DNA of 35,381 nt from a virus: IMG/VR virus record IMGVR_UViG_3300037069_002169, positions 1 through 35,381 of that record. One strand, written 5' to 3'. Positions within the stretch are counted from its first letter, which is position 1. Each line of letters opens with the position of its first letter. The notes beneath the pieces were generated by a model, which saw only the letters and a list, made by a program, of their open reading frames with translations, was not told the DNA's origin and ran no database searches. Shown in pieces: positions 1 through 35,381 of this stretch. Made by a program: the position numbers and the translations under genes.

Positions 1-2
1 AA

Positions 3-92
3 GCTGGCGAGGGCATCGAAGCTGGCGAGGGCATCAAAGCTGGCTGGGGCATCAAAGCTGGCGAGGGCATCGAAGCTGGCTGGGGCATCGTT
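3..92 (+). repeat. 18-bp in-frame tandem repeat, left part (5 units)
   Basis: There are five consecutive 18-base units starting GCTGGC and continuing (gag or tgg)-GGC-ATC-(aaa/gaa/gtt). They differ mainly at codon 3 (Glu or Trp) and codon 6 (Lys or Glu). The array matches the one at the right end of the window in sequence and frame, so the two ends are the same array and the copy number in the assembly is uncertain. Confidence 0.95.
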
Positions 93-374
93 AGCGGGTT
101 ATCTATTACCTGTAAATTGGTTCTTTCATTCAAATATCGCTTGTTTGCTGGCGTAGCCTGGTACCGAAGCATTGACAATGAAGATAAGAAAGTAATCTGT
201 GGCAAGCTTGAGGGCGGCACGGTCTGCTACGGCGATGTAGAAGAGACTGGACTGCCGGAAGAGGCTGTAAAGACCGAGGAACCTGCAGAAGAGTCATTTA
301 CTATCGACGGCGTTCGTTATGTTGTCACAGACGATCTGCGCAAGGCACTTAAGGCTATCATGGAGACGAAATAA
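3..374 (+). CDS. C-terminal part of hexapeptide-repeat protein (split by window ends)
   Basis: The frame is open from base 3 with no proper start, and it continues the gene that begins at 35094. It opens with five 6-residue units of the form A-G-[E/W]-G-I-[E/K/V]. A non-repetitive tail of about 95 residues follows, with VAWYRS, CGKL and GGTVCYGD stretches and an acidic end. Such G-I-x-A-G repeats suggest a stacked beta-solenoid, which is inference from the periodicity; the function is unknown. A start at TTG 117 would cut the protein after the repeats and is unlikely. The stop overlaps the groES start (TAATG). If the ends are joined at the shared repeat, the protein would be at least about 215 residues. 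Confidence 0.75.
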   Translation, partial: AGEGIEAGEGIKAGWGIKAGEGIEAGWGIVSGLSITCKLVLSFKYRLFAGVAWYRSIDNEDKKVICGKLEGGTVCYGDVEETGLPEEAVKTEEPAEESFTIDGVRYVVTDDLRKALKAIMETK

Positions 375-652
375 TGATATTTCAACCAAACAACGACAAC
401 ATCATCGCTGAGCCCGAAAAGGCACAGACCATGAGCAAATCCGGTCTTTACCTTGGCACTGGCGGCAACCGTGAACAACCCCGGCTCGCCAAGGTGATTG
501 CTATTGGCCCGAACGTAAAAAGCATCAAGGTTGGTGATCGCATACTCTTTCAGGCTTTTGCGACTGCCGATCTGAAGGTTGGTGATGAGGAGTATCTAGC
601 TATCCGTGAAGAGTTCGTGGTGGCTACTGTAGAGCCGGAGGAGGCAAAATAA
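374..652 (+). CDS. groES: GroES-like cochaperonin
   Basis: This 92-residue protein matches the GroES/Cpn10 family in length and layout: an N-terminal strand, a mobile-loop stretch (SGLYLGTGGN), then VIAIGPNVKSIKVGDRILF and a C-terminal GDEEYLAIREEFVVATVE. GroES caps the GroEL chamber during folding. Phage versions such as T4 gp31 replace the host cap so that large coat proteins fold. No GroEL is seen, so it would work with host GroEL. GGAG lies upstream, and both ends overlap neighbours by TAATG, showing translational coupling. It sits among small accessory genes, not beside the coat gene. The family call is strong; the role in coat folding is inferred. Confidence 0.92.
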   Translation: MIFQPNNDNIIAEPEKAQTMSKSGLYLGTGGNREQPRLAKVIAIGPNVKSIKVGDRILFQAFATADLKVGDEEYLAIREEFVVATVEPEEAK

Positions 653-822
653 TGGCAACAACTATCGAATTTGAAGATGAAGTCGACTATTACAACAAGG
701 TCAAAGTTGAAATCAAGGTAAAAGGTAACATTGAAGGCCCCGACGCCAAAACCATTCACGATGCTATCAATACAATAATGCAAACTTCCCTGAAGTACTT
801 TAGGAAAGCGGAGGAAAAGTAA
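652..822 (+). CDS. small hypothetical protein (56 aa)
   Basis: The ORF starts at the ATG overlapping the groES stop (TAATG), behind a strong GGAGGAGG ribosome site, and ends one base before the next ATG. The product is acidic and charged (starts MATTIEFEDEVDYYNKV, ends FRKAEEK). It has an alternating strand-like N half (VKVEIKVKGNI) and a helical C half. No family is recognised. Its place in a tightly packed co-directional series with proper ribosome sites supports a real gene. Confidence 0.75.
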   Translation: MATTIEFEDEVDYYNKVKVEIKVKGNIEGPDAKTIHDAINTIMQTSLKYFRKAEEK

Positions 823-1026
823 ATGTCTAAACATGAACATGTACAGTTGAATTGCCCGCATGTTGAGGACAGAGAAACTCCGCCGAAGCAGATGTACAAC
901 TTTGATTACTGGAGTCTTGCATTATGCATAGCCTGTGATCGGATGCTCAAAGGTAATCTACTCGATTACATCCTGCAAATGGTCGCACATCCGTTAATTG
1001 AAACAGTACTAAAGGAGCAAGACTAA
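823..1026 (+). CDS. small hypothetical protein with Cys/His residues
   Basis: A 67-residue protein preceded by GGAGGAAAAG. It carries His and Cys residues near the N-terminus (C11-P-H13) and a C-I-A-C pair (C35, C38), which could bind a metal. The C-terminal half (LLDYILQMVAHPLIETVL) is hydrophobic and helical. The pattern resembles small phage zinc-ribbon proteins, but no named family is recognised. Its stop overlaps the next start as TAATG. Confidence 0.7.
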   Translation: MSKHEHVQLNCPHVEDRETPPKQMYNFDYWSLALCIACDRMLKGNLLDYILQMVAHPLIETVLKEQD

Positions 1027-1349
1027 TGGGTAAAATCCTAACACCAGAAAAGCCGGACTTCGCGAATCCTGGCAAACCAAAGCCATCGAAGATCAAAGCG
1101 ACTGTCGTATTCCAGGATGCAAACTACACGTTCATGCGCAACAAGGAGCAGCTTACCACTGAAGATGTCTTTAATCTGCCGTTGCACTTGATATTGATTG
1201 CGCTTGGCATGATCGACGCTCATACCTATGTGCCGCGCTTTGGCAAGGATTCGTACCTCAAGACTATCAAGCGGCTGAAAAAGCAGTTTGACGACCATTA
1301 CAAGGCTCAGAAGGCTATTGCTACTGGGATGAAGGATGGGAAGAAATGA
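1026..1349 (+). CDS. hypothetical early protein (107 aa)
   Basis: A basic 107-residue protein with an AAGGAG ribosome site. The N-terminus is Pro/Lys-rich (PEKPDFANPGKPKPSK), followed by a mixed alpha/beta body and a Lys-rich helical end (KRLKKQFDDHYKAQKAI). I do not recognise the family. It overlaps the next gene by four bases (ATGA), so it belongs to the same translationally coupled run. The overlapping leftward frame at 1038-1298 is a shadow. Confidence 0.7.
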   Translation: MGKILTPEKPDFANPGKPKPSKIKATVVFQDANYTFMRNKEQLTTEDVFNLPLHLILIALGMIDAHTYVPRFGKDSYLKTIKRLKKQFDDHYKAQKAIATGMKDGKK

Positions 1350-1699
1350 AAACCATTGTCATTGCATTTGACTGTGATGGCACCTTGGTGACTACGTTCA
1401 GTGCGAAAAGCGGCAAGATTGTAGCCAATGAACGCATTCGAACGCTACTTATTGCGCTGGCACATATGAAAAACACCAAGATTGTAGTATGGAGCGGATC
1501 GGGTGAACTGTGGGCCCGGCAAGTCGGCGCAGCATTGGGAATCGACAAATACGTTGATCTCTATACTACCAAAAACCATTTGGGCGTTAATGATGCGGGT
1601 CAGCATATGTTTGCGCCTGAAATGGTACCCGACATCGCCATTGATGACATTCAGGATTGTGAACTTGGAACTATAAATATGATTGTGAGGGAAAAATGA
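1346..1699 (+). CDS. HAD-superfamily hydrolase/phosphatase
   Basis: A 117-residue single-domain HAD-like protein. Motif I is FDCDGTL (residues 8-14), with the nucleophile Asp9 and acid/base Asp11. Motif II is the VVWSGSG stretch (Ser near residue 50), and motif IV is the acidic DIAIDDIQD stretch near residue 97. It has almost no cap domain, as in small phosphatases and polynucleotide phosphatases. The substrate cannot be told from sequence. Phages use such enzymes for nucleotide or 5'/3'-end processing, but that is only a possibility here. It overlaps both neighbours by ATGA. Confidence 0.85.
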   Translation: MKTIVIAFDCDGTLVTTFSAKSGKIVANERIRTLLIALAHMKNTKIVVWSGSGELWARQVGAALGIDKYVDLYTTKNHLGVNDAGQHMFAPEMVPDIAIDDIQDCELGTINMIVREK

Positions 1700-1893
1700 A
1701 TGAAATAGACTGGAAGGCTTTAGCTCTGCAAGAGCCCGAGTTCGTCGATTTTGTTAAGATCGTATTTTGGGAAAGTACGCTTGCGACTCAAACTGACTTC
1801 CTAAAGGCTATTTACTCGTTCTATCAAATTGGCATGACAGCCGAACAGGTAGCGCAATGGATGACCCTCAATAACAGAATGGGGCTATCATGA
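1696..1893 (+). CDS. small hypothetical protein (65 aa)
   Basis: An acidic, helical 65-residue protein, ribosome site GAGGGAAAA, overlapping both neighbours by four bases. Aromatic residues are frequent (KIVFWEST, YSFYQIGM), followed by MTAEQVAQWM, which could be a helix-turn-helix-like pair. This is weak evidence and no family is recognised. Confidence 0.65.
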   Translation: MNEIDWKALALQEPEFVDFVKIVFWESTLATQTDFLKAIYSFYQIGMTAEQVAQWMTLNNRMGLS

Positions 1894-2294
1894 AATGCGC
1901 ATCGTTTAATCTTTGCAAGGAGCTGTATGAGCTGACGAAATGGAGTAGTGGCGACTTGAAGGGTTGGTTTGGTGATTTCCATGACGAAAACAACTTAGGG
2001 TATTTTGTATCTGATGGCAATGGTTCAAGTAGCATCAGTTGGATTTGCCCTGCCTATGACCTCGGCTATCTGCTGCGGAAGTTGCCAACATTCTACGATG
2101 ACGGAAAAATGGTTTACCTACTAACCATTCAACCGAACCCTATCGGCCCAGGCTGGCAAGCACACTATCGCTTTGCATCGCGAACACCCAATAGCTCGAA
2201 CACTGGGAGCAAGTTCCGGCAAGAAGCCGCCACCCCCGAAGATGCCGCCTGCAAGCTAGCCATCGATCTATTCAAGAAGGAGATATTGAAATGA
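1890..2294 (+). CDS. hypothetical early protein (134 aa)
   Basis: A 134-residue soluble protein with an alpha/beta pattern, several Trp/Tyr/Gly residues and a C-terminal helix (ATPEDAACKLAIDLFKKE). This ending is common in small phage early-region proteins that are annotated only as hypothetical. It overlaps the upstream and downstream genes by ATGA, so it is part of the same coupled run leading into the packaging genes. No function can be assigned. Confidence 0.7.
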   Translation: MKCASFNLCKELYELTKWSSGDLKGWFGDFHDENNLGYFVSDGNGSSSISWICPAYDLGYLLRKLPTFYDDGKMVYLLTIQPNPIGPGWQAHYRFASRTPNSSNTGSKFRQEAATPEDAACKLAIDLFKKEILK

Positions 2295-2614
2295 ACGTAC
2301 CAAACAACAGATCACTGGACAGAGTGGTAAAAATAGGCACCTGCCAGGCCGGTATGTGCGATGGTCAAGCAGTAGCAGAGATCTCACTCGACACCCTTCG
2401 CTTTGACCCTAAGACGCTAGAGGCACGAGCAGAACCCAAATCAGTTAAGGTTTGCATGCGACACAAATCGTGGTATTTCAAATATCAGGAGACATTGCTA
2501 GATCGCATCAATCCGGAAAGGAAAAAACGCAATGGCAGGAAACCAGAACAGCGGCAACAAACCAATATGGGCTACTCCCCAGGCTTTGCTCAAAGATTTC
2601 GTAGCGTTTCTTGA
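2291..2614 (+). CDS. hypothetical protein overlapping terS
   Basis: A 107-residue basic protein with an AAGGAG ribosome site. Cys19, Cys24, Cys56 and His58 (CQAGMC, CMRH) suggest a small metal-binding domain. The last 27 residues are read in a second frame through the start of terS, an 83-base overlap. This is long for this genome, so the tail may be fortuitous read-through. The N-terminal part is well placed and coupled to the gene before it. Confidence 0.65.
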   Translation: MNVPNNRSLDRVVKIGTCQAGMCDGQAVAEISLDTLRFDPKTLEARAEPKSVKVCMRHKSWYFKYQETLLDRINPERKKRNGRKPEQRQQTNMGYSPGFAQRFRSVS

Positions 2615-3062
2615 GTACCAGAAACCGCACAAGGAAAATGAGTTGCGGAACGTGCATAAAATCCGAGACGATCGTAAGCACATCAAGAACCCGAAATCAT
2701 CCGATTACGAATATGTGATTGAAGAGGTCGAGATGCTTACTCGGCAAGGATTGGTAACGATTACTCAGTTTGCGGCCTGGAAGGGTGTACATCGGACATC
2801 CATAACGACTGGCTATTCTGAGGGCAAGTTCAAAGACGTATATCAGAAGATGCTGGCTATTTGTGAGGCATATGGAGAGCGTAGGCTATACGAAGCGGAG
2901 CGCAATGCCGCAAATATCATCTTTGCTATGAAGAACAGTTACGGCTGGGTTGATGAAACCAAGCATGATATATCTGGTAGCCTCGATACGCCACTCTCGG
3001 ACGAAGCCAAGGCAGCACTCAACAAAGCGCTGAATGGTGGCGGCGATGGCAATCCGGATTGA
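2532..3062 (+). CDS. terS: terminase small subunit
   Basis: A 176-residue protein immediately before the large terminase. It begins MAGNQNSGNKP, a start typical of many small terminase subunits, and has a helical DNA-binding N half (VTITQFAAWKGVHRTSIT looks like a helix-turn-helix near residues 75-92). It continues with a helical oligomerisation region and a KNSYGWVDETKH ending common to the family. The role is recognition of the packaging site and regulation of TerL. GGAAAGG lies upstream. The stop lies inside the start region of the next gene, implying coupling. Confidence 0.85.
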   Translation: MAGNQNSGNKPIWATPQALLKDFVAFLEYQKPHKENELRNVHKIRDDRKHIKNPKSSDYEYVIEEVEMLTRQGLVTITQFAAWKGVHRTSITTGYSEGKFKDVYQKMLAICEAYGERRLYEAERNAANIIFAMKNSYGWVDETKHDISGSLDTPLSDEAKAALNKALNGGGDGNPD

Positions 3063-4608
3063 TCAGTGGATATCTGAATTCGGTGAACTCCAGGCGAAGA
3101 AAATGGCTAGGGAGTATTTTCGCGATCCGGCGAACCTTGAAGAGTTTGCAATGCTCTTCCCGGCGTATGTGCCAACGCACCTAGCAGACTTCCACGGTGA
3201 TCTATACGACTACTACGAGGCAGATGGCAACTTTGCAGGTGCCGCGCCTCGTGGTTTTAGTAAGTCGACTGTTACCGATACCATCTACCTTGCTCACAGG
3301 GCACTATATGCCCGCTCTCACTTCGTACTATTGGTATCAGATACCTTCACACAGGCTGCAGGCTTGATTGATGGTTTGAAATCAGAGTTAGAGAGCAACG
3401 AACAGATGCTGTGGCTGTTTGGCGATGTACGCGGCAAGATATGGTCGAGTGACGGGCTTATCATTCACGGCTGGGCTGACAATGGAAAGCGTGAGCCGGT
3501 TAAGATCCTGCCGCGCGGTGCTGGCATGAAAGTTCGTGGTTTGCGCTTCAAACAATACCGCCCCGATCTTGTGATTCTTGATGACCTCGAAAACGATGAG
3601 GCTGTAGAATCTCCTGAGCGCCGGGAGAAGCTATATAACTGGTTCAAACGTGCATTGCTACCGGCACTTGCTAAGGACATTAGCAAGATTATCGCTATTG
3701 GAACGCTCTTGCACCGGGAGTCGCTGTTGTCGCAGATGGTCAATGGTCAAGGTATCTTTGGTGGCTGGAACCGGCGTACCTGGCGAGGCATCAAAGAAGA
3801 CGGTACGAGCCTATGGCCTGAGCGTTTCGATGTTGAGTATCTAACCGGCATGCGTGACGACCCGACTCATCCAATGTATATGGGCCCGCTTGAGTTCAGC
3901 CAGGAAATCCAGAATAACCCGATTAGCGAAAAAGACCAGATCATCAAGCCTGAATGGACTCAGAGCCGTTATATCCTCAATAACCACCTTGTCGAATGGG
4001 CTCGTAAGATGCGCATCACCGATCCTGAAGCAGCGCTACGCTCATGGATGAAAACCCACTTCAAAAAGGTAATTGGCCACATCGACCCGGCAATCTCTGA
4101 GAGTGAAAAAGCTGACTGGTGGGCAATGGTGACGATCGGCATTACCAACAAGTGCCCTATCTGCCCGGGGGAACCGGCAGGCCACATTGTCATACTCGAT
4201 GTGATACGTTTCCGCGAGAGTGACCCCGAAGTGCAGGCGCAGGAAATCGGTGATCAGTTCTTGCTGTGGAAACAGGACAAAATTAAGATTGAGGCTGTTG
4301 CGTATCAGGCAGGACTCTACCAAATTACCAAGAGAATTGCTCAAAAGCGCGGTTTGCACATCCCAGTATGGAAGTGGAAGCCTGATCGCTCAAAGCGTCG
4401 CCGGGCAATCCTGCAAAGTGGCTCATGGGCTGGTGGTACAGTTCACATACGCATGGACATGCCACATGCAGCCGAGTTCATCGAAGAAGTGGTGCAATTC
4501 CCGCAAGGTGCGCATGATGACATGTTTGATGCCTACTTGGGTGCCGCGGAAGAAACTGTGTTGACTACCAAGCAGCGAGCATTCAGAGATAAACCACGAG
4601 GAATGTAG
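3034..4608 (+). CDS. terL: terminase large subunit (packaging ATPase/nuclease)
   Basis: A 524-residue TerL. The ATPase motifs are a Walker A-like APRGFSKST (about 71-79) and Walker B PDLVILDDLE (about 177-186). A coupling-motif-like IGTLLH follows. The C-terminal nuclease half has an acidic GHIDPAIS stretch and a late HDDMFDA motif, typical of the RNase H-like nuclease. It pumps DNA into the prohead and cuts concatemers. ATG 3034 and ATG 3046 are both possible. The second has GGTGG just upstream and gives 520 residues, and neither has a strong ribosome site. Packaging type (cos or headful) cannot be told. Confidence 0.95.
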   Translation: MVAAMAIRIDQWISEFGELQAKKMAREYFRDPANLEEFAMLFPAYVPTHLADFHGDLYDYYEADGNFAGAAPRGFSKSTVTDTIYLAHRALYARSHFVLLVSDTFTQAAGLIDGLKSELESNEQMLWLFGDVRGKIWSSDGLIIHGWADNGKREPVKILPRGAGMKVRGLRFKQYRPDLVILDDLENDEAVESPERREKLYNWFKRALLPALAKDISKIIAIGTLLHRESLLSQMVNGQGIFGGWNRRTWRGIKEDGTSLWPERFDVEYLTGMRDDPTHPMYMGPLEFSQEIQNNPISEKDQIIKPEWTQSRYILNNHLVEWARKMRITDPEAALRSWMKTHFKKVIGHIDPAISESEKADWWAMVTIGITNKCPICPGEPAGHIVILDVIRFRESDPEVQAQEIGDQFLLWKQDKIKIEAVAYQAGLYQITKRIAQKRGLHIPVWKWKPDRSKRRRAILQSGSWAGGTVHIRMDMPHAAEFIEEVVQFPQGAHDDMFDAYLGAAEETVLTTKQRAFRDKPRGM

Positions 4609-4611
4609 TGC

Positions 4612-4617
4612 TATAAT
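4612..4617 (+). promoter_or_regulatory. extended -10 promoter for leaderless small membrane gene
   Basis: A perfect TATAAT with an upstream TG (TGCTATAAT) lies six bases before the ATG at 4624. The expected transcription start coincides with the ATG, so the mRNA would have no leader. No good -35 is seen 17 bases upstream, which an extended -10 tolerates. This promoter does not belong to the repeated TTGA/CAYAAT type. Confidence 0.7.
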
Positions 4618-4623
4618 GCTCAA

Positions 4624-4809
4624 ATGAGCCAGACGGTGAAGCTGCGGTTTTCTAAAAACGATCGGGTGCTTGGAGAAGCATCGGTTAATATCAGCACCTC
4701 ACAGACCGCCAATACACGATCAAAAGCCATAAACGCAGTGATTGGAAGCTTTCTCGTAGTGTCATTTCTAGTGCTCATTTACATGATTATCTACACGATT
4801 TTTACTTAG
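4624..4809 (+). CDS. small single-span membrane protein (61 aa)
   Basis: A short protein between terL and the portal gene. The first 35 residues are polar and strand-like. A strong membrane segment follows at about 36-60 (AVIGSFLVVSFLVLIYMIIYTIF), ending just inside the C-terminus. There is no ribosome site, but TATAAT sits six bases before ATG, so translation is probably leaderless. Function unknown; a tail-anchored protein acting on the host envelope is possible but unproven. Confidence 0.7.
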   Translation: MSQTVKLRFSKNDRVLGEASVNISTSQTANTRSKAINAVIGSFLVVSFLVLIYMIIYTIFT

Positions 4810-4844
4810 CCGTAATCCGCGAAATAACAGGTCAAAGGTATATA

Positions 4845-4883
4845 CCTGTTAAGGTTGATATATTTACAACAGACAACCACAAT
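4845..4883 (+). promoter_or_regulatory. repeated-type promoter, copy 1 (portal gene)
   Basis: The upstream element CCTGTTAAGG runs into -35 TTGATA (4855-4860). A 17-base spacer contains TTTACAAC, and the -10 is CACAAT (4878-4883). The portal ATG (4891) starts seven bases later, where transcription should begin, so the message looks leaderless. Confidence 0.8.
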
Positions 4884-4890
4884 TACGGTT

Positions 4891-6573
4891 ATGGCATCTT
4901 CTCCAAAAAACAACATCACGCCCCTACCGCAAGTTACCCCCGTTGCAAGTGCAAATTCAGCCGCCACTCCACCACGATCTACCGCGCCCGTAAACTCAGT
5001 AAACGCCAAGCCAACCTACCCATATCCTGACCAAGCGACACGACTAGAGCGCTACCGATTCAATTCGCTGTTGTTCGATGGCAACCATTTCGACGCTTTC
5101 AAAATCAAGGTCGACAATGAGCTTTATAACAAGAACTACTCTCGGCTGCGCTACATTGTCAATAACTTCCCAGGGTTAATTAGCAAGATCTGCGCCGATA
5201 TGCTCTTTGGCGATAAGCCACGCATCACATTGCCAGAAGGCGAAAACAAGAACGATAACCATGATTGGCTTGAGAATTGGCTGCACGACGTTGATTTCTT
5301 TACCACATGCTACGAGTCTGCAATGACATCCAGCTATAAAGGTGACACGCTCTTTAAGTTGCGCGTTGGTGTATTGAATGACCCCGACAACCCTAGCATC
5401 ATCGTCGAGCAGGTACAGCCTGACTTCTTTTTCCCAACGCTCAATCCGCTTAATGTGAGCGCAGAACCACAGCAAATGGAAATTTCTTTCGTCATTCAGA
5501 TTAACGGTGATGACTACCTTCGTAAAGAGATTCACACGCCCGGCTACATTCACAATGAGCTTTGGAAGCTTAATGGTACTGAAATCATGCATCAGGTACC
5601 GCTCGAAATGCTTGATGATCCTGATCTGCAAGAAGAAGAGGCAACCGGCGTCAATCGCCTATTGCTCGTGCATGTTCCAAACTGGAAGGACGGCCGTACC
5701 TACTTTGGCAATGATGATTACCAAGATCTAACTACGCTTTTCTATGCCATCAACAACCGTATGAGCAAGATCGATAACATCCTCGACAAACACTCTGACC
5801 CTATCCTAGCTATTCCGGAAGGCGTACTCGACGAAGAAGGCCATGTGCGCCGCGAGCATCTGAACCTGTTTGAGACTGGCCCAGATGGTGCAAAACCTGA
5901 ATACGTCGTGTGGAATGCACAATTACAGTCTGCTTTTGATGAAGTAGATCGTCTGATGCAGTCACTCTACATGTTCTCTGAAATTTCACCGGATGCATTC
6001 GGTATATTTGAAGCCGGGGCTGCAGCTTCTGGCCGCGCACTCAAATACCGACTGATGCGTACGGTCGCCAAGATCAACCGCAAGAAGCTTTACTTTGACC
6101 GTGGGCTTAAGGAAGTTGTCTACCTAGCTCAGTTACTGGCTGCAGAGCATGGCATCGAAGCACTTGGCACTAAATACGCCGGTGCTCCTGAGATTCCATC
6201 CATTGAATGGAAAGATCCTATTCCACAGGATAGCTACGAGCAGGCACAAGAAGAAGAGTTGCGCCTGGCATCTGGCAACCAAACTGTTCTGGATTCTATT
6301 ATGAACATTGATGGTTTGACTGAAGAGCAGGCCGCTGAGAAGGTTAAGGCTATTGCAAAAGAGAAAAAGATACTCACACCTACCATTGCTGTTCCAGTTA
6401 CTAATGTCGCCAAATCAAAGAATGGTGCAAATCCCGACGAAGCCAATCCTGATGTTGCTGTGCCAGGCCAATCGCCAAAGACGACGCCAAGCGGCAAACC
6501 GGCCTTGCAAAACCCTGCTGCTACCAATGTCGTAATCCCATCAACACCGAAGCCAGCTAAAGCAGACCAGTAG
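4891..6573 (+). CDS. portal protein (SPP1-like)
   Basis: A 560-residue portal protein of the SPP1 gp6-like class, by position after TerL and by sequence features: an N-terminal region with NNFPGLISKICADMLFGD, a central LLLVHVPNWKDGRTYFGNDDYQDL stretch read in two adjoining parts, and a helical ALKYRLMRTVAKINRKKLY segment in the stem/wing region. The C-terminal 80 residues are Pro/Ala/Lys-rich and probably disordered. It forms the dodecameric ring through which DNA enters. I choose ATG 4891 over ATG 4855, because the upstream codons are the promoter itself. It has no ribosome site and is likely translated from a leaderless mRNA. Confidence 0.9.
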   Translation: MASSPKNNITPLPQVTPVASANSAATPPRSTAPVNSVNAKPTYPYPDQATRLERYRFNSLLFDGNHFDAFKIKVDNELYNKNYSRLRYIVNNFPGLISKICADMLFGDKPRITLPEGENKNDNHDWLENWLHDVDFFTTCYESAMTSSYKGDTLFKLRVGVLNDPDNPSIIVEQVQPDFFFPTLNPLNVSAEPQQMEISFVIQINGDDYLRKEIHTPGYIHNELWKLNGTEIMHQVPLEMLDDPDLQEEEATGVNRLLLVHVPNWKDGRTYFGNDDYQDLTTLFYAINNRMSKIDNILDKHSDPILAIPEGVLDEEGHVRREHLNLFETGPDGAKPEYVVWNAQLQSAFDEVDRLMQSLYMFSEISPDAFGIFEAGAAASGRALKYRLMRTVAKINRKKLYFDRGLKEVVYLAQLLAAEHGIEALGTKYAGAPEIPSIEWKDPIPQDSYEQAQEEELRLASGNQTVLDSIMNIDGLTEEQAAEKVKAIAKEKKILTPTIAVPVTNVAKSKNGANPDEANPDVAVPGQSPKTTPSGKPALQNPAATNVVIPSTPKPAKADQ

Positions 6574-6584
6574 GAGGGCTCTAC

Positions 6585-7529
6585 ATGGCATCTCCACTCT
6601 TTCCCAAGAGCATCGAGGTAAACAACGCTTCAATCGACCAGTTGGAGCTATTGTTCACTGTTGCCACGAACGATCTGCAAAATTACCTTTTTACGCTTAA
6701 TGGCAAGATCATATCTCGTGCGCAAATACTCCAGTTGCGACAGGATGTAAATCAACGTCTTGTAAAACTAGGTGCCGATGTCGGTGCTTGGATATCTACG
6801 CAAATTCCGAACCAATATGCTCTAGGTCAGCATGACGCAGCGCGTCAGCAAGCTCACTTTGGCGATAAAGCCGCAGCTGGGGTAATTCTGGGTGCTATCG
6901 CCCTAACTCAGTTTGCGAACAGATCTATTTCAATATCGAGTGAGCAGATCATCTCACCAAAGCAGGAAATCTTTGACCTTCACAATCAATCAGTGCAAGC
7001 CATCATGGACGATATGAGCGCCAGTTTTGGTACGTCGCTCAATGCTATGGCCCGGAGCGCCGATCAGACGATCAGCCGAATACAGGCACTAGATATCCGC
7101 CGCATGATTGCTAGGGGAGCCATGAAGAATGAGAGTGCTGATGCAATAAGCAAGCAGATCGCTGACCTCATCGAGCACAACGGCATCTCTGCACTCGTTG
7201 ATAAAGCCGGTAAGCGATGGTCGCCGGATGTCTATGCCAGGATGCTCGTACGCACTAAGATGGCAGAAGCCCGTAATAATGGCATGATGAATGCCCTAAC
7301 AAGTATTGGCCATGACCTTGTAGAAGTGAGCTCGCATGGCGCATCAGATAGCTGCGGCAAATGGGAAGGCCGGATCTTATCAATCTCAGGTAACAATACA
7401 CTCTACCAAAGCGTGGCAGATGCTCAGGGCTCAGGTGATCATATCTTTGGCCCTAACTGTAAACATGGCCTTAACAGCGTCAATCCGGCATTCTTCCCAT
7501 CTGGCAAGAAAACTCCGGCTATGGTTTAG
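6585..7529 (+). CDS. minor capsid protein (Phage_min_cap2 / MuF-like)
   Basis: A 314-residue protein behind a GGAGGG site. A helical N-terminal two thirds leads to the family signature near the C-terminus: a V-RTKMAEARN helix, then SSHGASDSCGKWEGRI and later GPNCKHGLNSVNP. The conserved His/Cys pattern (H..SDSC...W.G....PNC.HG) is that of minor capsid protein 2 and related MuF-domain proteins, which bind at the portal inside the head and may be ejected with DNA. It follows the portal, the usual order. Its last 11 bases overlap the convergent gene at 7519. Confidence 0.88.
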   Translation: MASPLFPKSIEVNNASIDQLELLFTVATNDLQNYLFTLNGKIISRAQILQLRQDVNQRLVKLGADVGAWISTQIPNQYALGQHDAARQQAHFGDKAAAGVILGAIALTQFANRSISISSEQIISPKQEIFDLHNQSVQAIMDDMSASFGTSLNAMARSADQTISRIQALDIRRMIARGAMKNESADAISKQIADLIEHNGISALVDKAGKRWSPDVYARMLVRTKMAEARNNGMMNALTSIGHDLVEVSSHGASDSCGKWEGRILSISGNNTLYQSVADAQGSGDHIFGPNCKHGLNSVNPAFFPSGKKTPAMV

Positions 7530-7878
7530 CGATGTGCTCTAAAACGTAGCGTTTGCATTTATTGAGCTTATCGCGTTTACTGGCCGCCCACATCTTCTGA
7601 TCGCCGGCACTACCAACATGTATACTGCTCACCTCAACTTCAAAGCTACCATTCACGGTAGTGAGGGTTACATTAAAGGAACCATTCGTAATGTCGCCGG
7701 TGTAGTCAAAACCTTTCACTTGATCCCAAGCAATCGGTGGGTGCGTCTTAAAGCCTTGGTTCACGACAATGCCCTTATCGGTCATTCTGAACCCTAATAC
7801 CTTGGATGGCTTCGGAAAATCAGGATGCGATCCGAAGTATGCACCATTAAAAGCTGCCGTTCTGTTAAAGAGTTTCAT
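7519..7878 (-). CDS. leftward hypothetical protein (moron candidate)
   Basis: A 119-residue protein read against the structural genes. It starts at ATG 7878 with AGGAG 11 bases upstream; an upstream TTG at 7887 is too close to that site. The sequence is strand-rich with SKVLGFRMTDKGIVVNQGF, then IAWDQVKGFDY, and a basic C-terminal helix. The pattern is reminiscent of small bacterial PH-like domains, but this is a weak guess. It has its own TATAAT upstream and lies between two head genes, so it is likely an independently expressed moron. Function unknown. Confidence 0.75.
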   Translation of the reverse strand: MKLFNRTAAFNGAYFGSHPDFPKPSKVLGFRMTDKGIVVNQGFKTHPPIAWDQVKGFDYTGDITNGSFNVTLTTVNGSFEVEVSSIHVGSAGDQKMWAASKRDKLNKCKRYVLEHIAKP

Positions 7879-7910
7879 AGAGCCCAAATCTCCTAATTAT
7901 AATTTTCTAC

Positions 7911-7916
7911 ATTATA
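7911..7916 (-). promoter_or_regulatory. -10 box for leftward gene
   Basis: TATAAT reads leftward here, about 33 bases before ATG 7878, and a second TATAAT-like site follows closer to the gene. The -35 region would overlap the rightward promoter at 7931-7971, so the two promoters are arranged back to back and could interfere with each other. Confidence 0.5.
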
Positions 7917-7931
7917 TCACTCATTCATAAA

Positions 7932-7971
7932 CCTGCTATGGTTGACTATCTTACAACGCTCAAACCATAAT
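7932..7971 (+). promoter_or_regulatory. repeated-type promoter, copy 2 (scaffold/coat operon)
   Basis: CCTGCTATGG is followed by -35 TTGACT (7942-7947), an 18-base spacer with CTTACAAC, and -10 CATAAT (7966-7971). TATGGTT and AACCATA form an inverted repeat across the site. Here the gene starts about 60 bases downstream behind a normal ribosome site, so this copy makes a led transcript. Confidence 0.8.
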
Positions 7972-8029
7972 CACAATTGAACCAAGCAGAGCGTGGCCAG
8001 ACCACGAAAAAAACTGAAGCGAGGGAAGC

Positions 8030-8755
8030 ATGACCACACAGGCCAACAATGGCGGCGGTGACGGAGCCGGAAGCGGTGACGGAGCTAACGCAAACAGCGC
8101 AGGCGCAGGCGATAGCGCAAACCAGAACCAAAATCAAAATGGCGGAAACGCGGCAGGAGCTAACGCAAATGCAGGCAACCAAAACAATGATGGCGGCTCT
8201 AACTTCGATCCTGAAAAGGATTTAACAGCCGAACAATGGCAGGCCATTTACGGCAGCGGTCGTTTCAAGCAATTGAACGAACGCGCCAAGCAAGCCGACT
8301 CGCTGCAAAAACAGCAAGAGGAAACCGAGCGTAAACAACTCGAAGAGCAAGGTAAATGGCAGGAATTGGCACAGAAGAACGCCGACCAAGCCACGCAATA
8401 CAAATCAGCCGCGCTTAATGCAAAGGTTGAGGCAGTAGCTGCAAAACTTGGTAGTGTAGACCCTGAAGCGGTCGCCGCACTTCTCGACAAATCTGCAATC
8501 TCCATTGATGACAACCTCAACGTTACTGGCGTTGAAGAAGCTGTTAATGCTCTTAAAGACACGAAGCCGTACCTTTTCAATAGTTCCGACAATAATAACG
8601 GGACAAAGAGGGTAGGTTCTCCAACGAACCCCGCTACTAATAACACCGGCTTCAAGTTCAAGATGTCAGAAATCAAAAATCCTGTTTTCTACCGCGAACA
8701 CGCGACAGAAATCAAGCAAGCAATTGCTAACGGCCAAGTAGACAAAGACAGCTAG
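8030..8755 (+). CDS. capsid scaffolding protein
   Basis: A 241-residue protein directly before the coat gene. The first 60 residues are low-complexity Asn/Gly/Ala. A charged coiled-coil stretch follows (QLNERAKQADSLQKQQEETE region, about 80-125), then a GSVDPEAVAALLDKSAI segment and a basic C-terminus. This is the usual build of Gp20-like scaffolds, which guide prohead assembly and then leave. The ribosome site GAGGGAAGC precedes ATG. The Asn/Gly-rich start is unusually long, and its function is unclear. Confidence 0.85.
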   Translation: MTTQANNGGGDGAGSGDGANANSAGAGDSANQNQNQNGGNAAGANANAGNQNNDGGSNFDPEKDLTAEQWQAIYGSGRFKQLNERAKQADSLQKQQEETERKQLEEQGKWQELAQKNADQATQYKSAALNAKVEAVAAKLGSVDPEAVAALLDKSAISIDDNLNVTGVEEAVNALKDTKPYLFNSSDNNNGTKRVGSPTNPATNNTGFKFKMSEIKNPVFYREHATEIKQAIANGQVDKDS

Positions 8756-8795
8756 AACCACCTCCGCGACCCACAAGAAAGGTTAATTAGTAATC

Positions 8796-9737
8796 ATGCC
8801 ATACATGGACAATACTGCTGATGCCGCATTTATTCCTGTGATCATCTCGAACGAAGCGCTTGGCGCTTTCGGCTCGTACATGAACATGGCCAAGACCGTT
8901 TCTCTGAACTGGGATTGGACAAGTGCGACTCAGGGTGCAACTCTGCAAATCCCTAAGCGCGGTGCTTTAACGGCTAACGCCAAAGCAGCCAACGGTTCCG
9001 TCGTTGTACAGAACCCAACCGCAACCACTACGCCTGTGACGTTGAACCAACACTGGGAAACCACCTTTGGTATCGACGACGTTACTGCTGTCTTGCAAAA
9101 CCAAGACACATTAGCAGGCTACGGTCAGGACGCCGCCATCGTTCTTGCCGAAAAAGTGGAAGGCTACCTCGCCTCTCAGTACGCTGGCCTTACTGCTTCT
9201 CCAATCACGTTTGACGCCACAAGCGCCACTACGATTGACCAGAGCGTTCGCAAGATCCGCAAGTACTTCACTGACAACAAGGTTCCAAAGTTTGAGCAGC
9301 GCAACGTATATGTCTCTAGTGGCATCTACGACAGCCTTCTGAGCGTACCTCAGTACGTCCAGGCTCAAAACGTCGGCCTGATGAACAGTGAAGCCGAGGT
9401 TCCACTGGTCAAGGGTAGCGTTCTGCCTATCTACGGCCTGATGTTCTGGGAGAGCCAGCTCACGACTGAGACTGGTACCACTCCAAGCATTGTTGACCAC
9501 GCCATTGCCTACACCCAAAACGCCTTCGTGCTTGCGGCTCGCCCGCTTCCAAAGGTTCCGGATGGCTTCGGTGCTGTGTCTGAGGTCGTACAGGATGAAG
9601 ATGTACAGATGGGCTTCCGTACCGTCTCCAGCTTCAACCCAAGCATGACCGCTGTACAGATTACGCTTGACGTACTCTTCGGTGCTGCAGCACTCGACGT
9701 TCGACGCGGTGTCGAAGTTGACTTCACCCACGCCTGA
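8796..9737 (+). CDS. major capsid protein (HK97-fold, P22 coat-like class)
   Basis: A 313-residue coat protein after the scaffold. It begins MPYMDNTADAAFIPVII. Typical coat features are QGATLQIPKRGAL, HWETTFGIDDV, a long AAIVLAEKVEGYLASQYAGL helix, RNVYVSSGIYDSLL and a YTQNAFVLAARPLP stretch near residue 245. These match the N4-gp56/P22 gp5-like group of HK97-fold coats. It builds the icosahedral shell. It is strongly expressed by inference: a dedicated promoter lies upstream of the scaffold and a terminator follows. Confidence 0.9.
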   Translation: MPYMDNTADAAFIPVIISNEALGAFGSYMNMAKTVSLNWDWTSATQGATLQIPKRGALTANAKAANGSVVVQNPTATTTPVTLNQHWETTFGIDDVTAVLQNQDTLAGYGQDAAIVLAEKVEGYLASQYAGLTASPITFDATSATTIDQSVRKIRKYFTDNKVPKFEQRNVYVSSGIYDSLLSVPQYVQAQNVGLMNSEAEVPLVKGSVLPIYGLMFWESQLTTETGTTPSIVDHAIAYTQNAFVLAARPLPKVPDGFGAVSEVVQDEDVQMGFRTVSSFNPSMTAVQITLDVLFGAAALDVRRGVEVDFTHA

Positions 9738-9757
9738 TAGCTAAGTGAGCAACTAAC

Positions 9758-9788
9758 AGAGAGGGCAGTTTAACGACTGCTCTCTTTT
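9758..9788 (+). terminator. intrinsic terminator after coat gene
   Basis: AGAGAGGGCAGT pairs with ACTGCTCTCT across a six-base loop, leaving a GG bulge, followed by a T run (9785-9788). It lies 20 bases after the coat stop and just before the next promoter, so it separates two transcription units. Confidence 0.8.
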
Positions 9789-9799
9789 GCTGTTGCAAA

Positions 9800-9838
9800 C
9801 CTGCTACGGTTGACTATTTAACAACAGGTAAACACAAT
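9800..9838 (+). promoter_or_regulatory. repeated-type promoter, copy 3
   Basis: CCTGCTACGG precedes -35 TTGACT (9810-9815), a 17-base spacer with TTAACAAC and -10 CACAAT (9833-9838). A seven-codon ORF (ATG 9849 to TAA 9872) starts 10 bases after the -10, ahead of the ribosome site of the real gene at 9890. It may be a leader peptide or chance. Confidence 0.75.
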
Positions 9839-9889
9839 TACCACTAGCATGACTATATGCGTCATAAACTAATTGAAAGGGGAAATCAT

Positions 9890-10234
9890 ATGCCATTTGT
9901 CAAAAATCTTAAGGACAAAGTGTGCCTAGCTCTCGATACTGAAGTCGAACCTTTGGTAAAGAAGGGCTGGAAAGTATTAACAGATGCAGAGGAAGCCGCA
10001 CACCGCGAAGAGCTTAAGCTCAAGCCGGAACTTACGAGCCACGCATCTCAGGAAGTAGCTCGCGTTAAGGCCGGTCTGTATGCAGCTTTGGGCGCAGTAG
10101 AAGCCGAAGTTGCTAAAGTTACTGGCTCTAAGACTCCTGCAGCAAAGACACCTGCCGCAGCACCCGCAAAAACGAAAACTACTCCTGCAGCAAAGACCAC
10201 TAACGTAAGCGGAGACGCAACCAATGGCAAATAA
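9890..10234 (+). CDS. hypothetical head-region protein with Ala/Lys/Thr tail
   Basis: A 114-residue basic protein, ATG 9890 behind GAAAGGGG; the in-frame ATG 9857 lies before the ribosome site and is rejected. The N half is a small folded region (LALDTEVEPLVKKGWKVLTDAEE), and the last 40 residues repeat PAAKT/TPA and are likely disordered. Its place between coat and connector suggests a head accessory or decoration role, which is inference only. The stop overlaps the next gene by 11 bases. Confidence 0.75.
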   Translation: MPFVKNLKDKVCLALDTEVEPLVKKGWKVLTDAEEAAHREELKLKPELTSHASQEVARVKAGLYAALGAVEAEVAKVTGSKTPAAKTPAAAPAKTKTTPAAKTTNVSGDATNGK

Positions 10235-10892
10235 CAACGTAGTTCCCGGTACATCTGCACCTGCAGGCGTTGACCCAACAAGCCTCATCCCTGCTGCACA
10301 TTTGCCGGGCGCGGTTCAGACTGTCGCTCAGAGCGGCCGAACCGATCCAAACGTTCTAAACATGCTTAAGAGCATGCAAGCCCAGATCAACGCCCTTATG
10401 GGTGGCCAACAGGTTGAATACAACGCGCCTGATGTCGTTATGGTAAACCCAGGCGGTCGTTTAGTCGAAGTGACTGGCGAACTTGCCAACGAATACCTCA
10501 GCAAGCCTGGATTCCGCAAGGCTACCGAAGAGGAAGAAATCAACTACCGTAAGGCAATGTTGCGTCAGACTCCTCAGTACCTACGCCGCCTCGAAAAGAA
10601 GCGCCTGCAGGATGAAGCCTCATATCTTGATGAACTCGAGCTCGAAGATGCATCTGGCTCAGCAGTTAGCAACGACACTTTGCTACGCACAAAAGTAACC
10701 GACGCTCAAAAGACCGGCGCTCTTGAACCTGCGGATATGCCGCCTGCAGATCCCGCTGCGGGTATTACTACCGGCACGAGCAATCCAGACACTGCTGGAA
10801 CTGACAACGCTAACACGCCAGTTCCTTCGCGCCGTGGCAACAAAGCCAAGGACACTACCGGCACGAGCAATCCAGACACTAACAAAGCCTAA
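10224..10892 (+). CDS. hypothetical head-region protein with internal repeat
   Basis: A 222-residue acidic protein. The N-terminus is Pro/Ala-rich. The central part has VEYNAPDVVMVNPGGRLVEV-like strands and a helical region with EEEINYRKAMLRQTPQYLRR. The C-terminus is low-complexity, with the nine-residue unit TTGTSNPDT occurring twice, encoded by an identical 27-base direct repeat. Position between coat and connector suggests a head or head-tail protein. No family is recognised. Confidence 0.75.
   Translation: MANNNVVPGTSAPAGVDPTSLIPAAHLPGAVQTVAQSGRTDPNVLNMLKSMQAQINALMGGQQVEYNAPDVVMVNPGGRLVEVTGELANEYLSKPGFRKATEEEEINYRKAMLRQTPQYLRRLEKKRLQDEASYLDELELEDASGSAVSNDTLLRTKVTDAQKTGALEPADMPPADPAAGITTGTSNPDTAGTDNANTPVPSRRGNKAKDTTGTSNPDTNKA
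10767..10793 (+). repeat. 27-bp direct repeat, copy A
   Basis: A 27-base segment beginning ACTACCGGCACG occurs here and again at 10854-10880, identical and in frame, at the C-terminal end of the same gene. It suggests a recent short duplication in a disordered tail. Confidence 0.9.
10854..10880 (+). repeat. 27-bp direct repeat, copy B
   Basis: Second identical copy of the repeat at 10767-10793, four codons before the stop of the gene. Confidence 0.9.
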
Positions 10893-10921
10893 ATAGAGCC
10901 CCTAGGGGCAAAGAGAAACAT

Positions 10922-11689
10922 ATGAGCCGCCGTCAATACATTACCTCAACCTATCTCACGAACTACCTCGGTAGTCAGACGTTAAATGGTGATTTCCCCA
11001 CTGCAGACGCTTTGATTGAGATGGCAGAGGAAATGATTGACGGCTATGTCGGCCCACAGCGTAAATGGTTCCAACTCGATAGCTCATTTGTTGCGGGTGT
11101 TTACACGCCACCAGACTACGAGCCTGAAACGCCAGTCGTAAAAGAGCTTCGCGGCCGTATTACTGCCGTCATTGATGCCTCAAACTACAAACTCGAAACA
11201 TGGCAGCAACAAGCTTATCAAGATGGCTTCTTCCAGACCTGTAACATCGACATTATTGGTGGCACCGGAATGGGTACAAGCTACCTTATTAGCGCATCTA
11301 CGCTAACAGGCCAAATCACGCTTACTAATATCGATGGATCTGCCCTAACTGCAAGCCCTATCGATACCACGAGCATCTACAGGATCTACCAACTCGGTAA
11401 GTTCCCTCGTGACCGTGATGTGTTCTTCAACACGTTTGCGCAGCCAAATACTTATTACAAAGCCGTACCTGAGATGGTGCGCGAGGCAACGGCTGCACAA
11501 TGTGAATATATCAACAAGATGGGCTTGGACTTCTTTATATCGGCCGATGCCTACATGACCGGCGAACACATCGGGCCTTACAGTTACAGCCGTGATCTTA
11601 AAATGGCTGGCGGCAATATCCAGATCGCGCCAAAAGCGAAACTGCTCTTGCGCGGTCTTATGAACCGACGCGGGACAATAATTATATGA
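10922..11689 (+). CDS. head-tail connector/adaptor protein
   Basis: A 255-residue protein in the first connector position. The N-terminal YITSTYLTNYLG and EMAEEMIDGYVGPQRKWF helices resemble gp6/gp15-type adaptors that bind beneath the portal. A long strand-rich insertion follows (about 55-160), and the C-terminus returns to helices (PEMVREATAAQCEYINKMG). It is longer than typical adaptors of about 100-150 residues because of that insertion. It overlaps the next gene by ATGA. Confidence 0.75.
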   Translation: MSRRQYITSTYLTNYLGSQTLNGDFPTADALIEMAEEMIDGYVGPQRKWFQLDSSFVAGVYTPPDYEPETPVVKELRGRITAVIDASNYKLETWQQQAYQDGFFQTCNIDIIGGTGMGTSYLISASTLTGQITLTNIDGSALTASPIDTTSIYRIYQLGKFPRDRDVFFNTFAQPNTYYKAVPEMVREATAAQCEYINKMGLDFFISADAYMTGEHIGPYSYSRDLKMAGGNIQIAPKAKLLLRGLMNRRGTIII

Positions 11690-12012
11690 GCCTGCGGAGT
11701 CTGCTTAACCAAAGCGTCGACGTCTACCGCTTGGCCGCAACAACCGGCAGCAAGAAGCAACATGCCAAAGTTGCAACCATACGCATTATGATCGCGCCTA
11801 TGTCTGCCGCAGCCGCTCAGACAAGCCAATTGACGTTTGGCCGGGCATACAATGGCTATGTGTCATCCGGTACCAACGTTCTGATTGGTGACTACCTACA
11901 GGACTCTACTGGCATCAAATATGACGTTCAGGGCGCAATGAATTACACGATGGGCTCACAGCCACTTATATCACTAACTCTGCAGCGCCAAGCATTACAG
12001 GGGCAAGTATGA
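11686..12012 (+). CDS. head closure / stopper protein
   Basis: A 108-residue protein in the second connector slot. The start MSLRSLLNQSVDVYRL and following strand-rich body fit the SPP1 gp16 / head-closure class (N-terminal short helix, then a beta-barrel with YVSSGTNVLIGDYL). These plug the portal after packaging. It overlaps both neighbours by ATGA, as usual for connector cassettes. Confidence 0.7.
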   Translation: MSLRSLLNQSVDVYRLAATTGSKKQHAKVATIRIMIAPMSAAAAQTSQLTFGRAYNGYVSSGTNVLIGDYLQDSTGIKYDVQGAMNYTMGSQPLISLTLQRQALQGQV

Positions 12013-12482
12013 GCTATTCAATGACTATCGATACTAAGGCCGTTAAGCGATGGGCCGCAAAGGTCGACTCTACCGCAGCCGGTGAGGTACAGAAATATCT
12101 CAACCTAGCACTTAAGAACAGTGCCACGATCGTTATGCAGCGAGAGATGAAGGAAGCTCCGCGCGGCGTAACTGGCAAACTTGCCAAATCTATCAGCCAA
12201 CTCGTGACAAGCATCGCGGCCGTTATTGGCCCTGATCACAGTCTCGACTATCCTATCTTCGTTGAAAAAGGCACGAAGCCACACATGCCACCTATCGACG
12301 CCATTACACCTTGGGCACTTGCCAAAGGGCTCAACCCTTGGGCTGTGGCTATGGGTATTAAGAAGAGGGGTACAAAAGCCAATCCATTCGTCGAGCGTAC
12401 CTTCAAGGGCTCAAAGGCAGAAGTGATTGTCGAATTCCAAACCACCGCGAAACTAATAACTGAATTCTTAGCAAAGGCTTAA
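12009..12482 (+). CDS. HK97 gp10-like tail/connector component
   Basis: A 157-residue protein with hallmarks of the HK97 gp10-like family: an N-terminal helix (DTKAVKRWAAKVD), EMKEAPRGVTGKLAKSI, a YPIFVEKGTKPHMPP motif near residues 83-97 and a KANPFVERTF motif near residue 126. These act at the head-tail joint. The gene order (adaptor, closure, gp10-like, terminator, tube) agrees. Confidence 0.88.
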   Translation: MSYSMTIDTKAVKRWAAKVDSTAAGEVQKYLNLALKNSATIVMQREMKEAPRGVTGKLAKSISQLVTSIAAVIGPDHSLDYPIFVEKGTKPHMPPIDAITPWALAKGLNPWAVAMGIKKRGTKANPFVERTFKGSKAEVIVEFQTTAKLITEFLAKA

Positions 12483-12486
12483 TGAC

Positions 12487-12963
12487 ATGCCATTACCTAC
12501 AACTACAATCCTAGATGACACTTACAACGAGATCGTAACTGTGCTGCAGAGCATTGTCGATCCAAATGCTACTAGCACAAAGCTTTTCCAAAACACAGAT
12601 AGTACATGGAATATATATGATGGTGCCAAGACAGAGTTCACTGGTACCCCGGCGGCCGTTATCATCCCGGCGGATGGCCCGGCAAGCAAGCTTTACTCTA
12701 ATATCGAGAACTACCGTGGTTATGGCTTTTATATCTTCGTTGCCATGGACACTACGCCAACAAACTACTCATTGACCCGTAAAAACATGCGCCTAATCGT
12801 CGATGCAGTGCTTGATGCGCTTGATCGTAGCGACTACCTAAATGCCAACCTTGATGTTGTGCAAGCGGCATCGCTTAAGTGGATCGAAGAAGAGACATCT
12901 ACCGGAGTTAATATCGTTGCGCCACTCCAAATCACCGGGCAAAAAACCGTACAGATACAATAA
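12487..12963 (+). CDS. tail terminator protein
   Basis: A 158-residue alpha/beta protein, directly before the tube region and after the gp10-like gene. An N-terminal helix (DDTYNEIVTVLQSIVDP) is followed by strands with TPAAVIIPADGP and a long RKNMRLIVDAVLDALDR helix. This resembles tail terminator proteins that cap the tail tube. Assignment rests mainly on order and fold pattern. Confidence 0.7.
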   Translation: MPLPTTTILDDTYNEIVTVLQSIVDPNATSTKLFQNTDSTWNIYDGAKTEFTGTPAAVIIPADGPASKLYSNIENYRGYGFYIFVAMDTTPTNYSLTRKNMRLIVDAVLDALDRSDYLNANLDVVQAASLKWIEEETSTGVNIVAPLQITGQKTVQIQ

Positions 12964-12966
12964 TAT

Positions 12967-13006
12967 ACCTGTTATGGTTGATTAAATTACAACGTGTCGC
13001 CACAAT
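12967..13006 (+). promoter_or_regulatory. repeated-type promoter, copy 4 (tail operon)
   Basis: CCTGTTATGG, -35 TTGATT (12978-12983), a 17-base spacer with ATTACAAC and -10 CACAAT (13001-13006). The ATG at 13017 starts 10 bases after the -10, leaving a leader of only zero to four bases. Confidence 0.75.
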
Positions 13007-13016
13007 CATAATCATT

Positions 13017-13196
13017 ATGGTAGACACCTCAAATACGACAGCAAAAGCCACCGCTGCAGCTCAATCTGCACCCGATGTAAAGACTTCTGAAACAGTAGAA
13101 AAACTATACTTCGTACCTGAATATGGCGTGTCCGTCTCGGCTACGTCTCTTAGTGACGCGGTTGCTAAAGCAAAGAAAGCAAAGGGGATTAAGTAA
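13017..13196 (+). CDS. small protein before the tail tube gene (59 aa)
   Basis: A 59-residue protein starting at ATG 13017; codons upstream in frame are promoter sequence. The N half is Ala/Thr/Ser-rich and disordered. The C half has KLYFVPEYGVSVSA and a basic helix (LSDAVAKAKKAKG). It lacks a ribosome site, consistent with a leaderless mRNA. The stop overlaps the tube gene start (TAATG). Function unknown. Confidence 0.75.
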   Translation: MVDTSNTTAKATAAAQSAPDVKTSETVEKLYFVPEYGVSVSATSLSDAVAKAKKAKGIK

Positions 13197-14170
13197 TGAC
13201 TGATTTTAGTGGCCGAAAAGTAGCGACAGGTATTGCCCCAGAAGCAGTTCGAGGCACAGGCGTAACACCTACCTTCTGGCTTGGTTGGACTACATTTGAT
13301 TTCGACGACATGGCTAAAACCCAGTTGAACCCTTCAGCTATCAACGTACTCGATGAAAACTCCGGTTCAGAAGTCACTGAGACTTGGGGAGGTGGCAAGA
13401 TCGACGGAATCATGACCGACGAGAGTGTTGGCCTACTTCTTTGGGCTCTTCTTGGTACTCACGCTGTTGCAGCTCACCCTGCAGAGACTGTTGTTTACGA
13501 CCACACCTTCACCGAATCACAAACAAATCAAGCTAAGTCAGTTACACTCACCCGGAAAGATCCAAACGTTGATCAGCAGTTCGCGCTTTCAATGCTTAAG
13601 ACACTCGAAATTGATGTCGTAAGCGGCGAGTATGTTAAATACTCTTCCGATTGGATTTCTCAGCCATCAACAGTAGGCACTGACACGGCTGCATTTATCC
13701 AGGAAAACCACTTCATCTCTAAGAACGTCACACTTAAGCTCGCCGCTAACATCGCTGGTCTTGGTGCTGCGCTCGCAGTTCCAGCTAAAGACATCAAAAT
13801 TACCATCGAAAAAGATGTGAACCCTTACTACGTCATCGGTCAGAACAACCCGAACGAAATCTTTGCACAAAAAGCTACCATCAAAGGTGATTTCACACTC
13901 CGTTACAGCGATGCCACTTACAAGACGCTGCGCTTTAACAACACGCCACAAGCCGTCTCAATCGACATCAAGAATACTGGCAAGACTATCGGTACATCAT
14001 CCAATCCTGAACTGCTCCTTACGCTACCACAGGTATTCTTGACTGACTGGAAGCCTGCTACACCAATCGACGGTATGGTTGAGCAAACTGTCACCTTTGA
14101 AGGCACATTTAGCTACGCTTCCGCATACATGATCCAAGCGGTCTTAACTAACACGGTAGCAACCTACTAG
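13196..14170 (+). CDS. major tail tube protein
   Basis: A 324-residue beta-rich protein before the tail assembly chaperones. The N-terminus (GRKVATGIAPEAVRGTG, then TPTFWLGW) is typical of phage tail tube proteins of the TP901/gp-V-like fold. Later parts include ETWGGGKIDGIMTDESVGL, a region about 185-250 with KDIKITIEKDVN, and a C-terminal TFEGTFSYASAY strand. It polymerises into the tube. It is longer than minimal tube proteins, suggesting an extra surface domain. Confidence 0.85.
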   Translation: MTDFSGRKVATGIAPEAVRGTGVTPTFWLGWTTFDFDDMAKTQLNPSAINVLDENSGSEVTETWGGGKIDGIMTDESVGLLLWALLGTHAVAAHPAETVVYDHTFTESQTNQAKSVTLTRKDPNVDQQFALSMLKTLEIDVVSGEYVKYSSDWISQPSTVGTDTAAFIQENHFISKNVTLKLAANIAGLGAALAVPAKDIKITIEKDVNPYYVIGQNNPNEIFAQKATIKGDFTLRYSDATYKTLRFNNTPQAVSIDIKNTGKTIGTSSNPELLLTLPQVFLTDWKPATPIDGMVEQTVTFEGTFSYASAYMIQAVLTNTVATY

Positions 14171-14181
14171 GAGGGCATAAC

Positions 14182-14499
14182 ATGGCATTCGTAGTAAAAA
14201 AGAACTTCTCGCTCGACTTCCTTGGCGAAGGCTGGCAAGCCGCATACATCAACTTCTCTCTTCCCTCTCTTGAAGAGAGCCTACAACAGGCATCACCATC
14301 TCAAGAGGAAATCGAAGCCGATCCCAAGAAATACACGCTTGAGATGGTTAGTTTCCTCGAAGAGCATTTCATTGATGGCAAAGGCTTCAACGGTAGCCAA
14401 TTGGTTGATCTTGAAAAAGAAGATATCAAGCGGTTACCAACGAGTGTCTTTGCCAAAGCCACACAGCTTCTCAGCGGAGCCGTTGACCCAAACTCGTAG
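14182..14499 (+). CDS. tail assembly chaperone, short (G-like) product
   Basis: A 105-residue protein with an AGGAGGG site, between tube and tape-measure genes, the standard place for the tail assembly chaperone. It is helical and acidic (LPSLEESLQQ, YTLEMVSFLEEHFIDG). Just before its stop lies a slippery heptamer, so part of the ribosomes should move to the -1 frame and make a longer product (14182-14708). These proteins coat the tape measure during tail assembly. Confidence 0.85.
   Translation: MAFVVKKNFSLDFLGEGWQAAYINFSLPSLEESLQQASPSQEEIEADPKKYTLEMVSFLEEHFIDGKGFNGSQLVDLEKEDIKRLPTSVFAKATQLLSGAVDPNS
14487..14493 (+). promoter_or_regulatory. -1 ribosomal frameshift site (C CCA AAC)
   Basis: In the zero frame the codons read gaC CCA AAC TCG TAG, an X_XXY_YYZ slippery heptamer two codons before the stop. 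Slipping back one base gives CCC AAA, then CTC GTA GGG and an open frame to 14708. A six-base-pair hairpin (GGTCAT/ATGACC, 14513-14529) sits 19 bases downstream, with a weaker outer GGGG/CCCC pairing. Confidence 0.85.
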
Positions 14500-14708
14500 G
14501 GGGACTGGAGAAGGTCATACTGCATGACCGCGAAGGAACCCCACAAGCCCAGTATTGGATCGCTCGACACCGCCTTCGGCAGGAGTTCGGCCTTAGTGCT
14601 GAAGATGCCGATAAAGAGATGCAGCGACTCGATGAGGTCATGATCCACTTAAAGATTATGGAACTCGATAACGAGCGGCAGGAAAAAAACAACATGAGGA
14701 ACCGCTGA
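14493..14708 (+). CDS. frameshift extension of tail assembly chaperone (GT-like T part)
   Basis: A frame with no credible start of its own, reached by -1 slippage at 14487-14493. The 71-codon extension continues LVGGLEKVILHDREG and then a helical, charged part with AQYWIARHRLRQEFGLSAED, ending NNMRNR. The fusion product is about 175 residues. Length, position and slippery site match the G/GT pair of siphophages, where the T part contacts the tape measure and tube. The tape measure starts five bases after the stop. Confidence 0.85.
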   Translation, partial: LVGGLEKVILHDREGTPQAQYWIARHRLRQEFGLSAEDADKEMQRLDEVMIHLKIMELDNERQEKNNMRNR

Positions 14709-14712
14709 CATC

Positions 14713-17172
14713 ATGGATAAAACCATACTCGACATCATACTGAGGGCCAAAGACGAAGCCTCTGCCGTTATTAACAAGGCAAGTGGTAATGTTGGTGCGA
14801 GCGGAAAACAGGCCGATAAAACGGCTCAATCTTATCAAAAGCTATCACTTATCACCGCCGGTGCATTCGTAGGCGGTCTGGCGCTTGCCGTTAAGGGTGC
14901 AGCCGATCTCCAAAGTTCAATGGTTCGCCTGGTCAGTACTGCCGGGGAAAGCCAGAAAAACCTTGCTGGTGACACTCAAGGTATTCTCGATATATCTACT
15001 GCAACGGCTACCGGCACCGATCAGCTCTCTCAGGGGCTTTACACTATTAACTCTGCCGGATATCACGGTGCGGCCGGTCTAGCAGTCTTACGAGCCGCTG
15101 CAGAGGGTGCTAAGAGCGAAAATGCCGACCTTGGCACAACTACAAATGCACTGACGACCATTCTTAATGACTACCACTACGGGGCAGATAAATCAGTCAG
15201 TGTCACTAACCAAATGCTTGCTGCAGTATCACGCGGTAAGATGAACTTCCAAGACTTCGCAGGTAGCCTCTCGGCCGTACTTCCCCTAGCGAATGCGGTA
15301 CACCTTAGTTTTGCGCAGGTTGCCGGTGCGGAAGCAACGATGACTGCCCAAGGTATGAGTGCGCAGCAATCCTCTCAGGATCTTGCAAACACCATCCGGG
15401 CATTGAGTAACCCGAACCAAGTGGCAATCAATGAGATGCAACAGCTTGGGCTTAACTCGAACGATGTCTCTATGCAACTCGGCAAGAAGGGTCTGACTGG
15501 AACGCTCGACACCCTTACGACGGCAATTACGCAGCACATGGGCCCTGCCGGTACAGTCATCATGGATGCTTTCAACCAATCAAAATCAGCCGCCGAAGAT
15601 GCAAACATCATGCTCTCTAAGCTTCCCGGATCTATCCAGGGCATTGCTAAGTCATACCTTGCCGGAACCACATCACAGGCAGCGTGGAAACTATCATTAC
15701 AGGAGATGTCGCCGCTCAATGCCAACCTAGCTAAGCAGTTTGCAACTGTCGCAGACAAAGCCCATGGCTTCAATAGCTTGATCAAATCTGGCTCGCCTGC
15801 AGCGCAAACCTACACCGCCGCGCTTTCGAAGATGACTGGTGGCGCTACCGGCCTAAACACGGCCTTGATGCTTACTGGTGCCAACTCCTCAACATTCAAA
15901 TCAAACGTGGATGCCGTGGCAGGCGCAGCCAAAAAGGGCGGCAAGAACATTGACGGTTGGAACCTCATCCAAGGCACTTTCAATTTCCAGCTTAAGCAGG
16001 CCAAAGAAGCTGTCGAGAACGCCGGTAAAGCAATCGGCACCGCCTTACTGCCAAGCGTAACGACTCTAGCAAAAATCCTCGTTGGTATCGTCAAGCCTGT
16101 TGCAGAGTGGGCCAATAGTCACAAGAAGCTTGCTGCGATTATAGTTACCTCACTTGCAGCGATCGCTACATTCGTGGCTATCGTTCTTACTCTTCAGTCA
16201 GCACTTACTAAGGTAAAAACTACCATGAGTATCTTAAAAGCCGCATTCATAGCGGAAGATGGCACGATACGAATAGTATCGGTTGCTACGAAAGCCTGGG
16301 CCGGTGTCCAGTGGATTCTAAATGCAGCAATGGGTGCAATGCCCATTATCGCTATCATCGCTGGCGTCATAGCTCTTATCGCTGTCGTGGTGCTCATTGT
16401 CAAACACTGGAAGGCAGTCTCCGGTTTCTTCGAAAAGCTATGGAAGGACGTCGTAGGGTTCTTCAAGCACCACATTGATTTGATTCTTACCATTGTCGGC
16501 GGCCCACTCGTTGGTTTGGTCATTCTAATCATCAAGCACTGGGGTCAAATAACCGGCTTCTTTAAGAAGTTGTGGAACGATATCACAAGCGACATAACGA
16601 CCTTCGTAAAGGCAGTGATTGATTTCTTCACTAAGTTACCAGGCGAGGCGCTGCATGCGCTTGGTAACGGCAGAAAGTTACTCGCAAACTTCGGTAAAGA
16701 CATCATCCAAGGTTTGGTGAATGGCGTGAAGGGTGCCGCACACTTGGCTACTGATGCCGTTAAGGATGTTGGTAAAGGTGTCGTCGACGGCTTCAAGGGC
16801 TTGCTCGGTATTCACTCACCATCAACCGTATTCGCGGAAGCCGGTAAAAACATTGGCCAAGGTTTGGCGCAGGGCATCGGCGCATCTAAAGGTATCGTTG
16901 GCGGTGCTACTAAGCAACTTGCCGATTCTACGACAGGTTCTTTCGGAACTGCAGCACAACGACCATCTACTACTGCACCCGGAGGACAAGCGGCACCTAC
17001 TGCATCGCAGGGCGCTAGTAACGTCAATATTACGGTAAATATCGGTGTCTATGCCGGAACACAGACTGAAAAGCAGCGCGTGGCAACGGAAATGTGGCAG
17101 GCTCTGATGCAAGTTGCCAGGTCGCACAATATGGCGGGTAACGTTCCTAATTTAGGGATTAGGCCGGTATAG
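14713..17172 (+). CDS. tape measure protein
   Basis: An 819-residue protein, GAGGAACC before ATG. The N-terminus (MDKTILDIILRAKDEASA) and Ala/Ser/Gln-rich helical body are typical. A TP901-type core lies around residues 70-260 (TATGTDQLSQGLYTINSAGY; NFQDFAGSLSAVLPLANAV). Hydrophobic segments lie near 475-495, 540-565 and 585-605. Two related W-x-x-FF-x-KLW units follow the last two. The C-terminal GIHSPSTVFAEAGKNIGQGL motif is common in tape measures. It sets tail length, here roughly 120 nm by the usual 0.15 nm per residue rule. Confidence 0.93.
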   Translation: MDKTILDIILRAKDEASAVINKASGNVGASGKQADKTAQSYQKLSLITAGAFVGGLALAVKGAADLQSSMVRLVSTAGESQKNLAGDTQGILDISTATATGTDQLSQGLYTINSAGYHGAAGLAVLRAAAEGAKSENADLGTTTNALTTILNDYHYGADKSVSVTNQMLAAVSRGKMNFQDFAGSLSAVLPLANAVHLSFAQVAGAEATMTAQGMSAQQSSQDLANTIRALSNPNQVAINEMQQLGLNSNDVSMQLGKKGLTGTLDTLTTAITQHMGPAGTVIMDAFNQSKSAAEDANIMLSKLPGSIQGIAKSYLAGTTSQAAWKLSLQEMSPLNANLAKQFATVADKAHGFNSLIKSGSPAAQTYTAALSKMTGGATGLNTALMLTGANSSTFKSNVDAVAGAAKKGGKNIDGWNLIQGTFNFQLKQAKEAVENAGKAIGTALLPSVTTLAKILVGIVKPVAEWANSHKKLAAIIVTSLAAIATFVAIVLTLQSALTKVKTTMSILKAAFIAEDGTIRIVSVATKAWAGVQWILNAAMGAMPIIAIIAGVIALIAVVVLIVKHWKAVSGFFEKLWKDVVGFFKHHIDLILTIVGGPLVGLVILIIKHWGQITGFFKKLWNDITSDITTFVKAVIDFFTKLPGEALHALGNGRKLLANFGKDIIQGLVNGVKGAAHLATDAVKDVGKGVVDGFKGLLGIHSPSTVFAEAGKNIGQGLAQGIGASKGIVGGATKQLADSTTGSFGTAAQRPSTTAPGGQAAPTASQGASNVNITVNIGVYAGTQTEKQRVATEMWQALMQVARSHNMAGNVPNLGIRPV

Positions 17173-17174
17173 TC

Positions 17175-17510
17175 ATGAGCTTAATTTCACTCAACGGAAA
17201 TAGCAACATTCCGCAGCCATCAGATCTGACTGAGGAGTACATTCAGATCATGGTCGACAAATCTACCATTACCGGACTCACCCGGCGCATTTGGCTTGCT
17301 CAAAAAAGGCAAGCTACCTTCACGCTCTCAGCAATATCTCAGTCAGACTACAGCCTTATTAACAGTTACATCGAAGGTGGCAATCTCATTTCGTATGCAA
17401 ACAGTGTATCGGGGTTCAGTTTCACCGGCTTTGCAGTCAGCGCTGCGGCCAAGTACATTCGTGGATCATCACTATTGCGCGATATGACCATAACCCTACT
17501 GGAGAAATAG
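17175..17510 (+). CDS. distal tail-type protein (short)
   Basis: A 111-residue strand-rich protein after the tape measure, in the place of the distal tail protein. It starts MSLISLNGNSNIPQPSDLTEEYIQI. Later GLTRRIWLAQKRQATFTLS and LLRDMTITLLEK resemble the tube-like barrel of Dit N-domains. It is much shorter than typical Dit proteins of about 250 residues, so it may be only the ring-forming barrel. The assignment rests on position. Confidence 0.6.
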   Translation: MSLISLNGNSNIPQPSDLTEEYIQIMVDKSTITGLTRRIWLAQKRQATFTLSAISQSDYSLINSYIEGGNLISYANSVSGFSFTGFAVSAAAKYIRGSSLLRDMTITLLEK

Positions 17511-17513
17511 CTT

Positions 17514-19190
17514 GTGCAAACGGTTTCTTCAACATTTACTACTGACACTTCTGCAGCCACTCAGACGATAAATTACGGTATTCTGATCGCCTGGACTGAG
17601 CAGATCAATCCATCATATGCATTCTTCACTATTGGCACATCGCTTATTGGTGGCCCAGATGTCATAAAGGGCGGCGGCGCTGAAGTAACGTTCCTGGATC
17701 GCTATCAGTACACTGACTACTCAGCATACGGCATTAGCATAGATATTAAGCGCGGCCTCGGGCAATACCCATACGGCACCGTCATGGGGCAAGCCGAAGT
17801 GAAGTTAGATAATACCGATCTCTCTTTCATGCCCGGCCATGATCCCACTATTGGTAATTACATTCTGCCAAATCGCCCCGTTAAGCTATCCGCAGGTTTT
17901 GGGACTGAGAGCATCACGACATTTGCAGGCTACTCCACTGCTCCCCTGAACGATGTGAACCACCGCGAAACGAGCCTACTCTGCTACGACGGCATGAATT
18001 ATCTTAATATGTTCCCGTCAAAGGGTGCGGGGCCAGTTGCAGCAGCAAATAATGGTGCATACATCAACATGTTTGGTAGCGACATTATTGCGGATCTCTT
18101 GCAAGAGGCAGGCTTTTCGTCGACAGAATATGTGATTGAGCAATCGTTGCAGCCGCGAATAGGCTACCTTGCTCCTATAAACTTTCAGACAGGCACGAAT
18201 GTCGGTGGCAATCAGGGTTCGATTGGCTACATCATCTCAGCAATTTGTGAGTCGGAGATGGGTATCGCTTTCTTCGACGAAGCTGGCATTTTCCATTACT
18301 GGAACCGGCAGCATATACCTGATCACAATACTATCCAGTGGACGTTTGATTACTCCGAAACGGTCGGTGGCAACAACACTGGTATTATCAATTACGGCAT
18401 AGAGAATACTGCGGTCATTAACGACGTTATCGTGCAGTCTACGCCACGAGTAGTGGCTGCAAGGCAGTTAGTGTGGCAATTGGCTCAGCCAACGCTCATA
18501 CCGGCAGGCGGCAGCGTCATCGTGTCTGCTGACTTCTCAGACAGCTATGGTACGATGCCGGTCACGGCGCTCGATACGCCCGTACTATTTACGACCACCA
18601 CACCGCCGACATCTACCTATCAGGTAAACGTGAACTCAGATGGTTCTGATCCGCTTGGTGTAGGCTCGTTTGTTTCGGTAACGAGCACTGTACTCAACGG
18701 GTCGAATGCTCAGATTACTTTTCATAATACCTACAGCCAACCGATATACGTTACCCAGATGGGGCTGTACGGTACACCGGCAACTGTCACGCAGGTGATT
18801 ACCCAAGAGTTTAAGAATCAGACATCTATCAACCAATACGGCATAAACCCTGCTAATAATGGTCAGCCGCTAACTATTACGAATGACTTGATCCAGGACA
18901 ACAGCAGCGCTTACTCTATTGCCTATCAGCTTGTTACTGACTACGCCACGCCTTTCCAGCGTATGACGCTCGAGGTAATGGCAGTACCGCAATTACAATT
19001 TGGTGACTATGTTACGGTGACACTCGATGATACTGGCCAGACACTCAATTACACAGTTATAAATATCGAGTTGTCGCAAACGAAAGAAGACCCATTGAAG
19101 CAGACAGTTGAAGTCGAGGTGCGGCAGATGATCAATTACTTTACGATTGGGGTTTCGACAATAGGTGGAACGGATTCCATTGCACCCTAA
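17514..19190 (+). CDS. tail hub / tail-associated protein
   Basis: A 558-residue protein starting at GTG 17514, with GGAG 13 bases upstream. The N-terminal half reads like a baseplate hub: GISIDIKRGLGQYPYGTVMGQAEVKLDN, read across two segments, then RPVKLSAGFGTESITTFAGY and LLQEAGFSSTEYVIEQ. A middle jelly-roll-like part follows, and the C-terminal FGDYVTVTLDDTGQTLNYTVINIE strands resemble gp27-like hub folds. It would sit at the tail tip and start the fibre region. No peptidase motif was seen. Confidence 0.7.
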   Translation: MQTVSSTFTTDTSAATQTINYGILIAWTEQINPSYAFFTIGTSLIGGPDVIKGGGAEVTFLDRYQYTDYSAYGISIDIKRGLGQYPYGTVMGQAEVKLDNTDLSFMPGHDPTIGNYILPNRPVKLSAGFGTESITTFAGYSTAPLNDVNHRETSLLCYDGMNYLNMFPSKGAGPVAAANNGAYINMFGSDIIADLLQEAGFSSTEYVIEQSLQPRIGYLAPINFQTGTNVGGNQGSIGYIISAICESEMGIAFFDEAGIFHYWNRQHIPDHNTIQWTFDYSETVGGNNTGIINYGIENTAVINDVIVQSTPRVVAARQLVWQLAQPTLIPAGGSVIVSADFSDSYGTMPVTALDTPVLFTTTTPPTSTYQVNVNSDGSDPLGVGSFVSVTSTVLNGSNAQITFHNTYSQPIYVTQMGLYGTPATVTQVITQEFKNQTSINQYGINPANNGQPLTITNDLIQDNSSAYSIAYQLVTDYATPFQRMTLEVMAVPQLQFGDYVTVTLDDTGQTLNYTVINIELSQTKEDPLKQTVEVEVRQMINYFTIGVSTIGGTDSIAP

Positions 19191-19196
19191 ATATAT

Positions 19197-19236
19197 ACCT
19201 GTTATGGTTGATATATTTACAACGCCTGAACATAAT
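19197..19236 (+). promoter_or_regulatory. repeated-type promoter, copy 5 (tail-fibre operon)
   Basis: CCTGTTATGG, -35 TTGATA (19208-19213), a 17-base spacer with TTTACAAC, -10 CATAAT (19231-19236). ATG 19244 is seven bases after the -10, so the transcript should begin at the start codon. Confidence 0.82.
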
Positions 19237-19243
19237 CAAGCTT

Positions 19244-19765
19244 ATGATTGCCAAGCACTCCATAGACGAAAAAACAGCGAAGCATGTTTCTAAAATCTTA
19301 AAAGAAGATCCAGAGCCAGACGCGCGCGCGACCGCTAGAGAGACGTTGGACTTTTACATCAAAAACTACCCACTTGTGCAGATTGTGCGCTGTGATCTTT
19401 GCGGTGCTGATCTATGCCTAGAAGTTTTGATACCGGCCGAGGTGCAGCGCAATAAGTTGCACCACCACGACGGTTTACGCCGCATAGTCCTGGATGGCGG
19501 CAAGTTGCTGTCATCCCGTAAGCGTCTTGATGGTGCCATGGGTTATGAGTGTCGATGCGGAAATAACACGATAAATGCAAGTGTAGAGATTGGTCTACTT
19601 CCAACTGTAAGCAACATAACCGGCGAAGCTATGATCCCACAGATTGAGCCTCATCATGAAGCTATGGTTAAGCTGGAGATCGCCAAACAGCACTACACAC
19701 CTGATGTTGAGACTAATGGCAATAAGACTCGCATTGAGTCGTTTACAGTTGAGAGGCTTCAATAA
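19244..19765 (+). CDS. zinc-ribbon-like protein before fibre genes
   Basis: A 173-residue protein whose start is set at ATG 19244, because the in-frame upstream ATG lies in the promoter. It has a helical N-terminal 45 residues, then CDLCGADLC and later ECRCGNN, giving the four cysteines of a zinc ribbon (about residues 50-110). Between them comes a basic RNKLHHHDGLRR stretch. The C-terminal part is mixed. No ribosome site is present and translation is probably leaderless. It may be structural or regulatory; unassigned. Confidence 0.75.
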   Translation: MIAKHSIDEKTAKHVSKILKEDPEPDARATARETLDFYIKNYPLVQIVRCDLCGADLCLEVLIPAEVQRNKLHHHDGLRRIVLDGGKLLSSRKRLDGAMGYECRCGNNTINASVEIGLLPTVSNITGEAMIPQIEPHHEAMVKLEIAKQHYTPDVETNGNKTRIESFTVERLQ

Positions 19766-20280
19766 TGAGTGTTCCAGGTTATACTGCAATATCATTTACC
19801 GCAGGTGAACAACCAACTACCGCAAAGTGGAACCTTGTCGGTAGCAATGATGCGGCGTTTAATACGTTTTTGAGTGGGCCAGCGACTGTCCCGTCTTCTG
19901 TATTAACATATGCTTCTGCTCCTGCATCAGCTGTAATTTCTGGCACTTCATGGAGTGGAACAGGCACGACAAACATTTTAACAGGATCATATACTTTTAC
20001 TGCGGGTGCGAAATACCAGATAGTAGTTGCATCATCAAACCCGAACTCTGCCGGAATTTGGCAACTGAGTTATACGGTATCCGGAGGTGGCACATATAAA
20101 GGGTTAAGTCATACACGTTTTGGTGGGGCAAGCGGTGAACAACTTGGAGTGAGCCTCATAAATACTTTTATACCGACAGCGAGTGGAGCGCAAACTATAA
20201 CAGTAACCGCAACTCTTATTACAAGCGGCGGTGCTAATGGTGACGATATTATCGTCCTAATAATTCCATTACCTAACTAG
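19765..20280 (+). CDS. tail fibre / receptor-binding protein with invertible C-terminal part
   Basis: A 171-residue protein. A constant N-terminal 39 residues start MSVPGYTAISFTAGEQPTTAKWN and end FLSGP. A beta-rich, Gly/Ser/Thr-rich tip of about 132 residues follows (SWSGTGTTNILTGSYTFTAGAKYQIVV). Residues 25-39 are encoded by a 43-base repeat that recurs inverted at 20673-20714 beside an opposite-strand tip cassette. The build fits a small fibre tip whose receptor-binding part can be swapped by DNA inversion. Start overlaps the upstream stop (TAATG). Confidence 0.75.
   Translation: MSVPGYTAISFTAGEQPTTAKWNLVGSNDAAFNTFLSGPATVPSSVLTYASAPASAVISGTSWSGTGTTNILTGSYTFTAGAKYQIVVASSNPNSAGIWQLSYTVSGGGTYKGLSHTRFGGASGEQLGVSLINTFIPTASGAQTITVTATLITSGGANGDDIIVLIIPLPN
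19839..19881 (+). repeat. inverted repeat arm L of invertible fibre segment
   Basis: A 43-base arm from CGGTAGCAATGATG to GAGTGGGCCA inside the fibre gene, with a run of five T (19867-19871). The reverse complement recurs at 20673-20714 with one T fewer. The two arms bound a 791-base inner segment. Confidence 0.92.
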
Positions 20281-20684
20281 GTACCAATCTCAAAAACCGT
20301 TAATGAGTGCGTGTTGTATTGTAATAATTGAGATGCACCTGAACTATTTAGCAGATATATTGCGAAAGTATGACTACCTGCAGCTAATGCTGCGGTAATA
20401 GTCGAACCACCTCCTGAAGCACCTGAAGCAGGTGTAGTAACATGACATAGCTCGGTTGAAAATGCACCGTCTATCCATAATCTAAAAAGCGCCGTCCCAG
20501 CTCCTAGATATACGGCTGTAATGTCGAAACTTACATATACCTTCCCTCCAGTGGTAGTGATGGTGGCACTAGCACCGCTTACGGCCGCTTCAACACCAAC
20601 GCTGAAAGCTTGATTAGCATTATCTGTTTCGATATGAGCACTTGCTGACGTTCTTAGGGCTCCGGTTATATTTGGCCCACTCAA
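20277..20684 (-). CDS. silent inverted fibre-tip cassette
   Basis: A leftward frame of 135 codons, convergent with the fibre gene; the two stops share CTAG. It has no ATG or ribosome site: the frame enters through the inverted repeat and begins LSGPNITGALRTSAS, so TTG 20684 is only an apparent start. The tip is beta-rich (GKVYVSFDITAVYLGAGTAL; SHTFAIYLLNSSGAS) and the same length as the active tip but different in sequence. Inversion with the crossover after the T run would join it in frame to the constant N-terminus at FLSGP. Confidence 0.8.
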   Translation of the reverse strand: MSGPNITGALRTSASAHIETDNANQAFSVGVEAAVSGASATITTTGGKVYVSFDITAVYLGAGTALFRLWIDGAFSTELCHVTTPASGASGGGSTITAALAAGSHTFAIYLLNSSGASQLLQYNTHSLTVFEIGT

Positions 20685-20714
20685 AACGTATTAAACGCCG
20701 CATCATTGCTACCG
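20673..20714 (-). repeat. inverted repeat arm R of invertible fibre segment
   Basis: A 42-base reverse-complement copy of the arm at 19839-19881, identical except for four T in place of five. It lies just outside the silent cassette and about 15 bases before the next promoter, so that promoter stays outside the invertible piece. Confidence 0.92.
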
Positions 20715-20729
20715 AAGGGATGCACTCTT

Positions 20730-20769
20730 ACCTGCTATGGTTGACCGGAGTTATACATAAGCCAACAAT
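20730..20769 (+). promoter_or_regulatory. repeated-type promoter, copy 6
   Basis: CCTGCTATGG (20731-20740), -35 TTGACC (20741-20746), a 17-base spacer in which TTACAAC has decayed to TTATACAT, -10 AACAAT (20764-20769). ATG 20777 is seven bases downstream. It gives the downstream tail genes a start independent of the invertible segment. Confidence 0.75.
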
Positions 20770-20776
20770 TAGCATT

Positions 20777-20968
20777 ATGGCAGGTACTCAAACTTCAACA
20801 ATTATTCCTACTCAGAATGGCACGATTGTCATTAACTGGGCAGAAGGTAATATCATTATTACTGACAAGACTAATGTGCGCCGCGCAGTTATCGGCATCG
20901 CTCCAGATGGCGAGGTAGTCGTCGACATCTCTAAAACTGGCATTGATATTTATTCGGCATACTCATGA
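20777..20968 (+). CDS. small tail-region protein (63 aa)
   Basis: A 63-residue strand-rich protein: TSTIIPTQNGTIVINWAEG, then IIITDKTNVRRAVIGIAPDG and a VVVDISKTGIDIY ending. The start is ATG 20777, since upstream in-frame codons are the inverted repeat and promoter. There is no ribosome site; leaderless translation is likely. Four-base overlap with the next gene. Likely a tail-tip or fibre-associated protein by position. Confidence 0.75.
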   Translation: MAGTQTSTIIPTQNGTIVINWAEGNIIITDKTNVRRAVIGIAPDGEVVVDISKTGIDIYSAYS

Positions 20969-21276
20969 GCGTAGACAATACGAAGATTGCTTTTAGTAGT
21001 CGCTGGGAGATTGATCAGCTCATTAACTCCCAGGTTATTACTGTAGGCAGTGGCGATACTGCAATATTAGTATTCGCTGGTGACCCGCCAGTATTTGAGG
21101 TTCAATTCCAGCCTACCGGCTCGAGCGTGTGGTATAGCCCAGGGCTTAATAGCACTGACGGAACCCTGGCAAATACATTCACCTGGTATGCTTACATCAA
21201 TGGTACGCAGCTCCATGTGAATTGCTCTGGCGGTAAGATTCGTTATTTTGTTTGGGGTGATAAGGTGGATTACTAA
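20965..21276 (+). CDS. tail-tip paralogue 1 (MSVD..KIAFSSR family)
   Basis: A 103-residue beta-rich protein. It begins MSVDNTKIAFSSRWEID, nearly the same as the next gene, and has FEVQFQPTGSSVWYSPG and NTFTWYAYINGTQLHVN strands. It is the first of three adjacent related genes, joined by ATGA or TAATG overlaps. Probably structural at the tail tip, by position after the fibre gene. Confidence 0.75.
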   Translation: MSVDNTKIAFSSRWEIDQLINSQVITVGSGDTAILVFAGDPPVFEVQFQPTGSSVWYSPGLNSTDGTLANTFTWYAYINGTQLHVNCSGGKIRYFVWGDKVDY

Positions 21277-21644
21277 TGTCTGTTGATTACTCAAAGATAG
21301 CGTTTTCTTCTCGCTTCCGCTATGAACATATGGCTACTGATACAAGTGGTAATCCACTCAAATCAAGCGTTGCTTTTTCGGTAGCGCCCTCTACGTTTCC
21401 TACAATAACGATTCCGCACAACTTGGGGTATGTACCATTCTTTAGGCTCTACTATGGCTTTAATGACGGCAAGTATTATCCTCTTTTCAGTGGGCCATCA
21501 AGCTATAACATCGATGGTAATTCGTTCCAGATCGATAACGTTTACGCCGATGCTACTAACATCTATGTATACCTTGAGAACGACAATACAGTGACAGTAA
21601 GCGGTAGAATCTATTACCGAATATATGCGGAGCCACAATCATGA
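21276..21644 (+). CDS. tail-tip paralogue 2 (MSVD..KIAFSSR family)
   Basis: A 122-residue protein starting MSVDYSKIAFSSRFRYEHM. A TITIPHNLGYVPFFRLYYG motif, followed by FSGPSSYNIDG and DATNIYVYLEN strands, is shared in pattern with the third paralogue (IPHGFASDDLLFQV; DSTNLYIVAEA). This P-H-N/G-x-x motif occurs in small fibre-like proteins. It likely arose by tandem duplication and divergence. Overlaps both neighbours. Confidence 0.75.
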   Translation: MSVDYSKIAFSSRFRYEHMATDTSGNPLKSSVAFSVAPSTFPTITIPHNLGYVPFFRLYYGFNDGKYYPLFSGPSSYNIDGNSFQIDNVYADATNIYVYLENDNTVTVSGRIYYRIYAEPQS

Positions 21645-21991
21645 TCAATCTCAATAAGCTATCGCTATCGAGTTCTGCCAGCTCGCTTAAAGTGTTGGAT
21701 GAAGGAACAGGTACATTAGTAATCCCTGCCTTACCGGCTTATGGCGATGTGCATGGTATTGTAACTATCCCTCATGGCTTTGCAAGCGACGATTTATTGT
21801 TTCAAGTTTCGACGAATGGTGGCCCCTCTAGCGGTGTCATGCTCCCTTGGCAGTCAAACGATGGACGGTCATTTCAGTATGCCTACCTGGATAGTACGAA
21901 TCTATACATAGTAGCTGAGGCCAATGACAGCGCTGGCTTTTCGAGCCCTAGCACTACCCTTACTTACTTCTACCGTATACTTATACCTTAG
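21641..21991 (+). CDS. tail-tip paralogue 3
   Basis: A 116-residue protein, more diverged: it starts MINLNKLSLSSSASSLKVL, then VTIPHGFASDDLLFQVSTNGG and LDSTNLYIVAEANDS, ending YFYRILIP (compare YYRIYAEP in paralogue 2). It ends the rightward tail operon and its stop meets the convergent gene at 21988 with a four-base overlap. No terminator hairpin is seen between them. Confidence 0.75.
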   Translation: MINLNKLSLSSSASSLKVLDEGTGTLVIPALPAYGDVHGIVTIPHGFASDDLLFQVSTNGGPSSGVMLPWQSNDGRSFQYAYLDSTNLYIVAEANDSAGFSSPSTTLTYFYRILIP

Positions 21992-22587
21992 AGCGAACGA
22001 AAATGAGTCTGGTTGTAAAGTGTCAAGGCTTTTGACCAACTGCCATACTTAGCAATGACGTAGGTGTTGCACCATTTGAGTTGAGTGATAGGATTAGTGC
22101 GGTAATCGGCACCAGCGCTTTCCATCTTAATAATCGGAGCAATGTAGCAAATGTTTGCTTCTGAGTTCGAGTCGAGGTGATAACGCCACTGCATAATACC
22201 GCTGATGATTGTATCTACTGCAGCCTGATCACCTGCGGCAATACCGGCGCTATTCATTACTGATGTTTTGTCAAAAACTACATAGATTCCTGGATTGCTA
22301 GGATCTTCGCCGTAAGCTGGGGCTGGAGCAGGTTGCGTCGTAGTAGTCGTGGAAGTGTTAGTGCTCGTTGTTGGTGCAGGAGTAATTGTGGTAGCGGGAG
22401 CCGCAGCGGTTGTTGTCTGAGTGCTAGGGGCTGTCTGCGCTGGGCTGACAGTAGTAGAAGCAAGTGCCAGTTCTTGTCTCTGAGGGGTAGATTTTGGCTT
22501 GTTTTGTTGCGTCAAAGCTAGTGCTCCGCCACCAATGGTGGTTATGCCCAAGATAGCAACCGTAGTGATTATTGCCTTCTTATTCAT
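21988..22587 (-). CDS. secreted/anchored transglycosylase-like protein (moron)
   Basis: A 199-residue leftward protein. Residues 1-27 are a signal or anchor sequence (MNKKAIITTVAILGITTIGG). Residues 40-95 are a Thr/Ala/Pro linker, and residues 96-199 a folded domain. That domain has MQWRYHLDSNSEANICYIAPIIK in two parts, KMESAGADYRTNP (a likely catalytic Glu) and a LKWCNTYVIAKYGSWSKALTLY ending typical of lysozyme-like transglycosylase C-termini. It may act on the cell wall or block superinfection. The separate promoter and opposite strand point to a moron expressed in the lysogen. Confidence 0.75.
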   Translation of the reverse strand: MNKKAIITTVAILGITTIGGGALALTQQNKPKSTPQRQELALASTTVSPAQTAPSTQTTTAAAPATTITPAPTTSTNTSTTTTTQPAPAPAYGEDPSNPGIYVVFDKTSVMNSAGIAAGDQAAVDTIISGIMQWRYHLDSNSEANICYIAPIIKMESAGADYRTNPITQLKWCNTYVIAKYGSWSKALTLYNQTHFRSL

Positions 22588-22598
22588 GATATGGGGTG

Positions 22599-22627
22599 AT
22601 TATACACCTTTACTGTCTATTTTGCAA
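22599..22627 (-). promoter_or_regulatory. promoter for leftward secreted protein
   Basis: Reading leftward, -35 TTGCAA (22627-22622), a 17-base spacer and a perfect TATAAT (22604-22599). ATG 22587 is 11 bases after the -10, so the leader is at most about four bases and there is no ribosome site. It is divergent from the promoter at 22645. Confidence 0.82.
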
Positions 22628-22643
22628 GTATGGGCACTTTTAT

Positions 22644-22684
22644 ATCTGTTATGGTTGATTAAATTACAACTGATTAACCATAAT
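22644..22684 (+). promoter_or_regulatory. repeated-type promoter, copy 7 (lysis operon)
   Basis: TCTGTTATGG, -35 TTGATT (22655-22660), an 18-base spacer with ATTACAAC, -10 CATAAT (22679-22684); ATG 22692 is seven bases after it. TTATGGTT and AACCATAA form a perfect 8-base inverted repeat over the promoter. Confidence 0.82.
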
Positions 22685-22691
22685 CAAATAC

Positions 22692-23084
22692 ATGTCTACG
22701 AGAAAAACCACCGTCGAAGAAGCTGGCCTACAATACTCCGATGATGCCCCTTCCGTAAAAATCGCTGTCATGAATAATGACATCCGGCACATCAACGAAA
22801 CACTCGGTAGGCTCGAGGGAAAATTTGATGTCGCAGTTCAGAGTTTTGCTACCAATCAACAGTTAATTGATGCGGCCTCAACCTCTGATAATAGGCACAA
22901 GGAATATGACACAGTTATCGCAAGCCTACAATCTGATGTAAGAACACTACGCGATAAAGACAACGAACAGCAGGGCTCAATCAATGCTACCCGCCGCATC
23001 ATCAACGTGGCACTGATAGCCATTACCGCATTTGCGACTGTAATAGGGGCGACATGGTGGATACCATCGTTGTTGCATAAATAG
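22692..23084 (+). CDS. coiled-coil, tail-anchored membrane protein (XhlA-like)
   Basis: A 130-residue protein. A long charged helical stretch at about 25-100 (NETLGRLEGKFDVAVQSF; SLQSDVRTLRDKDNEQQGS) precedes one membrane segment at about 104-125 (IINVALIAITAFATVIGATWW). This is the build of XhlA/haemolysin-type holin partners and of some phage accessory lysis proteins. It opens the lysis operon from a leaderless promoter; ATG 22692 has no ribosome site. Confidence 0.75.
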   Translation: MSTRKTTVEEAGLQYSDDAPSVKIAVMNNDIRHINETLGRLEGKFDVAVQSFATNQQLIDAASTSDNRHKEYDTVIASLQSDVRTLRDKDNEQQGSINATRRIINVALIAITAFATVIGATWWIPSLLHK

Positions 23085-23086
23085 CT

Positions 23087-23359
23087 ATGCTTCACCTAAT
23101 TGCTCACTTGCTTGGTCTCGATAACCTCAGTGGCCCTTTCTATGGATTTTGGAGCGGCTTTGGCTCCGACCTCATGGAGTTTTCCGTACTCGCTATCCTT
23201 TACCGCAAACTCAACTGTCATGTTGATGGTTGCAGAAAGATCGGCTTGCACCATGTAGCGGGGACGCCATTTATCACTTGCCGTAAGCACCACCCTGCTA
23301 CACCACCCACAATATCTCACCTGCATATCGTCAAAGCCCACAGAGAGGCAAAAAAATGA
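23087..23359 (+). CDS. lysis-region membrane protein with CHVxGC zinc-like motif
   Basis: A 90-residue protein. The N half is hydrophobic (MLHLIAHLLGLDNLSGPFYGF; LMEFSVLAILY). The C half has NCHVDGCRKIG, then TPFITCRKHHP, a Cys/His set that could bind zinc. Small proteins with this C-H-x-x-G-C ... C-R-K-H-H-P pattern are known to me from actinobacterial phages near lysis or tail genes, annotated only as hypothetical. A holin-related role is possible. Confidence 0.7.
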   Translation: MLHLIAHLLGLDNLSGPFYGFWSGFGSDLMEFSVLAILYRKLNCHVDGCRKIGLHHVAGTPFITCRKHHPATPPTISHLHIVKAHREAKK

Positions 23360-23568
23360 GCAGGGGTACTTTTTACTGGCTCTGGACTTTCTGGCTTCTC
23401 TATTTCGGTGTCTGTGAGGGCATTGCTATCTATCACGAGATCAAAGACCATGCCGGTGACGGATGGACGTTTACACATTTTATCGCTTCTCAGGTACCGA
23501 TGGGCTTACGCATAGCACTACTAGCGTGGCTCGTTTATCACTTCGTTTGGGTGCATATCAATACATAA
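23356..23568 (+). CDS. two-span membrane protein, holin candidate
   Basis: A 70-residue protein with two hydrophobic segments (about 5-25, FYWLWTFWLLYFGVCEGIAI, and 47-66, MGLRIALLAWLVYHFVW) joined by a polar loop. Size, topology and place just before the endolysin fit a class II-type holin. It overlaps the preceding gene by ATGA. Confidence 0.7.
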   Translation: MSRGTFYWLWTFWLLYFGVCEGIAIYHEIKDHAGDGWTFTHFIASQVPMGLRIALLAWLVYHFVWVHINT

Positions 23569-23580
23569 GGAGGCAATATT

Positions 23581-24729
23581 ATGAGCGAATTACTATGCGA
23601 TCTATCTTGGGGACGACCCGGCGGCAAAGCAATCAAGGCGGCTGGATATAGTGGCGTTCTTCGTTACCTATCTCACGATACTACCGGCAAGAACCTAAGC
23701 GCCTCTGAGCGTGATGATTACTTTGCGAATGGTCTATCTATCCGCCTTGTTTATGAAAATGGTTCACAAGCGGCACTTGGTGGCCACGCACAAGGATTTA
23801 GTGACGGCCAGAACGCGCTTCAGCTTGCTCAAGCCCTTGGACTGCCAAAAAGCTACGGAATATACTATGCCGTCGATTTCGATGCCACACCTGTTCAGCA
23901 AACAGCCATAGACGAATATGGCAATGGCTTCCGAGAAGGCTTGGCTGGATATTATGATTGTGCAGAATACGCTGGCTACTGGGTAGTGAGCCGATCGATC
24001 GCTAACGGTACGACCAAAAAGAGTTGGCAAACACTCGCATGGAGTGGCGGCAATGTCGTAAATGGCGTGAATATCTACCAAAACGGAAAATCTGATTTTG
24101 GTGGTGCCGTAGATGTAGACGAATTACGCAATGATGATGGTTGGAACTGGACGGCCGTAAGTGGCGACGCGCCTACTTCTGCCCCTGCTCCCGTTCAACA
24201 TGTCAGCGCCCCAGCTCCTGTTGCTGTTTCTGGCCCAGGTGGTTCATACACCGTACAGTCGGGCGATACTCTTTCAGGCATAGGAGCAAAGACCGGAACT
24301 GACTGGCGAGCAATTGCGCAGCTTAACAACATAAGCTCACCATTCACTATCTATCCGAATGAGGTACTTCATTTGCCTGGCGGCCAAGCGGCACCTCAAG
24401 CAGCTCCTGCGGGGGCAACGGTACGATATACCGTTCAGTCTGGTGATACGCTCTCAGCTATTGGCGCAAAATTTGGCGTAAGCTATCTGGAAATTGCACG
24501 AATCAATGGCATCGCCGATCCTAACAAGATCAATGCCGGTCAGGTATTAGTGATCAGCGGCGGTAACACGCAGCCGGCATCCGGACGCGCAACCTACACG
24601 GTCGTTAGTGGTGACACACTTTCAGGCATTGGCGCAAAAGAGGGTGTCGACTGGCGCAACATTGCTTCACTGAATAATATTGCAGCACCATTCGTAATCT
24701 TCCCAGGGCAGGAATTGAAATTGTCATGA
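23581..24729 (+). CDS. endolysin: DUF1906-type glycoside hydrolase-like domain plus three LysM
   Basis: A 382-residue protein behind a strong AAGGAGG site. Residues 1-190 form a DUF1906 (Rv2525c-like) TIM-barrel domain: the strand start LLCDLSWGRPGGKAIKAAG, VLRYLSHD, GIYYAVDFDAT and the AYWVVSRS-like region read as GYWVVSRSIA. Three LysM repeats follow (about 219-262, 281-325, 337-381), each opening YTV-x-SGDTLS-x-IGAK, binding N-acetylglucosamine. The catalytic bond is not certain for this family. No signal peptide, so a holin is needed. LysM 1 and 3 are closer to each other than to LysM 2. Confidence 0.92.
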   Translation: MSELLCDLSWGRPGGKAIKAAGYSGVLRYLSHDTTGKNLSASERDDYFANGLSIRLVYENGSQAALGGHAQGFSDGQNALQLAQALGLPKSYGIYYAVDFDATPVQQTAIDEYGNGFREGLAGYYDCAEYAGYWVVSRSIANGTTKKSWQTLAWSGGNVVNGVNIYQNGKSDFGGAVDVDELRNDDGWNWTAVSGDAPTSAPAPVQHVSAPAPVAVSGPGGSYTVQSGDTLSGIGAKTGTDWRAIAQLNNISSPFTIYPNEVLHLPGGQAAPQAAPAGATVRYTVQSGDTLSAIGAKFGVSYLEIARINGIADPNKINAGQVLVISGGNTQPASGRATYTVVSGDTLSGIGAKEGVDWRNIASLNNIAAPFVIFPGQELKLS

Positions 24730-24738
24730 GGCCATCAT

Positions 24739-25359
24739 ATGCGTGACGATCCACGCTTAGCAGTTCTCGGTGCATTTACACCTGAAGGCAAGTTGACGCC
24801 TGGCTATGGAGATCACTACCTGTTTATGGTCGGTAGGGATGACTGTCACGGCATATTGCACTACCTAATACAGCTCGAGCGACTGTCGCTAAAACTGAAT
24901 ATGTTTGGCTATGACGATGAAGAGCTCAATATGGATATTCTCGATCTATTCAAAGATCCTGCTGTAAGAGTCCAAGTTAGTCTTGACCGTTCACAAGCGG
25001 GCGGCGTACATGAGAAGAAGATCATTGCTTTTGATCAGCAAAACGACGCTGCAGACTTTAACAGCTCATTCGTAATACTTGAATCCGCCACACACCAGAT
25101 ATCCCACACAAAGGGCGGTGTTCTACTTGGCCAAGGCATCGGTTTCGAAGGTAGCATGAACTGGAGCAATTCCGGCGAAGGTACAGGCATAAGCTTGAAA
25201 GCCGATGTTAAAAATCCAAAGGGTTTCAAATCCCAAAACAACACACTGCTTGTTTCGACTAACCCGGTCTTTTTGACTCGATTTAGTGCGCAATTAGACG
25301 CGGAGCATCAGATCGGGTTAGCGCAACAAGCGAAATTAGCAACTAAGGCAAAGGAGTAA
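24739..25359 (+). CDS. PLD-like (HxK) domain protein
   Basis: A 206-residue protein. The C-terminal half carries the phospholipase-D signature: HTKGG, then FEGSMNWSNSGEG, the usual H-x-K ... G-S-x-N-W set. The Asp expected five residues after Lys is Leu here (HTKGGVLL), so catalysis may be altered. Only one HxK copy is present; activity would need a dimer. The start is ATG 24739 behind GAGG, 10 bases after the endolysin stop. PLD folds act on phosphodiesters in lipid or DNA. Its place in the lysis operon suggests a membrane-lipid role, inferred only. Confidence 0.75.
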   Translation: MRDDPRLAVLGAFTPEGKLTPGYGDHYLFMVGRDDCHGILHYLIQLERLSLKLNMFGYDDEELNMDILDLFKDPAVRVQVSLDRSQAGGVHEKKIIAFDQQNDAADFNSSFVILESATHQISHTKGGVLLGQGIGFEGSMNWSNSGEGTGISLKADVKNPKGFKSQNNTLLVSTNPVFLTRFSAQLDAEHQIGLAQQAKLATKAKE

Positions 25360-25364
25360 TTCCT

Positions 25365-25577
25365 ATGAGTTCAGTTACAAGCATAATTAAAACAGCTCGA
25401 GTTTTTCTGCAGGGTAAAAAGACGTATGTTATCGGTGCAGCAATGCTCGTGATCGCCGCGGAGAAGTATTTTACCGGCAGTACCACACTAAGCCAGTTCC
25501 TTACATCTGTTCAAGGACTAACAGGCTTTAATGGCTTGCTTGCGATTGCCATGAGAGCGGGGATCGCAAAGAAATGA
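25365..25577 (+). CDS. small membrane protein, holin-like
   Basis: A 70-residue basic protein, AAAGGAG site. A polar start leads to GKKTYVIGAAMLVIAAEKYF (about 18-37), a pattern seen in small phage holins (G-K-K-T-Y followed by a membrane span), and a second, weaker hydrophobic stretch (FNGLLAIAMRAGI). It ends the lysis operon. It could be a second holin or antiholin with the protein at 23356. Confidence 0.65.
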   Translation: MSSVTSIIKTARVFLQGKKTYVIGAAMLVIAAEKYFTGSTTLSQFLTSVQGLTGFNGLLAIAMRAGIAKK

Positions 25578-25614
25578 ACTGCAGCGCTAAATTAAGCGCA
25601 AGGCGGGCATAGCG

Positions 25615-25956
25615 ATGAGTTACAGCCCTTGTTCCAGCATGAATGAGGGTTGTCCACTTGTCGGTAATGGGCAGTTCTCTGATAAGCACCATTTGGCTTA
25701 CCCGGCATACGAATATCGAACCGGCATTGAAAAGAAGTGGCGCGAACTCTCTTTCAATAAAGCAAATATCTGCCGGTGCATTCACGATGCTATCCATTCA
25801 TCAGGATATGTGCCACCCAAACCGAGCAGAGATGAAATGCTCTCCGAAATATGGAGCCAGGAGCCAACAGAGCGCAGTCAGGATGAACTAAGCAAACAGT
25901 TGTTCTTGGGTGGCCTAGCACTCGAGCGCGGCGAGATACCGGACGATGCAGCATGA
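25615..25956 (+). CDS. HNH-like Cys/His protein
   Basis: A 113-residue protein. C5, C13, the SDKHHLAYPAYEY segment, NICRCIHDAIH and the spacing between them resemble a compact HNH/zinc-finger fold (D-K-H-H at 23-26 and C-x-H-x-x-I-H at about 55-61). Such small DKHH proteins are seen in phage and CPR genomes without a known role. The C-terminal 45 residues are acidic and helical. Overlaps the next gene by ATGA. Nuclease activity is a guess. Confidence 0.65.
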   Translation: MSYSPCSSMNEGCPLVGNGQFSDKHHLAYPAYEYRTGIEKKWRELSFNKANICRCIHDAIHSSGYVPPKPSRDEMLSEIWSQEPTERSQDELSKQLFLGGLALERGEIPDDAA

Positions 25957-26081
25957 GTACCGATGAAGACCTACTACTGCTCTTGGTTTTTGTATTTGAT
26001 CGTTTCATGGGATCAGTTCCACCTGAAAGCATGCTCTTAAATGCAATAGCTGATTGGAGGATTAAAGATGGAGCTTCCTGA
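25953..26081 (+). CDS. small hypothetical protein (42 aa)
   Basis: The ATG overlaps the preceding stop (ATGA), and the end overlaps the next gene. It starts MSTDEDLLLLLVFVFDRF, a short Leu/Val/Phe-rich stretch that could be a membrane or amphipathic helix, and ends ADWRIKDGAS. Evidence is position and coupling only. Confidence 0.5.
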   Translation: MSTDEDLLLLLVFVFDRFMGSVPPESMLLNAIADWRIKDGAS

Positions 26082-26259
26082 AAACGAACCAATAGCACAT
26101 TTGAATATTGGCGATGGCGAAGTCGAAATGCACCGCTTCAACTCCAGCTTGTTTACCCATATTGGTAATCTTGCTATGTACGACCACGTTTTCCTGCAAT
26201 ATGAGGAAGGCGAAGATATGGGAGCATATATATTCAGGCAGAATCCAGCGTTTGAATAA
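26068..26259 (+). CDS. small acidic hypothetical protein (63 aa)
   Basis: A 63-residue acidic protein, GGAGG nine bases before ATG. It contains HLNIGDGEVEMHRFNSS and YEEGEDMGAYIFRQNP. No family recognised. Part of a string of short coupled genes after the lysis operon. Confidence 0.6.
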   Translation: MELPENEPIAHLNIGDGEVEMHRFNSSLFTHIGNLAMYDHVFLQYEEGEDMGAYIFRQNPAFE

Positions 26260-26262
26260 CTT

Positions 26263-26406
26263 ATGCGCTTTATGGCTCAAAACAATTTCCCTATGCACCT
26301 CAATTCTACTGAGGTTGCAGATTGTGATCGGGATGCATTTGAGCGTAGCCTTGTGCAGCAGCTTGGTGATATTGATGGGGGCATACCTGACGACTGGGCA
26401 GCATAA
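26263..26406 (+). CDS. small hypothetical protein (47 aa)
   Basis: Starts MRFMAQNNFPMHL and ends GGIPDDWAA. The ending resembles GEIPDDAA of the 113-residue protein at 25615 (L-G-D/L-E, then I-P-D-D), suggesting a shared C-terminal piece. ATG 26263 is four bases after the previous stop, and the stop overlaps the next start (TAATG). Confidence 0.55.
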   Translation: MRFMAQNNFPMHLNSTEVADCDRDAFERSLVQQLGDIDGGIPDDWAA

Positions 26407-26579
26407 TGGAGCGGTATCAGGACTTAACAAAAGTGCAACTTGAGGCGGAACGTGCCCGGCTCGATGAACTATATTGGAATGCCATGGACTATCTCGGTGG
26501 CATCGTTGCGCAACGTTCATTCGTCCTAAATGCCCTATCCAACCTAACAGTGGTGGCAGATGTTGACAAACAGGGGTGA
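26406..26579 (+). CDS. small hypothetical protein (57 aa)
   Basis: The ATG overlaps the previous stop. A helical, charged N-terminus (RYQDLTKVQLEAERARLDEL) leads to a less polar C half (AMDYLGGIVAQRSFVLNALS). Last gene of the run before the terminator at 26633. Function unknown. Confidence 0.55.
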   Translation: MERYQDLTKVQLEAERARLDELYWNAMDYLGGIVAQRSFVLNALSNLTVVADVDKQG

Positions 26580-26632
26580 TGCGTGATAAAATTACAACGT
26601 AAACAATTCCCTCAAGTTTTGGATACATCAAC

Positions 26633-26661
26633 AAAAGCCGTCTTGCGAGAGCGGCTTTTTT
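26633..26661 (+). terminator. intrinsic terminator
   Basis: AAAAGCCG pairs with CGGCTTTT around an 11-base inner part that can pair further (TCT with AGA), followed by a T run. It closes the late transcription unit. A partial copy of the repeated promoter motif (GTGATA, then ATTACAAC at 26583-26598) lies just upstream without a clear -10. Confidence 0.88.
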
Positions 26662-26678
26662 GTTTGTCTCAGAAATGT

Positions 26679-26728
26679 TAAAATACAGAGGTGCGTTGCT
26701 GGCCCAAATCCAGTAGCGCACACTTTTT
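26679..26728 (+). ncRNA. short hairpin transcript candidate
   Basis: An extended -10 (TGTTAAAAT, box 26679-26684) lies just before a 12-pair hairpin, GTGCGTTGCTGG with CCAGTAGCGCAC (26691-26721, two G-U pairs), followed by five T (26724-26728). A transcript from here would start at the hairpin and stop after it, giving an RNA of about 38 bases. It may instead be only a second terminator. No -35 is seen. Confidence 0.45.
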
Positions 26729-26730
26729 AT

Positions 26731-26758
26731 TTGCTTCAGTTTCAAAAAATGATATATT
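26731..26758 (+). promoter_or_regulatory. promoter for the 26984 gene
   Basis: TTGCTT (26731-26736), 16 bases, TATATT (26753-26758). It would give a leader of about 220 bases to the gene at 26984. Confidence 0.5.
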
Positions 26759-26850
26759 GCAGTTACACAAACTGCTATTTGTGGCACTAGGTTGAAGCCA
26801 ACCAAGTGCCTAATAATCTTGGCTCCGGTTTTATTACTGGGGCTCTTTAT
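26759..26850 (+). promoter_or_regulatory. structured 5' leader with three hairpins
   Basis: Hairpins in order: GCAGT/ACTGC (26759-26775); GGCACT-A-GGTTG with CAACC-A-AGTGCC and a four-base loop (26783-26810), 11 pairs around one mismatch; and GGCTCCGG with CTGGGGCT (26821-26844, with G-U pairs), followed by a T-rich stretch. The last resembles a weak terminator, so the leader could act as an attenuator. The remaining bases to 26983 hold no gene I can support. Confidence 0.5.
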
Positions 26851-26983
26851 TTCTCACAAAACGGCCTATTACAAATACGTTTAGTCGGCTGTGTACAGGC
26901 TTGTTAAGCGTCACATCGTTTTGTTACTCATGGGCTTTTGCAATGGGTACTATTTGATGTGTCTAAAATATGAGGGAAAAAAT

Positions 26984-27457
26984 ATGGAAGTCAGGGAAAT
27001 CCTAAAAAACGATCGCTTCTATAGAAATAACAGTCACAAACTGGCTAATACTTCTATAGAACTACCTGCGGCAATTGAAAAACTGACCACAGGTAGTGAT
27101 TACTGGCGTAAAGCAAAACAGAATAGATACAAGAAGCTGATTCGTGACGGCCACTTAAATGACCTGATCCAGTTGGCTGAACTCGCAGAAACGAAGAACG
27201 TGCCTGCAAATTGGTTTGCCAAGGTAGCTTCGAAAGCCGAGTGGACACGAACGTTAGACTTTCTCGTTAAGCTGCGTAATGTGGCTTCTAAGGCAGTAGA
27301 TATTGCTAAAAGGATATCTGTGCCAAAAGATGGCATGAAGGCCGTTTACAAGGCTTGTTGGAAGCTCAATGACGTAGCTGTAAAGCATGCTGTTACGGCT
27401 GCAGAAACAGGTACGAATCCATTCAAATACTTTAATTGGCTTTGTTGGAGAACATGA
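26984..27457 (+). CDS. hypothetical basic protein (157 aa)
   Basis: The start is ATG 26984 with GAGGGA ahead; an upstream in-frame start at 26891 would add 31 unlikely residues and lies in the leader. The protein is basic and helical, with SDYWRKAKQNRYKKLI, PANWFAKVASKAEWTRTLDFL and NPFKYFNWLCWRT. I recall similar uncharacterised proteins in Saccharibacteria genomes near mobile genes, unverified. It stands alone before the recombinase and could be regulatory, but no helix-turn-helix is clear. Confidence 0.7.
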   Translation: MEVREILKNDRFYRNNSHKLANTSIELPAAIEKLTTGSDYWRKAKQNRYKKLIRDGHLNDLIQLAELAETKNVPANWFAKVASKAEWTRTLDFLVKLRNVASKAVDIAKRISVPKDGMKAVYKACWKLNDVAVKHAVTAAETGTNPFKYFNWLCWRT

Positions 27458-27465
27458 CTGCTCAC

Positions 27466-27512
27466 TTGCAAAAACGTATGAAATACAGTAATGTATGTCT
27501 ACCAATATTGGT
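27466..27512 (+). promoter_or_regulatory. integrase promoter with palindromic operator
   Basis: -35 TTGCAA (27466-27471), a 17-base spacer, -10 TAATGT (27489-27494). A perfect 12-base palindrome, ACCAATATTGGT (27501-27512), covers the expected start site, where a repressor would block transcription. The 5' leader then runs about 140 bases to the recombinase ATG. Confidence 0.65.
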
Positions 27513-27640
27513 GGGGAGCATGAAATCTAACCAAATCTGCTCGGTGGGTTTTACGTTGTCTCTTCTTCAAAATCACTCTTAGAGTTCCTAAAAAAGTGGG
27601 TATTCCATTAACTAAATGGAGGGTAGGAAAGTGAGAGTAG

Positions 27641-28528
27641 ATGACAATCACAGAGGCATTCAACCTCTATCGATTAGACTGCATCGTGTTCCGAAACCAA
27701 TCTCCAAAGACAGAAGAAAACCATTCTTATGCGCTCAAGTGGCTCATAGAATTTGCCGGTGATATCCAGATCGAGGATTTAAGCTTCGATCAGGTTCGCA
27801 ACTGGAAACTCTGGCTGGATAAAGGCACTAATGGCAAACCGCGTAGTGCCTCAACGGTACGGGAATATATAATCAGGCTTCGAGTGGTTCTTCGTCATGC
27901 CCAAAAACGCGGTTATGGTGTGCTCGATTTTGAGCTGATACCGATCCCTAAGCGTACAGAGAAGATACCGGAGTTCTTGAGCAAGCAACAGGTTGCCGAG
28001 CTGATATTTGAGGTAGGAAAGCCAGCCAGAGGCTACCCAAGGATCAATCGTTCGCGCAATGTAGCAATCATCAGTTTGCTCTATGCGTCTGGCATTCGTG
28101 CGGCGGAGCTATGCCGTCTTAACCGATCGGATATTCGCCCGGATGGTAGTTTCACAGTGTTTGGCAAAGGCAGTAAATACCGTCTGTGCTTTATTGATGA
28201 GCGCACCCGTATGTTTCTTGAGGATTATCTTATGATGCGCACCGATAGCAACCCTGCGCTTTTTACGGCCAATCAGAATGGCCTCCGTCTTTCAAAGCAT
28301 ACGCTGCAACGCATTTTTGAGTATGCCAGGGGTAGGGTAGATTTTGAGGTATTGGTGCATGCCCATATGCTGCGGCACTCGTTCGCCACTGATCTACTGC
28401 GAAATAATACCAATATGCGCTACGTTCAAGTGATGCTAGGCCATAGCAGTTTGACTACGACCCAGATGTATACCCACGTTGTCGACGAGGATCTCCATAG
28501 GGTCTATGCGACCAATCATACCTATTAA
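27641..28528 (+). CDS. int: tyrosine recombinase (integrase/XerC-D type)
   Basis: A 295-residue protein, AGGAAAG 10 bases before ATG. An N-terminal SAM-like core-binding domain (about 1-100) is followed by the catalytic domain, with Arg153 (ASGIRAAELC), Lys176 (FGKGSKY), His242-x-x-Arg245 (HMLRHSFATD), His268 (LGHSS) and nucleophile Tyr277. It cuts and joins DNA through a 3'-phosphotyrosine. Length and sequence are XerC/D-like without an arm-binding domain. It sits next to a tRNA gene, suiting phage integration. It is also the only recombinase seen that could drive the fibre inversion at 19839-20714. Confidence 0.93.
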   Translation: MTITEAFNLYRLDCIVFRNQSPKTEENHSYALKWLIEFAGDIQIEDLSFDQVRNWKLWLDKGTNGKPRSASTVREYIIRLRVVLRHAQKRGYGVLDFELIPIPKRTEKIPEFLSKQQVAELIFEVGKPARGYPRINRSRNVAIISLLYASGIRAAELCRLNRSDIRPDGSFTVFGKGSKYRLCFIDERTRMFLEDYLMMRTDSNPALFTANQNGLRLSKHTLQRIFEYARGRVDFEVLVHAHMLRHSFATDLLRNNTNMRYVQVMLGHSSLTTTQMYTHVVDEDLHRVYATNHTY

Positions 28529-28535
28529 GCTTATG

Positions 28536-28564
28536 TTGACATAACTGCTATGGTTTGGTATTAT
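28536..28564 (+). promoter_or_regulatory. strong promoter of the tRNA region
   Basis: Consensus TTGACA (28536-28541), exactly 17 bases, then TATTAT (28559-28564). The spacer contains CTGCTATGGTT, the upstream element of the repeated promoters. Transcription would begin near 28571 and run through the tRNA-like element and tRNA-Gly to the terminator at 28829. Confidence 0.85.
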
Positions 28565-28654
28565 CAGGGTAAGTCGTTCATTAGAACAATCGAAACTTTA
28601 CAAGTTAGCTTCACAGAAAAACACGAATAGTGGCAATTTTGAAGCTAACATCGG

Positions 28655-28725
28655 TGCGCAGCGCTCTTAGGGCGCATCCTTGCCAAGGATGTGAAGCTCT
28701 CTAAGCGACAGAGATACATCCAGCA
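28655..28725 (+). other. tRNA-like element with Gly(GCC) anticodon arm
   Basis: CATCC-TTGCCAA-GGATG (28675-28691) is a perfect five-pair anticodon arm with the same seven-base loop as the true tRNA-Gly downstream. A GCGC/GCGC stem sits in the D-arm place (28661-28675), and CTCT/AGAG can form a T-arm-like hairpin. No acceptor stem pairs, so it is not a working tRNA by eye. It could be a decayed tRNA, an attachment-site remnant or a tRNA mimic. Confidence 0.5.
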
Positions 28726-28738
28726 GTTAAAAATTTAT

Positions 28739-28815
28739 GCGGGTCTAGCTCAGTTGTTTAGAGCGCCACCTTGCCAAGGTGGAGGCCAGGGGTTAGAGTC
28801 CCCTGACCCGCACCA
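28739..28815 (+). tRNA. tRNA-Gly (anticodon GCC), CCA encoded
   Basis: A complete cloverleaf: acceptor GCGGGTC/GACCCGC (7 pairs), D-stem GCTC/GAGC, anticodon stem CCACC/GGTGG with loop TTGCCAA, variable AGGCC, T-stem AGGGG/CCCCT with loop TTAGAGT, discriminator A and encoded CCA. It reads GGC and GGT, and GGC is the main Gly codon of the repeat protein at the window ends. Odd points: position 19 is T and position 56 is A in place of the near-universal G19-C56, and position 73 is A where bacterial tRNA-Gly usually has U. Confidence 0.95.
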
Positions 28816-28828
28816 ATGTTAGTCAACC

Positions 28829-28858
28829 AATCCGTCACATATCGTGGCGGATTTTTTA
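28829..28858 (+). terminator. intrinsic terminator after tRNA
   Basis: AATCCGTCAC pairs with GTGGCGGATT (one T-G pair) around a five-base loop, followed by TTTTATT. It ends the tRNA transcript 13 bases after CCA. Confidence 0.88.
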
Positions 28859-28874
28859 TTATCCGCGTGAAACA

Positions 28875-28893
28875 AGTGACATTTGGGGTCACT
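28875..28893. promoter_or_regulatory. inverted repeat, possible operator
   Basis: AGTGAC and GTCACT, seven bases apart, form a six-base inverted repeat between two terminators. It may be a regulator-binding site for a promoter I cannot place. Confidence 0.35.
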
Positions 28894-28927
28894 GACTCAA
28901 CGCATATCTTTCTATCTTGAAATCTAT

Positions 28928-28954
28928 AACCCCTCTGTCACGAGGGGTTTTTTT
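28928..28954 (+). terminator. intrinsic terminator
   Basis: AACCCCTC pairs perfectly with GAGGGGTT around TGTCAC, followed by seven T (28948-28954). It is 70 bases after the tRNA terminator with no gene between, so either a short RNA lies between them or it serves as back-up insulation before the early region. Confidence 0.88.
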
Positions 28955-28991
28955 GATCCTGGTGCCATAAATAGCAGTTTGTGACCAGGAC

Positions 28992-29147
28992 GGGAGAAAT
29001 CCCACTCAATCGAGTGAACGGTTTTTTGCGAAAGAGCTTTAAGCGTTCGCATCCTACTAGCAAGATTGGGAGCTTTATGCAGCGGTGGAGCGCTGATGCC
29101 GGGGATAACGTCGTGTAAGTTTGCGAGCAAGTACGCGATGCCCCGGC
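28992..29147 (+). ncRNA. structured RNA / leader upstream of early operon
   Basis: A run of hairpins: GGGA-GAAA-TCCC with a GNRA loop (28992-29003); CACTC/GAGTG (29003-29016) with TTTTTT soon after; GCGAA/TTCGC enclosing GCT/AGC (29028-29050); AGCG/CGCT (29081-29094); and a long hairpin GCCGGGG...CCCCGGC (29098-29147) that continues, after a four-base bulge, with a nine-pair stem CGTCGTGTA/TACGCGATG. No ORF here has a ribosome site. It may be a riboswitch-like leader, attenuator or small RNA. Confidence 0.55.
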
Positions 29148-29188
29148 GGGAGATCCATAAAAATAAACAACTAAACGAAAGGAGACAT

Positions 29189-29284
29189 ATGTTGTCTTTC
29201 TTAAAAAAGCACGAAGGTTTCATTTACGAGTTTCTCATGGGAGCTTTTTTGGCAATCTTCGTTATCGAATATTTCACTACTTAA
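29189..29284 (+). CDS. 31-residue single-span membrane peptide
   Basis: ATG 29189 with AAAGGAG seven bases upstream. The product starts MLSFLKKHEGFIYEF and continues LMGAFLAIFVIEYFTT: a basic N-terminus and one membrane span. It is the first gene of the early operon and follows the structured leader. A longer in-frame start at 29066 would read through that leader and is rejected. Function unknown; small phage membrane peptides of this kind often act on the host envelope. Confidence 0.65.
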   Translation: MLSFLKKHEGFIYEFLMGAFLAIFVIEYFTT

Positions 29285-29304
29285 TCCATAGGAAGGATAA
29301 AACT

Positions 29305-30318
29305 ATGGCTAACAATTCGCTCCAGCTCTACATCCGCAGCGGAGCCGCGCAGAGCAGCATCGAGCAAACGCTGAAAGATCGTGCAGACGACTTCACGACC
29401 TCATTGCTGACTGTGATCAATGGTAACCCTGTGTTGCAAGAGTGTGATGCTCAGGAAGTGGTACGGACGGCCCTAAAAGCCGCCAGTATGCGCTTGCCGA
29501 TAGATCCCAACCTCGGGTTGGCTTACATAATTCCATATCAGAATACCAAGAAAATTCGCGAAGAATGGACAGACAGCAAAGGTGTCGTTCGTTATCGCGA
29601 CAAATTTATTAAGAAATACGAACCGCAATTGCAGATTGGCTGGAAAGGCTTTGTGCAGCTTGCGCTGCGCACTCGGCTCTACAAGACCATCAACGTTACC
29701 GATGTGCGTGAAGGTGAATATAACGGCCAGGATCGTCTGACTGGTGTCATTCACTTTGAGTGGATCGACGATAATGCAGAGCGCGAGAAGTTACCTATAT
29801 CTGGCTATGTTGCCTATTTCAGGCTGCACGATGGTTTCGAAAAGATCCTATACATGAGTTTTGATGAGCTCGAAGATCACGCTAAGAAATACAGCAAATC
29901 ATACCAGTACGGTAACGGTAAGTGGGTTGACGATAAGCCAAACATGTCTAAAAAAACAGTCGTTAAGCTGTTGATTAGCAAGTGGGGGCCACAGTCTACC
30001 GAAATCCAGAAGGCTCTACGCGCTGATCAGGCTGCAATGGGTGACGATGATACCTATAACTACGTCGACAACGATAAAAGCAAAGACACTACCGATCAAA
30101 CGCCTGCAACAGGTGACGAGCCAACCACTGGAACTGACGATGTCGCAGAAGGTGAAGTAGTAGATGCTCCGGCCGCTGATGATATCGATCAGACTCCAGT
30201 CGAAGTTCCTGCCACACCGCAGGAACCACAAAAATCAGTGAAAGAAAAGGCTGCAGCCTGGACTGCAAAGCATAAGGCTGAAGCAGCCGAAAAACGAGGT
30301 GATAGCAATGAGCAATAA
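29305..30318 (+). CDS. recT: RecT single-strand annealing protein
   Basis: A 337-residue RecT-family protein, AGGAAGG site. The core lies at about residues 25-235: VVRTALKAASMRLPIDPNLG, YIIPYQN, LQIGWKGFVQLALRTRLYK and KPNMSKKTVVKLLISKWG are typical RecT blocks. The C-terminal 100 residues are acidic, Thr/Pro-rich and probably disordered, ending in a basic helix. RecT anneals single strands left by a 5'-3' exonuclease. The next gene starts inside its last codons and encodes a nuclease, the expected partner. Confidence 0.94.
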   Translation: MANNSLQLYIRSGAAQSSIEQTLKDRADDFTTSLLTVINGNPVLQECDAQEVVRTALKAASMRLPIDPNLGLAYIIPYQNTKKIREEWTDSKGVVRYRDKFIKKYEPQLQIGWKGFVQLALRTRLYKTINVTDVREGEYNGQDRLTGVIHFEWIDDNAEREKLPISGYVAYFRLHDGFEKILYMSFDELEDHAKKYSKSYQYGNGKWVDDKPNMSKKTVVKLLISKWGPQSTEIQKALRADQAAMGDDDTYNYVDNDKSKDTTDQTPATGDEPTTGTDDVAEGEVVDAPAADDIDQTPVEVPATPQEPQKSVKEKAAAWTAKHKAEAAEKRGDSNEQ

Positions 30319-32320
30319 TCTTATCGACTATTGGTCCTACTCAAGTATGGCATCACTTCTCAGCAACCCAATGGCGTTCAAGAAGCAATACATTCTCAAG
30401 CAATATGACGATCTTACGAGTCCATCCGCACTGGTCGGTTCTGCCTGCCACAAGGCACTCGAAATGTTCTTTAAGGGATTAGACCAAGATGCTGCGATCT
30501 CCGAAGGTTTGAAGGTCATTAACGAGAAATCTGACATTGGCATCAATTATGGCAAGACCGGAACTCGCGCCGCTATTCTAGCGACTTACACCAAGGCAAT
30601 AAACTACGCTTTCGCAGAGCTTCCTACATTCCACGAGCTCCTTGGCGTGGAAGAAAGCATAACGATCGAAATCGATAGCATGACCGGCGGCACAATGGCT
30701 CTTCCCGCCAAAGCCAAGATGGATATTGTCGAGCGCAACAAACTTGGCGAACTCGAGATAACTGACTGGAAATTCGTAAAAAGTTACACCAATGCAGATG
30801 TCGATGATTTCAAGAAATGGCTACAAGGCATGTTTAACTACTACGTCATTAAGGCTAAGTACGGTGAGGCTCCGGCTCGTATTCGATACCGCGAGTGTAA
30901 GGTTACGGGCAATAAAGACAACACGCCACAGATGCAGGCATATACCTACGAGTTTAACAGCCCGGCTGATTTTGCCACCTTCGAGAAGCTATACAACGAA
31001 TGCACTACGCAGATCAGTTTGCCCGGCTATCAATTCCTACCGAACCCGAACGACATCTTTGATGGTCAAATAACCTTTGAGATATACCGCCAAGGCATCA
31101 TGGGTGTTGAAGCGCCAGTCGCCGTACCGCATAAGACTGAACAAGTGGCTTTTGCCGATAAACAGTTCGTGCCAAGTGCTGGTGATCGGGTAGAAAACAA
31201 AGATCTATCGATGGAAGAACGCATCCGTCTGAAGATGCAGGAGTTTGTCGGCGCTGTCGAAATGCAGGAGACTCACGTTGGCCCTAGCGTTACGCAGTAC
31301 ACCCTAAAAGTGTCTCGCGGTATCCCAATGAGCAAGATTGCTCGAATGGATAGAGATATCGCACTCGCAATTGAAGCCCGTAGCTTGCGTGTAGAGGCTC
31401 CAATACCTGGAACTGGGCTAGTTGGCATCGAAGTGCCTAGCGCCGTTCGAAAGACCGTTGAGCTGACTGATAACCATCTGCGCCCAGGTACGCTTCAGTT
31501 ACCTATCGGCGTAAACGTCTTTAACGAAGTCATCTACAAAGATCTTGGCGATATGCCGCACCTGCTCGTTGCCGGAGCGACTGGCGCAGGTAAGTCAGTG
31601 ATGCTGAATGTAATCATCCAGGCACTCACTAAGCAGCTTACACCTGATGCATTGCAATTGGTTCTCGTAGATCCAAAGCAGGTAGAGTTTGCGCCTTTTG
31701 AAAGTCTGCCGCACCTTGCGCTACCAGTTGTCTACGACAACAAAGGTGCCGCGAATGTACTGGCTGCAACCGTCGAAGAAATGGAGAAGCGCTACAAGAT
31801 GCTGCGCCGTCGTAATTGCCGGTCAATCCAAGAGTTCAACGCAAAGGGTAAACCAATGCCATACCGAGTGCTGATCCTGGACGAGTTTGCCGATCTGATG
31901 ATGACCGCCGAAAAGCAGCCTGTCGGAAATATCGACATCAAACAATTTAACGAGAACTTACTGTTTCACATTGCCAACGGTAATGGCAAGCTCACGCAAA
32001 AAGCGACCAAAGCAGCACTAGCAGATACGCTCGATGATGGCATCGCGCCTGCAGAGCAGTCAATCATACGTCTGGCTCAGAAGGCTCGAGCTGTTGGTAT
32101 TCACCTGATACTTGCGACTCAGCGACCAAGCGCAGATGTTGTTACCGGCCTAATTAAGGCAAACATTCCTACCAAGATTGCATTCATGACCACGAGCAAA
32201 GTGAATAGCCAGATCGTGATCGACCAGAGTGGAGCTGAAGAGCTCACCGGCAAAGGCGACATGCTATTCCTCGATCCAACTAAAGCAGGCTTAACACGGC
32301 TGCAAGGGCTGTACTGCTGA
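30308..32320 (+). CDS. PD-(D/E)XK nuclease fused to FtsK-type DNA translocase
   Basis: A 670-residue two-part protein, ATG 30308 behind GAGGTGA. Residues 1-265 are a RecB/Cas4-like nuclease: GSACHKALE with His48, Asp139 in KAKMDIVE, Asp153-x-Lys155 (ITDWKF), and Gln173 before NYY. Residues about 305-670 are an FtsK motor: the alpha-domain pattern HVGPSVTQY and APIPGTGLVGIEVPS, Walker A GATGAGKS (423-430), Walker B VLILDEFADL (521-530) and LATQRPSADVV. It ends where the beta domain ends (DMLFLDP...RLQGLYC), so the sequence-reading gamma domain and membrane anchor are absent. Probably a motor-driven exonuclease for RecT; this is inferred. Confidence 0.9.
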   Translation: MSNNLIDYWSYSSMASLLSNPMAFKKQYILKQYDDLTSPSALVGSACHKALEMFFKGLDQDAAISEGLKVINEKSDIGINYGKTGTRAAILATYTKAINYAFAELPTFHELLGVEESITIEIDSMTGGTMALPAKAKMDIVERNKLGELEITDWKFVKSYTNADVDDFKKWLQGMFNYYVIKAKYGEAPARIRYRECKVTGNKDNTPQMQAYTYEFNSPADFATFEKLYNECTTQISLPGYQFLPNPNDIFDGQITFEIYRQGIMGVEAPVAVPHKTEQVAFADKQFVPSAGDRVENKDLSMEERIRLKMQEFVGAVEMQETHVGPSVTQYTLKVSRGIPMSKIARMDRDIALAIEARSLRVEAPIPGTGLVGIEVPSAVRKTVELTDNHLRPGTLQLPIGVNVFNEVIYKDLGDMPHLLVAGATGAGKSVMLNVIIQALTKQLTPDALQLVLVDPKQVEFAPFESLPHLALPVVYDNKGAANVLAATVEEMEKRYKMLRRRNCRSIQEFNAKGKPMPYRVLILDEFADLMMTAEKQPVGNIDIKQFNENLLFHIANGNGKLTQKATKAALADTLDDGIAPAEQSIIRLAQKARAVGIHLILATQRPSADVVTGLIKANIPTKIAFMTTSKVNSQIVIDQSGAEELTGKGDMLFLDPTKAGLTRLQGLYC

Positions 32321-32321
32321 T

Positions 32322-32573
32322 ATGGGAACGCTTAACGACATGATCCTGCAGTGCTACCCAAAGGCTGCAGATTGCGTGAATGGCCATATTGGTCAAACAG
32401 TTTGGGGTTGGTACTGGGAACAAGATGACGATCGTGGCTACCTGATGAAAGTACCGCGCTGCGATCACTGCAGTATGCCGAATGGTGCCGATGATTATGC
32501 GACCTACGATGAGCAGCAAGCATATTACCGAGGCGAGCAACCTAAGCCGGTCGAGGAGGTTGCCAAAACATAG
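32322..32573 (+). CDS. hypothetical Cys/Trp-rich protein (83 aa)
   Basis: Begins MGTLNDMILQCYPKAADC. VWGWYWEQDDDRGYL and PRCDHCSMPN follow, so CDHC and the earlier cysteines may bind a metal. The start is one base after the previous stop, so it is likely coupled to it. No family recognised. Confidence 0.65.
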   Translation: MGTLNDMILQCYPKAADCVNGHIGQTVWGWYWEQDDDRGYLMKVPRCDHCSMPNGADDYATYDEQQAYYRGEQPKPVEEVAKT

Positions 32574-32621
32574 AACAGGGGTAATGGGGGTAAAAACTTA
32601 AAAAATGGGAGACATGAGGGT

Positions 32622-32855
32622 ATGTCGGGAACAAGCATAGGAGGAAAGAAAGCAGCTGCAACTATCCGCGCCAAACATGGCAAAGATTTTTACAAAAAGC
32701 TTTCGAGCAAAGGTGGCTCTGTCACCGGGACTGAAAAGGGCTTTGCATCAAGCAAGGTTGGTAAGGATGGATTCACTGGGCCAGAACGGGCACAGATACT
32801 CGGATCACTAGCTGGAGCGTTATCGCGCCGCAAGAAGGTCGAGGGGGGTGCGTGA
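32622..32855 (+). CDS. KGG-motif basic protein (77 aa)
   Basis: A basic, Gly/Lys/Ser-rich protein: IGGKKAAATIRAKHGKDFYKK, LSSKGGSVTGTEKGFAS, then GPERAQILGSLAGALSRRK. The K-G-G ... K-G-F-A ... R-A-x-x-x-G-S ... S-R-R layout matches the stress-induced KGG-repeat type and a set of short phage proteins of unknown role. Probably disordered, possibly nucleic-acid binding. GAGGGT precedes ATG. Confidence 0.7.
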   Translation: MSGTSIGGKKAAATIRAKHGKDFYKKLSSKGGSVTGTEKGFASSKVGKDGFTGPERAQILGSLAGALSRRKKVEGGA

Positions 32856-32856
32856 C

Positions 32857-33336
32857 ATGCACGATACATGCACACACTGCGGCCAGACTGTGCGATTGCC
32901 GCACAAAGAGTTTCTGACCAAGGGCAAACTCACAATGCTTAAAATGGCTGCTGAGCAAGTCATAGCATCCATGCATAATGATATTTCCATCAAGACTTTT
33001 AACGGAGATAGCAACCTTTACAATAATTTCCAAAAGCTTCGCTATCACGGCTTAGTCTACTACGCTCACAAGGACAACAGTCGAGTTCGTGGCCATTGGC
33101 TGATAACACGCAACGGCTGGGCCTTCCTGCGCGGCGACATCACGTTACCAAAGTTCGTAGTGATCCGCAACAACCACATTCTTACTAAGAGTGATCAGGA
33201 AATCAGTGTGCGCGATGTCTACTATGGCTCGGACGTACTACAGACTACCTTTGAATATTTCGACAACGAAGGTAACGCCGTAGGCTGGAAACCAACACGC
33301 CAAATGGTCGCAAGCCGACAAGTGAGTCTGATATGA
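32857..33336 (+). CDS. zinc-finger plus winged-helix-like protein
   Basis: ATG 32857 follows GAGGGGGG; GTG 32848 is in frame but overlaps that site. About 159 residues. The start MHDTCTHCGQTVRLP offers one CxxC. The next part, MLKMAAEQVIASMHND and FQKLRYHGLVYYAHKDNSRVRGHWLITRNGWAFLRG read in pieces, has a winged-helix pattern with the wing near HWLITRNGW. The C-terminal 60 residues are strand-rich. It could bind DNA as an early regulator; this is inferred. Overlaps the next gene by ATGA. Confidence 0.7.
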   Translation: MHDTCTHCGQTVRLPHKEFLTKGKLTMLKMAAEQVIASMHNDISIKTFNGDSNLYNNFQKLRYHGLVYYAHKDNSRVRGHWLITRNGWAFLRGDITLPKFVVIRNNHILTKSDQEISVRDVYYGSDVLQTTFEYFDNEGNAVGWKPTRQMVASRQVSLI

Positions 33337-33506
33337 AGGCACACTCTACACTCGATGGCTACAAGTTGCACTATGAGTTCCTGGATAAAGAGCCCGCATT
33401 CTACCGGCCATGTCCAAGGCGCATAAAGATCGCTGTCCGGGCTCTCGGTATCCCAAAGATCGTAATCGTAAATACTAAAAATAAAATCAGGTGGGCGCAG
33501 TCATGA
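33333..33506 (+). CDS. small hypothetical protein, LDGYKLHYE family copy 1
   Basis: A 57-residue basic protein starting at the ATGA overlap. STLDGYKLHYEFLDKEP near the N-terminus matches NSLDGFKLYYEDIKKP in the next gene, so the two are a tandem pair. The C-terminal part (IKIAVRALGIPKIVIVN) is basic. No function known. Confidence 0.65.
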   Translation: MKAHSTLDGYKLHYEFLDKEPAFYRPCPRRIKIAVRALGIPKIVIVNTKNKIRWAQS

Positions 33507-33775
33507 ACGAGCGCAACAGCCTAGACGGATTCAAACTCTACTATGAAGACATCAAAAAACCTACTAAGTTTCTCATTCGACCTCATCGCGATCAGTGGGT
33601 ACGGGCTCGTGCTATTTGCCGCCTTGCAATCAACAAGCTTCGAGCACTTACTGTGGCGACTGTCAGGTATATTCGGAAACTAATTAAAGAGATACAAGCA
33701 AATATTGAGATGCGAGAGCTCCTGAATGAGCTCGAAGATCCAATGTTCCTAATCCACGCAGAGAGGCGTAAATAG
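33503..33775 (+). CDS. small hypothetical protein, LDGYKLHYE family copy 2
   Basis: A 90-residue basic helical protein. ATG 33503 (overlap ATGA, AGGTGGG upstream) is preferred to GTG 33491. The N-terminal DGFKLYYEDI block is shared with the gene before. The rest is a charged helix (LRALTVATVRYIRKLIKEIQ). Confidence 0.65.
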   Translation: MNERNSLDGFKLYYEDIKKPTKFLIRPHRDQWVRARAICRLAINKLRALTVATVRYIRKLIKEIQANIEMRELLNELEDPMFLIHAERRK

Positions 33776-33776
33776 C

Positions 33777-34043
33777 ATGGAACCATTTGACCATGAATCA
33801 GCAAAGGAAGCGCTCAGCTGGCTACGGATTGCCGCTTTCGGTTTTCTGATGTCATTTGTCGTGCAAGTTGCCTCGATCTATTGGTTGACGTTCGGCCACC
33901 GCGTCGGACTCGGCTTATTCAGTTTTCTCATTAGCAATGTAATGTTCTGGATCAGTAGATGGATGCAGAAGGTGTCATGTGCAATCGATACCGAAAACCA
34001 CTTTTACTACCGGAAAGATGACGATGGCCAGAATCAACTATAA
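33777..34043 (+). CDS. two-span membrane protein (88 aa)
   Basis: A short acidic start, then two membrane segments at about 16-38 (LRIAAFGFLMSFVVQVASIYWL) and 43-60 (VGLGLFSFLISNVMFWI), then a polar C-terminus. It is far from the lysis genes, so it is more likely an early envelope protein than a holin. Ends inside the next gene. Confidence 0.65.
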   Translation: MEPFDHESAKEALSWLRIAAFGFLMSFVVQVASIYWLTFGHRVGLGLFSFLISNVMFWISRWMQKVSCAIDTENHFYYRKDDDGQNQL

Positions 34044-34263
34044 ACAAGAGCTGGGCTATGTGACGCGCCTCATGCCTACGCATAGCCAACGCAAGGCGCT
34101 CACACGGCATTTGGTGCATTTGAACAAGGAGATCGTTGATTGCGAAGAGCGCGGCGAGCCTACGCACGTTATGCGTCATACCTACGATTGCCTTGCTCAG
34201 ACACTCGAAATGCTGGACGAAATCAAAAAAATTAAGGTCGCAATGTATGGGGGTAAGTCATGA
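34024..34263 (+). CDS. small basic helical protein (79 aa)
   Basis: ATG 34024 with GGAAAG six bases upstream; the in-frame ATG 34018 lies too close to that site. It begins MARINYKQELGYVTRLMP and is helical and His/Arg-rich (ALTRHLVHLNKEIVDCEERG). Ends in an ATGA overlap. Unknown function. Confidence 0.65.
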   Translation: MARINYKQELGYVTRLMPTHSQRKALTRHLVHLNKEIVDCEERGEPTHVMRHTYDCLAQTLEMLDEIKKIKVAMYGGKS

Positions 34264-34472
34264 GCAAGCATGAAGTTTATAGCTCGGCATGGAATTACGA
34301 AGTGGTTCTTTACCGAGGCGACGAAATCATAGATACCGGAACTGTTCGAGAGATAGCAGAGCGCCGCGGTGTTCAAAAGCTAACTATAAGTTACTATCTC
34401 ACACCTGCAGGCCACCGTCGCGCCGATTCACGCAAGGATCAATCTAAGGCAATGCGGGCAGTAAAAATATGA
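34260..34472 (+). CDS. small helix-turn-helix-like protein (70 aa)
   Basis: A 70-residue basic protein: YEVVLYRGDEIIDTGTVREIA, then ERRGVQKLTISYYLTPAGHRR, which could be a helix-turn-helix of the type that reads T-x-x-E-I-A ... G-V ... T-I-x-x-Y. Small phage proteins of this shape are common next to early genes. Overlaps both neighbours by ATGA. Confidence 0.6.
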   Translation: MSKHEVYSSAWNYEVVLYRGDEIIDTGTVREIAERRGVQKLTISYYLTPAGHRRADSRKDQSKAMRAVKI

Positions 34473-34717
34473 GTAGCTCAAATAACCGGCAACCAGAACG
34501 TAAATACACAGAGGATGGAATACTTCTCGGCTCACACACGCTCGAAGAGCGGGATGCATATGTTATTGCCAAGGTCGAAGCCTACGATGCTGCACATCCC
34601 GGCAATACGCTCAGCCTCCACAAAAAGAAGAAGTATGCCCGATACAAATGGCTGAGGAAGGTACGCGGTGAGATAGAACGTGATCGTATGGCCTTTGAAG
34701 GGATAGCCCAATCATGA
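34469..34717 (+). CDS. small charged hypothetical protein (82 aa)
   Basis: A highly charged 82-residue protein, with LEERDAYVIAKVEAYDAAHPG, then HKKKKYARYKWLRKVRGEIER. The second, basic half may bind nucleic acid. Overlaps neighbours by ATGA. Unknown family. Confidence 0.6.
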   Translation: MSSSNNRQPERKYTEDGILLGSHTLEERDAYVIAKVEAYDAAHPGNTLSLHKKKKYARYKWLRKVRGEIERDRMAFEGIAQS

Positions 34718-34992
34718 GTGACATTACCAAACATGGTGAGAAACGTACGCGGAAGCGTCTAGGAATTAGCAAGAAGGGCGTGGAGTCGGCATTTGCCAAA
34801 GCAATTCTGGAAGGTAAGCGATCGGACGACTTCAAAGGTGCGTTCAAGAAATACCTCGATTTTTGGTGTATTAGCTATCATTCAGTGGCTTTAGTGCACG
34901 ATAACTCAATCTTTTTCATGAAACATGGCACTTTGATCACTGCTTGGCCGATACCGCAGCGTTACCGGAAATACCTAAAGGATAAGGGGTAG
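34714..34992 (+). CDS. hypothetical phage protein, KRTRKRLGISKKGVE family
   Basis: A 92-residue basic protein: HGEKRTRKRLGISKKGVESAF, DDFKGAFKKYLDF, then strands SYHSVALVHDNSIFFMKHG and LITAWPIPQRY. Proteins with this start are common in phages of Gram-positive hosts and unassigned; the helix-then-strands layout loosely recalls RelE-like folds, but no catalytic set can be named. Last complete gene before the split repeat gene. Confidence 0.7.
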   Translation: MSDITKHGEKRTRKRLGISKKGVESAFAKAILEGKRSDDFKGAFKKYLDFWCISYHSVALVHDNSIFFMKHGTLITAWPIPQRYRKYLKDKG

Positions 34993-35093
34993 AGGGGGTT
35001 TGCTTATGGGGGGATATTAAAAGCCGCGACATATTATTCATCACGGTAAAAAGAAGCGAAATAGTTACAACACTTAAAAGGGAGAATTAACAG

Positions 35094-35381
35094 ATGAAAA
35101 CACTTAAACTCACAAGCAAAGATTTCAAGAAGTCAGACAGTTATTGGTCAGATTACATTGGCAAAGAAAATCTGAGTGACTATGACGGCAACGTTGAGAT
35201 TGCAGAGTCCTTGGGCTATGTACGATTCGATTCCATTAACGTAAAGGGCTACTTATTGGCAGGCACTGGCTCGGGCATCGAAGCTGGCTCGGGCATCAAA
35301 GCTGGCGAGGGCATCAAAGCTGGCTGGGGCATCAAAGCTGGCGAGGGCATCAAAGCTGGCTGGGGCATCAAAGCTGGCCCC
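35094..35381 (+). CDS. N-terminal part of hexapeptide-repeat protein (runs off window)
   Basis: ATG 35094 with GGGAG upstream. The first 57 residues are a charged domain (KTLKLTSKDFKKSDSYWSDY, then AESLGYVRFDSINVKGYLL). Six complete 6-residue units G-[S/E/W]-G-I-[K/E]-A follow up to the window end. The last three bases read CCC (Pro), which breaks the repeat and is probably an assembly edge. Joined to bases 3-374, the frame gives N-domain, repeat stack and C-domain. Function unknown; likely a beta-solenoid. Confidence 0.75.
   Translation, partial: MKTLKLTSKDFKKSDSYWSDYIGKENLSDYDGNVEIAESLGYVRFDSINVKGYLLAGTGSGIEAGSGIKAGEGIKAGWGIKAGEGIKAGWGIKAGP
35265..35372 (+). repeat. 18-bp in-frame tandem repeat, right part (6 units)
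   Basis: Six 18-base units, codon 3 in order Ser, Ser, Glu, Trp, Glu, Trp. The strict Glu/Trp alternation continues into the array at the window start. A partial seventh unit ends the window. Confidence 0.95.

Follow-up and report, generated by a model that had tools for sequence, protein, structure and literature searches.

Organization of the tail-fibre locus

The window analysed here is the whole 35,381-nucleotide stretch of the viral record IMGVR_UViG_3300037069_002169, in which a tail-fibre gene comes after the tape-measure and tail genes. The fibre locus contains the following features:

19198 to 19236, plus strand: CCTGTTATGGTTGA (TTGATA-17-CATAAT), a site resembling a late promoter, upstream of both the 185-aa gene and the fibre gene
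19208 to 19765, plus strand: gene for a 185-aa protein, directly upstream of the fibre gene and conserved in relatives
19765 to 19837, plus strand: constant head (N-terminal anchor) of the fibre gene, which together with the start of the arm encodes MSVPGYTAISFTAGEQPTTAKWNLVGSNDAAFN
19838 to 19881, plus strand: left (active) inverted-repeat arm, 44 nt, inside the fibre gene, with a run of five T residues (T5)
19882 to 20280, plus strand: tip A, now joined to the head, with its TAG stop at 20278-20280
20277 to 20280, no strand: palindrome CTAG, in which the stop codons of tips A and B overlap
20277 to 20672, minus strand: tip B, a silent alternative tip in antisense
20673 to 20715, minus strand: right (silent) inverted-repeat arm, 43 nt, with a run of four T residues (T4)
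20731 to 20769, plus strand: late promoter-like site immediately beyond the silent arm and ahead of the next gene (about 20778-20968)

The first 33 residues of the fibre are conserved in other viral contigs, where they are found on dissimilar C-termini, and some of the C-termini carried by related heads match C1q, BclA_C, gp53-like tail-fibre families or PHROG tail proteins. A conserved head is thus combined with dissimilar C-terminal domains across phages, as in modular adhesins, and the straightforward reading is a head with an exchangeable adhesin tip, the tip being the part that would bind the receptor. The same 33-residue head was also seen at L036:9163-9831 on a C-terminus that, by eye, resembles the phage collar type. 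The late-promoter motif, CCTG(C/T)TATGGTTGA with single-base variants, recurs near positions 4845, 7932, 9800, 12968, 19198, 20731 and 22646, upstream of structural gene blocks, and is mostly followed by a TATTTACAAC-like sequence.

Two inverted arms enclose the tips

The arms at 19838-19881 and 20673-20715 are inverted copies of each other, with 33 nt of perfect match, then T5 against T4, then 10 nt of perfect match; the T run is the sole length difference between them. The match has an E-value of about 1e-12 (BLAST within the 35,381-nt window), and this similarity is far beyond chance. The initial annotation had described inverted arms of 43 and 42 bases, and the present comparison confirms them while extending each by one base at its outer end. 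Half-site (dyad) symmetry was looked for in the arms and none was found.

In an 8,054-bp contig, IMGVR_UViG_3300036651_000761, the locus is laid out identically, and the 6,590 bp that were compared are 100% identical; this contig and the window may, however, derive from one sample. The T4 of the right arm is present in this contig as well, and a random base error of one assembly is therefore not its source, with the same proviso that the two contigs may share a sample. Inverted repeats are known to confuse assemblers, and the right arm could in principle be a false inverted duplicate, or the locus a chimera of two orientations, with a second contig from the same sample repeating the error; however, tip B is a distinct coding sequence and no copy of tip A, a separate contig has the identical arrangement, and a relative (described below) carries the same kind of locus. 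An assembly artefact is therefore very improbable, and the assembly duplication of the right arm, named at the outset as an observation that would refute an invertible segment, is unlikely in the light of IMGVR_UViG_3300036651_000761.

Among the viral contigs scanned for the exact arm and for TCGGTAGCAATGAYGC, the opposite orientation was not found, and only the same-orientation contig and the relative were recovered. The search of metagenomes for both orientations, proposed at the outset as a check, thus returned a single second copy of the window phage, in the same orientation. Neither the DNA nor the fibre protein matched anything in phage records, two scans of bacterial and archaeal genomes yielded no relative, and the open-access literature searched contained no description of this locus.

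Tip B is an intact coding sequence and joins the head in silico

The minus-strand frame of tip B is open from 20684 to 20277 and is equal in length to tip A; the only start codon in it is a TTG that has no obvious ribosome site. An open frame as long as this arose in about 0.2% of Markov-shuffled copies, and the codon score of tip B (0.025) is on par with that of tip A (0.033), while every other frame scored negative. The earlier description of a start-less tip frame of the same length on the opposite strand is upheld. The stop codons of the two tips share the palindrome CTAG, so that the segment is packed end to end with no spare DNA. No minus-strand promoter-like site was found between 19100 and 21100, which leaves independent expression of tip B unsupported.

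Tip B is weakly similar to the expressed tips of three other loci (L005, L008 and L038); none of 500 shuffles reached this similarity, yet the score of 34.7 bits lies close to the 34.3 bits of the best shuffle. Tip A gave no match to other tips, and neither tip of the window matched a protein family at curated cut-offs. A fold search of the tips returned weak beta-sandwich carbohydrate-binding modules as its best matches, and these were discarded because the models were too poor (mean pLDDT 52 and 41).

Joined to the head in silico through the T5 arm, tip A (the present form) gives a fibre of 171 aa and tip B one of 170 aa. With the T4 arm between head and tip B, translation ends after 35 residues. 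The expectation that tip B joins in frame to the constant N-terminus consequently stands for the T run of the left arm and fails for that of the right arm. With T4 in the silent arm, a full second adhesin is obtained only from a crossover between the T run and the tip; one between the head and the T run would give a truncated 35-aa fibre, that is, an off state.

A relative carries a probable switch of the opposite design

Of the relatives found, the closest is IMGVR_UViG_3300025914_000475, whose contig runs colinear with the window. Its inverted repeat is perfect over 53 bp (L004:4335-4387 and 5074-5126), and one of the arms begins 73 bases past the fibre start codon, which is also the position of the window arm in its gene; both arms begin at the same base and sequence, TCGGTAGCAATGA. 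The invertible piece of the relative, 792 bp long, contains the fibre head and, upstream of it, a promoter-like site and a 183-aa gene; tip A' lies to its right, and the silent tip B' lies to its left on the minus strand, its stop one base away from the stop of a tail gene. Inversion in silico fuses tip B' in frame and yields a 174-aa fibre. Furthermore, tip B' shares 48% identity across 109 aa with a tip that another phage (L015) expresses, a similarity reached by none of 500 shuffles, which marks it as a genuine tip. The two architectures would thus be mirror images, the tips flipping in the window phage and the promoter, upstream gene and head flipping in the relative, and an adhesin-tip switch most likely recurs in this phage group.

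The sequence TCGGTAGCAATGAYGC occurs in 35 viral contigs, and only in these two phages is it present twice and inverted in the fibre loci. Within each phage the arms agree at 43 of 44 positions (window) or 53 of 53 (IMGVR_UViG_3300025914_000475); between the phages they are alike over the first 13 bases and divergent beyond. Repeated recombination would best explain arms that are alike within a phage and unlike between phages, the alternative being recent separate duplications.

A third locus is found in the more distant relative IMGVR_UViG_3300050033_000401 (L009/G005), where a 174-aa gene is surrounded by four complete fibre genes, two on each strand; its fibre heads are only about 76% alike, and it has no near-identical repeat. 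The antisense fibre genes of G005 end beside the stop of a tail gene. These comparisons suggest, although they do not prove, that the switches had divergent fibre genes as their origin, the silent copies having since lost the head.

The same comparisons bear on whether the window locus is a relic that flips rarely or never, the second tip having arrived in antisense with a piece of the head and the arm being identical only through recency. Such a history would be in keeping with the single orientation seen in contigs, with the frame-breaking T4 of the silent arm, and with the antisense fibre genes of G005, whose own heads indicate that antisense tips can arise in the absence of a switch. However, in each of two related phages the silent tip is intact and the arms are nearly identical, at one and the same position of the gene but within different architectures, and a relic would need two recent coincidences to account for this; we regard it as unlikely.

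A proposed two-position adhesin switch

We propose that the locus is a two-position switch of the tail-adhesin tip, whatever its catalyst, and place the probability of this reading at roughly 0.7. The constant head would attach the adhesin to the tail, and recombination between the 44/43-bp inverted arms would flip the piece of about 0.8 kb that holds both tips, joining the head to either tip A or tip B. Because the promoter and start codon would serve only the tip behind the head, the phage would make a single adhesin at any one time, and two binding specificities would be kept within its population. The invertible fibre segment with a silent alternative tip set out in the initial annotation is thus well supported, mainly by the independent same-locus switch of the relative. 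That annotation had overlooked the frame-shifting T4/T5 difference, the tyrosine recombinase of the phage, its RecT module and the relative. Since a comparable switch of reversed design is present in the relative, the phage probably changes its adhesion by DNA flipping.

Candidate catalysts

Three genes of the window were considered as sources of the recombination:

27641 to 28528, plus strand: XerC/D-like tyrosine recombinase with no N-terminal arm-binding domain, a possible catalyst
29305 to 30318, plus strand: RecT-family strand-annealing protein, a possible catalyst
30299 to 32320, plus strand: PD-(D/E)XK nuclease fused to FtsK motor domains in one frame, a possible partner of RecT

A serine recombinase was rejected as the catalyst, since PF00239 had no match in any of the 12 records searched (the window record and 11 related ones; controls were positive), and the absence of a serine invertase noted earlier is borne out. 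Recombination between the arms is most likely carried out by the phage's own enzymes.

The gene at 27641-28528, the only one with PF00589, is the only recognisable site-specific recombinase in the record, and it or a host enzyme acting in trans could drive the same switch by cutting a short core, TCGGTAGCAATGA, at the outer ends of the arms, a mechanism that has been proposed for the Rin shufflon of bifidophages. The arms of both phages start at exactly the same base despite their different architectures, and the enzyme is XerC/D-like and lacks an arm-binding domain, as in the Rin system (PMC6109161). The shared start favours a site-specific core or common descent, and to that extent counts against homologous recombination; a crossover at the TCGGTAGCAATGA core, however, would place T4 next to the head, so that the tip B form would be truncated. 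Nor was dyad symmetry found in the arms, and the gene lies neither at nor inside the invertible locus but about 7 kb away, next to a tRNA-Gly, as would be expected of an ordinary integrase. PF00589 had no match in the other switch-bearing record, IMGVR_UViG_3300025914_000475, which says little because that contig lacks the region where the integrase would lie. Cutting by a tyrosine recombinase is possible, at less than even odds.

The tRNA-Gly (GCC) that adjoins the recombinase gene is complete (28739-28815) and may be an attachment site or a phage tRNA. A 26-nt inverted repeat (92%; 26766-26791 and 28958-28983) flanks the integrase and the tRNA-Gly, and its copy at 26766-26791 contains an operator-like CACAAA-N6-TTTGTG.

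RecT and the nuclease-FtsK protein are present in both switch-bearing phages; the relative G001 carries the fusion at 42% identity. RecT occurs in G006 as well, a relative with no switch, so that its association with the switch is weak. The length of the arms and the problem posed by the T run lead us to lean slightly towards homologous recombination, and the RecT/nuclease module is placed slightly ahead of the XerC-like recombinase as the candidate catalyst. A fuller model, in which the strand-annealing module drives the adhesin switch on 44-53-bp arms with no dedicated invertase and the two architectures evolved from divergent complete fibre genes, is offered tentatively.

Only a handful of phages are known to have invertible fibres, and most of these encode an invertase themselves. 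The uncultured group described here combines a very compact switch, a mirror-image relative in which the head flips and the tips stay, and a third phage with four complete fibre genes; the three loci may form a series from gene array to switch, and the group offers a test of whether adhesin variation needs a dedicated invertase.

Comparison with known inversion systems

In the G segment of phage Mu and the C segment of P1, a constant fibre N-terminus is followed by two C-terminal versions that lie back to back between inverted repeats, and inversion is carried out by a serine invertase (Gin or Cin) with an enhancer system. The window likewise has inverted repeats inside the fibre gene and a silent C-terminal version on the other strand. 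The Mu and P1 segments are, however, several times longer, and a serine recombinase is found only on their side. A search of the window arms for gix-like half-sites revealed no dyad symmetry. The parallel drawn at first with Mu and P1 holds for the layout and not for membership of the family, no serine recombinase having been found.

The Rin shufflon of Bifidobacterium prophages has a constant N-terminus of the receptor-binding protein and start-less, dissimilar C-terminal cassettes that flip at repeats within the gene; several cassettes are present, with an 11-bp crossover site, and the system uses an armless XerD-like tyrosine recombinase encoded next to them (PMC6109161). The window resembles Rin in its constant N-terminus and start-less tips, and the phage also encodes an armless XerC/D-like recombinase; the window and its relative would differ from Rin in having two tips, arms of 44 and 53 bp and no adjacent recombinase. 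A second bifidophage inversion locus, of about 500 bp, has no recombinase beside it and is the nearest in spirit to the window switch (PMC6109161). In the haloviruses phiCh1 and phiH1, an active fibre gene and a start-less inactive partner on the other strand are exchanged by inversion; the segment that inverts also encodes the tyrosine recombinase Int1, and the active and inactive partners are repeat proteins related to each other (PMC6210493). The start-less partner on the opposite strand is shared with the window, whose segment, in contrast, holds tips only, and dissimilar ones. Altogether, the switch of the window has the layout of Mu/P1, phiCh1/phiH1 and Rin but is without the defining recombinase feature of each, where tested.

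Follow-up and report, generated by a model that had tools for sequence, protein, structure and literature searches.

The viral record IMGVR_UViG_3300037069_002169, analysed here over its whole length of 35,381 nucleotides and referred to below as the window, is a 35.4-kb virus sequence with genes for a terminase, an integrase, an endolysin, and the single-strand annealing protein RecT (Table 1). A second gene overlaps the 3' end of recT by 11 nt, opens with an ATG at 30308, closes with a stop codon at 32318-32320, and is translated with zero internal stops. Its product joins a PD-(D/E)XK exonuclease-like domain to the alpha and beta domains of an FtsK motor.

Table 1. Features of the window, with the domains and motifs of the nuclease-FtsK gene
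Feature	Position	Strand	Basis and remarks
Terminase	3034-4608		Separate from the fusion gene
Tyrosine integrase	27641..28528	+	Pfam Phage_integrase 1.3e-29; temperate phage context
tRNA-Gly(GCC)	28739..28815	+	Neighbours the integrase and may mark the attachment region; identity to a Patescibacteria tRNA-Gly reaches 95%
recT, single-strand annealing protein	29305..30318	+	337 aa; Pfam RecT 7.3e-37; phrog_148 1.3e-61; TIGR00616 5.6e-45
Nuclease-FtsK(alpha-beta) fusion gene	30308..32320	+	670 aa, single open frame
PD-(D/E)XK exonuclease-like domain, residues 1-246	30308..31045	+	Pfam PDDEXK_1, residues 9-246, 1.1e-11
Catalytic H48	30449-30451	+	Nuclease domain
Catalytic E115	30650-30652	+	Nuclease domain
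Catalytic D139	30722-30724	+	Nuclease domain
Catalytic D153	30764-30766	+	Nuclease domain
Catalytic K155	30770-30772	+	Nuclease domain
Catalytic Q173	30824-30826	+	Nuclease domain
Linker, residues 247-296	31046..31195	+	Predicted disordered; pLDDT <50 at residues 244-296
FtsK alpha domain, ~residues 297-385	31196..31462	+	Pfam FtsK_alpha, residues 301-378, 9.8e-19
FtsK beta (RecA-like motor) domain, ~residues 386-670	31463..32317	+	Pfam FtsK_SpoIIIE; FtsK-dsDNA structure match
Walker A GATGAGKS, residues 423-430	31574..31597	+	Translation
Walker B VLILDE, residues 521-526	31868..31885	+	Translation
Variable beta-domain insert after Walker B, ~residues 534-581	31907..32050	+	Missing from some relatives (alignments)
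R594 (putative arginine finger) to Q605 (sensor-1), HerA/FtsK clade	32087..32122	+	Each conserved in 48/48 fusions

The original prediction described this product as a nuclease with RecB/Cas4-like motifs (His48, Asp139, Asp153, Lys155, and Gln173) followed by a complete FtsK alpha-beta ATPase with intact Walker A and B motifs, devoid of both a membrane anchor and the gamma domain and partnered with RecT, and our analysis bears out this description. A search of PDB sequences with the nuclease profile returned zero matches, so that the domain had to be placed by comparison of folds. Modelled alone from 22 homologues, the nuclease (pLDDT 91, pTM 0.87) has as its nearest solved fold the AdnA nuclease (Z 17.5, 231 residues aligned, rmsd 3.6), followed by a putative exonuclease of E. 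rectale (Z 16.0), the Argonaute-associated Cas4-like ACE1 (15.3), and RecE (14.7). Further matches include Dna2 (Z 13.6), AddB (13.2), lambda Exo (9.4), and RecB (8.5), as well as Cas4 and MGME1; judging from the model, the nearest folds are mostly those of end-processing enzymes. Both the catalytic set and the fold are those of the PD-(D/E)XK exonucleases typified by RecB, AdnA, and RecE. Structure prediction of the full-length monomer, which had been suggested as a check on the original claim, was less informative, yielding a moderate model (pLDDT 72.7, pTM 0.47) in which the linker is disordered and the arrangement of the domains is not fixed.

The rest of the chain has the alpha and beta domains and the Walker motifs of an FtsK/SpoIIIE motor. 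Pfam FtsK_SpoIIIE matches residues 388-538 and a second stretch (2.8e-42), and the alpha and beta parts together align to the dsDNA-bound FtsK motor of P. aeruginosa (6t8b_D; rmsd 2.9, 402 columns, TMt 0.72). The putative arginine finger and sensor-1 residues belong to the signature of the HerA/FtsK clade described previously (PMC10853773). The protein ends a few residues past the last strand of the beta domain, where gamma would start, and FtsK_gamma (PF09397) is absent both from the fusion protein, by Pfam, and from 27 whole phage records, whereas the same search was positive in 8 of 14 control genomes; nor do these 27 records encode, at another locus, a separate gamma protein that would read KOPS. 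The fusion protein contains no recognised DNA-recognition domain and no transmembrane segment (the top 19-residue hydropathy, 1.59, is that of the P-loop region), and the N-terminal place of the membrane anchor of cellular FtsK/SpoIIIE is occupied by the nuclease. As read from its sequence, the protein is a catalytically intact PD-(D/E)XK nuclease of the RecB/AdnA/RecE type, with an intact FtsK alpha-beta ATPase attached through a flexible linker.

A first scan of viral contigs found one full-length relative, with 58% identity, and profile searches for the same two-domain order extended the family to at least 48 distinct contigs, counting the window itself, 46 further viral contigs, and a contig of a bacterial MAG. 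This count is a lower bound, one of the searches having covered the best 80 of 379 relatives. A prophage in a second MAG supplies a further copy, additional to the 48 contigs, and in two contigs the fusion is split solely by terminally redundant contig ends (end overlaps of 99 and 127 nt). The fusion proteins of the 48 contigs are 638-741 aa long and share a median pairwise identity of 40%, with a minimum of 30%. Nevertheless, H48, E115, D139, D153, and K155 of the nuclease, G426, G428, K429, and S430 of Walker A, D525 and E526 of Walker B, as well as R594, Q605, K617, and N619, are invariant in all 48, and Q173 is conserved in 46; the residues invariant among the 22 nuclease homologues include H48, E115, K135, D139, D153, K155, and Q173. 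Invariance of the nuclease and motor sites at this level of divergence suggests that selection acts on both activities within a single chain. The nuclease is fused to the motor in every phage copy found. Among the best 80 of 379 relatives, the fused proteins have tails of 0-7 residues past the motor and no gamma domain, one being cut by the contig end, and the flanking regions examined contain no second copy of the nuclease.

None of 50,697 records of isolated phages (three queries) and none of 72,556 plasmid records (one query) matches over 80% of the fusion, and a search of the phage collection with the nuclease alone gave nothing at E<0.01. One entry of that collection that apparently reached into the nuclease, MT839394, proved to be an ordinary 1,046-aa membrane FtsK. 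A tree of 83 motors groups those of the fusions as one clade (SH-aLRT 100), separate from the chromosomal FtsK of Patescibacteria and from other cellular and phage FtsK; the deeper placement of this clade is limited by long branches.

The nuclease also occurs alone, as proteins of ~275-299 aa, in nine genomes of one Patescibacteria class. Most of these genes lie in a conserved chromosomal neighbourhood, whose members we take, from reading their sequences, to be a sigma factor, a 3'-5'-exonuclease-like protein, and a DsbA-like protein, with hisS where more of the surroundings was read; no FtsK gene is present among the ORFs listed around them. The stand-alone nucleases stop where the linker of the fusion starts, and they do not represent a broken fusion. 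They form one clade (100/100), and only with midpoint rooting does this clade nest inside the phage sequences. Two histories would account for the distribution: phages may have taken up a host nuclease and joined it to a motor, or hosts may have retained a nuclease of phage origin but not its motor, the latter being tentatively favoured by midpoint rooting.

An annealase is a near-constant neighbour of the fusion. A gene of the RecT superfamily lies upstream of it in 47 of the 48 contigs, and also in the prophage of the second MAG; in the single contig without one, the fusion begins 990 bp from the contig end. The two genes overlap or are separated by at most 60 nt in 27 of the 48 contigs and lie within 1 kb in 43. 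The upstream position is filled by members of at least four SSAP families, namely phrog_148, to which the annealase of the window belongs together with those of other contigs, RecT-like phrog_561/4171, phrog_2449, and a Bet/phrog_2780-like family. Every annealase scanned is also hit by Pfam RecT, with two members of phrog_561/4171 scoring just below the curated cut-off. Given that at least four families alternate beside the same fusion, the gene order indicates that the pairing has outlasted repeated exchange of the partner, and this retention of an annealase neighbour through partner replacement is the strongest functional evidence that we have. Genes for recT normally adjoin exonuclease genes (PMC8093625), and here the adjoining gene is the fusion.

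Evidence on the hosts of these phages comes from the tRNA-Gly gene and the MAG copies. We sampled Patescibacteria genomes around the genome of locus L049 (Candidatus Nomurabacteria). The tRNA-Gly of the window is most similar to that of genome G353, at 95% identity, others reaching 92, 90, and 89% identity; by comparison, three other genomes gave 75% over the full tRNA, a match of 22 bases only, and no match. The class of G353 yielded no nuclease match, and the class of the next-best genome, G156, yielded the prophage copy in MAG L244. The terminase of the window has weak matches only, in a single class, among Patescibacteria. In one Patescibacteria MAG, L118, a 6.4-kb contig carries iscS-iscU followed by recT and the fusion. 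In L244, an annealase gene and the fusion lie on a 187-kb contig, flanked on one side by phage genes (DUF859, amidase) and on the other by chromosomal genes for SecA, an M16 peptidase, and a Mur ligase, and this copy is clearly a prophage in a Patescibacteria chromosome, beside secA. Where checked, that is, through the integrase of the window and the prophage in the MAG, the carriers look temperate; we regard them as temperate phages of ultra-small Patescibacteria.

Motor-driven end resection, one of the two roles offered in the original prediction, is now much better supported, by near-universal linkage to four or more kinds of annealase and by a nuclease fold closest to those of end-resecting enzymes (AdnA, RecE, Dna2, and AddB). 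We consider it likely that the fusion acts as a motorised version of the RecET/Red exonuclease, with a predicted hexameric dsDNA pump that would feed ends to the nuclease and make single strands for RecT. By inference from the known families, the alpha-beta parts would assemble as a hexamer around dsDNA, and in the absence of gamma or another sequence-reading loader, loading would be expected at DNA ends rather than at sequence motifs. ATP hydrolysis would pull the DNA through the ring toward the N-terminal face, where the tethered nuclease domains would degrade one strand; RecT would then coat the exposed strand and anneal it, with repair or recombination of the phage genome during replication as the outcome. 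The phage recombination module probably has its own engine. We also lean, with more reserve, toward the fuller proposition that Patescibacteria phages use a one-polypeptide ring-motor resection machine in place of RecE or lambda Exo, a hexamer with up to six exonuclease domains that would feed single-stranded DNA to RecT as the constant partner of interchangeable annealases, in a mode not previously described.

Among known systems, the working principle would by analogy be closest to those of HerA-NurA and AdnAB, and the fusion is a member of neither. HerA-NurA likewise combines a hexameric dsDNA pump of the HerA/FtsK superfamily with a nuclease at its N-terminal face and resects ends for recombination; the face formed by the HAS barrel serves as the dock of NurA and putatively as the exit for DNA, and translocation leaves a 3' tail (PMC9960219). 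The nuclease of the fusion is also N-terminal to its motor, as the NurA dock is on HerA, and we would expect it to sit on the N-terminal face with the same polarity. HerA and NurA, however, are two separate proteins without a phage annealase, and HerA has a HAS barrel where the single polypeptide of the fusion has FtsK_alpha. To our knowledge, NurA is not a PD-(D/E)XK enzyme, as the nuclease of the fusion is. AdnAB, AddAB, and RecBCD also couple a nuclease fold covalently to a DNA motor for end resection, but their motors are SF1 unwinding helicases and their nuclease is C-terminal, in contrast to the hexameric-type dsDNA translocase and N-terminal nuclease found here. In RecET and lambda Red, including modules with YqaJ or DUF3799 partners, an annealase of the RecT superfamily lies beside an exonuclease of the PD-(D/E)XK fold, as in our 47 contigs; unlike the fusion, their known exonucleases are stand-alone and motor-free. 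A survey of Firmicutes phages found that the neighbours of SSAP/recT genes are usually YqaJ, DUF3799, and similar stand-alone genes, and FtsK goes unmentioned there (PMC8093625).

Two observations count against a motorised resection module. RecE and lambda Exo are motor-free and resect nonetheless, which leaves the need for a motor unexplained, and the stand-alone homologues in Patescibacteria chromosomes show that this nuclease family can do without one. Furthermore, the closest nuclease-FtsK fusions in the literature belong to defence, so that the joining of the two domains does not by itself imply recombination. DndH/SspH and the HerA/FtsK capture systems combine a nuclease and a HerA/FtsK domain in one polypeptide (PMC10853773). 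The DndH/SspH proteins differ from the fusions, however, in being multidomain defence proteins of ~1,700 aa that retain methylase-like, TRD, and helicase remnants, of endonuclease rather than exonuclease type, and without an annealase, whereas the fusions have two domains within 638-741 aa.

It could be argued that the fusion is a weapon whose pump takes up the host chromosome, or a rival phage or plasmid, for degradation, as has been proposed for those systems. PADLOC matches the motor best to SspH (6.4e-52) and to further defence components of the FtsK/HerA type, and DndH provides a case of an REase joined to HerA/FtsK (PMC10853773), but the PADLOC matches are confined to the motor, which any FtsK would match. 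With an annealing protein of the RecT type beside it in 47 of 48 contigs, with neither gamma nor a recognised DNA-recognition domain, and with carriers that look temperate, the fusion is improbable as a weapon; degradation of host DNA, the second role in the original prediction, explains the RecT linkage poorly, and we found no positive evidence for it.

The motor might instead move or separate replicating phage or prophage DNA or aid packaging, with the nuclease trimming ends or branched intermediates. Nuclease-free FtsK alpha-beta proteins do occur in other phages; Omegavirus mycobacteriophages are one example, and many viral contigs carry them too. The Omegavirus translocases resemble the fusion in having an FtsK motor without a membrane anchor, but they have no nuclease domain, are ~440 aa long, and lie near a Ku-like gene instead of RecT. 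The fusion motors, by contrast, are a clade of their own, joined to a nuclease in every copy found, and they adjoin an annealase and not packaging genes, the terminase of the window being encoded separately. A role in DNA movement or packaging is, accordingly, unlikely.

We give similarly little credence to a division of labour in which the nuclease resects unaided, like RecE or lambda Exo, and the motor afterwards removes proteins, promotes branch migration, or loads RecT. Unaided resection by RecE-like enzymes, the long flexible linker between the domains, and the stand-alone homologues in Patescibacteria chromosomes are compatible with such a scheme, but the presence of the fusion in every phage copy suggests that both activities act jointly on the same DNA end. 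Finally, a chance joining of two adjacent genes by a frameshift or misassembly, as would be expected if related genomes carried two separate genes, is ruled out by independent copies, the same single gene recurring across many samples, in 48 distinct contigs as well as in two MAGs, and the nine stand-alone nuclease genes being chromosomal, without FtsK among the ORFs listed nearby.

The original prediction knew of no described example, and this needs qualifying. The physical joining of a nuclease to FtsK has precedent in DndH and the capture systems (PMC10853773), and HerA-NurA is a two-protein resector (PMC9960219). The open-access papers searched contain no description of a RecB/AdnA-type exonuclease that is fused to an FtsK alpha-beta motor and partners a phage annealase, and as far as these papers and the databases show, such a fusion as the constant partner of phage annealases is new.

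Resection of DNA ends, as carried out by motor-driven fusions that work with several annealase families, would represent a different phage solution to this task and would link the world of FtsK/HerA pumps to phage recombination. Phage annealase-exonuclease pairs, such as lambda Red and RecET, underlie recombineering, and we know of no such pair that carries its own motor. The fusion is a small, one-gene system for the study of pump-driven resection, and it is a candidate tool for recombination in Patescibacteria, a group with few genetic tools.

The nuclease homologues encoded without a fused FtsK motor in Patescibacteria chromosomes constitute a PD-(D/E)XK family without a name; an NCBIfam scan of one member yielded no match. 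By our reading of the sequences, the neighbourhood of the stand-alone nuclease is conserved across these loci (L119, L120, L121 and L091-L093) and includes rpoD-like sigma factor, dnaG and hisS genes, with genes for a 3'-5' exonuclease-like and a DsbA-like protein also nearby.

Viral FtsK proteins form a large group, which comprises those on viral contigs among the best 80 of 379 relatives in the profile search (L202-L239, e.g. L203, L206 and L213) and those in Omegavirus mycobacteriophages (L146 and L147). Many of these proteins are about 400-500 aa long and contain no nuclease; in the Omegavirus genomes, Ku-like genes lie near the FtsK genes.

Additional features of the window are listed in the table. 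The 70-aa protein might be a Gam-like companion of the recT-nuclease module. The degenerate tRNA-Gly-like stretch, immediately upstream of the intact tRNA-Gly and beside the integrase, is possibly related to an att site. A search for exact overlap between the window ends found none; the repeat-rich ORF crosses both ends, which suggests that the record is a complete, circularly permuted genome cut within the repeat gene.

Additional features of the window
Feature	Position	Match or content
GroES/Cpn10 co-chaperonin, phage-encoded	374-652	Pfam, 6.7e-14
Endolysin	23581-24729	Rv2525c-like glycoside-hydrolase domain, three LysM repeats
Second tRNA-Gly-like stretch, degenerate	about 28650-28720	catccTTGCCAAggatg
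70-aa protein	34260-34472	phrog_803 'host nuclease inhibitor', 2.1e-10
Repeat-rich ORF, open at both window ends	35094-35381 and 3-374	GIKAG(E/W)G repeats
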